Origin: Anoxynatronum buryatiense
GTDB taxonomy: Bacteria > Bacillota > Clostridia > Peptostreptococcales > Tindalliaceae
DNA: 64,000 nt
NCBI RefSeq assembly: GCF_900182905.1
Contig: NZ_FXUF01000007.1
Location: 124,001 to 188,000, forward strand
Reading direction: 5' to 3'
The number at the start of each line of letters is the position of its first letter. The stretch's first letter is position 1. This document shows positions 1 through 64,000 of the stretch, one piece after another. Made by a program: the position numbers and the translations under genes. The notes beneath the pieces are model-generated. The model saw nothing but the letters and a program-made list of their open reading frames with translations. It was not told the DNA's origin and searched no databases.

Positions 1-130
1 GGCAGCCATATCACAAGAGGCATGGCTGCATTACGTGTTTCACCGGTGCCAGACACCGGGCACATCACCAGTGAGAACAACCGGGCAAAGAAGCACAGGA
101 CATTTGTATCAACCGGGAGGGGATAGCGGC

Positions 131-2152
131 ATGTCCAAGCGTCATCGTCCAGGAAAGAAACAAAAGGGTGACTGGATTCAAGATTCACCAAATCAAGAAA
201 TGAAAGCCGTACAGGAACATGTGCAGGAAACTGAGGCACAGGAAGTCCTGCGGAATACCATACAAGAAGCTGCACAGGAAACCCTGCAGGCATCTGCACA
301 AGAAACCGTACAAAAAAGCGTACAGGAACCCGCAAAGAACAATGTGCGGCAGACCCAGGCTCAACAAAGGCTTGAGGCAGACGGGGCGGCACGCTTGCAG
401 GAACTTCGGAAAAAAAGAAAACCCATGGGGAAAGCGTCGGCCACTCCCATACAGGAAAAAGCAATACTGTATCTGGTCGGGCTGAAAGAGCTCGCGGCCA
501 TCACACTGAGAAAAGCGAAAGCCGGCACCCTGAAAAAGGCGGCTGACATGAAAGCTCAGGTCAAGCCTGCTTTTAAGCAGCTGTCATCAAAAATGGCATC
601 AAGCCTTCAGAGAATCATGCCGGGAGCAGCAACGCTGGAGACTTCAAAAACGCTTGAGATACCAGAAAATGGAGGCGCAACAGCCCTCCCTGAAACCCTT
701 GCAGCATCTGCTGAATCAATCGAATCAATTGATTCAGGCGAACATCAAACAGCCGCTCAGGTAAAAGAAGAGAACCCGTGGGTGGCAATGGCCGTCATGC
801 TTTTCCGAAAAAAACAGGTGAAACTGGCCGTGGCGGGAATCGCTGTGGCAGCCATCGCGTTTGTTGCCGGAAACAGCTATTACAACAGTTACCAGGAAAG
901 CCTGGTTGCCTACGAACTGACTTTGGATGGAAAATCTCTGGGGATTGTTCGGGAGGCTGATGAAGCCTTCGACGAAGCAGTGAAAACCCTGCAACGTGAA
1001 ATGCGCCAGTTGTATGGGATGGAAGCATACATACCCGACACCCGGGAATGGCTGGAAGTGAAAGCAACCGACGAGGAACTCACCTCGCAGACAGCGCTGA
1101 TTACCGCACTGAAAAATCAACTGGGCATCAAGGTGAAGGCCACGGCCCTCACCGTTGACGGAGAACCGCTGGTGATCCTCCCCAGCCGTCAGTTGGCTGA
1201 AAATCTGCTGGGTCAGGTTATGGAACCCTACCTGGACCCTGAAGTGGAGTACCTGGAAACCGGATTCTCTGAAAACATTGAACTGACAGAACTGGCAGCC
1301 GATCTATCAGATATTTGGGACATGGAGGAAGCACTGCAGTACCTCCAAACAGGCACCAATGAAATCAAAGTGCATGAAGTGCAGCCGGGCGAAAGCACCT
1401 GGCTGATTGCCAACCGAAATGAGATGACAGTGGAAGAAATAGAAGCCGCCAATCCGGGGCTGGTATCAGAACGACTGAGCATTGGTCAGGAGTTGAATCT
1501 AATTGTGCCGACGCCTTATCTGACGGTGCGCACCCGCGAATACGCAGAACTGGCAGAGGCCATTCCCTTTGAAACCGAAGAAGTGGAGTCAGACAGCCTT
1601 TATCAGGGAGACCGGCGCATTACCACCCAGGGGGAAGAAGGCTTTCATGAAATCAAAGCCTATCTTGTCCGGGAAAATGGCCGGGAAGCTGAGCGGGAAA
1701 TTTTGGAAGAAAACCGGATTTCCGAGCCCACCACACGGGTGGTGGCGGTGGGAACCCTGCCACGGCCAGCCACCATGGCCACTGGCACATTCATGAATCC
1801 CACCCGGGGACGCCTCACCTCTCCCTTTGGCATGCGGGGCGGTTCGCGGCATACCGGGATAGACATTGCCAATTCCCGGGGAACAGCGGTGAAAGCCGCC
1901 GATGCCGGTAAAGTTTCTTTTGCTGGAACCAGAGGCGCCTATGGGCAGCTGGTGATCATTGACCATGAAAATGGCTACCAGACCTACTACGCCCATCTGA
2001 ACACCATGTCTGTTTCAGCAGGCACACGGGTTCATAAAGACCAGCTTATTGGCACCATCGGCACTACCGGCCGCAGCACTGGGCCGCATCTTCACTTTGA
2101 AGTGCGTAAAAACGGCACTCCCGTGAATCCTCTGGGATTTGTCAACTACTAA
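131..2152 (+). CDS. Membrane-anchored LysM-G5-M23 peptidoglycan endopeptidase
   Basis: 673-residue protein predicted to cut peptidoglycan cross-bridges outside the membrane. The start at 131 is chosen over an in-frame ATG at 35 because GGGAGGGG lies just upstream. The N-terminus is a long Gln/Glu/Lys-rich cytoplasmic stretch with short VQE/AQE repeats (residues ~20-80), followed by one transmembrane helix near residue 240. Further on come a LysM domain (VQPGESTWLIANRN, then IGQELNLIVP), a G5-like domain, and a C-terminal M23/LytM domain. The M23 zinc ligands are visible in HTGID and HLHFEV, so the enzyme should be active. The gene lies next to the walRK operon, whose regulon in Firmicutes commonly includes such hydrolases; I see no WalR box in the 130 bases available upstream. 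Family call is firm, cleavage specificity unknown. Confidence 0.9.
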   Translation: MSKRHRPGKKQKGDWIQDSPNQEMKAVQEHVQETEAQEVLRNTIQEAAQETLQASAQETVQKSVQEPAKNNVRQTQAQQRLEADGAARLQELRKKRKPMGKASATPIQEKAILYLVGLKELAAITLRKAKAGTLKKAADMKAQVKPAFKQLSSKMASSLQRIMPGAATLETSKTLEIPENGGATALPETLAASAESIESIDSGEHQTAAQVKEENPWVAMAVMLFRKKQVKLAVAGIAVAAIAFVAGNSYYNSYQESLVAYELTLDGKSLGIVREADEAFDEAVKTLQREMRQLYGMEAYIPDTREWLEVKATDEELTSQTALITALKNQLGIKVKATALTVDGEPLVILPSRQLAENLLGQVMEPYLDPEVEYLETGFSENIELTELAADLSDIWDMEEALQYLQTGTNEIKVHEVQPGESTWLIANRNEMTVEEIEAANPGLVSERLSIGQELNLIVPTPYLTVRTREYAELAEAIPFETEEVESDSLYQGDRRITTQGEEGFHEIKAYLVRENGREAEREILEENRISEPTTRVVAVGTLPRPATMATGTFMNPTRGRLTSPFGMRGGSRHTGIDIANSRGTAVKAADAGKVSFAGTRGAYGQLVIIDHENGYQTYYAHLNTMSVSAGTRVHKDQLIGTIGTTGRSTGPHLHFEVRKNGTPVNPLGFVNY

Positions 2153-2244
2153 ATCGATCAGATCAGCCAACCCAGGCAATACCCATCAATCGAAGAATGG
2201 CACATGCAAAGCATGACACACCCATCGATAAAATATTCAAACAC

Positions 2245-2506
2245 AAAAAACCCCGGCCACAACCGGGGTTTGAGATTGAAGACAAAGGGCTTTGGCCAGG
2301 CCAGCTGATTCCAATCTTGTGTGTTTTTAGTCGAAAGTCTCGAAAACAGCGCCTGAACTCGCTGCGCTCAAACAGCAGACACTGGCGGTTTTCTCCCCTT
2401 TTCGAAAAAACACTGACAAGATTTCCAAGGCTGTCCTTTACCAGATCCCTTGTCTTCATCTTATTTTGTCTACAGTCTGAAACCCCGGCCACAGCCGGGG
2501 TTTTTT
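2245..2506 (-). repeat. Fold-back repeat A, copy 1, flanked by duplicated terminator hairpins
   Basis: A ~208-bp core (2272-2479) that is itself a long imperfect palindrome. Its ends read GATTGAAGACAAAGGG and CCCTTGTCTTCATC, and internal arms such as AATCTTGTGTGTTTTT pair with a near match on the other side. The same core recurs in inverse orientation at 27.9 kb and 44.2 kb. It sits between two near-identical hairpins, CCCCGGCCACAACCGGGG (2251-2268) and CCCCGGCCACAGCCGGGG (2483-2500). Short reading frames crossing it are not credible genes. Confidence 0.85.
2481..2506 (+). terminator. Intrinsic terminator after the M23 peptidase gene
   Basis: Six-base-pair GC stem CCCCGG/CCGGGG with a six-base loop, then six T. 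The left twin hairpin at 2251-2268 has its T-run on the minus strand, so the pair can stop transcription from both sides. Confidence 0.75.
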
Positions 2507-2507
2507 G

Positions 2508-2636
2508 GTATAGGAAACAGCATGCGCAAAATAGCTGTGGATAAAGTGGTTTCTAGGCGTTGATGTGGGCTTTCCTTTTCTATTCACTATTCCCTATCAC
2601 CTATCCACTGAAAACCCGCCGCAGGCGGTTTTGTTC
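2508..2636 (+). repeat. Dispersed repeat B, copy 1, with a DnaA-box-like site
   Basis: Shares ATGCGCAAAA, then AGCTGTGGATAA, and about 40 bases later a run of TATTCACTATTCCCTATCAC type ending in a small CCGCC/GGCGG hairpin, with the copy at 13186-13312. TGTGGATAA is the reverse complement of the DnaA box TTATCCACA. The rest of the 2153-2866 gap shows no gene. Confidence 0.6.
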
Positions 2637-2799
2637 TGTATGCCCGGAAAACGCCGGGAGCAGACACTGGTGAAATGGTGAAGCAGCAGTTCAAAAAGAT
2701 GGTGGAAGGGCTATCGGCAAAACAATGCGCCAGGCAGCCATCAGAAGGCGGTGGGTTGAGAAAGCGGCCGGCCTACTTTTTTTTATGACTGATTTCTGG

Positions 2800-2805
2800 T
2801 ATGAT
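2800..2805 (+). promoter_or_regulatory. Putative -10 (TATGAT) of the walRK operon
   Basis: TATGAT lies about 62 bases before the walR start. A -35 is not clear, so this is a weak assignment by position. Confidence 0.4.
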
Positions 2806-2866
2806 GCTCATAAGAACAAGGCACCGGCGGTAAATCACCCGCAGGGAGAAAAGGAAGGTGACGGTC

Positions 2867-3562
2867 ATGAAAACCCGCATTCTCATTGTGGAAGATGAAC
2901 GGAACATTGCCGATATCATTAAGTTTAATCTTGAAAAAGAAGGCTATCAGACTGAAATCGCCGGCGACGGCGAAGACGCCCTGGTGAAAGTGCGCACCTT
3001 TCAGCCCGACCTGATGCTGTTGGATCTCATGATTCCCAAAATGGATGGTTTCCAGGTGTGCCGCAAAGTGAGAGAACATCACAACTTTCCCATACTCATG
3101 CTTACTGCCAAAGAAGAAGAAGTGGACAAGGTGCTGGGGCTTGAAATGGGAGCCGATGATTACATCACCAAACCCTTTGGTATGCGGGAACTCCTGGCGC
3201 GCATCAAGGCCAACCTGCGGCGGGTGGGACCGGCGGAGGGAGATTCTCAGGAAAAAGTGGTGGCAGGTCCCCTCAGCATAGACTTGGGCAAATATGAAGT
3301 AAAAAAAGAAGAAACGGTCATTGAACTGACCATCCGTGAATTTGAGCTCCTTCGCTTTCTGGCACTGCAGCCGGAACAAGTCTTTACCCGGGAACAGTTG
3401 TTAAAGGAAGTCTGGGGGTACGAATACTACGGAGATATTCGCACAGTGGACGTGACAGTACGCCGGTTGCGGGAAAAGGTGGAAGACAACGCCAGCACCC
3501 CTCGGTATATTATGACCAAGCGGGGTGTGGGGTACTATTTCAGGAGGACCCAGCATGTTTAA
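2867..3562 (+). CDS. walR: WalR-type OmpR/PhoB response regulator
   Basis: 231-residue DNA-binding response regulator, the partner of the histidine kinase encoded next. The receiver domain (~1-120) has the acidic pair in VEDE, the phospho-acceptor Asp in LMLLDLMIPKMDG, and the conserved Lys in DDYITKPFG. The C-terminal winged helix (~130-230) carries the typical TIREFELLRFL and RTVDVTVRRLREK segments. ATG 2867 was chosen over GTG 2858 because it gives the standard MxxRILIVEDE start at proper distance from AAGGAAGG. The following kinase, YycH, YycI, MBL and HtrA genes identify it as the WalR orthologue, which governs cell-wall turnover. It overlaps walK by 8 bases. Confidence 0.93.
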   Translation: MKTRILIVEDERNIADIIKFNLEKEGYQTEIAGDGEDALVKVRTFQPDLMLLDLMIPKMDGFQVCRKVREHHNFPILMLTAKEEEVDKVLGLEMGADDYITKPFGMRELLARIKANLRRVGPAEGDSQEKVVAGPLSIDLGKYEVKKEETVIELTIREFELLRFLALQPEQVFTREQLLKEVWGYEYYGDIRTVDVTVRRLREKVEDNASTPRYIMTKRGVGYYFRRTQHV

Positions 3563-5378
3563 AAGTATCCGCATTAAGATCATCACCATCTACTTTCTGC
3601 TGATTTTCATGGCGATGGTCATTGTGGGCCTGTTTATGATTCGTCAGTTTGAAAACTACCATCTGGGGGTGGAACGGAATAACATCGTTTCCATTTCCGG
3701 CAGCGTGGCCACCACCCTGCAAAGCATTGACTGGCAAAACCAACCCCAGGAAACCCAGGAGAACCTGAACCTGTATGAACGGGTGGGGATGGAAATCTAT
3801 GTGATTGAAAGAGGCAGCCGGTTCACCATCGCAGCCAGCACCAACCTGACCTATCTCAATGAAAACGCCACCCACATTCTGGAACCAGACCTGATTCTGG
3901 GAGCCCTCAACGGCCATGATATGGAAAAAGACGTGCTGGCAGGCACCCAGGGCATCAGCTCAAAAAACATGGCGTTTCCCCTTTACGATGAAGACAACCG
4001 GATCAATGGTGTGGTCTACGTTCGCAAAGACCTGGGAGATATTTATCAAACCCTCGACCAGTCCAAATTCATCATGCTCAGGTCCACGCTGGTGGCCCTG
4101 GGCATTACCATCCTGCTGGGCTACTTTATAGCCTCCAGCATTACCGGCCCCATACGCGACGTGACAGTGAAAGCCTCCAAAATGGCCCGGGGCGATTTCG
4201 ACCAGGTGGTGGAAGTGAAGTCCAGCGATGAAATTGGTCAGTTGGCCAGCATGTTCAACTACCTCACCGCCCGGCTTAAAACCTTGCTGCAGGAAGTATC
4301 CAGCGAAAAGCAGAAGCTGGATACCATCCTCACCGACATGGCCGACGGTGTCATCGCCACCACCATTGAAGGCACGCTCATTCACATAAATTCCCGGGCG
4401 CTGGCCATGCTTTCCCTTACCCGGGAAGAAGCAGAAAACAAAACCTTCGATCAGCTGTTCCAGCCCATTAATCAGCCCCTGTCGCTGAAAGTGCTGCAGG
4501 AAGAACACCGGGATTTCAGCGGGGTTGAGGTGTTGGATATGCCCGACGGCACCAAGCTGCGGGCCAGCTATGCACCCTACCGCAGTGAGGCCGGCGAAGC
4601 AGAAGGGATGGTACTGCTGCTGCAGGACATCACTGAGCACGAAAAACTGGAAAAAATGCGCAAGGAGTTTGTGGCCAATGTGTCCCACGAGCTGAAAACA
4701 CCCCTCACCACCATAAAAAGCTATACTGAAACCATGCTGGAGGGCAGCATCGATGACCCGGCCATGGAACAGCGTTTTCTAAAAGTCATCAATGATGAAG
4801 CCGACCGGATGACCCGCCTTGTCAGAGAACTGCTTCAGCTTTCCAACCTGGATTACCAACAAATGAAATGGGAGCCCCAGCCTGTGAATCTTCGGGCCCT
4901 TATGGAAAAAGTGCTTCGCAACCTGGACCAGCCCCTTCAGCAAAAGCAGCACCAGGTAACCTATGATCCGCCGGAGCAACCACTGATTACCTTTGGTGAT
5001 CAGGATGCCATCGAACAGGTGATTTTGAACCTTTTCAGCAATGCCATCAAGTACACCCCCGACGGAGGGAATCTGCACCTCTACCTGGAAAGGGAACAGG
5101 CCGCCATCTCCCTCACCATTCAGGACAATGGCATTGGAATTCCCAGTCAAGATCTCCCCCGGGTTTTTGAACGCTTTTATCGCGTTGATAAAGCCCGTTC
5201 ACGGGAAATGGGAGGCACCGGCCTGGGTCTTTCCATTGCCAGGCAGATTGTGGAAGCCCACGGTGGCAGTATTCATCTTTACAGCAGAGAGGGCAAAGGC
5301 ACCCGGGTGGTGATGCGCCTGCCCCTGTATTCCGGAGAAGAAACTTCTGAAAAAGAAGCGGTTGCTCAACCATCCTAA
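3555..5378 (+). CDS. walK: WalK-type sensor histidine kinase
   Basis: 607-residue membrane kinase that phosphorylates WalR. Order of parts: transmembrane helix 1 (~8-28), extracellular domain (~29-175), helix 2 (~176-198), HAMP (~200-250), PAS (~260-370), HisKA with the phospho-acceptor His in NVSHELKTPLT, and a HATPase_c domain with the N box (LFSNAIKYT), DNGIGIP and GTGLGLSIA motifs. The start ATG lies inside the end of walR (AGGAGG just upstream), implying translational coupling. All catalytic motifs are intact. The 460-base gap that follows contains a WalR box and -10, so the distal genes may also be transcribed separately. Confidence 0.93.
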   Translation: MFKSIRIKIITIYFLLIFMAMVIVGLFMIRQFENYHLGVERNNIVSISGSVATTLQSIDWQNQPQETQENLNLYERVGMEIYVIERGSRFTIAASTNLTYLNENATHILEPDLILGALNGHDMEKDVLAGTQGISSKNMAFPLYDEDNRINGVVYVRKDLGDIYQTLDQSKFIMLRSTLVALGITILLGYFIASSITGPIRDVTVKASKMARGDFDQVVEVKSSDEIGQLASMFNYLTARLKTLLQEVSSEKQKLDTILTDMADGVIATTIEGTLIHINSRALAMLSLTREEAENKTFDQLFQPINQPLSLKVLQEEHRDFSGVEVLDMPDGTKLRASYAPYRSEAGEAEGMVLLLQDITEHEKLEKMRKEFVANVSHELKTPLTTIKSYTETMLEGSIDDPAMEQRFLKVINDEADRMTRLVRELLQLSNLDYQQMKWEPQPVNLRALMEKVLRNLDQPLQQKQHQVTYDPPEQPLITFGDQDAIEQVILNLFSNAIKYTPDGGNLHLYLEREQAAISLTIQDNGIGIPSQDLPRVFERFYRVDKARSREMGGTGLGLSIARQIVEAHGGSIHLYSREGKGTRVVMRLPLYSGEETSEKEAVAQPS

Positions 5379-5632
5379 ACATCTCTGAGGACATCATGAG
5401 GGCCTTGACAGAGTCTCTTTGCAGGTCGCCTCATTCGTATTTGTATCTTCATTTGCACCTTCATCAGCACCTTCAACAAGTGCCATCACAAGCATCGTTA
5501 ACATGTGAAAATCATCGGGATCATCATCAATGTCTCTGCCATTCATGTCACCATCAACATAGGGCCGAAGCAAAGGCCAACACAGACAAAAGCCCTTTCG
5601 TTACAATGTCATGGGGTGTCACGCTATTTTAA

Positions 5633-5761
5633 CGCGGCTGTAATCTGTTTGTAACATCGATCCGCTATAATGAAATTGTTGATACTGAAAAAGCGTTGAA
5701 AGAATATACACTGGATTCGGTGGATGATTTCGATGAGTCGTTCAGCAAGATGATTTTCTGA
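5633..5761 (+). pseudogene. Possible coding remnant between walK and the downstream wal genes
   Basis: An open frame of 42 codons without a credible start ends at TGA 5759-5761; its last part reads LKEYTLDSVDDFDESFSKMI. The composition is protein-like, but the WalR box and -10 lie on top of its first third, so it cannot be a normal gene in this form. No homologue recognised. The remainder of 5379-5632 shows only C/A-rich low-complexity sequence. Confidence 0.25.
5639..5671 (+). promoter_or_regulatory. WalR box and -10 of an internal wal-operon promoter
   Basis: TGTAATCTGTTTGTAAC at 5639-5655 matches the published WalR consensus TGTWAH-N5-TGTWAH exactly. A perfect TATAAT follows at 5666-5671, placing the box over the -35 region, the position expected for direct control by WalR. 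It would drive the secreted-protein/yycH/yycI/murA/walJ/htrA genes. Inference from motif and spacing only. Confidence 0.65.
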
Positions 5762-5838
5762 TCGGCGGCAGTGACCTGCTGGACGGCCAATAGATGGATG
5801 CTTGTGGTGATGTGTGAAACTGATGGAGGATGAAACCC

Positions 5839-6384
5839 ATGAAAAAATGGATCATAACTGGTTTACTGGTACTCTTGATGCTGAGTGTACAGGTGGGTCC
5901 GGTATTTGCAAATACAGATGAACAGGAAGCCGCAGCCGCGGGTTTCGAAGTGTTGGTGCCCCAAAAAGACCGGGTGACCAGTCGTGAAGTTGTCATGCTT
6001 TCATTCAGTGCTCCCCAGGGAAGCACCGTCACCGTTGAAGTGTTTCACAACACCAGTCTGACAGATGAAGATAACTTCGCTGCCCTTTATGAGCCCATGA
6101 TTTTTGAAATTGGAGCCCTTGAACGTGGGTGGGTGGAACTGCAGCTGAAAAAGGGTATGAACCGCATTTTCCTCACCACCTACCTGAACGGATTGCCCGA
6201 AACACCTGTCGGTGCACTGGAATCTGAAGCCGATGAAGACCGACTGGTGATCGAACGTCGCATCACCGTGAAAGACCTGGAAGAAGTGCGGGAAGAACTG
6301 ACCCGTAACGTAAGGGAAACCACCGCCACCGATCTGATTCGGCGGTTGACCAATACCACTGAGATTCCGCAGCCAACGGAGTGA
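5839..6384 (+). CDS. Small secreted protein of unknown function in the wal operon
   Basis: 181-residue protein with a classic signal peptide (MKKWIITGLLVLLMLSVQVG, likely cleaved after VFA-N) and no further membrane segment, so exported. ATG 5839 is preferred to 5830 because GGAGG at 5824-5828 is too close to the latter. The exported part has a beta-rich central stretch (VTVEVFHNTSL, LQLKKGMNRIFLTTYLNG) that could be an Ig-like or similar sandwich fold, and a charged helical tail. I do not recognise the family. Position between walK and yycH suggests a role in sensing or tuning cell-wall signalling. Confidence 0.7.
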   Translation: MKKWIITGLLVLLMLSVQVGPVFANTDEQEAAAAGFEVLVPQKDRVTSREVVMLSFSAPQGSTVTVEVFHNTSLTDEDNFAALYEPMIFEIGALERGWVELQLKKGMNRIFLTTYLNGLPETPVGALESEADEDRLVIERRITVKDLEEVREELTRNVRETTATDLIRRLTNTTEIPQPTE

Positions 6385-6391
6385 GACTCCC

Positions 6392-8059
6392 ATGATGCAT
6401 AAGGAAAAATTGAAAAGCCTGCTGCTGACATTTCTTGTCGTCACCAGCGTGGTGCTTACCCAGCGTGTCTGGTTCCACTCGCCTCTGCAGCTTATCACTT
6501 CGGAGGCTTCTTATTTGGAAGAAGCTGAAATCCTTGAACAGGAAAGGGCCAGAATCATTCGGCCCGTCAGCATTGTTGCCGGCTTCGGCGGCGGTGTGGA
6601 AAACAGCCACTACAGTCTCATCAAACCCCAAGACCTGGACAGGTTCTGGCAGGAGCTTCAAGTGATCCTGAAAGATCACTTTATTTCCGAGCCCACCGTC
6701 CAGGTTGTTTCGTATGAAGATTATCAGCAGGTAAAGGGCAGCCGCAGCATTGAACTTCACTTTGCAGAAGGGTTTCCGGCAGCCCTGCTGGCCACCTTGT
6801 ATGATCAGCAGGAAAACCAGGTAACGGCTGTACTCAGCCAGATTTCCCGGGTGCTGATTCCCGGTCGCTATCAGGGAACACTGTACCTGGTGGATGAAGC
6901 CGGCACCACTTACGAATTTCGGATTACCCGACAGCAAATGACAGCAGCCATTGATCCGGGAGAACTGCTGGACAGCATTCCCGTGAACAGTTACGTCAAA
7001 TACTACCCGCTGTTTTCCTATGCGGGCAATGACGTGTTACTGCCCCTCACCCACCAGAGCAACCTGCCCCGCCTTTTCACCGAAAGCGAAGTGGATATCA
7101 GCAGCGATCAGCAAATGAACCTGTGGGCCGGCCGGTTTTTCAACGAAAACTTTGACTTTGTGAAAACCATTCAGGAAACCGGCGGCACCCGGATTTACAT
7201 GTACGGTTACGGGCAGCAGGAGGTACGCATCACCAACCGGGGACGGCTGGAATATACTGCCGAAACCGGGAATCAGTCGAGCACCAGCGTGGGCAAAGCA
7301 CTGGATACAGCCCTTCTCTTCATGGCCCGCCATGGCGGGCTGAATGCAGATCTGGTTTTGCAGGAAGTGAAGCTTCTGGAACACAACAACCAGAGAGGCT
7401 ATCGTTTCACCTTTAGTTACCGTCTGCGGGAGTTGCCGGTGGCCCTTTCACGGCAACAGCAACCGGTGGAAATTGATGTGTATGGCAACAGTGTGCGCAG
7501 TTACCGCACCTTTATCCGCCGCCCCATGAGCCTGCCGGAAGTACTGCCGGAGAGCGGCATTCTCTCCCCCCACCGTCTGGTGGAGGAAAACTTTAACCAA
7601 TTGCTGGCAGAGATGGCCGCTGACATTGACACCACCACCCCTCCCGGCAACGAAACAACACGTGATCCTGAAACTGCAGCAGACCCTGAAAGAGAAGGGC
7701 TGCCGCCGGCGATGGAACAGGAAGGCTCAACTGAATCAGTGAATCCAACCAATACGGCGCAACCGAATTTACAGGAACCATCTTCAGAGTCGCCTTCAGA
7801 AGCTATGCCAGCGCCATCATCAGACCCTGATTTCGATACATTGCCGGCATTATCTCCATCGGCATCCGGCCTCAGCGGCGATGAACTTCTGCAGGCCATT
7901 GAATCCATTGAACTCATCTACCTGGACAGGGAAGACACCCATCGGCGTCAGCTGATGGTCCCCGTCTGGCGTTTGATCATCAATAACCGGGTGTATGACT
8001 ACGATGCGCATGAGGGCGTTCGCATCAATACCTTTACCCTTTCGGGAAGGGAGTTGTAA
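6392..8059 (+). CDS. yycH: YycH-family WalK regulator
   Basis: 555-residue protein, one N-terminal membrane anchor (LLLTFLVVTSVVLTQRVWF) and a large extracellular part, as in YycH. In Bacillus YycH binds WalK with YycI and restrains the kinase; that role is inferred from family and position. The C-terminal third contains a Pro/Ser/Thr/Glu-rich linker (~410-495) before a final domain ending in VWRLIINNRVYDYDAHEG. Eight bases separate it from the preceding secreted-protein gene and two from yycI. Sequence identity to known YycH proteins appears low, so the name rests largely on synteny and topology. Confidence 0.75.
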   Translation: MMHKEKLKSLLLTFLVVTSVVLTQRVWFHSPLQLITSEASYLEEAEILEQERARIIRPVSIVAGFGGGVENSHYSLIKPQDLDRFWQELQVILKDHFISEPTVQVVSYEDYQQVKGSRSIELHFAEGFPAALLATLYDQQENQVTAVLSQISRVLIPGRYQGTLYLVDEAGTTYEFRITRQQMTAAIDPGELLDSIPVNSYVKYYPLFSYAGNDVLLPLTHQSNLPRLFTESEVDISSDQQMNLWAGRFFNENFDFVKTIQETGGTRIYMYGYGQQEVRITNRGRLEYTAETGNQSSTSVGKALDTALLFMARHGGLNADLVLQEVKLLEHNNQRGYRFTFSYRLRELPVALSRQQQPVEIDVYGNSVRSYRTFIRRPMSLPEVLPESGILSPHRLVEENFNQLLAEMAADIDTTTPPGNETTRDPETAADPEREGLPPAMEQEGSTESVNPTNTAQPNLQEPSSESPSEAMPAPSSDPDFDTLPALSPSASGLSGDELLQAIESIELIYLDREDTHRRQLMVPVWRLIINNRVYDYDAHEGVRINTFTLSGREL

Positions 8060-8061
8060 TC

Positions 8062-8937
8062 GTGGACTGGACCAAAGCCAAAACCATCCTTATCGTTGCC
8101 TTTTTGATCACCAATCTCTTGCTGGTGGCAGCATTGGTGACAGATCCCACCCGGCAGCAAGCCGCCGGAGTGACTGAGGCCTATCTGCAGCAAACACTGG
8201 CTTTTCTTGAGGATGAAAACGTGGTACTGGAAACACCATTGCCCCGGCAGACCCCCTCCCTGAGCGCCATCACCGTCACCTATCGCTTTTTTGAAAACAG
8301 CATGATCACCCGCCTGTTGGGAGACAACTGGGAACAAATTGCCCCCCATACCTACCAGGGCACAGGTGGACGGGTCACCATCACCAATGACAAACTTCTG
8401 GCCTGGCAGCCGGCAGAACCCCTGTCACCTCCCGCTGATCTGAGGGAAGAAACCCTGGAAACTGTCAGCCAGGCGCTGCTGGAGAACTACGATCTCTCCA
8501 CAGGAGGGCTCACCCTCAGCCAGATCTATCTGGGCATGGTGCCGGAATATGATGCAGAACCGTTGCACAAACTGGTTTATGAACAGACCTATCAGGGCCG
8601 GTTTGTGGGCGAAAGCTATGTGCATGTCTACATGAACCAGCGGGGCGTTGTGGCAGTGGAAGCCCTCCTGTTGGAAGATCCGGCTGCTTCAGATCAAACC
8701 GGCACTCCCCGGGTGATGATCAGCGCCCCTGAAGCATTGCTGCGCAAGCTGGATGAGATTGGCCGGGTACACCGGGGTGATGGCCCTGTGGTGGTCAGTC
8801 GTGTGGAAGCAGGCTATTACTTTGCCCTGACCCAGGATCCCTTTACCCAGTGGGAAAGCGTGGCCTCGGGAACAGCAGTGCCTGCCTGGAAAATCGTCTT
8901 AAAAAACGGCACCACCTTTTATCAGGAAGCCTTCTGA
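8062..8937 (+). CDS. yycI: YycI-family WalK regulator
   Basis: 291-residue single-pass protein starting with GTG (MDWTKAKTILIVAFLITNLLL). The WxxAKTILIVxFLxxNLxL signature at the N-terminus is typical of YycI. The remainder is extracytoplasmic and lacks enzymatic motifs. It probably forms a complex with YycH and WalK across the membrane. The start overlaps no gene but lies 2 bases from the yycH stop. A ~190-base gap before murA holds no obvious terminator. Confidence 0.82.
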   Translation: MDWTKAKTILIVAFLITNLLLVAALVTDPTRQQAAGVTEAYLQQTLAFLEDENVVLETPLPRQTPSLSAITVTYRFFENSMITRLLGDNWEQIAPHTYQGTGGRVTITNDKLLAWQPAEPLSPPADLREETLETVSQALLENYDLSTGGLTLSQIYLGMVPEYDAEPLHKLVYEQTYQGRFVGESYVHVYMNQRGVVAVEALLLEDPAASDQTGTPRVMISAPEALLRKLDEIGRVHRGDGPVVVSRVEAGYYFALTQDPFTQWESVASGTAVPAWKIVLKNGTTFYQEAF

Positions 8938-9129
8938 TACCCATGACACAACGAAAAACTTGACAAAACCACCCAAATAGCATAAAGTCTTCTTGAAAGT
9001 TTTTTTCGGCAGACAAGCACACAGGCATTTCATTCTCAGACATCGGTGCTTGTTTTTTTGTCAGGAAAACCGCAACAGACTACGAGTGGATAAGGGTGGT
9101 GAATCTCCGGCTTAACTGCCGGGTACCAT

Positions 9130-10416
9130 ATGGAAAAACTGATTATTAAAGGCGGCGTTAAACTGAAAGGCCAGGTGGATGTCAGCGGATTCAAGAATTC
9201 AGCGGTGGCACTGATTCCGGCAACGGTACTGGCGGGTGCGCCCTGTGTGATCGATAATCTGCCGGGCATCAGCGATATCAAAATACTGACACAAATTCTC
9301 CGTGACCTGGGAGCCACTGTCACAGAAAATGGCCTGAACCCTGTGAATGGATCTCATTCCCTTCACATCGACACCACCACCATGACCGAATGCTATGCTG
9401 ATTACGACATGGCAAAAAACCTGCGGGCATCCTACTATTTTCTGGGAGCTGCCCTGGGCCGCTTTAAAAAAGCACGCGTTGCCTATCCTGGCGGGTGCAA
9501 TATTGGTGTGCGTCCCATCGATCAGCACATCAAAGGCTTTGAAGCCCTGGGAGCCACTGTATCCATTGAGCACGGCATTATTTCCGTTGAAGCGGAAAAG
9601 CTGGTGGGCACCGAAATATACCTTGATATGGTCAGCGTGGGCGCCACCATCAACGTGATGCTGGCAGCGGTGATGGCAGAAGGCCGCACCGTGATTGAAA
9701 ACGCAGCCAAAGAACCTCATATTGTTGATGTGGCCAACTTTCTCAACTGCATGGGCGCCGAAATTCGTGGAGCAGGAACCGACGTGATTCGCATCAATGG
9801 CGTGGAAAAACTGGGTGGTTGTAACCATACCGTGATTCCCGACCAGATCGAAGCCGGCACCTATATGATCGCCGCTGCCGCCACTGGTGGTGATGTGGTG
9901 GTGAACAAAGTCATTCCCAAGCATTTGGAGTCGGTCACCGCCAAGCTGAAAGAAATGGGCGTTGAAATCACCGAAGAAGATGAATCCCTGAGTGTGCGGG
10001 TGAATGCCACCAAACCCCTGAAAAATGTCAACATTAAAACCCTGGTGTATCCCGGGTTTCCCACCGATTTACAGCAGCCCATGAGCGCCCTTCTTTCTGT
10101 GGCCAAGGGCATTGGGATCGTCACCGAAACCATTTTTGAAGGCCGGTTTAAACATGTGGATCAGCTGAAAAAAATGGGCGCCAACATTAAAGTGGAAGGC
10201 CGGGTGGCAGTTATTGAAGGTGTGGATAATCTCATGGGAGCCACCGTTACCGCTACCGATCTGCGGGCGGCGGCTTCGCTGGTGATTGCCGGGCTCATGG
10301 CCGAAGGCACCACCGAAGTGGAGAACATTCATTTTCTGGACAGGGGCTACGACCTGTTTCAGGAAAAAATTCAAAACCTGGGAGCAGATGTGCACCGGGT
10401 CACCGTGGAAGACTAA
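9130..10416 (+). CDS. murA: UDP-N-acetylglucosamine 1-carboxyvinyltransferase
   Basis: 428 residues, standard length for MurA, which transfers enolpyruvate from PEP to UDP-GlcNAc in the first committed step of peptidoglycan synthesis in the cytoplasm. The N-terminal [26 protein letters not shown] matches the substrate-binding start of MurA/EPSP synthases, with the conserved Lys-Asn pair (FKNSA). The loop that normally carries the fosfomycin-target Cys reads [13 protein letters not shown] here, so the Cys is present. Its location between yycI and walJ is unlike the Bacillus order and couples a wall-synthesis enzyme to the WalRK operon. Confidence 0.93.
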
Positions 10417-10433
10417 CCGCGGGAGGCATCAGC

Positions 10434-11240
10434 ATGGAAACCTTATTCTGTACCCTGGCCAGCGGCAGCAGCGGCAACTGTCACCTTCTCAGCAACAACG
10501 GAGAAGCCCTGCTCATTGACGCCGGTCTCAGCGGCAAACAGATTCAGCAGCGTCTGACAGATGTCAGCGTTGACCCCGCCCGGCTGACGGGGATTCTCAT
10601 CAGCCACGAACATCAGGACCATATCCAGGGTGCCGGGATTTTATCCCGGCGCTTTGACTTACCCATTTATGCCAACGCTGCCACCTGGGAAGCCATGGCA
10701 CCCAAACTGGGAAACATCAAGCCGGAGCATCAGCGTATTTTTGATTCAAAGAAGCCCTTCGCTGTGGGAAGCATTGGAATCACACCCTACCACCTTTCCC
10801 ATGATGCGGCGGAACCGGTGGGTTTTGTCATGGAAACAGGCAAAGTGAAGGTGTGCATCGCCACTGATCTGGGGCAGATTCCCACCACCCTGATGAAAAC
10901 CGTTGAAAATGCCGATTTGGTGATCATGGAATCCAATCACGATGTGGACATGCTTCAGGTGGGGCATTACCCCTACCCCTTAAAGCGCCGTATTTTGTCA
11001 GACCTGGGGCATCTGTCCAATGAAGCCGCAGGGATGGCTGTGGTGGACATGGTGCGCAACAATGTGAAGTCAGTGCTGCTGGCGCATCTCAGCCGGGAAA
11101 ATAACTTTCCCGCCCTGGCCCTTTCCACCGTCACCGGCATACTGGCAGAAAACGGCATGGTGCCTGGCAGGGATCTGGAACTGAATTTGTCTGTCCGCGA
11201 GCATGTCAGCTGTTTGTACCGATTTGCCACGGGTACATAA
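10434..11240 (+). CDS. walJ: WalJ/YycJ metallo-beta-lactamase-fold protein
   Basis: 268-residue MBL-fold hydrolase. The metal-binding motif appears as SHEHQDHIQG with further ligands around LSHDA, CIATDLG and ESNHD. The N-terminal LASGSSGNCHLLSNN segment is typical of YycJ. In other Firmicutes this protein links cell-wall signalling and DNA-strand processing; its substrate is not settled. It starts 17 bases after murA with GGGAGG and is followed 18 bases later by htrA. Confidence 0.88.
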   Translation: METLFCTLASGSSGNCHLLSNNGEALLIDAGLSGKQIQQRLTDVSVDPARLTGILISHEHQDHIQGAGILSRRFDLPIYANAATWEAMAPKLGNIKPEHQRIFDSKKPFAVGSIGITPYHLSHDAAEPVGFVMETGKVKVCIATDLGQIPTTLMKTVENADLVIMESNHDVDMLQVGHYPYPLKRRILSDLGHLSNEAAGMAVVDMVRNNVKSVLLAHLSRENNFPALALSTVTGILAENGMVPGRDLELNLSVREHVSCLYRFATGT

Positions 11241-11258
11241 TGGAAGAGGTGTTGAAAA

Positions 11259-13082
11259 ATGGACAAAGAAAAACGAACAGAACAGGAAATGCAAGGAAAA
11301 CAGTCACACCGGCAGAATCACCAACAGGAAGAAAAACAGGTACACGAACAACAATCGGATGATCTGAAAAAAAACCAGATGGAAGAAATGGAAGCAAAAG
11401 AAATGCAGCAGCAAGAGCCGTTTCCTGAAAAACCAGAGACACCGGAAGTCAAAGAAAGACTTCAAACTGACGAGGAATCCATTCATCAGGCAGAAGAAGA
11501 GCCGTTTCAGATCACGCTGCAGCCAGAGAATAAGCAACCTTTACAGCCGCAACGGCTTGAAAAGACAAATGAACCAGAGGAAATGGATGAACCTGTGTCA
11601 TACCGGGATCATCAGGAAAATCCCGATCATCAAGAAACTCAGGAAAACCCGGAAGCTTTGGAAGGCGGCATGCCTTCCCAAAACGACATATCTTTCGATA
11701 AGCCTGAAAATCCTGAGGCGCACGAGATACAGGAATCAGATGTAACCCTTGAAGAACCGGAAGACACCTTTGAGGTGGACCTGGTGGGGGAACCCCGCAA
11801 GCTGGATGATCAGGCTGCCCCCATAAACGGGGCTCAAATGGCTGTATCAGGAGGCTTCCATGCCACAACAGCTGCTCCAGAAACCGTGTCAGATACTTCT
11901 TCAGCAGCATCTTCAACGGCTTCTTCAACAGAAGCGATGATATCTAAAGCGGCACATCTCCCCATCCCCAAAGGTCACCGGTTGCTGCCCCGTCGCACCC
12001 TTTTCACCATGTTGCTGGCGGCGGTGCTGGCGGGGGCAGTTCTCAGCTTTGCCCTCTTTTATGCCATGCTGCCAACCCTTCTTCAAGTTCGGGGAATTGC
12101 CACCGGGGGTGGAAATCAGGGCTCATCAGTGGTGATTCAGCCCCATGAAGACCTGACGGTTTACAGCGCTGTCGCCCAAAAGGCCATGCCCTCTGTGGTG
12201 GGAATCACCACAGTGCAGATGCAGCAAGGATTTTTCTCCGGACCCCAGCGCTCAGAAGGGCTGGGCACCGGTGTTATCGTTGATGAGCGGGGTTATATTC
12301 TTACCAACTCCCACGTGATTCGGGACGGCCAGGCAGACGAAGTCATGGTGCTTCTCCACGACGGCAGCCAGCTTCCGGCAGAAGTCCTCTGGTTTGAGCA
12401 GTCCATGGATCTGGCGGTCATTAAAATTGAAGGTGCCGTCGATCTGGTGCCGGCCGAGCTGGGCAACAGCGATGAACTCATTGTGGGTGAAATTGTGGTG
12501 GCCATTGGCAATCCCCTGGGACTGAACTTTGAACGCACCCTCACCCAGGGCGTCATCAGCGGGCTGAACCGCAGTATAGCCGTGAGCCAGAACCAAATCA
12601 TCGATAATCTCATACAAACCGATGCTTCCATTAACCCTGGCAACAGCGGCGGCCCTCTTCTCAACGCACGGGGGCAGGTGATTGGCATCAACACTGCCAA
12701 AATCCAAACCGGGGAAGGCCTTGGTTTTTCCATTCCCATCAATACATCCAAACCCATTGTTGATCAGTTCATCGAGCGGGGCGAATTCCGCCGGGTGTAC
12801 CTGGGCATCAGAGGCTTTAATGCCGAAAATGTGGAAGATGCCACCGGTGTTCCTCTCAGTGTTGATAAGGGCGTCTATATTGTGGAAGTGGTGCCTGAAT
12901 CGGCTGCCGAAGTCGCTGATCTGCGCCCGGGAGATGTGGTCATTGCCCTTGGGGATCAACCGGTGCAAACCATGGGTGAGCTGATTCGTGAGCTTTACAA
13001 ATATCGTCCGGGTGATGAAACCACCGTCACCTACTTGCGCAACACCCGGGAAGAAACCGTCACCATTGTGCTCCAGGATTAA
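11259..13082 (+). CDS. htrA: HtrA/DegP-type membrane serine protease
   Basis: 607 residues. An unusual ~240-residue cytoplasmic N-terminus, rich in Glu, Gln, Pro and Lys, precedes one transmembrane helix (LFTMLLAAVLAGAVLSFALF). The trypsin-like domain follows, with the catalytic His in TNSHVIRD, Asp in SMDLAVIKIE and Ser in NPGNSGGPLLN. One PDZ domain closes the protein (RPGDVVIALGDQPV). It degrades or refolds misfolded exported proteins and is the usual last gene of the wal operon. The acidic low-complexity extension is far longer than in most homologues and echoes the Gln-rich stretches in neighbouring proteins. Confidence 0.93.
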   Translation: MDKEKRTEQEMQGKQSHRQNHQQEEKQVHEQQSDDLKKNQMEEMEAKEMQQQEPFPEKPETPEVKERLQTDEESIHQAEEEPFQITLQPENKQPLQPQRLEKTNEPEEMDEPVSYRDHQENPDHQETQENPEALEGGMPSQNDISFDKPENPEAHEIQESDVTLEEPEDTFEVDLVGEPRKLDDQAAPINGAQMAVSGGFHATTAAPETVSDTSSAASSTASSTEAMISKAAHLPIPKGHRLLPRRTLFTMLLAAVLAGAVLSFALFYAMLPTLLQVRGIATGGGNQGSSVVIQPHEDLTVYSAVAQKAMPSVVGITTVQMQQGFFSGPQRSEGLGTGVIVDERGYILTNSHVIRDGQADEVMVLLHDGSQLPAEVLWFEQSMDLAVIKIEGAVDLVPAELGNSDELIVGEIVVAIGNPLGLNFERTLTQGVISGLNRSIAVSQNQIIDNLIQTDASINPGNSGGPLLNARGQVIGINTAKIQTGEGLGFSIPINTSKPIVDQFIERGEFRRVYLGIRGFNAENVEDATGVPLSVDKGVYIVEVVPESAAEVADLRPGDVVIALGDQPVQTMGELIRELYKYRPGDETTVTYLRNTREETVTIVLQD

Positions 13083-13120
13083 GGCAGTACCCGAAGCAAA
13101 ATTTTATCAATGCCCATGAC

Positions 13121-13184
13121 AACGCCCCACTGATCAGTTACTTGAAATCATAAGATTTCAGGCCTGCCAGGGGGGCGTTTTTTT
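13121..13184 (+). terminator. Terminator of the wal operon
   Basis: AACGCCCC pairs with GGGGCGTT across ~43 bases that include an inner TTGAAATC/GATTTCA stem; a run of seven T follows. Confidence 0.75.
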
Positions 13185-13185
13185 A

Positions 13186-13312
13186 AGGCACAGGAAATAG
13201 TATGCGCAAAAGCTGTGGATAACGTTTTGGTAATGGTTTTAAGCTTTTCATTCACTATTCGCTATTCACTATCACTTAATCACTGTAAAACTGCTGTAGG
13301 CAGTTTTACTCA
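13186..13312 (+). repeat. Dispersed repeat B, copy 2
   Basis: Same order of blocks as at 2508-2636: ATGCGCAAAA, AGCTGTGGATAA, a CACTATTCGCTATTCACTATCAC run, and an ACTGC/GCAGT hairpin. Like copy 1 it directly follows an operon terminator. Confidence 0.6.
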
Positions 13313-13358
13313 TAGATGGAAGACAGCATAGATTGGGCATCATTGACGGCAGAGCATA

Positions 13359-14348
13359 CTAAAAAAGAAATTCTTCTGATTTGGGGAACAGGCCGTAAAG
13401 CCCACCGGTGTGGACGAAAAGAATACGCTGGGAATCGGCAAAGAAGCCGGTGTTCTCTTCAATCTCTGTCACCAGACCCCGAAAAGCTTTTCCCGTATAC
13501 ACCGGGTCAAGAAAAACGCCTTCCTCTCTGGCGATGCGTCGAATAAACGCCATTTCCTCCGGCGTGTTCAGGGCATAACCCCGGCCACTGTAACCATCCA
13601 GAAAGGTGATTTCTTCTGAAGGCAGCGGTGTTCCCGGAGCCACACGGCCCAGGCATTCCGTTGTCAGCTGGGTGATGATGGGCCGAAAAAGCCGGCTGTC
13701 ATCGGTAATGGGAACCCCCACCACCCGGTGACGGCTGCCTCCCAGCATATTGCCCAGCACCAGGCCAGCGTGGGTGCCGCCGGAACCAACGGCACAGACA
13801 ATAGTATCAAAAGGTGCCTCAAGGGTGTCTTCCTGCAGCCGTATTTCTTCATAAGCAGCAGCATAGCCGAAGGTGCCAATGGCGTTGGAAGCGCCCATGG
13901 GCAGCAGATATGCCGGAGTTCCCTTTTCATCATAGGCCGCCTTCAGGGTGGCCATCACCTGCAGATGGCCATCGTTAAAATCTTCCGGTTCCATGAATGT
14001 AAACGTACAGCCCAGCAGCTGATCCAGTAACAGGTTGCCATGGTCTGGTCCCTGGGGGCGTCCCCGCAGCACCAGGTGACAGTCCAGCCCCAGCTTGCGT
14101 GCGGCCACCGCCGTCGCCCGGGCGTGGTTTGACTGAAGGCCGCCGCAGGTGATGAGCACCTTCGCCCCCTGCTCCAAAGCCTCTTGCAGGGCAAACTCCA
14201 GCTTGCGCACCTTGTTGCCGCTGAGTTCCATGCCGGTGAAATCATCCCGCTTCAAATACAGCTCTTTGCCCAGGGTGACAGACAGCCGTTCCAGTTTTTC
14301 AACGGGTGTTGGCAGGTGGGCCAGCGTTAGCTTCTTGGGTAATCCCAT
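13359..14348 (-). CDS. D-cysteine desulfhydrase / ACC deaminase family PLP enzyme
   Basis: 329-residue fold-type II PLP enzyme. The PLP lysine is in the SGNKVRKLEF motif and the phosphate-binding loop appears as GSGGTHAGL. SNHARATAVAARKLG is also typical of the D-cysteine desulfhydrase/ACC deaminase group. The likely reaction is D-cysteine to pyruvate, sulfide and ammonia; ACC deaminase cannot be excluded without key-residue comparison. ATG 14348 is chosen over GTG 14354 because of its 9-base spacing to GGGGAGG. It appears monocistronic, reading away from the P-II gene by ~100 bases on the same strand. Confidence 0.85.
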   Translation of the reverse strand: MGLPKKLTLAHLPTPVEKLERLSVTLGKELYLKRDDFTGMELSGNKVRKLEFALQEALEQGAKVLITCGGLQSNHARATAVAARKLGLDCHLVLRGRPQGPDHGNLLLDQLLGCTFTFMEPEDFNDGHLQVMATLKAAYDEKGTPAYLLPMGASNAIGTFGYAAAYEEIRLQEDTLEAPFDTIVCAVGSGGTHAGLVLGNMLGGSRHRVVGVPITDDSRLFRPIITQLTTECLGRVAPGTPLPSEEITFLDGYSGRGYALNTPEEMAFIRRIAREEGVFLDPVYTGKAFRGLVTEIEENTGFFADSQRILFVHTGGLYGLFPKSEEFLF

Positions 14349-14456
14349 AGTCACATTCCTCCCCTTCGTTTTGTGCCCGTCATTCCATGGAAAAACTCCG
14401 TGAAGGCAGGTCCATTAAGGTGCTGCCATTAACACAGTTCAATTGAAGGCGTGCCA

Positions 14457-15122
14457 TTAATGCAATCCAAAGGTTTGGGTCACATTCTGAATGAAGATGA
14501 TCCCATTGCCTGGCTCGTCGATATGAAGCTTCTCCCGGATGGTGGCAGCAATGGCTTTGGTTTGGTGGTTTTCAGAAATAATGAGCACAATTTCTTTCTC
14601 AGGTTCAATTTCCATGGCAAAAAGGGTGCTGGTTTCATGAATACCCGAACCCCGGGCATTGATAATGGTGCCACCCCTTGAGCCTGCCTCTGTGGCGGCT
14701 TCAATCACTTCTTCAGCTTTTCCCCGGTCAACAATCACCATAATGGCCTGATGCATGGCATCTCCCATCCCTTCTGATTCGTTCGGCTGGTCACAGGCCA
14801 GCATTTCAGCACCCAGCACAGACACAATGCCTGTGCTGAAGACGATGCCTCGGTTGGCTTTATCAAATCGAAATTTGTCATTCAGTTGCTGCATGGCTTC
14901 CCGGGCAGTTGTTTTCTCTGCCGCCATGACCACAATCTCCCGGCGCACCTCATTCAGTTCCAAAAAGGCCAGCAATGTGTTGCGAATGGTTCCCTTTCCC
15001 AGAAAAATGGTGCCGCCGGTGACGCCGTGCTGCTTGGCATGTTTAATGATTTTACTGCCCATTCCAAAATTAACAATGACACAAATCAGCTCAAACTCCC
15101 GGCAACCCTCAGGATGCATCAT
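14457..15122 (-). CDS. Tandem P-II-like regulatory protein paired with DUF1538
   Basis: 221 residues made of two GlnB-like ferredoxin-fold halves. Each has an alternating beta-alpha pattern with a glycine-rich turn (GVTGGTIFLGKG in the first, GSRGGTIINARGSG in the second) where P-II proteins bind nucleotide. It overlaps the DUF1538 membrane gene upstream by 14 bases, implying coupled translation and a physical partnership, as for GlnK with AmtB. The ligand and the transported solute are unknown. No canonical uridylylation tyrosine loop is evident. Confidence 0.82.
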   Translation of the reverse strand: MMHPEGCREFELICVIVNFGMGSKIIKHAKQHGVTGGTIFLGKGTIRNTLLAFLELNEVRREIVVMAAEKTTAREAMQQLNDKFRFDKANRGIVFSTGIVSVLGAEMLACDQPNESEGMGDAMHQAIMVIVDRGKAEEVIEAATEAGSRGGTIINARGSGIHETSTLFAMEIEPEKEIVLIISENHQTKAIAATIREKLHIDEPGNGIIFIQNVTQTFGLH

Positions 15123-16605
15123 TCGCCTTCACCCCTTCCTTTTTTGATTTTATTTCAAACAAAAGTCCCAGAATTTCCAGTGTGATAATAGGGGTGAGGG
15201 CAACGGTGGCAATCATGCCGAAGCCGTCCAATAACACGCTGGCACCCTCCACCGCATCGGCAGCCCCCTGGGTGAAGGCCAGAATGAAAGTGGCGGTCAT
15301 GGGGCCGGTGGCCACCCCGCCTGCATCGAAGGCAATCCCGACAAAAAGCTTGGGCACTACATACATCAGGCCCACGGCCACCAGATATCCCGGCAGCAGA
15401 TAATGCCACAGGGCAATACCGGGTGTGACCACCCGCAGCATCGACAGGGCGACAGCAGCTCCCACCCCCAGTGAAAGGGCAATGAGCACTGCGTTTCGCT
15501 TCACATAGCCACTGGTGACCTCTTCAATCTGATGGGTGAGTACGTACACCGCCGGTTCTGCCAGAATGGTGACCACTCCCAGCACAAAGCCAACCAGAAT
15601 CAGTAAAAGGGGCTGATTCATCTCTGCCAGGCGCCGGCCCACTTCACTGCCCACTTCCATAAAACCGGCATTAACCCCTGTTAAAAAAATGAAGAGCCCC
15701 AAAAAAGCATACACAAAGCCTTTCACCATTCGGAAAAAAGCCCGGGATTTCAGGTGAAAAGTGATTTTCTGAAGCACCAGTAAAATGACCAGCAAAGGCA
15801 ACACGGCCATGAAGCTTTCCCGCAGCACAATCGGTATCACCCCGAGAAACGGGCGAAGGATGCCTGTGGCGGCAGTGACACTCGACGGCAACGTGCCGGC
15901 GAAAGAATCTGCAGGGGATAGAATTCCCATGAGCAATACAGCAAGAATGGCTCCGGCAGAAGTGATGGCCACCAGGCCAAAGCTGTCTTTTTCAGAGGCT
16001 TTACTGTCTTTTTTCAGATGGGAGACCCCCACGGCAAGGGATAGAATAAAAGGCACCGCCAGCACACCGGTGGTGGCACCGGAGGCATCAAAGGAAATGG
16101 CCAGAAACTCGGAAGAAGTGAAAATGGCCAGCAAAAAAATGATGCCGTATAGAAAGGTTAATATCTTAAAAAGGGGCACGTTGGCAACAATACGAATAAA
16201 GCCGAAGGCCAGCATAATGGCCATACCCACAGACACCACCACCAAAATGGCTATACTGGAGATCTGCCCCGCAGTGACGGCATCCACCTGGTTGGCTAGT
16301 ACAATCAGACCGGGCTCAGCAATGGAGATAAAAAAACCCAGAATCAAGCCTGCGGCAATCACAATGGAAAGCCGGTTTGTCTTGGTGAGACTGGTGCCGG
16401 TGAGGCCTCCCAGAGGAGCGATGGCAATATCGACACCAATGAGAAAGAATGCCAGGCCCAGAACAATGAGCAGGGCGCCCAGCAAAAATCGCACCAGCAG
16501 GGGGAGGCTCAGGGGTGTGATGGTCAGACCGAAGAGAAGCACAATCACCGTAATGGGTAAGACCGACGTCAGCACTTCCTTTAATTTTTCTGTCAGGATG
16601 TTCAT
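15109..16605 (-). CDS. DUF1538 family integral membrane protein
   Basis: 498-residue, highly hydrophobic protein with roughly 12 transmembrane helices arranged as two homologous halves: the motif AEPGLIVLANQVDAVTAG in the first half is matched by AEPAVYVLTHQIEEVTSG in the second, and SFDASGATTGVLAVPFILSLAVG by AFDAGGVATGPMTATFILAFTQG. Such inverted or tandem duplication is typical of secondary transporters. Function of DUF1538 is not established; the co-encoded P-II-like protein suggests gated ion or nutrient transport. Preceded by a 430-base gap with an 18-bp tandem repeat. Confidence 0.88.
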   Translation of the reverse strand: MNILTEKLKEVLTSVLPITVIVLLFGLTITPLSLPLLVRFLLGALLIVLGLAFFLIGVDIAIAPLGGLTGTSLTKTNRLSIVIAAGLILGFFISIAEPGLIVLANQVDAVTAGQISSIAILVVVSVGMAIMLAFGFIRIVANVPLFKILTFLYGIIFLLAIFTSSEFLAISFDASGATTGVLAVPFILSLAVGVSHLKKDSKASEKDSFGLVAITSAGAILAVLLMGILSPADSFAGTLPSSVTAATGILRPFLGVIPIVLRESFMAVLPLLVILLVLQKITFHLKSRAFFRMVKGFVYAFLGLFIFLTGVNAGFMEVGSEVGRRLAEMNQPLLLILVGFVLGVVTILAEPAVYVLTHQIEEVTSGYVKRNAVLIALSLGVGAAVALSMLRVVTPGIALWHYLLPGYLVAVGLMYVVPKLFVGIAFDAGGVATGPMTATFILAFTQGAADAVEGASVLLDGFGMIATVALTPIITLEILGLLFEIKSKKEGVKANDAS

Positions 16606-16718
16606 GAAAGTCCACTTCCTTTAGTAGAGACATCCGGTTCACATATTAGAAACATCCGGTTCACAGCGGGTTGATACAGCAGTTCATCTTATTCTTATTA
16701 TAGACGTAACTCATGGGG

Positions 16719-16790
16719 AAAGCAATGAAGGCAGTAAAAGCAATGAAGGCAGTAAAAGCAATGAAGGCAGTAAAAGCAATGAAGGCAGTA
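16719..16790. repeat. 18-bp tandem repeat (4 units)
   Basis: AAAGCAATGAAGGCAGTA repeated four times without change, with decaying units to about 16860. Lies in the 16606-17032 gap between divergent genes. No gene is seen in that gap; the repeat is near the DUF1538 promoter side. Confidence 0.9.
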
Positions 16791-17032
16791 AAAGCAGTGC
16801 AGGGAATAGAAGCAGGGAAAGTATTCAGAGCAAGAAAAGTGCTACAAGCAGTGCAGGAGTGTTGAAAGAAGGGCCGGGAGAATCCTGGCAGAGATCAGGC
16901 AGCAGTAACAACCGGTTCAACCAGGTGCTTTCTATGTGCATCCGGTTACCATCGCACTTTACCGGGTAGTAATGAGACAAGCAGCGAATCATCATAAAGA
17001 ACCATTAACATGAGGAAGAGGAGACTGGGCAG

Positions 17033-17524
17033 ATGAGCGATAAAAGTGAGCAAATAACCAAAAAAAGCCTGTTGGCAGTGACGGTGGTGGCAATGCTGTT
17101 CATTGGAATGCAAGGGTGCACCATGTCGGAAACAAACCCTTCACCGGAAGAAGACAGCCTCACTCCTCAGGATGAATCCCGGTGGGAAACAGTCACCTTT
17201 GATGAATGGCGGCAGTATGCTTTTGATGCCGGGTCGCTGAAACAATGGACAGATGGTGAAGGCAATGAAATTATTGATACGTGGGTAAGGGTGACCTATG
17301 AAAATCTGCCAGGAACAGCCCTCTATGACATCCAAAAGTGGCATGTGGATGCCCGTCAGAACAGATACCGCATTTCCGACAACTTTTCCTATGATCAGGA
17401 GGATAATCTCTGCGAAACGTGATTTCTCCAATACGAAGAGGTCTCGTGGAGACACCCGGAGCAGGAAAGTCCCATTCAGCATGTGCTGGATACCATTATC
17501 GCAGCGGCAGAAAACCTGCAGTGA
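17033..17524 (+). CDS. Putative lipoprotein with an in-frame UGA (nonsense mutation or selenocysteine)
   Basis: The first 129 codons (17033-17419) encode a lipoprotein: charged start, hydrophobic core LLAVTVVAMLFIG and lipobox MQGC. An in-frame TGA at 17420-17422 is followed by 33 further sense codons, protein-like in composition (FLQYEEVSW, then IQHVLDTIIAAAENLQ), ending at TGA 17522-17524. The context is Cys-Glu-Thr-UGA, a CxxU arrangement. Downstream GTCTC/GAGAC (17441-17453) forms a 5-bp hairpin with loop GTG, 23 bases after the UGA. The overall pattern (TWVRVTYE, LYDIQKWHVDARQNRYRI, final VSW) resembles small surface-adhesin-E-like proteins, where this position is not usually Cys, so a simple CGA-to-TGA mutation is the conservative reading. 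Confidence 0.55.
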
Positions 17525-17643
17525 AACAGGTTTTATTAAACCGTCAGAGGAAGCAGGTTACACAGAGCCGGCAATCCGGCAGAAAAAGCATTCTCCCGGG
17601 CCTGTGAATCATGCTGAAAGGCAGATGAAACACTGAGAAAGTG

Positions 17644-17758
17644 TGTCAAGTGTATGAAAAAACATGTCAATAGTCTGAGAAAATGTCATCTAAAAAGGAC
17701 AAAATTATTCTGAGAAAATGTCACTTTTTGAATGTCAAGTGTATGAAAAAGTGTTGAC
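17644..17758. mobile_element. Possible insertion-sequence end remnant
   Basis: TGTCAAGTGTATGAAAAA occurs at 17644 and 17733, and TCTGAGAAAATGTCA at 17674 and 17709, in mirrored order. Multiple short TGTCA-type repeats of this sort are seen at the termini of IS21-like elements. No transposase is present, so at most this is a solo end or relic. Confidence 0.35.
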
Positions 17759-17856
17759 ATATCGAAGAGATCGTGATAATTTAACTATATAAATTGCACG
17801 CAATTCAATTGATTAAAATGTAAAAAGCATATCGATTCCTTCCACAAGAACTTCAT

Positions 17857-17944
17857 ACCAAAGAACCAAAGAACCAAAGAACCAAAGAACCAAAGAACCA
17901 AAGAACCAAAGAACCAAAGAACCAAAGAACCAAAGTATCAAAGT
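17857..17944. repeat. 8-bp tandem repeat upstream of glutathione peroxidase
   Basis: Nine perfect ACCAAAGA units followed by two to three variants with ATCAAAG. It ends ~60 bases before the gpx start, with an AT-rich TATATAATGG just after it, so repeat number would change promoter spacing or leader length. The rest of 17525-18006 shows only the IS-like remnant. Confidence 0.9.
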
Positions 17945-18006
17945 ATCAAGAATTTATATAATGGAACTGAAAGCCGCAAGGCTGACAAAAGAGAGGATGG
18001 AATATA

Positions 18007-18483
18007 ATGGGATTCTATGAATTATCAGCAACCAATATCGACGGTGAAACAGTGAGCATGGCAGATTATAAGGGAAAAGTGGTGGTGGTGGTGAACACCG
18101 CCAGCAAATGCGGGCTGACACCTCAGTTCAAAGAGCTGGAAGCCATGTACCAGGACTACCGGGACAAAGGGTTCGAAATTCTTGGTTTTCCCACCAACCA
18201 GTTCGCCAACCAGGACCCGGGCAGCAACGATGAAATTCAACAGTTTTGTCAGTTAAACTACGGGGTTACCTTTACCATGTTTGAAAAAATTGATGTGAAT
18301 GGAGAAAATGCCCATCCGATTTTTAAATACCTGAAGCAGGAGAAAAAATCCCTGTTGGGCAGTGACATTAAATGGAACTTTGCCAAGTTCCTCATCGATT
18401 CCAGTGGCCAGGTGGTCAAGCGGTACGCCCCCACCACCGCGCCGGCAAAAATGAGAAAAGATATTGAAAAACAGTTGTCTTGA
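18007..18483 (+). CDS. Glutathione peroxidase family thiol peroxidase
   Basis: 158 residues, standard length. Contains the catalytic [11 protein letters not shown] segment with Cys (not selenocysteine), the GFPTNQF motif, and the conserved Trp-Asn pair in [10 protein letters not shown]. In bacteria lacking glutathione these enzymes use thioredoxin, reducing hydroperoxides in the cytoplasm. Monocistronic with GAGAGGATGGA upstream. A strong hairpin at 18533-18577 ends the unit. Regulation may involve the 8-bp repeat in front. Confidence 0.93.
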
Positions 18484-18532
18484 ACTGGATAGTCATTGTT
18501 CCAGAGAGAAGTTCATAAGCAGCATTTGAAAA

Positions 18533-18577
18533 CAACCCCTGCCAAAAGCCCGGTAACAAAAGCTTTGGCAGGGGTTG
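18533..18577. terminator. Strong hairpin after glutathione peroxidase
   Basis: CAACCCCTGCCAAA pairs perfectly with TTTGGCAGGGGTTG around a 17-base loop. No T-run follows on the plus strand (TGACGG), so it may act as a 3' stabiliser or weak terminator. Confidence 0.55.
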
Positions 18578-18844
18578 TGACGGTATTTGGACAACAATCC
18601 GGCATCTCCTTAACAAAATAATGACAGGCTTTTTACCTGATCTTAACGCAGCGGGCCGCCACCGCTGGTACAATAAAAGCGATCAGTCAAGCGATCAAAA
18701 ACTCAACATCATGGGTCGGAGAAAACAGAGTAACCTGTGAGAGGAGTCATGCAACAGTGACCACGATTTGCAGCAGCAGACCACAGAAACCCTGGTGGAG
18801 ATGTTTTCATCAAGGGAAGAAGGGGAAGGCTGAAGCAGAACAGT

Positions 18845-18883
18845 GGTTGTGGTGCAAACGACCATCTCCCCGGTTGCTTTTTT
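18845..18883 (+). promoter_or_regulatory. Candidate attenuator ahead of the HAD-glpP operon
   Basis: A small terminator stem CGACC (18859-18863)/GGTTG (18872-18876) is followed by six T. The 5' arm can instead pair with GGTTGT at 18845-18850 (ACGACC 18858-18863), giving a mutually exclusive antiterminator. This fits control by the GlpP antiterminator encoded in the operon. Elsewhere in 18484-19053 I see no gene. Confidence 0.4.
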
Positions 18884-19053
18884 AGTGTCATTAAACAGGT
18901 GGTGCATCGCAGGGGAAGGCGCGTTTGCAAAGTGGGTTTGAAGCAGATCGCTCAGCAAATCATTGTCACAGACCAGTGAAGCAAAACCAGAAAAAACCAT
19001 TTCAGAAAACAACAGGCGCCGGCAGAATGGCCTGCGTTGAGGGAGGAAAGAAG

Positions 19054-20052
19054 GTGAAAGAGTACGCCACGTATCTATTTGATATTGACGGGACGCTGCT
19101 TCGCCAAAATCGGGTGTTGAATGGAGTGGATCATTTTTTAAAAAGACTGCGGAACCGGCAAAAACAGGTTCTTTTTGTCACCAATACCCCTCTGCAAACA
19201 GGGAAAATGCTGGCGACAAAGCTGAACCGTCTGGGCATTCAGGCGGCAGAAAGCGAAATTGTCACACCGGTGGATGCCCTCCACCAGTATCTTCATTTTC
19301 AGGCATGTCCACAACTGACACCACCACAGCAACAACAGGCCCAATCACAGGCCCGGCATCAGTCACAGCTACAAGATCGACCACAGCCTCAGCAACAACA
19401 AACCCAAACACAGATCCATCCACAACAACAGGCTCAATCACAGGCCCGGCCACAAAATCAGCCACAGCCGGTGAGGCTGTTGGGCGTGATTCATCCTGAA
19501 GTGGCAAAAGAAATCAGCCGCCGGGGCTGGACCATTGACCACGTGGCAGCGGCGGGAAACCGCCGGGAGTATACCCATGTCTTACTGGGCATGTACATGG
19601 AACTGGACTGCCGTCAACTGGCAAAAGGGTTGCAGCAGCTTGACAGGGGAGCACACCTGCTGGTGATGAATCCCGATGTGTACTGTCCGGTTGAGCAGGG
19701 CCGCATTCTTGACAGCGGGGCCCTCAGCAAACTGTACGAAGCCTGTATTCCCCATGAGCCGGTTTTCCTGGGAAAACCACTCCGCTGGATGCAGCAGGCC
19801 GTTAAAGAAAAACTAACCGCACCGCCGGCCCAGTGCCTTTTTGTGGGAGATTCCCCCTATACCGATATGCCCATGGGCCGGGCGCTGGAAATGGACACCC
19901 TGTTTCTGCGTAGCGGCATCACCGAGTTCATGGATGACCGGCCGCAGGTGGAAGCCACCTACACCTACGCTTCCATGGAACACCTGCCCCTGCCGGAGCC
20001 GGTATCGGGGTCAGTCAGCCTGACAGTAAACAGGAAGGGAGAGCCGGCATGA
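19054..20052 (+). CDS. HAD-IIA family phosphatase with a Gln-rich insertion
   Basis: 332 residues from GTG 19054 (GGGAGG upstream). Motif I is FDIDGTLL, motif II LFVTNTP, the Lys of motif III in LGKPLRWMQQAV, and motif IV in FVGDSPYTDMPMG, so the enzyme looks catalytically complete. It resembles NagD/phosphoglycolate or glycerol-phosphate phosphatases. Between ~84 and 139 a Gln/Pro/Ala-rich stretch interrupts the cap region; its DNA includes a 26-bp direct repeat (19332-19357 and 19425-19450). The stop overlaps the glpP start (ATGA), and with the downstream ugp genes this suggests removal of phosphate from glycerol 3-phosphate or a related ester. Confidence 0.85.
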   Translation: MKEYATYLFDIDGTLLRQNRVLNGVDHFLKRLRNRQKQVLFVTNTPLQTGKMLATKLNRLGIQAAESEIVTPVDALHQYLHFQACPQLTPPQQQQAQSQARHQSQLQDRPQPQQQQTQTQIHPQQQAQSQARPQNQPQPVRLLGVIHPEVAKEISRRGWTIDHVAAAGNRREYTHVLLGMYMELDCRQLAKGLQQLDRGAHLLVMNPDVYCPVEQGRILDSGALSKLYEACIPHEPVFLGKPLRWMQQAVKEKLTAPPAQCLFVGDSPYTDMPMGRALEMDTLFLRSGITEFMDDRPQVEATYTYASMEHLPLPEPVSGSVSLTVNRKGEPA

Positions 20053-20603
20053 TGACACACCAACAGGAAGTGATTGCCACCATCCACGATCACCAGGGGC
20101 TGGTCCAGGCACTGGGCTATTCTCAGGTAAAAACCCTGTTTGTCATGAACGGGGATCTCATGAGTTTGGCAGACACCATTGCCACCATTCACAAAGCACA
20201 GCGCCGGGTTTTTCTCCATGTGGATTTTATTCAGGGGCTGGCCACCGATGCCAAGGGCCTGGAGTACGTGGCGCAGCGGCTGAAACCAAACGGCATCATC
20301 ACCACCCGAAGCCAGGTGGTGCAACTGGCGAAAAAACACGGGCTGATCACAGTGCAGCGGCTGTTTCTCATCGACACCGGGGGCCTTCAGGCGGGCATCA
20401 AAAACCTGCGCCACAGCCAGCCCGATGCTGTGGAGGTAATGCCGGGAGTGATTCCCCGGGTGATCAGGGAACTGCGACAGTCCCTCACCCTGCCCTTAAT
20501 CGTCGGCGGGCTCATTCATCAGCGGGAAGAAATTCAGATGGCCTTTGATGCCGGTGCCGACGCGGTTTCACTCAGTGGATTTCAATGCTGGTATCAACAA
20601 TAA
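20049..20603 (+). CDS. glpP: GlpP-family glycerol-3-phosphate-responsive antiterminator
   Basis: 184 residues, full length. The TIM-barrel-like GlpP family is recognised by FLHVDFIQGLATDAKGLEYV, NGIITTRSQVVQLAKKHGL, QRLFLIDTGGL and DAVEVMPGVIPRVI. In Bacillus, GlpP with glycerol 3-phosphate binds the mRNA leader and prevents termination of glp genes. Translation is coupled to the HAD gene by a 4-base overlap. A candidate leader attenuator lies upstream of that gene, and the glycerol-phosphate-type ABC transporter genes follow. Confidence 0.92.
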   Translation: MMTHQQEVIATIHDHQGLVQALGYSQVKTLFVMNGDLMSLADTIATIHKAQRRVFLHVDFIQGLATDAKGLEYVAQRLKPNGIITTRSQVVQLAKKHGLITVQRLFLIDTGGLQAGIKNLRHSQPDAVEVMPGVIPRVIRELRQSLTLPLIVGGLIHQREEIQMAFDAGADAVSLSGFQCWYQQ

Positions 20604-20696
20604 CAGCACTAACAATTGGATAGGAGTTGCGTATCAACAACATGTCATGAGTCACGTATCAACAACACGGGAACACCAGAACGAAAGGGGATTCAT

Positions 20697-22010
20697 ATGA
20701 TCAAGAAAAGCAAACACTGGATCGTGCTCTTATTGCTGTTAACCCTGCTGGCAGGCTGTGGTGCCAGTGCCGGTCAAAGTACCGGAGGTGCCGGCGCCCC
20801 GGTGGAAATCACCTTCTATTACCCCATCGCCGTGGGAGGCCCCCTCACCAGTGTCATTGAAAAAATGGCCGCAGATTTCATGGCAGAGTACCCCGACATT
20901 AAAGTCAATCCCGTTTTCACCGGCAGCTACGCCGAAACCATGGTCACTGCCCAAACTGCCATTCAGGGGAAAGAGTCACCTGAACTGGCCGTGCTCCTTT
21001 CCACCGAACTTTACACCCTGCTGGACATGGATGCCATCATCCCTCTGGATGACCTCATCCAACAACATGGAGGCGAAGCCTATCTCAACGATTTTTACCC
21101 GGCCTTCATGGAGAACTCTCAAACAGGCGGCAGCACCTGGGGCATTCCCTTTCAAAGAAGCACCATTGTTCTTTACTACAACAAAGAAGCTTTTCGTGAA
21201 GCCGGTCTCGACCCGGAGCGCCCACCTCAAAACTGGGATGAACTCATTGAATATGCCGAAAAACTCACCGTGAAAAACACTGCCGGCGAAGTGGAACGCT
21301 GGGGCCTTGAAATTCCCACTTCCGGGTTCCCCTACTGGCTCTTTCAGGGATTTGCCCTTCAGAATGGTAAAAACCTGATGAGTGACGACGGGAAACAAGT
21401 CTATTTTGACACCCCCGGCAATGTGGAAGCTTTGCAATTGTGGATCGACCTGGCCCACAAATACGAAGTGATGCCCAAAGACATTATTGACTGGGCCACC
21501 GTGCCAGGCACCTTTGCAGAAGGTAAAAGCGCCATGATGTACCACACCACCGGTAACCTGACCAATGTGCGCAACAACGCCAACTTCGAATTCGGAGTGG
21601 CCTACATGCCCGCCAAACAGCAATTTGGAAGCCCCACCGGCGGCGGTAACTTCTACATCTTCAAAGACATATCGCCCGAAAAACAGGCAGCCGCCTGGCA
21701 GTTCATCGAATGGGTCACCCAGCCTGAACGGGCAGCCCAGTGGAGCATCGACACCGGATACGTAGCCACCCGGGCATCTTCCTATGAAACAGAGCTGATG
21801 AAAACCTATGTGGCCGATTTCCCCCAGGCCGCCGTGGCAAGAGACCAGCTGGAATACGCCGCAGCAGAGTTGTCCACTCACAGCAATGGAGAAGTATACA
21901 AAGCCATCAATGACAACCTGCAGGCTGCCATTGTGGGGCAGTTATCACCGGCAGAAGCGTTGAAGCGGGCGCAGCAGGAAGCAGAAGCCATTCTGGCTCC
22001 TTTTCAGTAG
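20697..22010 (+). CDS. ugpB: ABC transporter sugar/glycerol-3-phosphate-binding lipoprotein
   Basis: 437 residues; lipobox LLAGCGAS after a hydrophobic signal. The extracytoplasmic body is of the UgpB/MalE class (VEITFYYPIAVGGPLT, FMAEYPDIKVNP, WGIPFQRSTIVLYYNKEAF, GGGNFYIFKDISPEKQAAAWQFIEW). The GlpP gene upstream makes glycerol 3-phosphate or a glycerophosphodiester the likely ligand. Start at 20697 follows AAAGGGG. A 320-base gap with a large stem-loop separates it from the permeases, consistent with higher expression of the binding protein. Confidence 0.85.
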   Translation: MIKKSKHWIVLLLLLTLLAGCGASAGQSTGGAGAPVEITFYYPIAVGGPLTSVIEKMAADFMAEYPDIKVNPVFTGSYAETMVTAQTAIQGKESPELAVLLSTELYTLLDMDAIIPLDDLIQQHGGEAYLNDFYPAFMENSQTGGSTWGIPFQRSTIVLYYNKEAFREAGLDPERPPQNWDELIEYAEKLTVKNTAGEVERWGLEIPTSGFPYWLFQGFALQNGKNLMSDDGKQVYFDTPGNVEALQLWIDLAHKYEVMPKDIIDWATVPGTFAEGKSAMMYHTTGNLTNVRNNANFEFGVAYMPAKQQFGSPTGGGNFYIFKDISPEKQAAAWQFIEWVTQPERAAQWSIDTGYVATRASSYETELMKTYVADFPQAAVARDQLEYAAAELSTHSNGEVYKAINDNLQAAIVGQLSPAEALKRAQQEAEAILAPFQ

Positions 22011-22088
22011 CAAGTTCGCAAGCAAGCGCGTAAACAACCTCGAAAGCAGCGTTGTAAATTGATCCACAGGCAAGGCTGCAAACTGTCC

Positions 22089-22124
22089 GCAAACAGGCTT
22101 GCAAACAGGCCCGCAAACAGGCAT
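22089..22124. repeat. 12-bp tandem repeat (3 units) after ugpB
   Basis: GCAAACAGGCNN three times, preceded by looser GCAAG/GCAAA units from 22010. No gene in the 22011-22329 gap. Confidence 0.8.
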
Positions 22125-22201
22125 GCTGATTCCCTGGATAATTCACCCGCTTATAAAGTCATCCAAGGGTGAGCTGAATCACACGAAGGGCAGCAAAATC
22201 C

Positions 22202-22245
22202 CTCAGTCGAAGTGCCGACTTTATGCAGTCGGTGTTTCGGCTGAG
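22202..22245 (+). promoter_or_regulatory. Intercistronic stem-loop between ugpB and ugpA
   Basis: CTCAGTCGAAGTGCCGACT pairs with AGTCGGTGTTTCGGCTGAG around a short loop. No T-run follows, so it more likely protects the binding-protein mRNA end, as in other ABC operons, than terminates. Confidence 0.55.
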
Positions 22246-22329
22246 AACTTATTACAAAAGATCTTATTTCAAAGAGAAATAAGAAAAACTTGAGGTAAAA
22301 AATAAAGGAATCAAAAAAGGAGGTACCAG

Positions 22330-23223
22330 ATGAGGAACCTGCTACGACATCAAAGCTTTCAGGTGAACCTGCATGCCTGGTTGCTACTGCTGCCTTCCCT
22401 CATCTTCCTCTCCCTCTTTACCTTCTATCCCATTATCAGTACGGTGTGGCTCAGCTTCTTTCGCCTTGATCTGAGTACACCGTCAGCAGTTTTTAACGGA
22501 ATAGGAAACTATCAGAGGTTGCTGGAAGACGCCATTTTTATCAAAACCCTGAAAAACAACCTGTGGTTTGCCGCGGGCACCATCCCCGCCAGTATGGGCC
22601 TGGGAATGGTGATGGCTCTGGCTCTGAACAAAGCCATGGTGGGCCGCAGCTGGCTGCGCACCTTTGTATTTTATCCCACGGTGATTCCCATGATCGCCAT
22701 CGCCAACATCTGGATGTTCCTCTACACCCCTGAGTATGGCCTGCTAAATCAGGTGCTGGGGCTGGCAGGCGTGGGCCGCATCAACTGGCTGGGCAGCCCG
22801 GGAACTGTCATGTGGGCCATGATTGCCATGACAGTGTGGAAAGAATCCGGTTTTTATATGATTTTTTACCTGGCGGGGCTGCAGAACATCCCCCGGGAAC
22901 TGTACGAAGCGGCAGAAATGGATGGTGCACCGGGAATCTCAGTCTTTCGACACATCACCTTTCCTCTCCTCATGCCCACCCACCTCTTCGTTTTCATCAT
23001 TTCACTCACCAATGCCTTCAAACTGGTGGATCACCTGGTGATCATGACCCAGGGAGGCCCCAACAATGCCAGCAATCTGCTGCTTTACTACATTTATGAA
23101 ACCGCCTTCAATTACTGGAACCAGGGGTATGCATCGGCTCTGACAGTGGTGATGCTCACCATCATGCTCACCATAGCCGCTATACAGTTTTTCACCACAG
23201 ACCGAAAGATCCACTACAGTTAG
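22330..23223 (+). CDS. ugpA: ABC transporter permease, UgpA type
   Basis: 297-residue inner-membrane permease with six predicted helices. The EAA loop that docks the ATPase is visible in ELYEAAEMDGAPGISVFRHITFPLLMP. The N-terminal LLLLPSLIFLSLFTFYPI is typical of MalF/UgpA-type carbohydrate permeases. Preceded by AAAGGAGG; ugpE follows after 13 bases. Substrate inferred from the GlpP neighbour. Confidence 0.87.
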   Translation: MRNLLRHQSFQVNLHAWLLLLPSLIFLSLFTFYPIISTVWLSFFRLDLSTPSAVFNGIGNYQRLLEDAIFIKTLKNNLWFAAGTIPASMGLGMVMALALNKAMVGRSWLRTFVFYPTVIPMIAIANIWMFLYTPEYGLLNQVLGLAGVGRINWLGSPGTVMWAMIAMTVWKESGFYMIFYLAGLQNIPRELYEAAEMDGAPGISVFRHITFPLLMPTHLFVFIISLTNAFKLVDHLVIMTQGGPNNASNLLLYYIYETAFNYWNQGYASALTVVMLTIMLTIAAIQFFTTDRKIHYS

Positions 23224-23236
23224 GAGGCATGAAGTC

Positions 23237-24037
23237 ATGCGAAAAATCAGCCATTTAATTATGACACTGGTGGCTTTTCTGTGGGCAGTGCCCCTTCTGT
23301 GGATGGTGGCCACCGCCTTTCGGCCCAAACACCTGGCCACCCGCATCAGCGTCGAAGGCCCCCTCACCCTGCAAAATTTTGCGGAAGCCTGGCAATTGGC
23401 CCCTTTTCCCATTTATTACCGCAATACCCTCATCATCGTGCTGGGCATTCTGGCCGTACAGCTGGTCACCGCCACCCTGGCAGCATACGCCTTTGCCCGC
23501 CTGGAATTTAAAGGCAAAAACCTGCTGTTCATCCTGGTGCTGGTGCAGCTGATGATTCCCACCGACATCCTCATATTCCCCAACTACCGTATTTTGCGGG
23601 AACTGTCACTTCTGAATACCCGGCTGGGAATCATGATTCCTTATTTTGCCACCGCTTTTGGCATCTTTCTCATGCGCCAGACCTTTAAGAGCGTTCCCTA
23701 TGAACTGGAAGAAGCCGCCCGGCTGGACGGCTGCAACTTATTGCAGCGCATCTGGCATATTTATGTGCCCCTGGCAAAACCCACCTACATCGCCTTTGGA
23801 CTGGTGTCGGTGAGTCACCACTGGAGCAATTTCCTCTGGCCTCTCATCGTCACCAAAGATGTGGCCGTCAGACCCCTCACTGTGGGGCTGTCCATTTTTG
23901 CCAAATCCTTTGAAACCGGTGCCCAGTGGGCCCAGGTGTCGGCAGCCACCCTGCTGGTGATCTTTCCCCTGCTGCTGGCTTTCTTCTTTTTCCAGCGGCA
24001 GTTCATCAGCAGCTTCATGCAATCGGGGATAAAATAG
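23237..24037 (+). CDS. ugpE: ABC transporter permease, UgpE type
   Basis: 266 residues with six predicted helices. The EAA motif appears as ELEEAARLDGCNLLQRIWHIYVPLAKP. It pairs with UgpA to form the channel. The operon is then interrupted by ~700 bases containing the 21-bp-phased array before the ATPase gene, an unusual separation. Confidence 0.87.
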   Translation: MRKISHLIMTLVAFLWAVPLLWMVATAFRPKHLATRISVEGPLTLQNFAEAWQLAPFPIYYRNTLIIVLGILAVQLVTATLAAYAFARLEFKGKNLLFILVLVQLMIPTDILIFPNYRILRELSLLNTRLGIMIPYFATAFGIFLMRQTFKSVPYELEEAARLDGCNLLQRIWHIYVPLAKPTYIAFGLVSVSHHWSNFLWPLIVTKDVAVRPLTVGLSIFAKSFETGAQWAQVSAATLLVIFPLLLAFFFFQRQFISSFMQSGIK

Positions 24038-24144
24038 CACACAGCCACGCCACCGGAGAAAGAGCCGCCACACAAGGGGAGCCAACAAGGGAGCCACATA
24101 ACAAGAGCCGCTACATAAGGAGGCATTTCAGAGGCATGAAGAGT

Positions 24145-24428
24145 TTATCCATCGTGTTTTGACAGTTTTCCACAATAGCAGGCGTGATATCAACAGTAAA
24201 AAGCATTTTACCCACAAGAACAAAACATTTACTCACAGGAATAAATGATTTACCCACAAAAAAGATATCATTTATCCACAAATAAGACCTCATTTGCTCT
24301 TAAAGATAAGAAAGATACCCACACATAAGCGTGATTTACCCACAGAGAAGCGTGAAATATCCACAGAGACTAACGATTTACACACAGGAGAAATCGGGTT
24401 ATCAACAGAAAACAGTCACATATCCACA
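24145..24428 (+). repeat. Array of 13 DnaA-box-like 9-mers on a 21-bp pitch
   Basis: Sites related to TTATCCACA, all on the plus strand, start at 24145, 24166, 24187, 24208, 24229, 24250, 24272, 24315, 24336, 24357, 24378, 24399 and 24420. All intervals are 21 bases except one of 22 and one of 43 (one decayed position). Site 24272 is the perfect box; others are TTACCCACA, ATATCCACA, TTACTCACA, TTACACACA or TTATCAACA. The 12-base spacers vary. A 67-codon frame starting TTG at 24294 shows 7-residue repeats simply because 21 bases equal seven codons. The rest of the 24038-24741 gap has short GACACTGCA/AAGCCAATGAGAAA repeats and no gene. Confidence 0.9.
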
Positions 24429-24741
24429 ATTGACTGCTGGCATACGTGTTCTGCTAATATTACAGGCATGCGGCTTCTGCTGACACGACAAGCATGAGAA
24501 CTCAGTAGACACTGCAGACACTGCAGACACCACAAGTCTGTAAACACAGTTAACACCGCAAGTATCCAAACACTGCCGGCATGCAGGCATAAAGAACATG
24601 GCAGGTATCAAGACACCATCGAAGATGGAATCACCAAGATAAAGAAATTGATGTGCGCCCCAAGACAAAGCCAATGAGAAACCAACAAGAAAGCCAATGA
24701 GAAAACCAGCAACAAGATCAAGAATTAAAGGAGGCCCCGCA

Positions 24742-25851
24742 ATGGCAACCATTGAGTTAAAGCAGGTGAACAAAAGCTACGACAACCAGGTATCGGCAGT
24801 GGAAGATTTTTCCCTTACCATCGGTGAGAAAGAGTTTCTGGTGCTGGTGGGTCCCTCCGGGTGTGGAAAATCCACCACCCTGCGCATGATTGCCGGGTTG
24901 GAAACCATCACCCGGGGCGACCTGTACATCGACGGCGAAGCGGTGACCCACCGCCCTGCCAAAGAGCGAGACATTGCCATGGTGTTTCAGAACTACGCCC
25001 TGTATCCCCATATGAGCGCTTATGAAAATATGGTTTTTGGTCTGAAAATGAAGAAAGTGCCCCGGGAGGAAATCCAGCGGCGGGTGAAAGAGGCGGCGGT
25101 GATCTTAGATCTGGATGACCTGCTGCAACGAAAACCCAAAGAGCTTTCCGGCGGCCAGCGGCAGCGGGTGGCCCTGGGCCGGGCCATTGTGCGGGAGCCA
25201 AAAGCGTTTCTCATGGACGAACCCCTCTCCAATTTGGATGCTAAGCTGCGGGTGCAGATGCGTACCGAACTGAGCAAGCTGCACCAGCGGTTGCAGACCA
25301 TTTTTGTGTATGTGACCCACGACCAGGTGGAAGCCATGACCATGGCCGACCGCATCGTCATCATGAAAGACGGGCGCATTCAGCAGATTGGCACACCTGC
25401 CGAAGTCTACGAAACCCCGGCCAACGTGTTTGTGGGCGGGTTTATTGGATCACCCCCCATGAACTTCATGAAAGGCCAGGTGGTGCGGGAAGGGGATGCG
25501 CTGCAGCTGATCTGCGCCGGCGAAAAATGGCAGGCAGCGGGAAGCACAGCCACCCGACTGGCAGAAAGCGGGCTTCAGCAAGTAATGGTGGGCATCCGCC
25601 CCGAAAACATGCAGTTGGCAGAAACCGCCGCCGACAATGTTACCGACAGCGGCCACCAGCGGCTTCCCTTCCAGGTGGAAGTGGTGGAATATCTGGGCGC
25701 CAACATGCTGGTGCATGGCACCGTCGGTGATCACCGGTTGGTGGTAAGCCTGAATCATCGCCAGGGAGTGAAGGCGGGGGAATGCCGGCACCTGCTGGTG
25801 AACATGAACCAGATCCACTTCTTTCATCCTGAAACAGAGCTTCGGTTGTAG
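24742..25851 (+). CDS. ugpC: ABC transporter ATP-binding protein, UgpC/MsmK type
   Basis: 369 residues. Walker A GPSGCGKST, Q-loop VFQNYALYPHM, signature LSGGQRQRVALGRA, Walker B AFLMDEPLSNLD and the switch His in VTHDQVEAMT are all intact. The C-terminal ~120 residues form the OB-type regulatory domain of the MalK/UgpC group. Start 24742 follows AAGGAGG. It probably energises UgpAE; such ATPases can serve several carbohydrate transporters, which could explain separate transcription. Confidence 0.92.
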   Translation: MATIELKQVNKSYDNQVSAVEDFSLTIGEKEFLVLVGPSGCGKSTTLRMIAGLETITRGDLYIDGEAVTHRPAKERDIAMVFQNYALYPHMSAYENMVFGLKMKKVPREEIQRRVKEAAVILDLDDLLQRKPKELSGGQRQRVALGRAIVREPKAFLMDEPLSNLDAKLRVQMRTELSKLHQRLQTIFVYVTHDQVEAMTMADRIVIMKDGRIQQIGTPAEVYETPANVFVGGFIGSPPMNFMKGQVVREGDALQLICAGEKWQAAGSTATRLAESGLQQVMVGIRPENMQLAETAADNVTDSGHQRLPFQVEVVEYLGANMLVHGTVGDHRLVVSLNHRQGVKAGECRHLLVNMNQIHFFHPETELRL

Positions 25852-25902
25852 GGTTTCAGGCGGTTCAACAAATACCAGAGGGACGAAACTTGAAAAATAG
25901 AC

Positions 25903-25931
25903 TTGACAGATCACATCACCTCCTGTAAGAT
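25903..25931 (+). promoter_or_regulatory. Sigma-A-type promoter of the 4Fe-4S membrane protein
   Basis: TTGACA (25903-25908), 17 bases, TAAGAT (25926-25931). The ~65-base leader carries a CCCCC-AT-GGGGG hairpin at 25949-25960 ahead of the ribosome site AGGAGG; I could not match it to a riboswitch class. Confidence 0.6.
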
Positions 25932-26001
25932 AATGCCTGTGAGTGCCACCCCCATGGGGGGAGGGTTCGCAGATATTATTTTCTTAACAGGAGGTTTTTC
26001 C

Positions 26002-26877
26002 ATGACACAGCATCATACTTCACATAGTGAGACTCCCGCCACTCAGGCGGCTGCAAAGCCAGCTGCAAAGTCCTCAGCCAAGAACCCGGCCGCATCAAAG
26101 AAAAACACCTATCTGAAAGCCAACCGGGCATTTTCCCATTTGAGGAAATACGCCTGGATCTTCACCGTACTGGTGGCCATCGGCGGCCTGTGGGAACCAA
26201 AGCTGGGGCTGCTGGTCATCGGCATCATGGCCGGTCTTTCTGTCACTGCTTTTTTCAATGGCCGATACTGGTGTGGCAATGTGTGTCCCCATGGCAGTCT
26301 TTTTGACGTGGTGCTCATGCCCCTCAGCCAGAACAAAAAACTCCCCGGCTGGATCAGTTCCAAAACATTCATACTGGGCTTTTTTGCATTCTTCATGTTC
26401 AATTTTGGCCGCCGGGTTCTCATGGCCTGGCAGGCCTGGGGCAGCTATGATTTTCTTGACCGGCTGGGCTTTGTTTTCGTGGCCACCTACCTGGTGGTGA
26501 TGGTGCTGGGCAGCAGTGTGGCCCTGGCAGTGAATCCCCGGGTGTGGTGCCAGTTTTGCCCCATGGGCACCATGCAAAAGGGTGTCTATCATTTAGGTAA
26601 AATCACCGGCATCGCCGAAAAAACAGACACTAAAGTCACCATTTGCAGCATTGACAAATGTGTTTCCTGTGCCAAATGCGAAAAAGTGTGCCCCTTTCAA
26701 CTGTCTCCCTATGAAAACTTCGACGAAAACGGTCAGTTCAATGATGCCAACTGCATTAAGTGCCAGACCTGCGTGGCCAACTGCCCGGTGAAAGTGCTTT
26801 CCATGGAGAAGACTTCGGCCGTGGCAAAAAAAGCGGAGAAGATTTCCGGGGAAGAGGCTGACCAGAAGTCGGCATAA
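26002..26877 (+). CDS. Membrane 4Fe-4S electron-transfer protein (NapH/CcoG-like)
   Basis: 291 residues. A ~40-residue Ala/Lys/Ser-rich N-terminus precedes four or so transmembrane helices and two CxxxCP-type motifs at their ends (CGNVCPHG and CQFCPMG), as in NapH/YccM/CcoG. The C-terminal ferredoxin domain has two 4Fe-4S motifs (CVSCAKCEKVCP and CIKCQTCVANCP). It probably carries electrons between the membrane pool and a partner. No partner reductase is adjacent, so the role is open. Start at 26002 has CAGGAGG eight bases upstream. Confidence 0.85.
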   Translation: MTQHHTSHSETPATQAAAKPAAKSSAKNPAASKKNTYLKANRAFSHLRKYAWIFTVLVAIGGLWEPKLGLLVIGIMAGLSVTAFFNGRYWCGNVCPHGSLFDVVLMPLSQNKKLPGWISSKTFILGFFAFFMFNFGRRVLMAWQAWGSYDFLDRLGFVFVATYLVVMVLGSSVALAVNPRVWCQFCPMGTMQKGVYHLGKITGIAEKTDTKVTICSIDKCVSCAKCEKVCPFQLSPYENFDENGQFNDANCIKCQTCVANCPVKVLSMEKTSAVAKKAEKISGEEADQKSA

Positions 26878-27094
26878 GGTTTGTTGATGAGAGCAAGAAA
26901 GAATTTGGGGTATGATACACAATAAGTGCTACAGACGAGACAGGTGCTACAGGTTTTGATCGGTTTAATCGATGATCGCGTAGATGCGGCAGGTGGGATG
27001 ATAGGTCGCAATTGACGGGTGGTCGGCAGTGAAACATGGTGAACAGCAGGCGGCAGAGAAATGGAAAACAGGAACAGGAAGAGGGGGAAGGGCA

Positions 27095-27490
27095 ATGGCA
27101 TTCACGTATACCTATACCGTTAAAACAGTAATGCCCGTGGCAGAGGCGGTGGAAACGGTGAAAAAGAGCCTGCAGCAAAATGGTTTTGGAACCCTGTGGC
27201 AATTGAATGTACCGGAAAAGTTACAGGAGAAGGGCGTCAATTACCAGCGGGAAGCCGTGATACTGGAAGTCTGCAATCCTGAACACGCCCGTAACGCCCT
27301 GGAGGCCAATCTGCAAGTGATTTACTTTCTGCCCTGCAAAGTAGTGGTTTTTGACGATGGAGAAGAAACGTCCATCGGGATGGTGCTCCCCACGGTGATG
27401 ATGGAAAACCTTCAGGATACCGCGCTCACCGCCTTTGCCCGGGAAGTGGAAGAAACCCTTCAAAAAGCACTTGATGAGGCTATTCGATAG
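27095..27490 (+). CDS. DUF302 family protein
   Basis: 131 residues with the DUF302 pattern: helix VAEAVETVKKSLQQNGFGTLW, then VNYQREAVILEVCNPEHARNAL and LPCKVVVFDDG. Members are small cytosolic proteins of unknown function, some near redox or sulfur genes. ATG 27095 follows AGGGGGAAGGG. Its end overlaps by 11 bases the end of a small gene on the other strand. Confidence 0.82.
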   Translation: MAFTYTYTVKTVMPVAEAVETVKKSLQQNGFGTLWQLNVPEKLQEKGVNYQREAVILEVCNPEHARNALEANLQVIYFLPCKVVVFDDGEETSIGMVLPTVMMENLQDTALTAFAREVEETLQKALDEAIR

Positions 27491-27770
27491 AACCTGCCTG
27501 TTCCAGCAGACGCACAATGGCTGCAGCAGGGTCAGAAAAATCGTTCTTGATGGCCTGAAACACCAGCAAGGCCTCCGGGTACTCACCGCTGAGACGCAGG
27601 CACTGCCTGTGGCAACCGTCAATCAATACCACCAGTGAAGAAGCCTTCGTTTCGGGGGTTTCTTTTTTTTCAGTCATGAGAGGGCCCAGCTGTTCCCTGA
27701 GAGCCATATACAGCTGATTTCTGTCATATAGAGGATTACAACCGCCACAAAAATAATATGAAACCTGCAT
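27480..27770 (-). CDS. Small CGGC-motif protein
   Basis: 96 residues, start fixed by a perfect AGGGAGGTGATTTTC ribosome site. The N-terminus MQVSYYFCGGCNPLYDR carries a CxxC that could bind metal or act in redox; another Cys pair is in IDGCHRQCLRL. I know of similar short CGGC proteins but no assigned function. It converges on and overlaps the DUF302 gene tail-to-tail. A longer in-frame reading upstream (to 28118) runs through repeat A and is rejected. Confidence 0.7.
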   Translation of the reverse strand: MQVSYYFCGGCNPLYDRNQLYMALREQLGPLMTEKKETPETKASSLVVLIDGCHRQCLRLSGEYPEALLVFQAIKNDFSDPAAAIVRLLEQAGSIE

Positions 27771-27864
27771 GAAAATCACCTCCCTGGTTAAGCTGCCGTC
27801 GGCAGCGTTGAATGTCGATGCAACCAGACCACAAACATGAAAGCCGTCAGAAGTGACATGGTGA

Positions 27865-28116
27865 CACACCCCGGTAAAGGGGGTGACAGACTGCAGACAA
27901 AATAAGATGAAGACAAGGGATCTGGTAAAGGACAGCCTTGGAAATCTTGTCAGTGTTTTTTCGAAAAGGGGAGAAAACCGCCAGTGCCTGCTGTTTGAGC
28001 GCAGCGAGTTCAGGCGCTGTTTTCGAGACTTTCGACTAAAAACACACAAGATTGGAATCAGCTGGCCTGGCCAAAGCCCTTTGTCTTCAATCTCACACCC
28101 CGGTAAAGGGTGTGTC
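27865..28116 (+). repeat. Fold-back repeat A, copy 2, flanked by duplicated hairpins
   Basis: Core 27886-28096 is nearly identical to the reverse complement of the 2.3-kb copy. The flanking hairpins are of different sequence from copy 1 but match each other: CACACCCCGGTAAAGGG followed by GGTG on the left (27865-27885) and by TGTG on the right (28094-28114). Beyond it, 28117-28487 contains the chemoreceptor promoter region and no gene. Confidence 0.85.
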
Positions 28117-28487
28117 ACATCTATTTTACCGCATCAAAGGATCATGTCAATCCGCCAACTCATTCCCTTGCATCACTGACATATTTCAAGTCTTTAACGT
28201 TTTTCAAGTCACTTGCCCTGCTTCACGTTAGTGGAGTTCATTGGGTTTGTTGGGCACTTCAATGCTGTTGGTACTTTCAACTCAGTCATTCCATATCAAA
28301 TAGTTCGATCAAATGAACGGTATGAGTGAGAATAATCACGATGGGGTATTATGTGTTATACTGATAAAAACATCATGACAAAAAGAGACGAAATGATGTT
28401 TGGATGTCGGACGTTTATCGCATCAGTAGGATTCAGTGGGTGGCTGACGGAAGACCGACAATCATATTGGGGAGGAGTGGCTGGAAA

Positions 28488-30485
28488 ATGTCATTACGGA
28501 AAAAGTTTTTGAGTGGCATTGGAATCAGCGTTATTGCAGTGATGCTGCTGATGACACTGATGGTGAGCCGGTCGGTTGCCGGGCTCATCGAAGCAAAAGA
28601 AAGAGAGCACCACCACCTGTTAACAGAGGCGGTGGATGCCCAAATGCAAGCCCAGCTGGATAGTGCCAGAATGTCGGTGGTTTCCATTGCCAACAATGCC
28701 CAGGTGCAGGAGCTGTTTGCACAACGGGACAGAGAGGCGTTGCTGGAGCAACTGATGCCGGTTTATGAAACTCTGCAGAACGAAGTGGCACAGATTCAGT
28801 TTCACCTGCCGGATTCAACCGCATTTCTAAGGCTTCACATGCCGGAAAACTTCGGCGACAGCCTGCGTGACTTCCGCTTTACCGTCAATGAAGCCAATGA
28901 AAAAAAGGCCATTGTGCAGGGGCTGGAAGAAGGCAGAGGTGGATACGGCTTTCGTGTGGTGGTGCCCATGAGCCATCAGGGACAGCATACGGGATCGGTT
29001 GAATATGGCAGCAATTTTGGCAACCAATTTCTTGAAAACTTAAAACAACAGTTTGGCGGTGACTATTTCATCTACACACTCACCGATGAATCAGTCTCAT
29101 GGCAGGAAGGTCAGGAAGAAAATATTTTTTTGGCAGGAACACTGGAAACCGACAGGTGGCAGGAGTCTCTTGATATGATGACACACGTGATGAACGGCGA
29201 ATGGGTCAGCCAGGTTTCCGAAGATGAGAACCAGTCGGTGCTGCTGATTCCTTATAAGGATTATCAGGGAAACGTGGGTGGCTATATCAAGGCAATTCTG
29301 GACAGGAGTGCCATTGTGGCCCAGAGCAACGGGATGACACGCATGCTCTATTTGCTGACAGCCGGTGTGACAGTGCTGTTGTCCCTCATCATGTTTCTCT
29401 TTCTCAACAGCGCCATTCTTAGGCCCGTCAACCGGATGAAGACATTGATTGCCGCTGTGGAACAGGGAGATTTTACAGTTGAATGCCAGGGGACATCCAA
29501 GGATGAAATCGGGCAGCTGGCAGATTCATTCAACCAAATGGTTAGAACCGTCAGAGAGATGATCGGTGATATATCCGGTGCAGCACTGAAGGTCAGCGAT
29601 GCTTCTGCCACCTTGCAGCAAACGGCCCTTGAAAACACCCGCACCACTGAAGAAGTGGCGAAAGCGGTGGAAGGAATCGCCCAGGGTGCGGTGGATCAGG
29701 CAGAAAGAACAGAAGAAGGTGCACAAAAATCACAGGCAATGGGACGCATTATGGAAGAAAATCAGCAACTGACAGCAACCATGAATCAAACCAACCAACA
29801 GGCCACCAGGGTGGTGGCTGAAAGCCTGAAAAACATGGAACAACTGACGCATATCTACGAAACAACTGTACAGGCCATGGAGGCAGTGCGTCTGGGCATT
29901 CAGAATACAGACAGCAGTTCCCGACGCATCAGTGATGCCAGTGGCATGATTGCAGCCATTTCAGAGCAGACAAACCTGTTGGCATTAAACGCAGCCATCG
30001 AAGCCGCCCGGGCCGGAGAAGCCGGCAGAGGCTTTGCAGTGGTGGCAGATGAAATTCGAAAGCTGGCAGAAGAATCCAACGCCTCCACCAAAACCATTGA
30101 CCAGGTGGTGGAAGACCTGCAGCAACACTCAAAAGAAGCCGTTCAAACCATTGAAAACAGCTTCGAAGTGTTGCATCGACTTCAATCTGAGATATCCCGA
30201 AACCAGCAGGCCTTCCATCAAATTGCCCAATCTTCTCAGGATTCCCATGAGCAGATGAAGGCACTGAATGCATCGACAGAACAACTGGAAAAGATGAAGC
30301 AGGAAATTCTGGATGCGATTCAGAGCCTGGCAGCCATTGCTGAAGAAAATTCCGCCTCAACAGAAGAAGTTTCGGCTTCGGTGGAAGAACAGTCGGCTTC
30401 CATGATGGAGATTGCCCAGGCAAGTGACTCGCTGGCAGAGCTGTCGCAGCACTTGCAGGAAAAAATGAGCCAGTTCAGAGCGTAA
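28488..30485 (+). CDS. Methyl-accepting chemotaxis protein
   Basis: 665 residues. Helix 1 near 8-28, an extracellular Cache-like sensor (~30-285), helix 2 ([20 protein letters not shown]), HAMP, and a long coiled-coil signalling domain with the hairpin tip [19 protein letters not shown] and the [11 protein letters not shown] that follows. It reports an external ligand to CheA/CheW at the pole; ligand unknown. Start 28488 is chosen for its position after GGGGAGGAG and just before the first helix. Monocistronic. Confidence 0.93.
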
Positions 30486-30502
30486 GAAGCATCAGCGGCA
30501 GT

Positions 30503-30572
30503 CTTTCACCGCATTTCCAAGGCTGCCCTTCACCAATTCCCTTGCCTGCATCGTGTTTTGGCTACAGTCTGT
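30503..30572 (-). repeat. Truncated copy of repeat A (one end only)
   Basis: TTTCCAAGGCTGCCCTTCACC, then CCCTTGCCTGCATC and GGCTACAGTCTG, match the last ~65 bases of copy 1 and run directly into a terminator hairpin. Confidence 0.65.
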
Positions 30573-30599
30573 AACCGCCTGCAAAGGCGGTTATTTTTC
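30573..30599 (+). terminator. Chemoreceptor gene terminator
   Basis: AACCGCC/GGCGGTT stem with a six-base loop, then an ATTTTT tail. Confidence 0.8.
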
Positions 30600-30603
30600 T
30601 GTG

Positions 30604-30640
30604 AAAAAACCGCGCCGTCAGGCACAGGGCCGACGGCGCG
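30604..30640 (-). terminator. Terminator of the sucD-4hbD operon
   Basis: On the minus strand CGCGCCGTC pairs with GACGGCGCG over a 12-base loop and is followed by GTTTTTTC. Confidence 0.8.
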
Positions 30641-30658
30641 GAAATAGAAAGAAATTGA

Positions 30659-31777
30659 TTAGAATCTGGCCTTGTAAATGTCCCGGATCTCATCCCGGCT
30701 CAGTTCCACATAGTTGTTGGCCAAAAGCCGCTGCTGGGCAGCCATGACACTGTCGGCAAAGGCTTCAATTTCCTGTTCCTGCATGCCGTATTCCCGCAGC
30801 TGTTTCAGCGGAATCAGCTGGCTGAGCAGCTGATCAAGCACATCATAAACCCCTTCGTCGGCGGGAACTCCCAGCACACGTCCCAACAGTTCATTGAGCC
30901 GTTTGATGGACCCTTGGGGATTTTTGTGCTGATAGGCTTTGAACACTTCCACAAAAAGCTGATAGTTGGCTTCGCCGTGGGGCACGTGGTAGACGCCCCC
31001 CAGGGGATAAGACATGGCGTGAACGGCGCCTACGCCAGTGTTTCCAAAGGCGATGCCCGCATAGTTGCTGGCCACCAGAAAATCCTCCGCCAGTTCATGG
31101 CGGTGGTCTGGTCCTTTTTCCACAATGGCCTTATAGCCCCGAAGAATCAGCTTGATGGCCCGGGTGCTGAACAGTTCAGTGTAAGGGTTGGACCGGGGAG
31201 CCACAAAAGATTCAATGGCGTGAATCAGGGCATCCACTGAACTGGTGCAGAACACGGGGAAGGGCAGGGTGCGAATCATTTCAGGAATCAGCACCGCATC
31301 TTCCGGGTACAGCTCATCCACCGCCAGGCCCATTTTGGTACGCTTTGACTTGATTTCGGCGATGCTGATGTTGGTCACTTCGCTGCCGGTGCCGCAGGTG
31401 GTGGGCAGAATCACCAGCTTTTTATCCTTCACAATAGGCACGGTTTTTTCGAAAAAATCTTTGCAGTCGCTGACATACCGCAGGGCCAGCAGTTTGGAAA
31501 TATCGATGATGGTACCGCCGCCCACGGCAATAATCCGCTTATATTCTTTTTCCTTCACCTTTGCCATGATGGCATTAATCATTTCATCGGAGGGTTCTCC
31601 GGTGCCGAATTTTTCCTGAAAGATAAAATCTGACTTCAAGTCTGCATCTTTCATAAAAGGTTCGTAAATAAACTCATTGGTAAAGATACAATCCAGCTCG
31701 CCGATTTCGAACGTTGCCGCAAATTCTTTGAAACTGTTGAACCGGTGAAGTGCCGGTTGCACTTTGAGAATGGCCAC
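30659..31777 (-). CDS. 4hbD: 4-hydroxybutyrate dehydrogenase (iron-type alcohol dehydrogenase)
   Basis: 372 residues from GTG 31777 (AAGGAGG upstream). NAD-binding GGGTIIDISK and the metal-ligand region (DALIHAIESF, and HGEANY near AMSYPLGGVYHVPHG) mark a group III iron alcohol dehydrogenase. It resembles Clostridium kluyveri 4-hydroxybutyrate dehydrogenase, which reduces succinate semialdehyde to 4-hydroxybutyrate. The adjacent CoA-acylating semialdehyde dehydrogenase and the AbfD/AbfT genes support that substrate. Confidence 0.9.
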   Translation of the reverse strand: MAILKVQPALHRFNSFKEFAATFEIGELDCIFTNEFIYEPFMKDADLKSDFIFQEKFGTGEPSDEMINAIMAKVKEKEYKRIIAVGGGTIIDISKLLALRYVSDCKDFFEKTVPIVKDKKLVILPTTCGTGSEVTNISIAEIKSKRTKMGLAVDELYPEDAVLIPEMIRTLPFPVFCTSSVDALIHAIESFVAPRSNPYTELFSTRAIKLILRGYKAIVEKGPDHRHELAEDFLVASNYAGIAFGNTGVGAVHAMSYPLGGVYHVPHGEANYQLFVEVFKAYQHKNPQGSIKRLNELLGRVLGVPADEGVYDVLDQLLSQLIPLKQLREYGMQEQEIEAFADSVMAAQQRLLANNYVELSRDEIRDIYKARF

Positions 31778-31813
31778 GGTTAATCCTCCTTCATGATCTT
31801 TAAGGTTGAATGG

Positions 31814-33184
31814 TTACGCCCATATACTTTCATCACTGGGAACGGTTGCTCCCGGGATGGTGAGGCCAATGCGGGAAACGTTGATCAGGTGTTTGTAATC
31901 CAGGTTTTCTGAAATGATGTTATTGCCCCAGGTGCCGCAGCCCAGCGTGGTGGTGGGAGCGAATCCATTGGTGAAAGACCCGCCGGCGGTGGTGGAAGAG
32001 GGGGCGTTGACCACCAGTCGGCTCACCGTCAGATTCACCCCGGCATATTCAATATGGGCCTGGTTATTGGAGTGAATGGCGGCGGTATGTCCCTTGCCCT
32101 CCAGTTCCAGGTTGGCCTGGGCCATAGAAACGGCTTCTTCAAAGGTGTCGTAGGCGAAAACGGCCATCACCGGACACATTTTTTCTTTGCAGAGCAGGTC
32201 GTTCTGATCCACACCTTTGGCCTTCAGTAGAATCACCGAAGTGCCTTCCGGGATGGTAACACCTGCCATTTCAGCCACTCTTGCAGGCGACTGGCCCACC
32301 ACATCCTTGTGCATGTGGCCGTCCTGGAAAATGGTCTGACGGAACTTCTCCACAGTGGCTTCGTCGTCAATGTAGAAAGCGCCATTGGCCACGGCTGCCT
32401 GTATGACAGCATCGTACTGATCACGGGGGGCGATGATGCTCTGTTCGCCGGAGCAGATGATGCCGTTGTCGAATTTGCGGCCTGCCAGAAGTTTGGCGGT
32501 GGCATCGGCAAAATCCGCATCCCGGTCAATGATCACCTGAACGTTACCGGCGCCAACACCGTAGGCAGGTTTGCCGCTGCTGTAAGCCGCCTGCACCACA
32601 CCCATGCCGCCGGTGGCCACCACCACATCCACCAGTTTCATCAGTTCGTTGGTCTTTTCAATGGAAGACTCCCTGATGATCTGAATGGCACCCTCCGGGT
32701 AGGGAATCCCCGCTTTTTCAATGGCGTCCAAAATAAGATCAATGGTGTGGGCACTGCACTTCTGTGAACGGGGATGAGGGGCAATAATGATGCTGTTGCC
32801 GCCCTTCAGTGCAAACATGGCATTACACATGGGGGTGACAATGGGGTTGGTGGTGGGGGTCACTGCCCCGACAACACCCACAGGCTTCGCCACCATCATC
32901 AGCCCTTTGGCTTCGTTTCGGTCGATGATCCCCACCGATTTCTTGTCTTTCAGCGAGTGCCAGATGGTCTTGGACTTGCCCCGGTTTTTGGCCACTTTGT
33001 CTTCATATACGCCCATTCGGGTTTCGTCCACCGCCATGCGGGCCAGCAATTCTGCATGATCATACACCGATTTTGCTATTAATTTAACAATATCATCTAA
33101 TTGTTCTTGTGTAAAGCGAGACAACTCTTTTTGTGCAATTCTTGATTTTTCCACCATTTCCATAACGCTTAAGCTTGTTTTCAT
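31814..33184 (-). CDS. sucD: CoA-acylating succinate-semialdehyde dehydrogenase
   Basis: 456-residue aldehyde dehydrogenase of the acylating type (length matches C. kluyveri SucD). The nucleophile is the Cys in NGIICSGEQS; the nucleotide-binding region includes ATGGMGVVQAAY and GVGAGNVQVIID. It converts succinyl-CoA to succinate semialdehyde with NAD(P)H. Start at 33184 is chosen since GGAGG lies inside the longer reading from 33199. With 4hbD 36 bases downstream it forms a two-gene operon, probably driven by the sigma-54 promoter at 33357-33374. Confidence 0.9.
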   Translation of the reverse strand: MKTSLSVMEMVEKSRIAQKELSRFTQEQLDDIVKLIAKSVYDHAELLARMAVDETRMGVYEDKVAKNRGKSKTIWHSLKDKKSVGIIDRNEAKGLMMVAKPVGVVGAVTPTTNPIVTPMCNAMFALKGGNSIIIAPHPRSQKCSAHTIDLILDAIEKAGIPYPEGAIQIIRESSIEKTNELMKLVDVVVATGGMGVVQAAYSSGKPAYGVGAGNVQVIIDRDADFADATAKLLAGRKFDNGIICSGEQSIIAPRDQYDAVIQAAVANGAFYIDDEATVEKFRQTIFQDGHMHKDVVGQSPARVAEMAGVTIPEGTSVILLKAKGVDQNDLLCKEKMCPVMAVFAYDTFEEAVSMAQANLELEGKGHTAAIHSNNQAHIEYAGVNLTVSRLVVNAPSSTTAGGSFTNGFAPTTTLGCGTWGNNIISENLDYKHLINVSRIGLTIPGATVPSDESIWA

Positions 33185-33356
33185 AACGTTTTCCTCCATT
33201 TTTTGGAAATGAACTAAAATGCCGGACCGTCAAATGAGACTTTCATTTATCTCAAAATGAATCGGTTACCTTCAGCGCCAATTGAGGTGCGAATATCGTT
33301 CTGATTTCTAAAATCAAAACGAATTAAGGGATGATTCATTTTGTTATACAAAGTAT

Positions 33357-33374
33357 ACGCAATTATCAGGCCGA
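33357..33374 (-). promoter_or_regulatory. Putative sigma-54 promoter of sucD-4hbD
   Basis: On the minus strand CGGCCTGATAATTGCGT has GG and GC separated by 10 bases and the TTGC core of the -12 element; the -24 element departs from TGGCAC. About 170 bases before sucD. Confidence 0.5.
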
Positions 33375-33509
33375 ATGCAAGCATAATTATCAAGAATCTT
33401 AAATTCGAGATTAAATGATAAATAATTAACGATATCGCACGAATCACGGGAAGATAGATGAATAAGGACAACTTGTTGAACCTGGCGAACAACACGATCC
33501 ATCGAGCAG

Positions 33510-33575
33510 ATTGCAGATTCGCAATTTGAGAGGGGAAGACGGTTGCATAATAGCGACTAACGTGCAATAATGCAA
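33510..33575. promoter_or_regulatory. TTGCA/TGCAA enhancer-like sites upstream of sucD
   Basis: ATTGCAGATTCGCAAT (33510-33525), TTGCA (33543-33547), TGCAATAATGCAA (33563-33575). Same motif as in the abfD upstream region, and 140-220 bases upstream of the sigma-54 promoter, as expected for activator sites. Confidence 0.5.
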
Positions 33576-33673
33576 GGTGAAGGGCAAAGAAAAAACGGAT
33601 CAATGAAAAACCAGAAACAGAAAAGCAGAGAAGCAGAAAATCTGAAAAACAGTAACGGTCGTTGAAAACATCA

Positions 33674-33763
33674 GCAAATGAAGTAGAGAAGGTAAATGAA
33701 GCAGAGAAGGTAAATGAAACAGAGAAGACAAATGAAACAGAGAAGACAAATGAAACAGAGAAG
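33674..33763. repeat. 18-bp tandem repeat (5 units) before crotonase
   Basis: Units of GTAAATGAAACAGAGAAG type, five in a row with 1-2 changes. They keep a reading frame open into crotonase, but the ribosome site at 33772-33778 argues for the start at 33786. Confidence 0.88.
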
Positions 33764-33785
33764 GCTTGTTGAAAGGGGCGTTGGC

Positions 33786-34559
33786 ATGACAACAGAAAAT
33801 CTGCTGGTGGAAGTCACCGATCAGGTGGCGGTGGTGAAAATGAACCGGCCGAAGGTGCTGAATGCACTGAACTCAGAAGTGCTCAAAGAAATTGAAGCCA
33901 CCATGACACAGCTGGAAAACTCGCCGGAGGTACGGGTGATTGTGCTGACGGGAGAAGGAAAAGCCTTTGTGGCCGGTGCGGATATTGGTGAAATGAAAGA
34001 CCTGTCACCCCAGGAGGCCAGAGACTTCTCCAATCTGGGGCATCGGGTGTTCATACAAATCCATACCCTCGAAGTGCCTGTGATTGCAGCTCTCAATGGG
34101 TTTACACTGGGGGGCGGCCTGGAGCTGGCGCTTGCCTGTGATTTTCGGTATGCTTCCGAAGAAGCAAAACTGGGCTTTCCTGAAGCATCCCTGGGAATTA
34201 TCACCGGTTTCGGTGGCACCCAGTTCGCTGCCAGGGCATTTGGTTTGTCCCGGACAAAAGAACTGATCTATACAGGGGAAATGATTACCGCTCATCAGGC
34301 ACTGAACTGCGGTCTGGTGAACCGGGTATTTCCCCACGATGATTTAATGGCTGAAACCATGGCAGTGGCCCGGCGTATCATCAGAAACAGCCCGGAAGCC
34401 ATTTCTCTTGCCAAAGAAGCCATTGTGAAAGGCTATGACCTGGGGCTCCGGGAAGCGTTGGAGCTGGAAAGTGACTATTTCAGTGCCTGTTTTGCTTTGG
34501 GGGCTCACCGTGACCGCATGAAAGCCTTTTTGGAAAATCGAAAGGAGCGAAAAAAATGA
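33786..34559 (+). CDS. crt: Enoyl-CoA hydratase (crotonase)
   Basis: 257 residues, typical length. The oxyanion-hole segments are AGADIGEMK and LGGGLELALACD; the catalytic glutamates lie in FPEASLGIITGFGGTQ and nearby. It hydrates crotonyl-CoA to 3-hydroxybutyryl-CoA reversibly. A longer start at 33714 would add only repeat-encoded KQRRQM units and is rejected. The stop overlaps the hbd start by 4 bases. With hbd it connects crotonyl-CoA from AbfD to acetoacetyl-CoA. Confidence 0.92.
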   Translation: MTTENLLVEVTDQVAVVKMNRPKVLNALNSEVLKEIEATMTQLENSPEVRVIVLTGEGKAFVAGADIGEMKDLSPQEARDFSNLGHRVFIQIHTLEVPVIAALNGFTLGGGLELALACDFRYASEEAKLGFPEASLGIITGFGGTQFAARAFGLSRTKELIYTGEMITAHQALNCGLVNRVFPHDDLMAETMAVARRIIRNSPEAISLAKEAIVKGYDLGLREALELESDYFSACFALGAHRDRMKAFLENRKERKK

Positions 34560-35398
34560 AAACCATCGGAGTCATTGGCGCAGGAACCATGGGCAGCGGC
34601 ATTGCCCAGCTTTTTGCCCAGCAGGGAATGAACGTGGTGATGCAGGATATTAATGAAGCGTTGCTGGAGCGGGGGCGGCAGGGTATTGAAAAAAGCCTTC
34701 AAAAACTGGCATCCAAGGGAAAACTGCCGGAAGAGGAAGTAAAGGCATCCATGGATCGTCTCACCTGCACCCTTAAAACTGAAGATCTGGCTGCCTGCGA
34801 TCTGGTGATTGAAGCCGCCATTGAGCAAATGGACATTAAAAAGAAGATCCTTCAGGGAGCGGACGCCGTTTGTGGAGAAAACACCATTCTGGCCACCAAC
34901 ACCTCATCCCTCAGCATCACAGAACTGGCAGCAGCCACCAAACGGCCAGACCGGTTCATGGGCATTCATTTTTTCAATCCCGTGGGCGTCATGAAGCTGG
35001 TGGAGCTCATTGAAGGCATTGCCACCTCAAAGGAAACTTATGAAGCTGCTGAGGCCATTGTGAAAGCAGTGGGAAAAACCCCGGTGGCCGTTCAGGAAGC
35101 CCCCGGCTTTGTGGTGAACCGAATTCTGATTCCCATGATTAATGAGGCGGTGGGCATACTGGCGGAGGGTGTTGCTTCCAAAGAAGCCATCGACGAAGCC
35201 ATGAAGCTGGGCGCCAACCACCCCATCGGCCCCCTGGCCCTGGCAGATCTCATCGGTAACGATGTGTGCCTGGCCATCATGGAAGTGCTCTATGAAGAAT
35301 TTGCCGACAGTAAATACCGGCCTCATCCTCTGCTGCGCAAAATGGTGCGGGGCAACCGGCTGGGCAGAAAAACCGGCGAAGGCTTCTATCAATATTAA
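34556..35398 (+). CDS. hbd: 3-hydroxybutyryl-CoA dehydrogenase
   Basis: 280 residues. N-terminal Rossmann fold GVIGAGTMGSGIAQ; catalytic His in GIHFFNPVGVMKLVE; C-terminal dimerisation domain ending in RKTGEGFYQY, as in clostridial Hbd. Interconverts acetoacetyl-CoA and 3-hydroxybutyryl-CoA with NAD(H). Translationally coupled to crotonase. No thiolase gene is present in this window, so acetoacetyl-CoA cleavage must be encoded elsewhere. Confidence 0.94.
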   Translation: MKTIGVIGAGTMGSGIAQLFAQQGMNVVMQDINEALLERGRQGIEKSLQKLASKGKLPEEEVKASMDRLTCTLKTEDLAACDLVIEAAIEQMDIKKKILQGADAVCGENTILATNTSSLSITELAAATKRPDRFMGIHFFNPVGVMKLVELIEGIATSKETYEAAEAIVKAVGKTPVAVQEAPGFVVNRILIPMINEAVGILAEGVASKEAIDEAMKLGANHPIGPLALADLIGNDVCLAIMEVLYEEFADSKYRPHPLLRKMVRGNRLGRKTGEGFYQY

Positions 35399-35442
35399 CC
35401 ACCCGGGAATATGAAAAACCCGGCACTATTGATCACCCGGTA

Positions 35443-35490
35443 AAGACCGCCGGATTATTCCATGACAGGAATGAGCCTGCGGTCTTCTTC
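35443..35490 (+). terminator. Terminator after hbd
   Basis: AAGACCGC pairs with GCGGTCTT, with an inner TTCC/GGAA stem; followed by CTTC rather than a T-run, so moderate strength. Confidence 0.5.
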
Positions 35491-35638
35491 ACTTCGAAAT
35501 CACGAACCAGCTCCGGCAGTGAATCATCCCCTGTTTTCGGCGGACAATGCAAAGGACCTCTTCTGCAGGCGGCCGGATTCACGACGGGCTCCATCGATGA
35601 GCTTGCGATTTGGACGATAGAATGATAGGAGAAGCGCC

Positions 35639-37192
35639 ATGAAGGATAAACGAGATCAATTCAATCAACAACACCAGTCTGACCAACAGAGCCAGCCGCA
35701 TCGTCAGCACAGCCGGCAGCAACAGCAGCCGGACGGCGCCAACAGTGCCAACGGCGAACATGAGGCCCTGGTGGCTGAACTGACAAAACACCGGGAGTTG
35801 AACCGGCAGATGCAGGCGGTGATGGACTCCTCCTACGACGGCATCTACCTCACCGACGGGCAGGCGAAGACCCTTTATGTGAACCGGGCCTATGAGCGTA
35901 TTGCCGGCATTCAGGCAACAGCGGTGATGGGGCGAAACATGCGGGATCTGGTGGCGGCGGGGGTGGTGGATCAATCCAGTTCGCTGGAAGCCATTCGCCT
36001 CAAGCAACAGGTCACCATCCGCCAGGTGCTGCACAACGGCAAAGAAGTGCTGGTCACCAGCACCCCTGTATTTGAAAAAGAAGAAGCCGGGGGGATCCAG
36101 TACGTGGTGACCAATGTGCGGGATGTCTCTGAGCTGGTGCGGCTCCAGCAGGAGCTGCAGCATACCCGGGCTCTCAGCGAACGGTACCGCTCAGAACTGG
36201 AGCACATGAAGACCCGCATCCTCAATATTCCAGAGTTTGTCATCCGCGACCGGCAGATGCTGCGGGTGCTGGAGACCGTTCTGAAGGTGGCTGAAACCGA
36301 CACCACCGTGCTGATTCAGGGAGAAACGGGCAGCGGCAAGGGCCGTGTGACCCGGCTGATCCACTCCCGAAGCAAACGGGCAGACAAAAGCTTTATCGAA
36401 GTGAACTGCGGTGCCATCCCCGGAAGTCTCATGGAATCGGAGCTTTTCGGTTACGAAAAAGGCGCCTTTACAGGAGCCCTCACCAAGGGAAAAATGGGTC
36501 TTTTCGAACTGGCCGACGGGGGCACCCTGGTGCTGGATGAAATCTCTGAAATGCCCCTGGACCTTCAGGTAAAATTGCTGAAGGCGCTGGAAGACGGCAC
36601 CGTCTTTCGGGTGGGCGGCCAGAAGCCGGTGCCGGTGAATGTGCGCATCATCACCGCCACCAATCAGGATCTGGGTGAAATGGTGAAGCAGGGGCGCTTT
36701 CGGGAAGACCTCTATTACCGCCTTCATGTGGTGCCCTTATACCTGCCGCCCCTCAGAGAACGGAAAGACGACATTGTCCCCCTGTGCCACCAGTTTTTGG
36801 AAGAGTTCAACCGCCGCTACCAGTACCAGCGCCACTTCACCCCGGAAGCTCTGGAATATCTGATGCGCTATCCCTGGCCGGGAAATGTGCGGGAACTGCG
36901 GAATCTGGTGGAGCGGATGGTGGTGATGGTGGAAGAAGACCGCATTCGACCATCGGATCTCCCGGAACACCTGCTCACCCTCACCGGGACCACCCAGGGA
37001 GAAGACGCCCTGCCGGATGAACCTCTCTACCATCAGCTGCCGCTGAAAGAAGCCACCAAACTGTTTCAGCAGCGGTATATCCGTCGGATGATCAGCCAGG
37101 AAGGCTCGATGAAGGGAGCGGCCCAACAGCTGGAAATCAATCCCTCCACCCTTTACCGAAAACTACATGATACCGGAGAGGAAAGCTCGTAA
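35639..37192 (+). CDS. Sigma-54-dependent transcriptional activator with PAS domain
   Basis: 517 residues. A Gln/His-rich start (~1-35) precedes a coiled stretch, a PAS domain (~55-165), the AAA+ domain (Walker A GETGSGKGR, GAFTGA loop intact, Walker B LVLDEISEMPLD) and a Fis-type helix-turn-helix (GAAQQLEINPSTLYRKL). It activates RNA polymerase with sigma-54, using the PAS domain as sensor. Flanked by the two arms of the 4-hydroxybutyrate pathway, both with sigma-54-like promoters, it is the probable activator of both. Related regulators with this layout control acyl-CoA and amino-acid fermentation genes. Confidence 0.93.
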   Translation: MKDKRDQFNQQHQSDQQSQPHRQHSRQQQQPDGANSANGEHEALVAELTKHRELNRQMQAVMDSSYDGIYLTDGQAKTLYVNRAYERIAGIQATAVMGRNMRDLVAAGVVDQSSSLEAIRLKQQVTIRQVLHNGKEVLVTSTPVFEKEEAGGIQYVVTNVRDVSELVRLQQELQHTRALSERYRSELEHMKTRILNIPEFVIRDRQMLRVLETVLKVAETDTTVLIQGETGSGKGRVTRLIHSRSKRADKSFIEVNCGAIPGSLMESELFGYEKGAFTGALTKGKMGLFELADGGTLVLDEISEMPLDLQVKLLKALEDGTVFRVGGQKPVPVNVRIITATNQDLGEMVKQGRFREDLYYRLHVVPLYLPPLRERKDDIVPLCHQFLEEFNRRYQYQRHFTPEALEYLMRYPWPGNVRELRNLVERMVVMVEEDRIRPSDLPEHLLTLTGTTQGEDALPDEPLYHQLPLKEATKLFQQRYIRRMISQEGSMKGAAQQLEINPSTLYRKLHDTGEESS

Positions 37193-37310
37193 GAGACATC
37201 AACAGCAACGGCATCAACAGCAACGGCATCAACGGCAAATTAAACACGTCTCCAGCAGCCGGTACAGCCACAGCAATCATAACCGTGACAGCGAGCACAA
37301 TGGCCGAAAA

Positions 37311-37376
37311 TGCAAATTTGCAATGATTGCATTATTAATTGCAAAAAAGAGAAAGTAACAATGCAAAAATGCAATG
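37311..37376. promoter_or_regulatory. TTGCA/TGCAA enhancer-like cluster upstream of abfD
   Basis: Perfect palindrome TGCAAATTTGCA (37311-37322), overlapping TTGCAATGATTGCA, then ATTGCATTATTAATTGCAA and two further TGCAA copies to 37378. About 200-270 bases before the sigma-54 promoter. The remaining gap (37193-37708) has a CAACAGCAACGGCAT repeat at its start and no gene. Confidence 0.6.
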
Positions 37377-37576
37377 CAACAATACGAGATACCATCGGGG
37401 CAACAGAGGCCCGTCAAAATCGGTGGCGCCGCAGGTTGTTCTGAAACACAAAAACAGCGCCAGACAATCACCGGCATTTTTCTGATAAACCCAGAACCAT
37501 TCAAAATGAAGGAACAAGGGACGATCAGGCGTAAAAATGTTAAAAATTTATCAAAATATCCCAAAAACCCATGGAG

Positions 37577-37594
37577 TTGGCACGCTTCCTGCTT
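37577..37594 (+). promoter_or_regulatory. Sigma-54 promoter of the abfD operon
   Basis: TTGGCACGCTTCCTGCTT fits YTGGCACG-N4-TTGCW closely, with GG and GC 10 bases apart. About 115 bases before abfD. Confidence 0.8.
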
Positions 37595-37708
37595 AATATA
37601 TCAGGCAGAAATTCAATCACACATGCAAATAACCACCCAGATTCATATCTCAACTTCCCACTTCGAGGGCCATGAGCCCATCGAATGATTCTGAAAGGAG
37701 CGTTATCC

Positions 37709-39160
37709 ATGGCATTGAAAACAGCAAAACAATACGAGGAAAGCCTGCGAAAACTGAATTTGGAGGTTTATCTGTTTGGCAAGCGGGTGGAAAACCCGGT
37801 GGATGATCCCATCATTCGTCCTTCCATGAACTCTGTCATGATGACCTACAAGCTGGCAGAAGATCCCCAGTATGCTGCCCTCATGACAGCCACCTCCAGC
37901 CTGACTGGTGAAAAAATTAACCGATTCACCCACTTGCACCAAAGTGCAGAAGACCTGATCAATAAAGTGAAAATGCAGCGGCTCCTTGGTCAGCAAACAG
38001 CGGCCTGTTTCCAGCGCTGTGTGGGCATGGATGCCTTCAACGCGGTGTACAGCACCACCTTTGAACTGGACGCCAAGCACGGCACCCACTACCACCAGAA
38101 TTTTGTGGAGTACCTGAAATATGTGCAGCAAGAAGACCTGACGGTGGATGGGGCCATGACAGACCCCAAGGGAAATCGGGGCCTTTCGCCCTCCCAGCAG
38201 GAAGACGCCGACCTGTTCCTCCGCATTGTGGAACGCCGGCCTGACGGTGTGGTGGTACGGGGGGCCAAAGCCCACCAGACAGGCATGGTGAACTCCCACG
38301 AAGTGCTGGTGATGCCCACCATTGCCATGCGTGAAGGCGATGAAGACTACGCCGTATCCTTCTCCGTGCCCACCGATGCCCCCGGCATTAAAATGATCTA
38401 CGGCCGCCAGTCCTGCGACACCCGCAAACTGGAAGAAGGCACCCTCGACCGGGGCAACCCCAAGTTCGGCGGTCACGAAGTGCTGGTGATCTTTGATGAT
38501 GTGTTTGTTCCTGCCGACCGCCTCTTCATGTGCGGCGAGGTGGATTTCTCCGGCATGCTGGTGGAACGCTTTGCCGGTTATCACCGCCAAAGCTACGGCG
38601 GTTGCAAGGTGGGAGTGGGCGACGTGCTCATCGGGGCTTCTTCCCTGGCAGCCCAGTACAACGGGGCGGCCAAGGCATCCCATGTGAAAGACAAACTCAT
38701 TGAAATGACTCACCTTAATGAAACCCTCTACGCCTGCGGCATCGCCTGTTCTTCCCAGGGGCATCCCACCGAGGCGGGCAACTATGAAATCGACATGCTG
38801 CTGGCCAACGTGTGCAAGCAGAACGTCACCCGTTTTCCCTATGAAATAGCCCGGCTGGCAGAAGACATCGCCGGCGGCCTGTTCGTCACCATGCCTTCTG
38901 AGGCAGATCTGAGAAGCCCCGAAGTGGGCCATTACGTTGAAAAATACCTGAAGGGTGTGGGCGATGTGCCGCTCATCGACCGGCTGAAAGTGCTGCGACT
39001 CATCGAAAACCTGACCCTGGGCACCGCCGCAGTGGGCTACCGGTCTGAATCCATGCATGGTGCAGGTTCACCCCAGGCCCAGCGCATCATGATTGCCCGC
39101 CAGTCCAATATGGGCATGAAAGAAAAGCTGGCCAAAGCCATTCTGGATATTGAGGAATAG
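37709..39160 (+). CDS. abfD: 4-hydroxybutyryl-CoA dehydratase / vinylacetyl-CoA isomerase
   Basis: 483 residues, full length. This radical enzyme uses a [4Fe-4S] cluster and FAD to dehydrate 4-hydroxybutyryl-CoA to crotonyl-CoA. The cluster ligands known in Clostridium aminobutyricum (Cys99, Cys103, His292, Cys299) are matched by C100 and C104 in TAACFQRCVGMDAF and by the His and Cys in GYHRQSYGGCKVG. The acyl-CoA-dehydrogenase-like FAD fold is seen around HQTGMVNSHEVLVMPT. Start 37709 follows AAAGGAG. It heads a sigma-54-driven operon, followed after 3 bases by a NifU-like gene. Confidence 0.95.
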   Translation: MALKTAKQYEESLRKLNLEVYLFGKRVENPVDDPIIRPSMNSVMMTYKLAEDPQYAALMTATSSLTGEKINRFTHLHQSAEDLINKVKMQRLLGQQTAACFQRCVGMDAFNAVYSTTFELDAKHGTHYHQNFVEYLKYVQQEDLTVDGAMTDPKGNRGLSPSQQEDADLFLRIVERRPDGVVVRGAKAHQTGMVNSHEVLVMPTIAMREGDEDYAVSFSVPTDAPGIKMIYGRQSCDTRKLEEGTLDRGNPKFGGHEVLVIFDDVFVPADRLFMCGEVDFSGMLVERFAGYHRQSYGGCKVGVGDVLIGASSLAAQYNGAAKASHVKDKLIEMTHLNETLYACGIACSSQGHPTEAGNYEIDMLLANVCKQNVTRFPYEIARLAEDIAGGLFVTMPSEADLRSPEVGHYVEKYLKGVGDVPLIDRLKVLRLIENLTLGTAAVGYRSESMHGAGSPQAQRIMIARQSNMGMKEKLAKAILDIEE

Positions 39161-39163
39161 GCA

Positions 39164-39523
39164 ATGAAGACCACTGGTCTCACCGAAGTCAACGAAGTCA
39201 CCGAAGCCAACGAAACCAGAAAAACCACATGCACCACTGAAGTAATCGAAACCATTTTGAATGAACAGGTACGTCCCCGCCTCCAGTCAGACGGAGGCGA
39301 TGTGGAGCTGGTAAGCTGGGACAGCAACACCAAAGAAGTCATCCTGCGATTACGGGGACAGTGCTGCAGCTGTCCCCACTCACAGGAAACCATCGACCGC
39401 ATCGTTGTGAAAGAACTGCAGGAACACCTTCCGGAAGCGGTGAGCATCCGGGTGGAAACAGGTCTTTCAGAAGACCTGCTGGCTCTGGCCAGAGACATGT
39501 TGAACAGGAGGAAGGCAGAATGA
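39164..39523 (+). CDS. NifU C-terminal-type Fe-S scaffold protein in the abf operon
   Basis: 119 residues. After a Thr/Glu-rich start (LTEVNEVTEANETRKTT) comes the NifU C-terminal domain: RPRLQSDGGDVELVSWD, then the cluster-binding GQCCSCPHSQETID with CxxC spacing. Such domains assemble or deliver Fe-S clusters. The gene lies between abfD and abfT, 3 bases after the former and overlapping the latter by 4, so it is co-expressed with an enzyme that needs a special Fe-S centre. A dedicated maturation role for AbfD is inference. Confidence 0.88.
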   Translation: MKTTGLTEVNEVTEANETRKTTCTTEVIETILNEQVRPRLQSDGGDVELVSWDSNTKEVILRLRGQCCSCPHSQETIDRIVVKELQEHLPEAVSIRVETGLSEDLLALARDMLNRRKAE

Positions 39524-40848
39524 GTTTGCAGGAACACTCCCAAAGCAATTGGCAGGCAGCCTACCGACAAAAATGCGGCACTGCCGCAGAAGTGATACAG
39601 CACATTCCCAATAACAGCCGGGTGGCCATCGGCCATGCCGCCGGTGAACCCCTCACGTTGGTGGAAGCCATGGTGGCGAATTTTCGGCAGTATGAAAACG
39701 TGGAAACCACCCACATGTTTCCCCTGGGAGGCTGCGGTTACATGGAACCGGGCATGGAGCCGCATTTTCGGCACAACGGCCTGTTTTTGGGCGGCATTGC
39801 CCGTGACGCCGTGGCCGATGGCCGGGCCGACTACACCCCCAGCTTTTTCTTTGAAATTCCCCAGCTCTTTAAAAACGGAACCCTCCCGGTAGACGTGGCC
39901 CTGATTCAGGTATCCCCTCCCGACCAGCATGGGTATTGCAGCCTGGGGGTTTCGGTGGACTACACCCGCAGCATCACCGACGCCGCCAGGATCCTCATTG
40001 CCCAGGTGAACGACCAGATGCCCGTCACCTACGGTGATACCTTCGTGCACGTGAGCCAGATGGATTACATTGTCGAAGACTCCCGCCCTCTGGTTGAAAT
40101 TCCCCTGCCAAAGGTGGGAGAGGTGGAACATCAAATAGGGGCTCACTGCGCCAGTCTCATTGAAGACGGAGCCACCCTGCAACTGGGTATCGGTGCTTTG
40201 CCCGACGCCGTGGCCACCTTTTTGAAAGATAAAAACGACCTGGGACTTCACACCGAAATGTTCTCCGACGGTGTGCTGGACCTGCTGGCCAACGGCAACA
40301 TCAATAATCGGAAAAAAGGGATTCATGAAGGCATCTCCATTGCCAATTTTCTCATGGGAACCCGGCGGCTCTATGATTATGTGCATCAAAATCCGGCAGT
40401 GCAGCTGTACCCTGCCGATTATGTGAACCACCCCATGACCGTGGCGAAGAATAACCGGATGGTCTGCATCAATTCAGCCATTCAGGTGGATCTCATGGGC
40501 CAGGTGGTGGCAGAAACCATGGGTTACCGCCAGTTCAGCGGCACCGGCGGCCAGGTGGATTTCGTGCGGGGGGCATCCCTGTCTCCCGGGGGCAAATCCA
40601 TCATTGCTTTCTCCGCCACTGCTGCCAAAGGGAAGGTGTCCCGTATCGTTCCACTTCTTGATGAAGGGGCGGCGGTTACCACCTCCCGCAACGATGTGCA
40701 CTATGTGGTGACAGAATACGGTATTGCCCAGCTAAAGGGCAAAACCCTGGAAGACCGGGCCCGGGCACTTATCGCCATTGCCCACCCCGATTTCAGAGAC
40801 CAGCTGGCCGAAGCAGCCAAAAAGCGGTTTTCCCGCTTCAGCCTGTAG
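39520..40848 (+). CDS. abfT: 4-hydroxybutyrate CoA-transferase
   Basis: 442 residues from ATG 39520 (AGGAGG upstream). Family I CoA-transferase; the catalytic glutamate is most likely E246 in LHTEMFSDGVLDL, by analogy with the C. aminobutyricum enzyme. C-terminal motifs SGTGGQVDFVRGA, GGKSIIAFSATA and EYGIAQLKGKT are diagnostic of the acetyl-CoA hydrolase/4-hydroxybutyrate transferase group. It activates 4-hydroxybutyrate with acetyl- or butyryl-CoA. Translation is coupled to the NifU-like gene. Confidence 0.93.
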   Translation: MSLQEHSQSNWQAAYRQKCGTAAEVIQHIPNNSRVAIGHAAGEPLTLVEAMVANFRQYENVETTHMFPLGGCGYMEPGMEPHFRHNGLFLGGIARDAVADGRADYTPSFFFEIPQLFKNGTLPVDVALIQVSPPDQHGYCSLGVSVDYTRSITDAARILIAQVNDQMPVTYGDTFVHVSQMDYIVEDSRPLVEIPLPKVGEVEHQIGAHCASLIEDGATLQLGIGALPDAVATFLKDKNDLGLHTEMFSDGVLDLLANGNINNRKKGIHEGISIANFLMGTRRLYDYVHQNPAVQLYPADYVNHPMTVAKNNRMVCINSAIQVDLMGQVVAETMGYRQFSGTGGQVDFVRGASLSPGGKSIIAFSATAAKGKVSRIVPLLDEGAAVTTSRNDVHYVVTEYGIAQLKGKTLEDRARALIAIAHPDFRDQLAEAAKKRFSRFSL

Positions 40849-40983
40849 CCGGCGGCACCCTTTAACGGCAACTAAATGATTGCAACAGCACATAACTGAA
40901 CCAGCAAATGGCTGAAACAGTACCGGTTTTCGGGGAAGCCCCGGCACCGGGCTGATTCAATACAAGATTAAGGAGGCGTCAAC

Positions 40984-42123
40984 ATGGATTTTAACTTGTC
41001 AAAGGAGTACATCATGCTTCAGCGCATGTATCAGGAATTCGCTGAAACCGAAGTGAAGCCCCTGGCAGAAGAAGTGGACGAAACCGAGGAGTTCCCCGTG
41101 GAAACCGTGAAAAAACTGGCTCGCTACGGCTTCATGGGCATTCCCTTCCCCAAAGAGTTCGGCGGTGAGGGAGGCGATGTGCTGGCTTACGCCATGGCAG
41201 TGGAAGAACTGTCAAAAGTGTGTGCCACCACCGGGGTGATTGTTTCGGCCCACACCTCACTGTGTGCCACCCCCATCTATGAGTTCGGCACCCCCGCTCA
41301 AAAAGAAAAATACCTGGTACCCCTGGCCAAAGGGGAGAAGCTGGGAGCCTTCGGCCTGACTGAAGCCAATGCAGGTACCGACGCTTCATCCCAGCAGACC
41401 ACTGCCGACCTCGAAGGTGACGAATATGTGCTCAACGGCTCCAAAATCTTCATCACCAATGCGGGTTATGCCGACACTTACGTTGTCATGGCCATGACCG
41501 ACAAAACCAAAGGCAACAAAGGTATTTCTGCCTTTATCGTAGAAAAAGACACCCCCGGGTTCACCATCGGCAAGAAAGAAGCCAAAATGGGGATTCGTGG
41601 TTCGGCCACCTGCGAACTGATTTTTGAAAACTGCCGCATTCCCAAAGATAACCTGCTGGGCACCGAAGGCAAAGGGTTCCGCATTGCCATGCAAACACTT
41701 GACGGCGGCCGTATCGGCATTGCCTCCCAGGCCCTGGGCATCGCCGCCGGCGCCCTGGAACAAACAGTGAACTACGTGAAAGAGCGCAAGCAGTTTGGCA
41801 AGCCCATTGCCGCCTTCCAGAACACCCAGTTTCAGCTGGCAGACATGAACACCAAAGTGGAAGCCGCCCGCCTGCTGGTCTACAAAGCTGCTGTTCAAAA
41901 GCAGAACAAAATGCCCTATTCCAAAGAAGCGGCCATGGCAAAGCTTTATGCTGCCGAAGTGGCCATGGAAGTCACCACCAAGGCTGTACAGCTTCATGGC
42001 GGTTATGGCTACACCCGCGAATATCCGGTGGAGCGCATGATGCGGGATGCAAAAATCACCGAAATATACGAAGGCACTTCAGAAGTACAAAAAATGGTTA
42101 TCGCAGCACATCTGCTGAAATAG
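40984..42123 (+). CDS. bcd: Butyryl-CoA (short-chain acyl-CoA) dehydrogenase
   Basis: 379 residues. Acyl-CoA dehydrogenase signatures AFGLTEANAGTDASSQ and QLHGGYGYTREYPVERMMRDAKI; the catalytic Glu is in IYEGTSEVQKM. Reduces crotonyl-CoA to butyryl-CoA with electrons from EtfAB, which in clostridia can be a bifurcating reaction that also reduces ferredoxin. Follows AAGGAGG, ~135 bases after abfT, and is 12 bases before etfB. Placed downstream of AbfD it drains crotonyl-CoA to butyrate. Confidence 0.94.
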   Translation: MDFNLSKEYIMLQRMYQEFAETEVKPLAEEVDETEEFPVETVKKLARYGFMGIPFPKEFGGEGGDVLAYAMAVEELSKVCATTGVIVSAHTSLCATPIYEFGTPAQKEKYLVPLAKGEKLGAFGLTEANAGTDASSQQTTADLEGDEYVLNGSKIFITNAGYADTYVVMAMTDKTKGNKGISAFIVEKDTPGFTIGKKEAKMGIRGSATCELIFENCRIPKDNLLGTEGKGFRIAMQTLDGGRIGIASQALGIAAGALEQTVNYVKERKQFGKPIAAFQNTQFQLADMNTKVEAARLLVYKAAVQKQNKMPYSKEAAMAKLYAAEVAMEVTTKAVQLHGGYGYTREYPVERMMRDAKITEIYEGTSEVQKMVIAAHLLK

Positions 42124-42135
42124 GGAGGGAAAGAC

Positions 42136-42918
42136 ATGAAAATAATTGTCTGCATCAAACAGGTTCCTGATACCAATGAAGTGAAGCTGGACCCCAAAAC
42201 CGGCACCCTGATCCGGGATGGCGTTCCCAGCATTATTAACCCCGATGATAAAAGTGGTTTGGAAGCCGCCCTGCGCTTGAAAGATCAAAAGGGCGCCCAT
42301 GTCACCGTCATCTCCATGGGTCCCCCCCAGGCAGATGCCGCCCTTCGGGAAGCCCTGGCCATGGGTGTTGACCGGGCTATTCTTCTCACCGACCGGGCTT
42401 TCGGCGGCGCCGATACCTGGGCCACCTCCACCACCCTGGCAGGTGCCATCAAAAAAATGGACTACGACCTGATCATCACCGGCCGCCAGGCCATCGACGG
42501 CGACACCGCTCAGGTGGGCCCCCAGATTGCTGAACATTTGAACCTTCCCCAGGTTTCTTACGTGGAAGGCATGGAAGTGGATGGTCAGCACTTCATCTTC
42601 AAGCGCATGTTTGAAGACGGCTATCACCGCATCAAGGTGAAGCGCCCCTGCCTCATCACCACTCTGCAGGAAATGAACGAACCCCGCTACATGAAAGTGG
42701 GCGGCATCTTCGACGCCTACCGGGAAAAAGAAGTGGAAATCATGACCCTGGCTGATATTGATGTGAACCTGGAGCACATTGGCCTGAAAGGTTCCCCCAC
42801 CAAGGTGAAAAAATCCTTCACCAAAGGGGTGAAATCAGCGGGCAAAGTCTACGAACTGGCACCCAAAGAAGCCGCAGACCTCATCGTGGACAAACTGAAA
42901 GAAAAGTTTATCATCTAA
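42136..42918 (+). CDS. etfB: Electron-transfer flavoprotein beta subunit
   Basis: 260 residues, standard. Starts MKIIVCIKQVPDTNEVKLD; nucleotide-binding region TGRQAIDGDTAQVGPQIAEHL is the EtfB signature. Partner of EtfA and Bcd. An FAD rather than AMP in this subunit would indicate bifurcation, which the sequence alone does not settle for me. A 98-base gap with TTCGACAGTTCG-type repeats separates it from etfA. Confidence 0.95.
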   Translation: MKIIVCIKQVPDTNEVKLDPKTGTLIRDGVPSIINPDDKSGLEAALRLKDQKGAHVTVISMGPPQADAALREALAMGVDRAILLTDRAFGGADTWATSTTLAGAIKKMDYDLIITGRQAIDGDTAQVGPQIAEHLNLPQVSYVEGMEVDGQHFIFKRMFEDGYHRIKVKRPCLITTLQEMNEPRYMKVGGIFDAYREKEVEIMTLADIDVNLEHIGLKGSPTKVKKSFTKGVKSAGKVYELAPKEAADLIVDKLKEKFII

Positions 42919-43016
42919 TATCCAAGACAATCAAACAGCGTTCATTTCGACAGTTCGTTTTGTCAGCTCGGTTTAACAGACCGTTTCGATAGTTCATTTC
43001 TAAGGAGGACTCCCCT

Positions 43017-44030
43017 ATGGATATCAATGCATATAAAGGCGTATGGGTCTTTGCAGAGCAGCGGGAAGGCGTACTTCAAAAAGTATCCCTTGAACTGCTG
43101 GGCAAAGGCCGTGAATTGGCAGAAACCCTGGGCGTCAGCGTCACCGCTGTACTGCTGGGTGACCAGGTGAAAGACCTGGCACAGGAGCTTATTTATTTCG
43201 GTGCCGATGAAGTGCTGCTGGCAGAAGATGCCATGTTGAAGCTGTACAGCACCGAACCCTACACCAAAGTCTTTTCAAGACTGGTGAAGGAACGCAAGCC
43301 GGAAATCGTTCTTTTTGGTGCCACCGCTCTGGGCCGTGACCTGGCCCCCCGGGTATCTGCCCGGGTGCACACCGGCCTCACTGCCGACTGCACCTCCCTT
43401 GACATCGACGAAGAAACCAAGAACCTGCTTCAAACCCGCCCCGCCTTCGGCGGCAACATCATGGCCACCATCATCTGCCCCGACTTCCGTCCCCAGATGT
43501 CCACCGTGCGACCCGGCGTGATGATCAAACTGGAGCGGGATGAAAGCCGTCAGGGAGAAATCATCACCTGCCCCACCGATCTGGAACCGGCAGACATGAA
43601 TGTGGAAATCATCGAAGTGGTGAAGGAAACCAAGGAAAAAATCAATATCGAAGACGCCAGCGTACTGGTATCCGGTGGCCGCGGCCTTTCCAACAAAGAG
43701 AACTTTGTGATTCTGGATGGTTTGGCCAAACAGCTGAAAGGCATTGTTTCCGGTTCTCGCGCCGTGGTAGATGCCGGCTGGATCGAGCGTGACCGCCAGG
43801 TGGGCCAAACAGGAAAAACCGTACGACCCGGCCTCTATGTGGCCTGCGGTATCTCCGGCGCCATCCAGCATTTGGCAGGTATGGAAGAATCCGATTACAT
43901 CGTGGCCATCAACAAAAACGCCTCCGCCCCCATTTTCGACGTGGCTGACCTGGGCATTATCGGCGACGTGAATAAAATTGTCCCCGCCCTTGAAGAAGCC
44001 CTGAAACAGGCAAAGCTGAAAGAGGCGTAG
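43017..44030 (+). CDS. etfA: Electron-transfer flavoprotein alpha subunit
   Basis: 337 residues. The C-terminal FAD-binding half has LVSGGRGLSNKENF, SRAVVDAGWI, GQTGKTVRPGLYVACGISGAIQH and the final FDVADLGIIGDVNKIVPAL, all standard for EtfA. No extra ferredoxin domain. Last gene of the abf/bcd operon, closed by a strong terminator at 44073-44109. Confidence 0.95.
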   Translation: MDINAYKGVWVFAEQREGVLQKVSLELLGKGRELAETLGVSVTAVLLGDQVKDLAQELIYFGADEVLLAEDAMLKLYSTEPYTKVFSRLVKERKPEIVLFGATALGRDLAPRVSARVHTGLTADCTSLDIDEETKNLLQTRPAFGGNIMATIICPDFRPQMSTVRPGVMIKLERDESRQGEIITCPTDLEPADMNVEIIEVVKETKEKINIEDASVLVSGGRGLSNKENFVILDGLAKQLKGIVSGSRAVVDAGWIERDRQVGQTGKTVRPGLYVACGISGAIQHLAGMEESDYIVAINKNASAPIFDVADLGIIGDVNKIVPALEEALKQAKLKEA

Positions 44031-44072
44031 GCTTCAAGGCGACACCCGCTTCCTGATCAGTCTCAGACTACC

Positions 44073-44109
44073 CTCCCCCATCGCCGGGCATGGCGGCGGG
44101 GGAGTTTTT
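44073..44109 (+). terminator. Terminator of the abf-bcd-etf operon
   Basis: CTCCCCC plus inner bases pair with GGGGGAG (stem with GCCG/TGGC inner pairs), then TTTTT. Confidence 0.85.
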
Positions 44110-44138
44110 GTTCACTATTCCCTGTCACCTGTTCACTG
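44106..44138 (+). repeat. Repeat B, partial copy 3
   Basis: TTCACTATTCCCTGTCACC and TGTTCACTG match the right half of repeat B. It abuts repeat A copy 3, as A and B also abut at 2.5 kb. Confidence 0.5.
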
Positions 44139-44384
44139 CAAAACTGCTGGAGGCGGTCAGACTGTAGACAAAATATGATGAAGACAAGGGATTTGGTAAA
44201 GGGGAGCCTTGGAAATCTTGTCAGTGTTTTTTCGAAAAGATGAGAAAACCGCCAGCGCCTGCTGTTTGAGCGCAGCGAGTTCAGGCGCTGTTTTCGAGTC
44301 TTTCGACTAAAAACACACAAGATTGGAGTCAGCTGCCCTGGCTAAATCCCTTTGTCTTCAACCTACCCGCCGTAGGCAGTTTTA
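44139..44384 (+). repeat. Fold-back repeat A, copy 3
   Basis: Core 44158-44364, nearly identical to the 27.9-kb copy and inverse to the 2.3-kb copy. Flanked by related ACTGC/GCGGT and GCC/GGC hairpins (44141-44157 and 44365-44383) that differ from those of the other copies. The gap 44031-44564 contains no gene. Confidence 0.82.
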
Positions 44385-44564
44385 TTCTGTGGCATCATGG
44401 CGCTTCAACTGTTACAATGGAGTCAATGATGAAAACAGAATGCCACGATTCAGCACAGGTTCACTGACAGGTGCAACAAAACACACACATTCACTCACTC
44501 ACATGTTCAACTACATATTCAACCACGCGGCTCATTTAAAAGCAAAGGAAAGTGAGGTTTAGCC

Positions 44565-45431
44565 ATGACCTACGAAGCCCCCCTCTACCGACCACCCAGC
44601 GAAGCCCGCAGCCTGATTTTACAGCTGACCCTGGGCTGTTCCCATAACCAGTGCACCTTTTGCTACATGTACAAAGGCAAGCCCTACCGGGTGAAATCGC
44701 CGGAAGCCATGCGGGAACACATCGCCTGGGGAAAAGCCATTGACCCGGGTGCCCGGCGCATTTTTCTTGCCGACGGCAACGTGCTGGGGTTGGAAACCCC
44801 GCTGCTGCTGGAAATCCTCACCACCCTGTACCGGGAGTTTCCCGCCCTGGAACGGGTGAGCCTTTACGGCGGCCCCGGTGATATGCTGGGAAAAACCCCG
44901 GAAGAACTGGCATCCCTTCACAAGACCGGGCTGCAGCTGGTGTACCTGGGAGTGGAAAGCGGCAGCGACACCGTGCTGCAACAAGTGCGCAAAGGAGTCA
45001 CTTCAGAAGAAATGATCACCGCCGGGGTGCGGGTGCGTGAAGCAGGCATTCACCTTTCCTGTATGCTCATTTCAGGGCTGGGAGGCACCACCCATTGGGA
45101 GGAACACGCCCTTGAAAGCGCCCGGGTCATCAGTGCCATCAACCCGGAATACCTGGGCCTCCTCACCCTGCTGGTGGAAGACAATACCCCCCTCCATCGC
45201 CAGATTCAGCAGGGAAGCTTTCACCTGCTGCCGGCGGAAAAAGTGCTGGCAGAAACCCGGCTGCTGCTGGAAAACCTTCAAGTCACCGATTGCACCTTTC
45301 GAAGCAATCACCCCTCCAATTACCTGAACCTGGCAGGGGTGCTGAACCAGGATCAACAGCGGTTGCTGGCAGAAATACAGGAAGCCGGAGAACAGGGCCG
45401 CCTTCGCCCCGAAGGCTGGCGGGCTCTGTAA
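44565..45431 (+). CDS. Radical SAM protein of unknown substrate
   Basis: 288 residues. The [4Fe-4S]/SAM motif is GCSHNQCTFCYMYKG (CxxxCxxC). Downstream elements FLADGNVLGLE, ERVSLYGGPGDML, VYLGVESGSDTVLQQVRKG and SCMLISGLGG are those of the Elp3/HemN-like group, here without an accessory domain. Probably a cytosolic radical enzyme; substrate cannot be read from sequence. The MBL gene starts ~70 bases downstream on the same strand. Confidence 0.87.
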   Translation: MTYEAPLYRPPSEARSLILQLTLGCSHNQCTFCYMYKGKPYRVKSPEAMREHIAWGKAIDPGARRIFLADGNVLGLETPLLLEILTTLYREFPALERVSLYGGPGDMLGKTPEELASLHKTGLQLVYLGVESGSDTVLQQVRKGVTSEEMITAGVRVREAGIHLSCMLISGLGGTTHWEEHALESARVISAINPEYLGLLTLLVEDNTPLHRQIQQGSFHLLPAEKVLAETRLLLENLQVTDCTFRSNHPSNYLNLAGVLNQDQQRLLAEIQEAGEQGRLRPEGWRAL

Positions 45432-45499
45432 GGCGCAGTCATTCATAACAGCTCGATCTAATGAACGAATCTCCATCACCACAGAGAGGAAGAACTCCC

Positions 45500-46471
45500 A
45501 TGTTGCAGCAGGTATACCCCCACATCTACAAAAACGAAATTCAGCTTCCAGGCAATCCTTTGAAAGCAGTACACAGCTACCTCATCACCTCGCCAGAACG
45601 CAACCTGCTCATCGACACCGGCTTCAATCGGCCCGACTGCCTGGAAACCCTGCTTCAGGGAATGACAGAAGCCGGGGCAGAACTGGAAAAAACAGATCTG
45701 TTCATCACCCACCTTCATTCCGACCACAGCGGCCTGGCGTCGGCTCTCAGCCAGCGGGGGGTGAAGGTGTACGCCAGCCAGTGGGACGGTGATGCCGTGA
45801 ATGAAATGAGCCAGGTCAGCTATTGGCAGCGATTTGAAGGCTTCCGGGTTCTCTTTGACCTGGAACAGGATCAAGTCACCTTTCAGGACCACCCGGGGTA
45901 TAAATACCGCAGCCCCCAACCCGTTTCTTTTCAGACCCTTCAAGAGGGCGACACCCTCACCCTGGGAGACTACGTTTTTGAAGTCATCGAAATCCCCGGC
46001 CACACCCCCGGCCAGCTGGGGCTCTATGAGCGAACCCACCGCCTCTTTTTCTGCGGTGACCACATCCTTGACCGGATAACCCCCAACATTGCCTTCTGGG
46101 ATTTTCAGTGGGACATTCTCGATGTCTACCTGAACAACCTACAGAAAGTGGCCGCCTTTGACATTAACCATCTTTTTTCCGCCCACCGGGGAACCGTTGC
46201 TGATCACCGGCAGCGCATACAGGAACTGACCCACCACCACCAGCTGCGGCTGACAGAAATCATGGGAATCCTGAAAGAAGGCCACACCACCGTGCGAGAA
46301 GTGGCCGCCCGTATGCACTGGGAACTGCGTTATAACAGCTGGGATGATTTTCCCCATGCCCAGAAATGGTTTGCCGCAGGGGAAGCCATGTCACATCTGG
46401 AGCACCTGGCTGCCACAGGTCAGATCACCAAAGAAGAACGGCAGGGAGTGCTCCACTATCAGATTCTCTGA
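45500..46471 (+). CDS. Metallo-beta-lactamase-fold hydrolase
   Basis: 323 residues from ATG 45500 (GAGAGGAAG upstream). Zinc motif THLHSDHSGLA, further ligands in PGHTPGQLGL and FCGDHIL, and AHRG near the end of the fold. A C-terminal ~75-residue helical domain (LTHHHQLRLTEIMGILKEG, then TVREVAARMHWE) resembles the winged-helix tail of LACTB2-like hydrolases. Substrate unknown. Confidence 0.87.
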   Translation: MLQQVYPHIYKNEIQLPGNPLKAVHSYLITSPERNLLIDTGFNRPDCLETLLQGMTEAGAELEKTDLFITHLHSDHSGLASALSQRGVKVYASQWDGDAVNEMSQVSYWQRFEGFRVLFDLEQDQVTFQDHPGYKYRSPQPVSFQTLQEGDTLTLGDYVFEVIEIPGHTPGQLGLYERTHRLFFCGDHILDRITPNIAFWDFQWDILDVYLNNLQKVAAFDINHLFSAHRGTVADHRQRIQELTHHHQLRLTEIMGILKEGHTTVREVAARMHWELRYNSWDDFPHAQKWFAAGEAMSHLEHLAATGQITKEERQGVLHYQIL

Positions 46472-46497
46472 CTCCCATACGATAACAACCGTTGAAA

Positions 46498-46554
46498 AAA
46501 TGATGAAGACAAATGTGAAACCCTTGCCTTTATCATTTGTTGCCTGCAATCTGA
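46498..46554. repeat. Minimal fold-back related to repeat A
   Basis: AAATGATGAAGACAA and TTGCCTTTATCATTT form the terminal stem of repeat A with almost no interior; TGCCTGCAATCTGA then matches the A end TCTACAGTCTGA and runs into a terminator. Confidence 0.5.
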
Positions 46555-46585
46555 CCTGATGTTCAACGTTGAACATCAGGTTTTT
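46555..46585 (+). terminator. Terminator after the MBL hydrolase gene
   Basis: Perfect palindrome CCTGATGTTCAAC/GTTGAACATCAGG followed by TTTTT. Confidence 0.85.
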
Positions 46586-46686
46586 AAAAAAAGTTCATAA
46601 AAAATGCGTCTGGAGTTTCATTTATGGGTTAACGGGTAGTATAATGGGAGTTGCAAGACACCTTGAAAGCTCAAGGAGGAGAAAAG

Positions 46687-49600
46687 GTGCTGGATTGGCT
46701 GGTTTTTCGACCGGAGACCATATTGGTGCTGGCCCAGTTGCTGTTAAGCCTGGTGATCACCGGAACACTGTGGCAACACCGAAAGTATTCAAAAGCCAGT
46801 CGGCTTCTGGGTATGTTTTTTGCGTCCAATTCGCTGGGAACACTGTTTCACTATCTGACATATGCAGGCATGGTGGTAGCCATTGAGTACTGGACAGATG
46901 CCCTGACGCTGTTTTTCTATTTGATGGGAGCACTGTTTCTCATCGAATTTGCCCATGCTTATCCAAAGGAGTCGCCGAAGCAGGCTAAAAAATGGGTTGA
47001 CAAGCTTTATCCTTTTGCAATGATGGTGCCTGGAATATGGGGCGGCATTGCTTATGCAGTTACCGGCAAACACCCCTACTTAATGATTCTTTTGGCCCTG
47101 AACGTCATTGGGTATCTGGGTGCGGTGTTTGTCTTGTTCTTTCGGGCTAAATCATTTTTACCATCACAGAAGATGAGAGAACAATCACAAACAGGCAAAA
47201 TGAACAGGCTTGCCGCTATGAGAGCATGGATTGACGATGCAGGGCGAGTACTACATGAACCACAGGAACGTACGATTAAAGCAATGCGGGCGTTTATGCT
47301 GAGTGTCGCATTGTATTTTTTTCTCAGTATCATGTCTGCTGTGTACTGGATTATATTGTATGTTTGGATTCCGCTTCGGATATACTACATGTTTAATGTT
47401 GCGGGAATGATGCTGTTTCTTGTTTTTTTCATTCAAGCGTATCTGGCACACTCGCTGGAACCCACCACATTCATGACAAAATTGAACTTGAGCACTTTGG
47501 CACTGGTTCTATTCATCACTGCAGCTGTGGGCTTCATTTATATTGAAGGGGTTCGGCACGAGTACTATCAGGAATGGCTGGGAGAAGTTAAAGAGGTGGT
47601 CCAGTATATGGATGAAGGTCAGCAGGATCCTGGTGATAGATATAACAATGCGAAAGCTGCTTTTGTCATATCGTATCCGGCGGAAGCGGTTAAACTGGCA
47701 ACAGAACGAGCAATAAGCACGTATGAATCACCTGCAGGACATGAAGCAGCGAAGATACATTTCCTGCAGGATCAAGGTTTCTATCTGGCTGATTTTAAGA
47801 GAGATCGGTTTGTCACCGAATCATATCAGCCTGGACGAGGGTATACAGGCAATTATCCCCAGAATACCTATATTTCATACTCATTTGATCACAATGACAG
47901 GCATTATGTGGTTGGGTTTCCTGTGAGTGATCTTCAAAGAGTTATCAACCCGGTCGCTCTACAAGTGAAGGGACTTCTTGTGCTGGGACTGGCAATAGTC
48001 CTGTTGATTTTCCCCAGATTTTTCAGGTGGAGTCTTGTGGAGCCCCTGCGCTTGTTGCTCAATGGGGTTCAGGAAGTGGGAGAAGGAAATCTGAAGGTAC
48101 AGGTACCGATTATTTCGAGAGATGAAGTGGGTTTACTGGCGCACACGTTTAACCAAATGGCCGGGTCGCTTGACCGAGCAGATCAATTTATGAAAAGTCA
48201 TCACGAAATCTTGCAAGAGCAAGTCAATGAAAGAACTGCGGAACTTAAAGAAGCCCTTACAGAAAGCAGGCAGTTACAACATAAGCTGTATCATGAACGG
48301 GAACTTTTAAAAACCACTGTCTTTTCCATGGGTGACGCTTTGATTGCCACTGACGAAAATGGAAACATTACCATTATGAATGAACTGGCAGAGCGGTTGA
48401 CGGGATGGCCTCAGGCAGTGGCGCAGGGGAAAGCCTTTGATGAAGTTTTTTGTATGATTGATGAACATAGCGGAATGGCACACAAGAGCCCGGTGGAACA
48501 GGTACTGGTGAACAAAGCAGCCTACAGCCTGCCGCCGAATACCCTGCTGGTAGCCAGAGATGGCAGTCAACTCCCCATTGAAGACAGTGTGGCACCCATT
48601 AAAGATGAAGAGGGCCGTGTGACAGGTGTGGTGGTGGTCTTCAGGGACTTCACAGAGAAAAAAGAGAAGCAGGAAAAAATTCTGCATTTAAGTTATCATG
48701 ACCAACTGACCGGTGTCTTTAACCGCCATTTCTTTGAGGCAGAGCTGAAAAGGCTGGATACCCATCGCAACCTGCCTTTGTCATTGCTAATCCTTGATCT
48801 GAACGGTCTTAAACTCATCAATGATGCTTTTGGACACCAGGTGGGCGATCAGGCAGTTCAGCGGGTGGCAGCAGTGATGCAGCAGGCATGTCGCAATGAT
48901 GAAATCATTGCCCGAATCGGCGGCGATGAATTTGTGATCATTTTGCCCGGCACCCGTAAAGAGGATGCTGAAAAACTGGCAAAGCGTATTCAGCAGCGCA
49001 TCAGTGAAGTGCCCTTAAAAGGACTGCGGATATCAGCTTCTGTTGGGTGGGCCACCAAGGAAGCGGAACAGGAATCCATGGCAATCATCTTCAAGGAAGC
49101 GGAGGACAAAATGTACCGGCGCAAGTTGATGGACAGCCAGCAGGTGCATTTTGACACCGTCAATATGATTCTGAATACCTTCTATGAAACCCATCAACAT
49201 GAACAGAGCCACGCCCAGCGTGTGGCCCGATTGTGCGAAGCCATGGGAAATGCCCTGGGACTGGAATCGGACGCCATGGAAAGATTGCGGAAAACAAGCA
49301 TTATGCATGATATCGGAAAGAGCGCACTCAGCCCGGAACTGCTGAAAAAAACGGAAACTCTGACACCTGAAGAAAGGCGCGCGATTGAAAGGCATCCCGA
49401 GCTGGGCTACCAGATGCTGCGGTCTTCCCGGGAATATACTTCGATTGCGGAAAATGTGCTGGGACATCACGAACATTGGGACGGGTCAGGGTATCCCCGG
49501 GGTATTGCAGGCGAAAAAATCCCTTTGGAAGCACGCATTGCAGCACTTGCAGAGGCATGGGACGGCATGACCACCCATCGGCCTTACAGAAAGGCACGAA

Positions 49601-49707
49601 CGCCGCAATCAGCACTGGAAGAAATAAAGGCGTTAGCGGGGATTCGATTTGACCCGGAACTGGTACCCGTCTTTGAATCCGTGCTGATGAAAGAAAAGAT
49701 GATCTAA
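46687..49707 (+). CDS. Membrane PAS-GGDEF-HD-GYP cyclic-di-GMP protein
   Basis: 1006 residues from GTG 46687 (AAGGAGG at 46672). N-terminal membrane region of ~8 helices (~1-280), an extracytoplasmic domain between helices, HAMP, coiled coil, PAS (~540-660), GGDEF (~670-830, active-site ARIGGDEFVI intact) and HD-GYP (~850-1000, with HDIGKSALSP, HHEHWDGSGYPRG). Both making and breaking of cyclic di-GMP are possible. More AT-rich than its neighbours. Monocistronic. Confidence 0.93.
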   Translation: MLDWLVFRPETILVLAQLLLSLVITGTLWQHRKYSKASRLLGMFFASNSLGTLFHYLTYAGMVVAIEYWTDALTLFFYLMGALFLIEFAHAYPKESPKQAKKWVDKLYPFAMMVPGIWGGIAYAVTGKHPYLMILLALNVIGYLGAVFVLFFRAKSFLPSQKMREQSQTGKMNRLAAMRAWIDDAGRVLHEPQERTIKAMRAFMLSVALYFFLSIMSAVYWIILYVWIPLRIYYMFNVAGMMLFLVFFIQAYLAHSLEPTTFMTKLNLSTLALVLFITAAVGFIYIEGVRHEYYQEWLGEVKEVVQYMDEGQQDPGDRYNNAKAAFVISYPAEAVKLATERAISTYESPAGHEAAKIHFLQDQGFYLADFKRDRFVTESYQPGRGYTGNYPQNTYISYSFDHNDRHYVVGFPVSDLQRVINPVALQVKGLLVLGLAIVLLIFPRFFRWSLVEPLRLLLNGVQEVGEGNLKVQVPIISRDEVGLLAHTFNQMAGSLDRADQFMKSHHEILQEQVNERTAELKEALTESRQLQHKLYHERELLKTTVFSMGDALIATDENGNITIMNELAERLTGWPQAVAQGKAFDEVFCMIDEHSGMAHKSPVEQVLVNKAAYSLPPNTLLVARDGSQLPIEDSVAPIKDEEGRVTGVVVVFRDFTEKKEKQEKILHLSYHDQLTGVFNRHFFEAELKRLDTHRNLPLSLLILDLNGLKLINDAFGHQVGDQAVQRVAAVMQQACRNDEIIARIGGDEFVIILPGTRKEDAEKLAKRIQQRISEVPLKGLRISASVGWATKEAEQESMAIIFKEAEDKMYRRKLMDSQQVHFDTVNMILNTFYETHQHEQSHAQRVARLCEAMGNALGLESDAMERLRKTSIMHDIGKSALSPELLKKTETLTPEERRAIERHPELGYQMLRSSREYTSIAENVLGHHEHWDGSGYPRGIAGEKIPLEARIAALAEAWDGMTTHRPYRKARTPQSALEEIKALAGIRFDPELVPVFESVLMKEKMI

Positions 49708-49865
49708 AGCGGGTTCTTCCTTATCGTTTCTGTCCAATCAAACGGCGTCTATCCACATTCCATCAAGTGAACGAAGAAAATCAAGAGAACCGAAGGAGAC
49801 AGACGAGTAACTTCGAAAAAAACGTTGATCTGTAAGGGTGACGTTGCAATTTGACAGTGCACAAT

Positions 49866-49900
49866 AAAGGAGAGCTCTGCGATATTGGGAGCTCTCCTTT
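49866..49900. terminator. Perfect hairpin in the 49.7-50.1 kb gap
   Basis: AAAGGAGAGCTC pairs with GAGCTCTCCTTT over an 11-base loop; ATCTTTC follows. Probably the end of the GGDEF/HD-GYP transcript. The remainder of the gap 49708-50132 has no convincing gene; a 67-codon frame at 49885 overlaps this stem. Confidence 0.65.
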
Positions 49901-50132
49901 ATCTTTCAGATGTTCAGTCAACTTTGATAACGTGTGTTGAAATCATGTTGCGGATTCGACTGTTAGAGAGATGTGAAACATCTGAGAGAGCGGTGTATAT
50001 AAGAATTGATCGCTGTCTTCAGATTTCAGCGTACGAAAGAGATCTTTCAAAGGCAACCGTGAGAAAACAAAAAAATGACATAGTTTGACAGCGCAATTGA
50101 AATTGACGGAGGGAGAATAACGGATTTAAAAA

Positions 50133-50417
50133 TTACCAGTGGGGACCAGTTACAGGACCTTCATTGCTGACACTGATAAGTTCAAGCGTTGCTTGAAAAA
50201 TGTCGCCGTAGGGAACGGTGGAAATATCATATGCAGGGTCTGAAGCTATTTGAATTAAATGATCCCGCAGTTCCTGAATTTCTTCAATTGAAAAATCCAA
50301 ATCGTTTTTTTTCAGCAGTGCCTGAACCTCTTCAGCCGATTCCTTCTCCAGAATTTGACCGGCTAACGTGCTGTCTGAAGCCAATTTTTCATTGAGTTGC
50401 AATAACTTTTTCTCCAT
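50133..50417 (-). CDS. Nif11-like leader peptide protein (RiPP precursor-like)
   Basis: 94 residues. The first ~60 match the Nif11/nitrile-hydratase-like leader pattern: LNEKLASDSTLAGQILEKE, SAEEVQALLKKNDLDFSIEE, then IQELRDHLIQ. The tail (AYDISTVPYGDIF, then NEGPVTGPHW) would be the core but has no Cys. No modification enzyme or exporter is in the neighbourhood, so it is an orphan; it may be a regulatory relative. Start ATG has AAAGGTGG upstream on the minus strand. The 369-base gap to the next gene holds the TRAP promoter. Confidence 0.7.
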   Translation of the reverse strand: MEKKLLQLNEKLASDSTLAGQILEKESAEEVQALLKKNDLDFSIEEIQELRDHLIQIASDPAYDISTVPYGDIFQATLELISVSNEGPVTGPHW

Positions 50418-50716
50418 TAATCAATGACCACCTTTCTGTTTAACGCATGTTGTGAAGCAGGCTGTTGGTGAATGGCAAATCCCTCCGCCGGTGCGCATCC
50501 ATGGTTATTATAGCACGGAATGAGCATCTTAAGGAAAGAAGTGACCGTCAAGATGAAATTTTCTGAATTGGTGTGTTTTTTCTTTGCGGTTATTCCGGGA
50601 AGAGTTGAAAAGAAAGGTAGACTTTTCAAAGGGCAGAGCCTGGAACGGTGGCACATTGCAGACGCGGCTTCCTCATGAGGCCGGCCGGAACATGGAGAGA
50701 TTCTTTTGGGAAAACG

Positions 50717-50745
50717 TTGACACTAGTATACTAATGTGCTAACAT
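50717..50745 (+). promoter_or_regulatory. Promoter and probable GntR operator of the TRAP-uxu operon
   Basis: TTGACA (50717-50722), 17 bases, TAACAT (50740-50745). The palindrome TAGTATACTA (50724-50733) lies in the spacer and fits the FadR/GntR-type TNGT...ACNA half-site rule, so binding would block polymerase. The GntR gene at 55174 is the likely repressor. Confidence 0.6.
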
Positions 50746-50786
50746 ACCAGTATCAAGTGCTTTTAATGATAAAAGGAGGAGAAGGT

Positions 50787-51797
50787 ATGAAAAGAAAACT
50801 GTTGTTAAGTTTCATGGTGTTAACGATGGTGGCAACGCTGGTTGCTTGTTCTGGTAATGGATCGGGCACTTCGGGTACGAATGGTGGAGACGCACAAACC
50901 TATGTACTGAAAGTGGGCACGGTTACTTCGGAGACAGATCCTCTGTTTGAAGGCTTAAAGGTGTTTAAGGCCAATGTGGAAGAGCGTACTGGCGGGGCTG
51001 TAGAGGTCGAATTATATTCGGGGGCACAGCTGGGAGCCGATGAGGATGTTCTTGAGCAGGCCATCGTTGGGGCTGGCGTTGGAATTATTACAGACCCGGG
51101 CCGCATGAGTAACTATGTGAAAGATTTTGGCATTTTGGGCGGGCCATACCTTGCAGATAACTATGAAGGTGCATTAGAATTAATGGAGACCACCGTTTAC
51201 AGTGAGCTGGTTGATGAGTTTGAAGAGCATGGGTTAAAGATTCTTTCTTTCAACTATTTTCAGGGAAGCAGACATTTGTACACCAAATCGCCTGTTTCCG
51301 AACCGGGAGATTTGAATGGCCTTCGAATCCGCAGTTCAGGGTCTGACATTGTGACAAGATCTCTTGAAGCAATGGGTGCCAATACCACTGTTCTAGCTTG
51401 GTCTGAAGCATACCAGGCGCTTCAGCAACGTGTGGTAGAAGGAGTTGAAGTTCACAACTCTGCCGCCTATGGATCAAGTATTTATGAAGTGACCGACTAC
51501 GTTTCATTAACAAGTCATTTTCAACTTTTAACCGGTTTGGTAATATCAAATGGCTGGTTCGAAACACTGCCTGCAGAGTTTCAACAGATTCTTGTTGAAG
51601 AAGCCTATGCCGGTGGACAACATGCTTCAGAGCTGGTATTGGAAAAAGACGCAGAGTTTTTGCAGATGTGCATTGACGGTGGTGTCGAGTTGGTTGAGGT
51701 CGACTTGGAGGCCTTTAAACTGGCTGCTGAATCAGCATATGATGTGTTGGGATATCGTGAATTGAAAGATGCCATTGATGCAGAACTGGGAAGATAA
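50787..51797 (+). CDS. dctP: TRAP transporter substrate-binding lipoprotein (DctP)
   Basis: 336 residues; lipobox VACSG after a hydrophobic signal. DctP-family features: LYSGAQLGADEDVLEQ, DLNGLRIRSSGSDIVTRSLEAMGA with the substrate-carboxylate Arg, and WSEAYQALQQRVVEGVE. It captures an organic or sugar acid outside the cell for the DctQM membrane pair. Context of uxuAB makes a hexuronate or aldonate the likely ligand. Start 50787 follows AAAGGAGGAGAAGG. AT-rich codon choice compared with most of the window. Confidence 0.9.
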   Translation: MKRKLLLSFMVLTMVATLVACSGNGSGTSGTNGGDAQTYVLKVGTVTSETDPLFEGLKVFKANVEERTGGAVEVELYSGAQLGADEDVLEQAIVGAGVGIITDPGRMSNYVKDFGILGGPYLADNYEGALELMETTVYSELVDEFEEHGLKILSFNYFQGSRHLYTKSPVSEPGDLNGLRIRSSGSDIVTRSLEAMGANTTVLAWSEAYQALQQRVVEGVEVHNSAAYGSSIYEVTDYVSLTSHFQLLTGLVISNGWFETLPAEFQQILVEEAYAGGQHASELVLEKDAEFLQMCIDGGVELVEVDLEAFKLAAESAYDVLGYRELKDAIDAELGR

Positions 51798-51965
51798 TCA
51801 ACTGTTACATTTCCTGAATCCGTGATAGCGGATTGAAAGCAACTGCAAGCCTTCGCGAATCGCAATCATGAAAACCCGTTTGTTATCCCCTTTGTCACCC
51901 CCTTTTCTTAAGCTGGCAAGAAAACTCTCTCAGTACGCGTTTTACGTGAATCATTTCAGAAAGAC

Positions 51966-52000
51966 TGACCGGACAGGTTCAGCCAGCACAAGTCCGGTCA
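51966..52000 (+). terminator. Hairpin between dctP and dctQ
   Basis: TGACCGGAC pairs with GTCCGGTCA over a 17-base loop; no long T-run. Likely lowers expression of the membrane subunits or protects dctP mRNA. A 16-bp direct duplication (CAGGTCTGCTTAAAGA) follows at 52012. No gene in 51798-52101. Confidence 0.5.
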
Positions 52001-52101
52001 AAGTTTGTTCAGGTCTGCTTAAAGACAGGTCTGCTTAAAGAAGGGTTGCAGTGCCGCCTGTCACGGATTCAGGCAATCATTAAACCAGAGGTGTTGTTCG
52101 C

Positions 52102-52608
52102 ATGATATTACGGCGTATCGAAAGTATGTTTACGGGTATTGGGCTTGCAGCACTCATTATTCTCGTTTTTTCTGCAGCCACTCTCAGATGGCTTGGAATT
52201 GACATGTCATGGTCAACAGATATGGCACAATTGGTATTTGCATGGGTCTGCTTCATAGGAGCAGACCTGGCCATGAAGCAAAAACGACATATGGGTGTTG
52301 AAATATTGACAGATAAATTACCTGTTCGCATGAGAAACAGCGTGTATCTGATCAATAGTCTGTTGATTTTGGTATTTTTGGTATTTGTTGTCTATTATGG
52401 CACAAATTTAGTGGTGATCAACTATCGAAGAAGCTTCAATACACTTCCCATCAGTTATTCATTTGTAACGGCGAGTGCACCAGTCGGATCATTATTGATG
52501 ATCTACACGATCACAACCCGAATTTTTGAGTATTTGAAGAACTTTATGACTGGTGATTATTCAAACTTGGAAACAAACTCCGACGATGAAGGAGGCGAAA
52601 CGATATGA
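52102..52608 (+). CDS. dctQ: TRAP transporter small permease (DctQ)
   Basis: 168 residues with four predicted helices (GIGLAALIILVFSAATL, LVFAWVCFIGADLAM, YLINSLLILVFLVFVVYYG, and a last one). The FAWVCFIGADLAMKQKRHMGVEIL segment is diagnostic of DctQ. Its stop overlaps the dctM start by four bases. Confidence 0.9.
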   Translation: MILRRIESMFTGIGLAALIILVFSAATLRWLGIDMSWSTDMAQLVFAWVCFIGADLAMKQKRHMGVEILTDKLPVRMRNSVYLINSLLILVFLVFVVYYGTNLVVINYRRSFNTLPISYSFVTASAPVGSLLMIYTITTRIFEYLKNFMTGDYSNLETNSDDEGGETI

Positions 52609-53882
52609 TTTACCTCGCAGTTAGTTTTGTGGTACTATTAGCCGCAGGAATGCCAATCGCCTTTGTTGTTGGAATTTCAAGTCTCTTATACTTTTTTACC
52701 GAAAGTGTACCCATGCAGATTGTGGTTCAGCGGATGGTGAGCAGTACGCAGTCTTTTGCGTTGCTGGCAGTCCCGTTTTTTGTTTTGGCCGGCAATTTAA
52801 TGAATGAAACAGGGATCACAAGCCGGCTGATCAAGTTTTCGACAGTGCTGACAGGGCACATGCGGGGGGGACTGGCCCAGGTGTCGGTTGTCTTGAGTAC
52901 ACTGATGGGTGGCATCTCAGGTTCTGCAGTGGCCGACGCAGCAATGGAAAGCCGTATTCTGGGCCCTGACATGAATAAAAGAGGGTTTCATAAAGGGTTT
53001 ACCGCTGCAATTCTTGCCATGGGCGGTTTGATTACATCCACCATTCCGCCAAGCATCGGGCTGATTCTTTATGGTGTCACGGGAGAAGTTTCCATTGGGC
53101 GGCTGTTTTTGGCAGGTATTGTCCCGGGGGTGCTGATGACCGTTTTTTTAATGACTGCGGTCGGCATTATCTCCAAAAAAAGAAATTATTCAAGAGAGCG
53201 GGAAACATATGCCACTTTCAATGAAGTGTTGAAAGGGTTGATTGAAAATATTTGGGCGCTATTGTTTCCTGTCATTCTGATTGTCGGTATTCGATTTGGT
53301 GTTTTTACGCCTTCCGAGGCGGGAGCATTTGCTGTGGTGTACGCATTATTTATTGGGGTTTTTGTTTACAGAGAGCTGACATTCGCGAAGCTGGTGGATG
53401 TTCTTAAAAAGACGTCGGTTGATTTGTCTGCCATTATGATCATCATTATTTGCTCAAATGCATTTGGATATGCCCTGGTCACCGGGCGTGTGCCTCAAAA
53501 ACTGGCGGGTGTTATTACCACTGTTTCAAGCAACTCCTACATTGTTCTGCTGATTATTCTGCTGTTTGTCTTCGTGGTCGGTATGTTTATGGAGGCAACG
53601 GCCAATGTGCTTATTCTGACACCCATCTTTTTGCCAATTATCCAGGGGCTGGGATTTGACTCAGTGCATTTTGGGATTTTGTTTATGATTATTGTGACCA
53701 TGGGTGGCATGACTCCGCCTGTTGGTGTAGCCATGTATACAACCTGTTCCATTTTGGGATGTTCCATTGGGGATTATACGAGAGAATCGCTTATTTTCAT
53801 TGCAGCCATCATCATTTTGCTGGTGATCCTGGTGTTCTTCCCTCAAATTGTCCTGTTTTTACCAAACATGGTGTATGGTTAA
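52605..53882 (+). CDS. dctM: TRAP transporter large permease (DctM)
   Basis: 425-residue, 12-helix channel subunit. Signatures PFFVLAGNLMNETGITSRLIKF, GGISGSAVADAAMESRILGPDM and PPSIGLILYGVTGEVSIGRLF identify DctM. Uses a cation gradient to import the DctP-bound acid. Followed by ~200 bases with TGCAAGCAGNAAGT-type repeats before the reductase gene. Confidence 0.93.
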   Translation: MIYLAVSFVVLLAAGMPIAFVVGISSLLYFFTESVPMQIVVQRMVSSTQSFALLAVPFFVLAGNLMNETGITSRLIKFSTVLTGHMRGGLAQVSVVLSTLMGGISGSAVADAAMESRILGPDMNKRGFHKGFTAAILAMGGLITSTIPPSIGLILYGVTGEVSIGRLFLAGIVPGVLMTVFLMTAVGIISKKRNYSRERETYATFNEVLKGLIENIWALLFPVILIVGIRFGVFTPSEAGAFAVVYALFIGVFVYRELTFAKLVDVLKKTSVDLSAIMIIIICSNAFGYALVTGRVPQKLAGVITTVSSNSYIVLLIILLFVFVVGMFMEATANVLILTPIFLPIIQGLGFDSVHFGILFMIIVTMGGMTPPVGVAMYTTCSILGCSIGDYTRESLIFIAAIIILLVILVFFPQIVLFLPNMVYG

Positions 53883-53949
53883 AGTGAACGGAGACGCAAA
53901 TGATGCGTGACAAGAGCACAAGTGTCGCTTAAGCAAAAAAAACGGAGAC

Positions 53950-54060
53950 ATACCGCAAGAAACGAATGTGTGTCGTGGATGCAAGAAACAAGTGGATGAT
54001 GTGTGCAAGCAGCAAGTTGATCATAGGTGCAAGCAGTAAGTGGGCCGTGCATGCTGACAG
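53950..54060. repeat. Imperfect tandem repeat between dctM and the reductase gene
   Basis: About four units of 23-26 bases sharing TGCAAGMARYAAGTGG. No coding potential. Confidence 0.55.
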
Positions 54061-54089
54061 CGTGCGTGTGATATGAAGGAGATGAAATG

Positions 54090-55100
54090 ATGCGTCTGAC
54101 ATTTGATGAGCTTTATGGAGAAATCAAGCGTGCCTTTGTGAAATGCGGGATGAGTGAAGAAAAAGCGTCTGTTTGTGCGAGGGTGCACTCAGAATCCACC
54201 TACGACGGCATTTATTCACATGGTGTTAACCGCGTGGCGCGTTTTGTCGAGTATGTTCAAAAGGGATGGGTCGATGTGAATGCAGAACCAACCCTTGAAA
54301 AAGAGTTTGGATCCATTCAAGTGTATAATGGAAATATGGGTTCGGGCGTTTTGAATGCGCTGTATGGCGTTGACCGTGCCATGGAACTGGCAGAGCGTTA
54401 CGGGATTGGCATGGTTGGTTTGAAAAACACAACGCACTGGATGCGAGGCGGCACCTACGGGTTAAGAGCCGCTCAAAAAGGGTTCGTTGCCATTATGTGG
54501 ACAAATACAGAATCTGTGATGCCACCCTGGGGCGCGAAAGAATGTAAGCTGGGCAACAACCCGTTTGTCATGGCAATGCCCGGGCAAAAAGAAGGGGCAG
54601 AGCTTCTTTTCGACATGGCTATTTCACAGTATTCGTATGGCAAACTGCAGGTGACCAGATTGGCAGGGAAGAAACTGCCCTTCCCAGGCGGATTTGATAA
54701 AAATGGAAACATCACAGACGATCCCGGGGCCATTGAAGAGTCCATGCGCATTATGCCGATTGGCTATTGGAAAGGTTCAGGAATGAGTCACATGCTGGAT
54801 ATTTTAGGAACGGTTTTAACAGACGGTATTGGAGCGGCCGATCTGGATCAAGCTGGAAAAGGCAGCTGCGGCGGGGCTTCTCAAGTCATGATTGTCATTG
54901 ATCCCGGCAAAATCACTGAAAAAGAAGATATGATGGCCGCCATCCGAAAATCCATTGAGCATGTAAAAAGTGCACAGCCCGCAGAAAATTCACAGGGCGT
55001 GTCTGTTCCGGGAGAAGGAATGGCACGGTTTCGAAAAGAACATGATGAGTTAGGGATTTTTGTGGACGATCAGGTATGGGAAGAGATCCGATCACTGTAA
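54090..55100 (+). CDS. dlgD: LDH2/DlgD family NAD(P)H-dependent ketoacid reductase
   Basis: 336 residues. Very similar in pattern to E. coli YiaK/DlgD, 2,3-diketo-L-gulonate reductase: YSHGVNR, NTTHWMRGGTYGLRAAQKGFV, MPPWGAKECKLGNNP and LPMGYWKGSGMS-like IMPIGYWKGSGMSHMLDIL. Start 54090 fits both the AAGGAG spacing and the family start MxxTFxEL. In this cluster it may reduce a keto-sugar acid in uronate or ascorbate-type catabolism; malate or lactate dehydrogenase names should be avoided. The gene_symbol reflects similarity only. Confidence 0.82.
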   Translation: MRLTFDELYGEIKRAFVKCGMSEEKASVCARVHSESTYDGIYSHGVNRVARFVEYVQKGWVDVNAEPTLEKEFGSIQVYNGNMGSGVLNALYGVDRAMELAERYGIGMVGLKNTTHWMRGGTYGLRAAQKGFVAIMWTNTESVMPPWGAKECKLGNNPFVMAMPGQKEGAELLFDMAISQYSYGKLQVTRLAGKKLPFPGGFDKNGNITDDPGAIEESMRIMPIGYWKGSGMSHMLDILGTVLTDGIGAADLDQAGKGSCGGASQVMIVIDPGKITEKEDMMAAIRKSIEHVKSAQPAENSQGVSVPGEGMARFRKEHDELGIFVDDQVWEEIRSL

Positions 55101-55173
55101 AACGATAAAATGCCAAGATGCCTCTTTTTCGTGTCGGAAAAACAATAAATGAGATGGAGTGGGTGAAAATTAG

Positions 55174-55902
55174 ATGGAAATCATTGAACGGTACAAGAGT
55201 GAAACTGCGAGGGAATATGCACTGCGAATTCTAAGAAGTAACATTATCTCCATGCATTTGCAACCCGGCGCGTTTTTGAGTGAAAATGAACTCGCCATGG
55301 AAATGGGCGTCAGCCGAACCCCGGTACGCGAAGCCTTGATTGAGCTGAGCAAGGCGCAAATTGTTGAAATTTATCCCCAAAAGGGCAGCATGATTTCTTT
55401 CATTGATCCTGATCTTGTGGAAGAAGCACGATTTTTACGGTATGTGCTGGAACCGGCAATTGTGGAAATGGCTTGTGATGTTTCATCGAAGCAGGATATT
55501 TTTAAACTGGAAGAAAATATACGGTTACAGGAGTTTTATTTAGAAAATCCTGCACCGAATAAACTGTTGGAAATGGACGATGCGTTTCACAAAAAATTAT
55601 ATTCCATCTGCAAGAAAGAAAGAACTTATTATATGATTAAAGGCTTCATGATTCACTTTGACCGGGTGCGGAATTTAAGCTTATCGACAATTAAAGACAT
55701 TAAAATTGTAAGTGATCATAAAGCCATAACAGCAGCGATTGCCAATGGAGACAAGGCAGAGGCGAAAGCCGTGATTGAAAAGCACCTGAGCCGCTATAAA
55801 ATTGATGAGAAGACCATGCGTGAACAGTATCCTCAATTTTTCAAAAAGCAACATGAAAATGAGCTGTTTTCGTCAAAAGACGCCAATCGAACAGGTGCAT
55901 AG
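55174..55902 (+). CDS. GntR-family (FCD) transcriptional regulator
   Basis: 242 residues. N-terminal winged helix with LSENELAMEMGVSRTPVREALIEL; C-terminal all-helical FCD domain with metal-ligand-type Asp/His residues (MDDAFHKKLY, SDHKAI). Of the UxuR/FadR type, sugar-acid responsive. Probable repressor of the dctP operon at TAGTATACTA. It lies inside the cluster between the reductase and Zn-dehydrogenase genes. Confidence 0.9.
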   Translation: MEIIERYKSETAREYALRILRSNIISMHLQPGAFLSENELAMEMGVSRTPVREALIELSKAQIVEIYPQKGSMISFIDPDLVEEARFLRYVLEPAIVEMACDVSSKQDIFKLEENIRLQEFYLENPAPNKLLEMDDAFHKKLYSICKKERTYYMIKGFMIHFDRVRNLSLSTIKDIKIVSDHKAITAAIANGDKAEAKAVIEKHLSRYKIDEKTMREQYPQFFKKQHENELFSSKDANRTGA

Positions 55903-55956
55903 GTGAAATAGTGGAAGCAGCAGCGATGCAAACAGCAGAATCGGAGGAGTTGGAAC

Positions 55957-56973
55957 ATGAAGGCGGCCATTGTACGCAAACCAAATCAGCTTGAAATGGT
56001 TGATATGGAAAATCCCCGAATAACAGATGAACACCAGGTACTGGTGCAGGTGAAGGCTGCGGGCATTTGCGGCAGTGATGTGCACATTTATCATGGCACC
56101 AGCCCTGTCGCCACATATCCCAGAATTCTGGGGCATGAAATTGTGGGAGTAGTGAAAGAAACAGGTTCAAAAGTGGATCGTGTGAAAGTGGGTGACCGAA
56201 TCATTCTGGACCAGGTCATGCCGTGCGGCACCTGCTATGCATGCAGTATCAACCGGGGAAATGTATGCCACAATCTTAAAGTTCGCGGAGTACATGAGCA
56301 TGGAGGATACCGGGAATATCTGGTTGCAGATCAAAAGGACTGTTATCGATTGCCGGCGACCATCTCTTTTGTGGATGCGGTGATGATCGAACCCGCGACA
56401 ATAGCCGTACAGAGCTTGCATCGAGCAGAATTGAGAGACGGAGATGTGCTGCTCATTCTAGGCGCGGGCGCTTTAGGAAGCAGCATTTTAAATGTCGCCA
56501 AGCGGTTCAATAGTACGATCATAGCAGCGGATGTATCAGAAGAAAGACTGAGTGAAGCCCTTGCCAAAGGGGCTCATTTTGCAGTGAATATGACAGATCA
56601 AAATCCGGCCCGGCTGATTCGTGACATCACGGGTGGGTACGGCCCCACAGTATCAATCGATGCGGCCTGCACCAAAGATACACTGCCATTCTTGCTTGAC
56701 GTCACCGGGAATGCAGGCCGGGTCATTACCATGGGGTTTTTAGAGGAGCCATCACCCGTATCACAGCTAAAAATCACTGCCAAAGAGCTGGATGTCCGGG
56801 GGTCCAGGTTACAAAACAAGCGGTTTCAGGAAGTCTTGGATTTGATCGATGACGGGCTGCTGGATCTAACCGGAGCGGTCTCTCACACCTTTGATTTTTC
56901 AGATATTCAAGAGGCTTTTAGGCTCATTGAAAAAAGAGACCCCACGGTTAAAAAGATTGTCATAACGTTTTAA
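55957..56973 (+). CDS. Zinc-dependent alcohol dehydrogenase of the sugar-acid type
   Basis: 338 residues. Catalytic zinc ligands in AAGICGSDVHIYHG and GHEIVG; structural-zinc cysteines in CGTCYACSINRGNVC; Rossmann GAGALGSS. Similar to L-gulonate/L-galactonate 5-dehydrogenases and threonine dehydrogenase-like enzymes. In front of uxuA and uxuB, it would feed D-fructuronate (from L-gulonate) or tagaturonate into the pathway; that is inference from context. Confidence 0.85.
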   Translation: MKAAIVRKPNQLEMVDMENPRITDEHQVLVQVKAAGICGSDVHIYHGTSPVATYPRILGHEIVGVVKETGSKVDRVKVGDRIILDQVMPCGTCYACSINRGNVCHNLKVRGVHEHGGYREYLVADQKDCYRLPATISFVDAVMIEPATIAVQSLHRAELRDGDVLLILGAGALGSSILNVAKRFNSTIIAADVSEERLSEALAKGAHFAVNMTDQNPARLIRDITGGYGPTVSIDAACTKDTLPFLLDVTGNAGRVITMGFLEEPSPVSQLKITAKELDVRGSRLQNKRFQEVLDLIDDGLLDLTGAVSHTFDFSDIQEAFRLIEKRDPTVKKIVITF

Positions 56974-57025
56974 TGGGGATCATCGAACACCCCGTATACC
57001 AAATGTCTTCAGGGAGGAAATAACC

Positions 57026-58111
57026 ATGCAAATGACGTGGCGGTGGTACGGCATTAACAATGACGATATCACCTTGGATCACATACGGCAGATACCGGGC
57101 GTGACCGGAATCGTCTGGTCACTTCACGATAAAGTGGCCGGCGAAGTGTGGGAGGAAGATCGAATCAAAGAAACCATGGACCACATCCGATCCAAGGGGT
57201 TTAACGGAGATGTGGTGGAAAGTGTCAACATCCACGATGACATCAAGCTGGGCAATGAAAATCGAGATAAGCATATCGACATTTACATCGACACCATTCG
57301 AAAGCTGGCAAAAGCAGGGGTGAAAGTCATCTGCTACAATTTCATGCCCGTCTTCGACTGGACAAGAACCAACCTGTACCAAGAGCTGGAAGACGGCAGC
57401 AATGCGTTATACTACGAGAAAAAACTGGTGGAAGGCATCAACCCCAAAGCCATTGCAGATCTGATCTTGGGAGGGGCCGGAGGTAAAACCATGCCAGGGT
57501 GGGAGCCGGAACGCCTGGGCAAACTGGAAGAGCTGTTCGAATGCTACAAAGATGTGGATGAAGACACCCTTTTTGAAAACCTGCGCTATTTTCTGGAGCG
57601 AATCATCCCAGTCTGTGAGGAAGTGGACGTGAAAATGGCCATTCATCCGGACGATCCACCATGGCCCATCTTTGGGTTGCCAAGAATCATTCGAAGCAGA
57701 GATCATATTCGCCGGTTTCTGGACTTGGTGGACAGCCCCTACAATGGGTTGACCCTGTGCACCGGTTCGTTGGGCCCCAACAAAGCCAATGACATTCCGG
57801 CCATTATTCGGGAGTTTGGCGATCGGATCCACTTTGCCCACATTCGAAACGTACGGATTTACGAAAATGGAGACTTTATTGAAGTCTCCCACCGGGCCAA
57901 AGACGGAAACGTGGACACCGTAGAAGTCGTCAAAGTCTACCACGAAATGGGCTTTAAAGGCTACATTCGTCCGGACCATGGGCGTCACCTGTGGGGCGAA
58001 GAAAAAAACTGCCGTCCCGGATACGGACTATACGACCGGGCAATGGGCATCATGTACATGCTGGGTGTTTGGGATTTGCTGGACAAGCAGAAAGAGGAGG
58101 AGCAGCGATGA
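57026..58111 (+). CDS. uxuA: Mannonate dehydratase
   Basis: 361 residues, usual length. Starts MQMTWRWYGINNDDITLDHIRQIPGV; metal and substrate residues in MAIHPDDPPWPIFGLPRI, LCTGSLG and HIRNV, and YIRPDHGRHLWGE near the end. Converts D-mannonate to 2-keto-3-deoxygluconate. The stop overlaps the uxuB start (ATGA). No KDG kinase or aldolase lies in the window. Confidence 0.95.
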   Translation: MQMTWRWYGINNDDITLDHIRQIPGVTGIVWSLHDKVAGEVWEEDRIKETMDHIRSKGFNGDVVESVNIHDDIKLGNENRDKHIDIYIDTIRKLAKAGVKVICYNFMPVFDWTRTNLYQELEDGSNALYYEKKLVEGINPKAIADLILGGAGGKTMPGWEPERLGKLEELFECYKDVDEDTLFENLRYFLERIIPVCEEVDVKMAIHPDDPPWPIFGLPRIIRSRDHIRRFLDLVDSPYNGLTLCTGSLGPNKANDIPAIIREFGDRIHFAHIRNVRIYENGDFIEVSHRAKDGNVDTVEVVKVYHEMGFKGYIRPDHGRHLWGEEKNCRPGYGLYDRAMGIMYMLGVWDLLDKQKEEEQR

Positions 58112-59709
58112 AGCTGAACCGGGAAGCGCTGAAACAGCAGGCGTTCTGGCAAGAAAGAAATATCGCCCTGCCGGCTTTCGATTTGGATAAGGTGACAACC
58201 AATACCAGGAAAAATCCAGGCTGGATTCACTTTGGCGCAGGCAATATATTCCGTATTTTCCCGGCGCGCGCCCATCAGGTGCTTTTAAACCAGGGGCTGG
58301 TGGATAACGGCATTGTGGCGGTGGAAACCTTTGATCATGAAATTGTGGAGAAGGTTTTTCATGCCTACGATAATCTGACGCTGTCGGTGATCATGAAAGC
58401 AGACGGCACCCTTGAAAAAGCAGTGGTGGCCAGTATTGTGGAGGCCGTCACCTCCCGGGTGGAAAACGGCGATTTTGCCAAGCTGACCGAATACGTGAAA
58501 AATCCAGCCCTGCAAATCATCAGCTTCACCATCACTGAAAAAGGCTATGCCATCAAAGACCATCAGGGCAATTACTTCGGAGTCGTGGAAGCAGATCTGA
58601 AGGGAGGGCCCTCGGCACCGATTCACGCCATGAGTGTGCTCACCTCATTGCTGTACCAGCGATACCAGGCCGGCAAATACCCGCTGGCGGTGGTGAGCAT
58701 GGACAACTGTTCCCACAACGGCGACAAAATCAAAGCCGCTGTGTTGGAAATCGGAAAAGTCTGGGAGGAAAAAGGAATGGTCGCCCAGGGTTTTGTGGAC
58801 TATCTTCAGGACCCTGCACAAATGGCATTTCCCCTCTCCATGATCGACAAAATCACCCCCAGACCTGCAGAGATTGTGCAGGAAACCCTGGAATCGTTGG
58901 GGTTGGCAGACATGGGCGTCATCATCACTTCCAAAAATTCCTACACCGCGCCCTTTGTCAACGCAGAAGTAAGCGAATACCTGGTGATTGAAGATACCTT
59001 CCCCAATGGAAGACCGCCGTTGGAAAAAGCGGGCATTCTATTTGGCAGCCGAGAAACGGTCAATAATGTGGAGACCATGAAAGTCACCACCTGCCTGAAT
59101 CCGCTTCATACTGCATTGGCTGTTACGGGCTGTCTGCTGGGGCATACCCTCATTGCCGATGAAATGAAAGATGCAGAACTGAAAAAACTGGTGATGAAAA
59201 TTGGGTACGATGAAGGGTTGCCGGTGGTCATTAACCCCGGTATCATTGAACCGAAACAGTTTATTGATGAAGTGGTTGGAGAACGATTTGTGAATCCTTT
59301 CATCCCGGATACGCCCCAGCGCATTGCCACAGACACTTCCCAAAAAGTGGGCATTCGATTTGGGGAAACCATTAAAGCCTATATGAAAGACCCCCATCTG
59401 GACCCGGCCGCTTTGGTGGGAATCTCTCTGGCGCTGGCCGCCTGGTTACGGTATCTGATGGCCGTTGATGATGAAGGCAGGGCCATGGAACTCTCACCGG
59501 ACCCCATGATGGATGTGCTGGCCCCCATTATGAAGAAGATACGGCTGGGAGACAAAACTGCAGATTTGACGGAGATTCTATCCAACAGAGAGATATTCGG
59601 AGTGGATTTATACCAGGCGGGCCTGGCAGAAAAAGTAGCGGGTATGTTTCTTGAGATGATCGCCGGAGCCGGTGCAGTGCGGCAGACTCTGAAGAAGTAT
59701 TTGGGGTAA
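58108..59709 (+). CDS. uxuB: Fructuronate reductase (mannitol dehydrogenase family)
   Basis: 533 residues from ATG 58108, coupled to uxuA. N-terminal WIHFGAGNIFRIFPARAHQVLLNQGL, the family signature SMDNCSHNGDKIKAAVLE with the catalytic-type Asn/His and Lys, and TSKNSYTAPFVNAEVSEYLVIED. It reduces D-fructuronate to D-mannonate using NADH. A long reading from 57991 overlaps uxuA and is rejected. Confidence 0.92.
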   Translation: MKLNREALKQQAFWQERNIALPAFDLDKVTTNTRKNPGWIHFGAGNIFRIFPARAHQVLLNQGLVDNGIVAVETFDHEIVEKVFHAYDNLTLSVIMKADGTLEKAVVASIVEAVTSRVENGDFAKLTEYVKNPALQIISFTITEKGYAIKDHQGNYFGVVEADLKGGPSAPIHAMSVLTSLLYQRYQAGKYPLAVVSMDNCSHNGDKIKAAVLEIGKVWEEKGMVAQGFVDYLQDPAQMAFPLSMIDKITPRPAEIVQETLESLGLADMGVIITSKNSYTAPFVNAEVSEYLVIEDTFPNGRPPLEKAGILFGSRETVNNVETMKVTTCLNPLHTALAVTGCLLGHTLIADEMKDAELKKLVMKIGYDEGLPVVINPGIIEPKQFIDEVVGERFVNPFIPDTPQRIATDTSQKVGIRFGETIKAYMKDPHLDPAALVGISLALAAWLRYLMAVDDEGRAMELSPDPMMDVLAPIMKKIRLGDKTADLTEILSNREIFGVDLYQAGLAEKVAGMFLEMIAGAGAVRQTLKKYLG

Positions 59710-60264
<555 letters not shown>

Positions 60265-60292
60265 TCTGTTGAAGTCGGTTTGATGGAATAAC

Positions 60293-60342
60293 TCAAATGG
60301 AAGTAATGAGTCAGGTTTCAAATGGATGTAATGAGTCAGGTT
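60293..60342. repeat. 25-bp tandem duplication
   Basis: TCAAATGGAAGTAATGAGTC plus AGGTT, then the same unit with one change. Intergenic after tadA. Confidence 0.85.
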
Positions 60343-60513
60343 AAAGGAACAAGTCCGTTGGAAGGAAAGAGCGCCTGTCTGATGGAAGGCGATCACCGGG
60401 TGATGCAGGCGCTGGGGAAGAAAAAAATGCCTTGCCAAACGCGGTGACTTTCTATATAATAAATTGTGCGGCTGGAGACAATTTGACAAAACCGGCAGCA
60501 TTGAAACTGTCGC

Positions 60514-60601
60514 GGAGAGGTGTCCGAGTGGCTAAGGGGCACGCCTGGAAAGCGTGTAAGGCTTCACGGCCCCGCGGGTTCGAGTCCCGCTCTCTCCGCC
60601 A
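60514..60601 (+). tRNA. tRNA-Ser (anticodon GGA)
   Basis: Acceptor GGAGAGG/TCTCTCC with discriminator G and encoded CCA (60599-60601). Anticodon stem CACGC/GCGTG around loop CTGGAAA, anticodon GGA at 60547-60549. Long variable arm and TTCGAGTCC T-loop as expected of serine tRNA. Confidence 0.96.
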
Positions 60602-60642
60602 TTTTATTATTCCGGGATTTTCCCGGCTAACCAAGTCATAAG

Positions 60643-60912
60643 AGTTGCTGTGCTAGATGGGGAGGTAGCGGTGCCCTGTTGCCTGCAATCCGCTATAGCA
60701 GGATCGAATTCCCCGCCGAGGCCCTGTGCTTGTGGCGCTGCCTCCGGCACGTGGTGATGAGGACTGGGTCCCGTGCAACGGAAGCTCATGAATCCCGTCA
60801 GGTCCGGAAGGAAGCAGCGGTAAGTGATCCCTTTCGTGTGTTGCGGGTCAGCCTGGTCTGAGCCGGCGACCGGAGTACCGGCTGTGAGGCATGGTCAGAG
60901 TGGGGTGCACAG
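60643..60912 (+). ncRNA. ffs: Signal recognition particle RNA, large bacterial type
   Basis: About 270 bases matching the Bacillus scRNA layout: 5' GTGCTAGATGGGGAGGTAGC, GGTGCCCTGTTGCC, the Ffh-binding helix GTCAGGTCCGGAAGGAAGCA near 60799-60818, and a closing GGGGTGCAC that pairs with the 5' end. Includes the Alu domain found in Firmicutes. Ends are approximate to a few bases. Confidence 0.95.
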
Positions 60913-60989
60913 CTCTATATTTTACACTGTGAAACACATCATCACCTCATGACATCATCATTCGCATATTGCATATGAATACAACAATA

Positions 60990-61018
60990 AACGGAAAGCC
61001 GACAGGCTTTCCGTTTTC
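60990..61018. terminator. Bidirectional terminator between SRP RNA and the EAL gene
   Basis: AACGGAAAGCC/GGCTTTCCGTT, five-base loop, TT-rich on plus (GTTTTCG) and AATAAACGG side on minus. Lies between convergent units. Confidence 0.75.
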
Positions 61019-61067
61019 GTATAGGTGTGTCAATTCGTATAAACGTGTCAAAATGAAATGAAATGGG

Positions 61068-63437
61068 CTACGACAGCTTGGGCTTCAGTGTTCCCTGGCG
61101 AAGCAGCATTTCCATTTTAGAAGCCGGAAGAGGCGGGCTGAAGTGGTAGCCCTGGCCCAGCTGGCAGGAGGCCTCCTGAACCATGGCCAACTGTTGCAGG
61201 GTTTCAATGCCTTCTGCCACCAGGGTCAGCCCGAGAGAGTGACCCATGGAAATAATGGTGGAGACCACCGTGTGGGCCTGGCGGCTGCTGGTGAGAATGC
61301 TGACAAAAGAGCGGTCAATCTTCAGCGTGTCAATGGGCAGGCGCACCACATAACTGAGAGAAGAATAACCGGTGCCAAAATCGTCCAGCGAAATGCGAAT
61401 ACCCATGGAACGCAGGTGCTGCAATCGAAGAATATTTTCTTCCACCTGTTGAATTACCGCACTTTCCGTCACTTCCAGCTCCAGAAGCGCCGGTGGCAGA
61501 CCGGACTCGTTCAAAGCCTGGCGCACATTAGAAACAAAATCGGGGGATTCAAACTGTCTGGCAGAAATGTTCACAGCCATTACCACGGGGCGCAGCCCCT
61601 GGTCCATCCACTGCCGGTTTTGCCGACAGGCCTCCAACAGTGCCCATTTTCCCAGGCGATTGATAAGCCCCGTGTTTTCGGCTGCAGGAATAAACAGGTC
61701 GGGGGCCAGTCTCCCCCTTTCAGGGTGCTGCCAGCGGACGAGGGCCTCAACTGTGTGTATGTTTCCGGTTTTTAGATCTACCAAAGGTTGATATTCCAGC
61801 AAAAATTCCTTGCGATCCAGCGCCAGCGACATTTCTTCTTCCAAAATGCGGGAAGACAATACCTGCTGTTGAATCGCAATATCAAACACCTGCAGGCGGC
61901 CAGAGCCTTTTTCTTTTGCCATGTTCTTGGCAAAGCCGGCATTTTTCAGCAGTTCATCCAGTGTTTCCCCTTGCAGGGGAAAGGTGGCGAGCCCGGCACT
62001 GAAGGTGAGGGACACTTTTTCGCTGGCCAGCTCATAGGGTTCCTGGAGTTTTTGCAGGAGAAATCGAGCGGCTTCTTCAGCCTCCGCCAAGCCCTGGAAA
62101 GAATGACAGATGAGAATGAATTCATCACTCTGCCCCCGGTAAAGGCGGCAGTGGTCGCCGGAATAGATTTGCAGCCGGTGGCCGGCCATGCGCAAGAGCT
62201 GGTTGCCTTCACGGTAGCCGAAACGTTCGTTGATTCGCTTGAAATTATCGGCGGCCACCAACAGCAGCGGGAGTAAAGGGATGGTATCTTCATCTTTGAA
62301 AGTCTCGGTTAACTCCCTGAAATCCTGGTGGAGCACCCGCTGGTTGGCGAGGCCGGTGACGGGGTCGTAATAGGTGAGGTCTGCCAGCCGGTCCATCATC
62401 ACATTGAAAGTGTGGCCTGCCCGGCCAATTTCGTCCCGGGTGTGGGGGGTGGCGCGCACCGTGAGGTCGCCGGCTGTGGCCTGGGTAAAAAGACGCTCCA
62501 GTTCAATAATGGGGTGGGAAAAGTGACGGGCCAGCAATAGTGAAGCCAGTAAGCCGCCCAGCATCACCAGCAGCAGTGTGGTGAAGAATAGTTCATGAAA
62601 AGCAGCGATGCCTGCCATGATACTGGTGTGAGTCGCTCCCACATAAAGCATCCAGTCGGTGCCTGCCACCGGTGCAAAACCCATATGAATTTGGGTTGAC
62701 TCATCGGCGTAATTGCCAATACCCGGTTGCTGGGATTGGAGGGTCTGTGAAATAAAAGAAGCAAAGCCTTCCAGATGGGGGGATTCTTCTCGAATGGTAT
62801 CAAGGGTGGCGAGTGTCAGTGCCCATTCAGGGTGTTGGCGATGTGCCAGGATGGTACCCTGGTAGTTGATGAGACAGGCGACGCCGCTGTCCCGGTATTC
62901 GATCTGATTCACCAGATCGGTTAACCAGGCGCCATCCATACGGGCAATGAGGGCGGCGGGGGATGTGTCAAAGGTTTCAATGGGAGTGGCCAGCATCACC
63001 ACGGGTTCACCGGTGACGCGGCTGACAAGTACTTCGGAGACAGTGGACTGCCCAGCCAGGGCTTGCTGAATATAGGGTCTGTCACCCAGGGGGAGGGTGT
63101 AGCCGTCAATATAGTGAGCAATTCCATCGCTGTTCACCACCGCCAGTGCCAGAAAGCCCTGGCGCTCCAGCTCCGGCAAAAGGGCATCCACCTGACGGGA
63201 CCAGTCCATGCTGCGCACCCGCTCCCGGGCCGCCAGCTCTTCAAGTCCTTTTAGTTGCAGCTGCATCATCAGTGAAAGCTTCTCGGCGCTTTCCAGGGCC
63301 AACAGCTCCAGTGACGCCTCTGCTTCCCTTTCAAGCACAAGCGTATTGGCCTGATAACTGGAAACACCCAAGATGGCAGATGCCATCAGAATAGTCGTCA
63401 GACTAACTAAAAGAATTTTTATTTTAATGCTGCGCAT
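61068..63437 (-). CDS. Cache-HAMP-GGDEF-EAL cyclic-di-GMP phosphodiesterase
   Basis: 789 residues. Helix 1, a dCache-type extracellular sensor (~30-300), helix 2 (LLLVMLGGLLASLLLA), HAMP, GGDEF and EAL. The GGDEF active site reads GQSDEF, so the synthase should be inactive. The EAL domain has EALVRWQHP, NISARQF, LEVTES, DDFGTGYSSLSY, LKIDRSF and VAEGIET intact, so it should degrade cyclic di-GMP in response to an external ligand. Opposes the GGDEF/HD-GYP protein at 46.7 kb. Confidence 0.93.
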   Translation of the reverse strand: MRSIKIKILLVSLTTILMASAILGVSSYQANTLVLEREAEASLELLALESAEKLSLMMQLQLKGLEELAARERVRSMDWSRQVDALLPELERQGFLALAVVNSDGIAHYIDGYTLPLGDRPYIQQALAGQSTVSEVLVSRVTGEPVVMLATPIETFDTSPAALIARMDGAWLTDLVNQIEYRDSGVACLINYQGTILAHRQHPEWALTLATLDTIREESPHLEGFASFISQTLQSQQPGIGNYADESTQIHMGFAPVAGTDWMLYVGATHTSIMAGIAAFHELFFTTLLLVMLGGLLASLLLARHFSHPIIELERLFTQATAGDLTVRATPHTRDEIGRAGHTFNVMMDRLADLTYYDPVTGLANQRVLHQDFRELTETFKDEDTIPLLPLLLVAADNFKRINERFGYREGNQLLRMAGHRLQIYSGDHCRLYRGQSDEFILICHSFQGLAEAEEAARFLLQKLQEPYELASEKVSLTFSAGLATFPLQGETLDELLKNAGFAKNMAKEKGSGRLQVFDIAIQQQVLSSRILEEEMSLALDRKEFLLEYQPLVDLKTGNIHTVEALVRWQHPERGRLAPDLFIPAAENTGLINRLGKWALLEACRQNRQWMDQGLRPVVMAVNISARQFESPDFVSNVRQALNESGLPPALLELEVTESAVIQQVEENILRLQHLRSMGIRISLDDFGTGYSSLSYVVRLPIDTLKIDRSFVSILTSSRQAHTVVSTIISMGHSLGLTLVAEGIETLQQLAMVQEASCQLGQGYHFSPPLPASKMEMLLRQGTLKPKLS

Positions 63438-63688
63438 AAAGCAATCACTTCTTTTCAGCAGAAATAAAGGCGGTCACACAAATAGACTCATACAAGCAAG
63501 CATGCTCATACACTCAAACAGACTCATTCACATCAACCGGGTAGTCACACAAACAGATTTGGTCACATCAGTAAAAGCATCGATTGGAAATGAAATGAAT
63601 TTTGACACACCTGTCATCATCTTACCACATGTTTGTATTATCGTCACCATGCCAAAAAACTGAATGGGAATAGAAGGGGAAAAGGAGA

Positions 63689-63717
63689 CTGTCAAACCGT
63701 GGGATTTATGATATAGT
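63689..63717 (+). promoter_or_regulatory. Putative promoter of yedF
   Basis: CTGTCA, 17 bases, TATAGT, about 115 bases before the start codon. The gap 63438-63831 otherwise has CACACAAACAGA-type low-complexity sequence and no gene. Confidence 0.4.
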
Positions 63718-63831
63718 ATTGATAGAACCCTTCAATTCGCAGGAAACAGAAGGATCAAAACGCTGTTCAACAACCATTTGCAGCCGAAATAAACAGCTGA
63801 ATGAAAGGCTGGTTTTTGGGAGGAATTAACG

Positions 63832-64000
63832 ATGAACAAAGAAATCGATGCCCGGGGGCTCAACTGCCCCATGCCGCTGATTCAAACCAAGAAAGCGTTG
63901 GATGCGCTGCCAGAAGGCAGTGTGCGTACAATTGTAGACAATGAAACTGCCAAAGAAAACATTCAAAAGTTTGCCAAGAGCATGGACTATCGGTACACAG
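63832..64000 (+). CDS. yedF: YedF-type selenium-metabolism sulfurtransferase-like protein (5' part)
   Basis: First 56 codons of a gene cut by the window edge; start ATG with GGGAGG upstream. N-terminal IDARGLNCPMPLIQTKKAL is the TusA/SirA motif, and NETAKENIQKFAKS matches the YedF group, which in Clostridia sits with selD and is linked to selenium use. The longer YedF form cannot be confirmed without the rest. Its presence makes selenoprotein synthesis in this organism plausible. Confidence 0.8.
   Translation, partial: MNKEIDARGLNCPMPLIQTKKALDALPEGSVRTIVDNETAKENIQKFAKSMDYRYT

Follow-up and report, generated by a model that had tools for sequence, protein, structure and literature searches.

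We suggest that an array of putative DnaA boxes in a transporter operon of Anoxynatronum buryatiense is probably a young DnaA-box cluster lying outside oriC, at which DnaA would bind cooperatively along one face of the DNA and thereby be titrated. The array spans positions 24145-24428 (284 bp, + strand) of the window, which is the whole 64-kb stretch of DNA analysed here (C7:124001-188000; the genome assembly totals 4.16 Mb over 47 contigs). It consists of 14 units of 21-bp pitch, one of them decayed. The remaining units carry thirteen 9-mers of the TTAYCCACA type, related to TTATCCACA, all on the + strand.

The array begins with box 1 (TTATCCATC, 24145-24153), the weakest of the 13, followed by box 2 (TTTTCCACA, 24166-24174), box 3 (ATATCAACA, 24187-24195), box 4 (TTACCCACA, 24208-24216), box 5 (TTACTCACA, 24229-24237) and box 6 (TTACCCACA, 24250-24258). 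Box 7 (TTATCCACA, 24272-24280) is a perfect consensus. Beyond the decayed unit (TTGCTCTTA, 24294-24302, also +) the array continues with box 8 (ATACCCACA, 24315-24323), box 9 (TTACCCACA, 24336-24344), box 10 (ATATCCACA, 24357-24365), box 11 (TTACACACA, 24378-24386), box 12 (TTATCAACA, 24399-24407) and box 13 (ATATCCACA, 24420-24428). The step between boxes is 21 bp ten times, 22 bp once and 43 bp once, the last covering the decayed unit. Coordinates and steps thus reproduce what the first-pass annotation had described, 13 same-orientation 9-mers at 21 bp with one interval of 22 and one of 43. The E. coli definitions of a DnaA box are fitted by only 4 of the 13 boxes. Position 4 is C in six boxes and position 6 is A in two. 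Viral phased arrays seldom show a C at position 4 (2 of 306), but in genomic ones it is found in 33 of 246 cases. The host's own oriC contains both TTACACACA, the 9-mer of box 11, and ATATCCACA.

Chance does not account for the array. A chain score that favours boxes following each other at 20-22 bp reaches 81.8 here, against at most 15.5 when the 700-bp gap is Markov-shuffled 300 times and a maximum of 11.2 in 12 shuffles of the whole 64 kb. Boxes exactly 21 bp apart, with up to three mismatches each, form 35 pairs genome-wide, of which 10 are inside the array and the other 25 are at the level of the reversed-pattern control (24); mismatches were allowed because a stricter TWWMCCACA-pair pattern is unsuited to the varying units of the array. 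In a box-cluster survey covering 2.0 Mb (48% of the genome) no other cluster is as dense or as regular as the array, which has 12 phased boxes over threshold and one overlapping match. The array stands above both oriC halves, which come next in density together with one cluster on contig C5, at nine boxes each. The prospect that hundreds of such arrays are scattered over the genome is not borne out, either by the genome-wide pair search or by the 2.0-Mb cluster survey. The array is a local box cluster outside oriC, well above background, which is one of the traits by which DnaA-box clusters (DBCs) are recognised.

Conservation within the array is concentrated in the boxes. With the 13 units aligned and corrected for indels, mean pairwise identity per column is 0.77 in the box columns (9 of 21) and 0.335 in the 12-bp spacer columns, near the composition background of 0.29; the spacers are indeed variable, as had been claimed in setting the array apart from CRISPR and simple satellite repeats. 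Neighbouring spacers are 0.45 alike and non-adjacent ones 0.31, an example of the likeness between neighbouring units being AAGCGTGA. Since adjacent spacers resemble each other and the boxes are conserved, the array was born by tandem duplication, and its boxes were retained while the spacers decayed. Nearly all other periodic arrays in 2.0 Mb lack a strong core, in a survey whose values, obtained at a fixed lag and with no indel correction, are not directly comparable with 0.77 and 0.34. One other periodic stretch from that survey, at C5:178572 (lag 21), does have a strong core (0.65 against 0.35 for the rest) and is possibly a coding heptad repeat.

The host operon has the order HAD hydrolase, GlpP-type antiterminator, ugpB, ugpA, ugpE, ugpC. 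The array lies where it had first been placed, between the gene for a ugpE-like permease (PF00528; 23237-24037, +) and that for a ugpC/malK-like ABC ATPase (about 24742-25851, +). The gap of 704 bp (24038-24741) is a repeat-rich insert. The ugp operon was not found in the six same-family genomes examined (G001-G006). Outside the family but within the same taxonomic order, two genomes (G615 and G623) share the gene order, with UgpE 76% identical, and there the ugpE-ugpC junction measures about 70 bp and holds no box. The array therefore belongs to lineage-specific growth of the spacer. The comparison with relatives that the first-pass annotation had proposed thus found the array missing from the orthologous operon of two genomes, so that it is lineage-specific; short tandem repeats abound in this genome. 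Between ugpB and ugpA, too, the spacer is repeat-rich, measuring 319 bp here versus about 25 bp in G615 and G623, with 12-bp repeats in the expanded gap. Young short tandem arrays are seen elsewhere in the window, some of them in expanded gaps: at 16719-16814 and 33674-33765 (18-bp units, five copies each), at 17857-17943 (8-bp unit, 11 copies) and at 22073-22126. No second copy of the insert was found in the host's own genome, in 41 related genomes or in plasmid or phage collections. An Rfam search of the region gave sub-threshold matches to eukaryotic families only, which we take as chance. In the ugpE-ugpC gap a promoter scan found no promoter-like site, and the only hit of a terminator scan was weak and lies on the - strand.

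The dnaA gene, encoding the only DnaA of the genome, is at C7:85995-87362 on the minus strand. It is adjoined by dnaN and flanked on both sides by DnaA boxes, forming a bipartite oriC. The first-pass description of the array as not beside dnaA is literally correct, but the two share a contig, about 61 kb apart; the distance to the upstream oriC half is about 60 kb, or 1.5% of the genome. Origins are marked by a switch in GC skew and by an AT-rich unwinding element with DnaA-trios. The skew changes sign at dnaA (85 kb) and not at the array (148 kb), whose flanks have a GC content of 0.56 and 0.45, i.e., they are not AT-rich.

Related boxes recur in other clusters of the genome and family. The extra-oriC cluster upstream of hpf (L035:4991-5104; also L061, L074, L062 and L063) has the boxes TTATCAACA, TTACCCACA and TTATCCACA at steps of 12, 9 and 23, and boxes and steps alike are kept, despite differing spacers, in five genomes from two genera. 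The odd variants of the array, TTATCAACA and TTACCCACA, are thus ones that the family maintains. Helical phasing at about 10.5 bp is also seen in three further extra-oriC clusters of the genome, on contigs C5, C15 and C6 (R of 0.94, 0.90 and 0.95; p against random placement <5e-5, 0.003 and 0.02, the C6 value being based on four boxes). In this test boxes were taken by a score threshold, and the scan of seven periods was allowed for in the null. In the oriC halves such phasing is not clear. In the extra-oriC cluster at C5:270377-270552 (L036:4378-4553) about ten + strand boxes, all in helical register, occupy the intergenic stretch that precedes a 354-aa ORF.

Phased boxes are also found well beyond the family. 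Triplets of WWWYCCACA at 21 bp occur in at least 113 public-genome loci, against a chance expectation of about 0.1 by our own estimate from pattern length. The 113 loci listed divide into 34 near-identical tandem repeats, 14 loci accompanied by dnaA or dnaN, and 65 with diverse spacers and a location that is elsewhere or unknown. Viral contigs hold 18, 117, 93, 19, 30, 4 and 20 triplet loci at pitches of 20, 21, 22, 23, 24, 26 and 32 bp, respectively, and 8, 68, 29, 5 and 4 at pitches of 20 to 24 bp when only diverse spacers are counted, related phages being included in these counts with incomplete de-duplication. Phage DnaA-box triplets strongly prefer the 21-bp pitch. Phage contigs and some oriCs (Competibacteraceae, cyanobacteria) resemble the array in that their boxes share one orientation, recur every 21-22 bp and are separated by diverse spacers. 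However, their runs are shorter (3-8 units), position 4 is nearly always T, and they lie near phage or origin genes, whereas the array is in a host operon. It is possible that the phage arrays are phage origins or DnaA capture sites. Six IMG/VR contigs (L232, L234, L291, L300, L306 and L255) are examples, with 3-8 boxes in a single orientation, a pitch of 21-22 bp and spacers that differ, and phage-contig boxes are often preceded by AG.

Any TCCACA triplet at 17-25 bp is present in 41 of 398 Bacillota genomes, and among the places listed from these genomes none comes near 13 units of the array's kind. The intergenic arrays of Neobacillus (L152, L117 and L084) share with it ATATCCACA, TTACCCACA and TTATCAACA at 20-22 bp. 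They reach up to 11 units and contain "LST" reading frames, but they are less regular and their flanking genes are unrelated. The "LST" heptads that the first-pass annotation mentioned for Bacillales are thereby confirmed, since L152 yields the frame MKLSTKPTVLSTKLTSLPT. Several species of Glycomyces have a conserved phased TTATCCACA triplet (L086, L089, L108, L114, L118 and L161), with no dnaA or dnaN found within the 8-kb locus.

To our knowledge, DnaA-box clusters outside oriC are known in few bacteria. A conserved location is a frequent but not a defining trait of them, and it is one that the array, absent from G615 and G623, does not share. In B. subtilis eight regions are strongly bound by DnaA, with 4-12 sites each and a Kd of 0.13-0.33 uM, and those outside oriC hold 4-11 sites (PMC4447404). 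DBCs are located there at gcp/ydiF, ywcI/vpr, ywlC, sda/yqeG, yydA and trmE (PMC4447404, PMC5295017), and initiation comes early once six extra-oriC clusters are removed (PMC5295017). Like these DBCs, the array offers several putative DnaA sites in an intergenic place outside oriC, and some of the DBCs are near oriC as well. Unlike them, it has 13 putative sites in one orientation and at a strict 21-bp pitch, is tandem-duplicated, lies inside an operon and is not conserved in location. In two Alkaliphilus species phased boxes adjoin tsaD (gcp), the site of a B. subtilis DnaA cluster. In E. coli boxes pile up near oriC and the chromosome titrates DnaA (PMC12371093). The five boxes of datA are spread over about 1 kb, and the site requires IHF (PMC5295017); an IHF site inside the box cluster and hydrolysis of DnaA-ATP are its hallmarks. 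The array shares with datA, which lowers the amount of free or active DnaA, the dense boxes outside oriC and differs from it in their arrangement.

The main rival to a selected DnaA-box cluster is a neutral 21-bp satellite born by slippage, in which the likeness to DnaA boxes would be fortuitous. The window holds many short tandem arrays, the ugpB-ugpA gap is repeat-expanded too, neighbouring spacers are related, and the array is lineage-specific; given its absence from orthologous operons and the repeat-rich filler DNA around it, drift could have made it. This absence, together with the nine boxes that fall outside the E. coli definitions, we count against our own reading. Yet a satellite is expected to diverge evenly along its unit, and here 9 of 21 columns hold at 0.77 with the others near background. 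Moreover, the conserved core is a DnaA box with variants that the family conserves in its hpf cluster, and nearly all other periodic arrays of the 2.0 Mb lack a strong core. We consider a neutral origin unlikely. We give still less weight to an operator for DnaA or another protein that would control ugpC or the later genes of the ugp operon, for example as a transcription roadblock tying glycerol-3-phosphate uptake to the state of DnaA. The place of the array inside the operon, in the ugpE-ugpC gap, would suit such a role, and DnaA is a transcription factor in B. subtilis (PMC4447404). However, no promoter-like site was found in the gap, orthologous operons have not kept the array, and 13 sites exceed a usual operator.

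A secondary origin, or a plasmid or phage iteron relic, had also been proposed and seems highly improbable. The 21-bp direct repeats are iteron-like and phased box triplets are common in phage contigs, but the skew does not switch at 148 kb, the neighbours form an intact transporter operon, and nothing matching the insert was found in plasmid collections, phage collections or the rest of the genome. The claim of a secondary origin element is not supported, given the position of the skew switch and flanks that are not AT-rich. Plasmid iterons are near-identical repeats with a rep gene nearby. A plasmid iteron array was rejected here, as the nine neighbour genes include no rep-like family, the spacers are near background identity and no plasmid matches, so that the claimed iteron-like relic is not upheld either. 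In CRISPR arrays the repeats are identical and 23-47 bp long, every spacer is unique, and cas genes are present; this candidate was discarded too, the core being 9 bp and degenerate, the spacers 12 bp, and no cas family being present among the nine neighbour genes. Finally, a 67-aa frame (24294-24497) runs over six units, as would a repeat of seven residues (such as LPTEKRE or ISTETND) selected as protein. Two 1-bp shifts (the 22-bp intervals) disrupt the frame, and third codon positions (columns 3, 6 and 9) are equally conserved, with ACA nearly invariant. These frame breaks and conserved third positions exclude selection as protein, to which we assign a negligible probability.

Hence, we return to the young DnaA-box cluster. 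Among the functions first proposed, titration of the datA or DnaA-box-cluster kind is the best supported, by the conserved core, the variants shared with the hpf cluster, the shared phasing and the distance of about 60 kb to oriC, with the reservation that the arrangement is not that of datA. From the sequence we hold it likely that DnaA binds the array, and we see a nearly even chance that titration is its main effect. We propose that a 21-bp unit with a DnaA box multiplied in tandem within the expanding, repeat-rich spacer of the ugp (glycerol-3-phosphate) operon, and that selection would then have retained the 9-bp boxes, two helical turns apart, as the sequence between them decayed. Lined up along a single DNA face, DnaA monomers would bind cooperatively at boxes that are mostly of medium or low affinity. 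As the locus would be duplicated early after initiation, its new copies would absorb free DnaA, and this uptake may help to block early re-initiation, as is thought for the extra-oriC clusters of B. subtilis.

More tentatively, and with a fair measure of doubt, phased same-orientation DnaA-box arrays may constitute a distinct, recurrent class of DnaA-filament sites, found in phages, in some oriCs and outside oriC. Such sites would be born by duplication, and the array would have been caught soon after birth, with its boxes under selection. The 13 sites on one face, the three phased clusters elsewhere in this genome and the preference of phages for 21 bp bear on why boxes are spaced as they are. 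The more general finding, helical phasing in extra-oriC boxes and in arrays of phages, may matter more than this one array, which in turn may show how a titration site appears in a single lineage.
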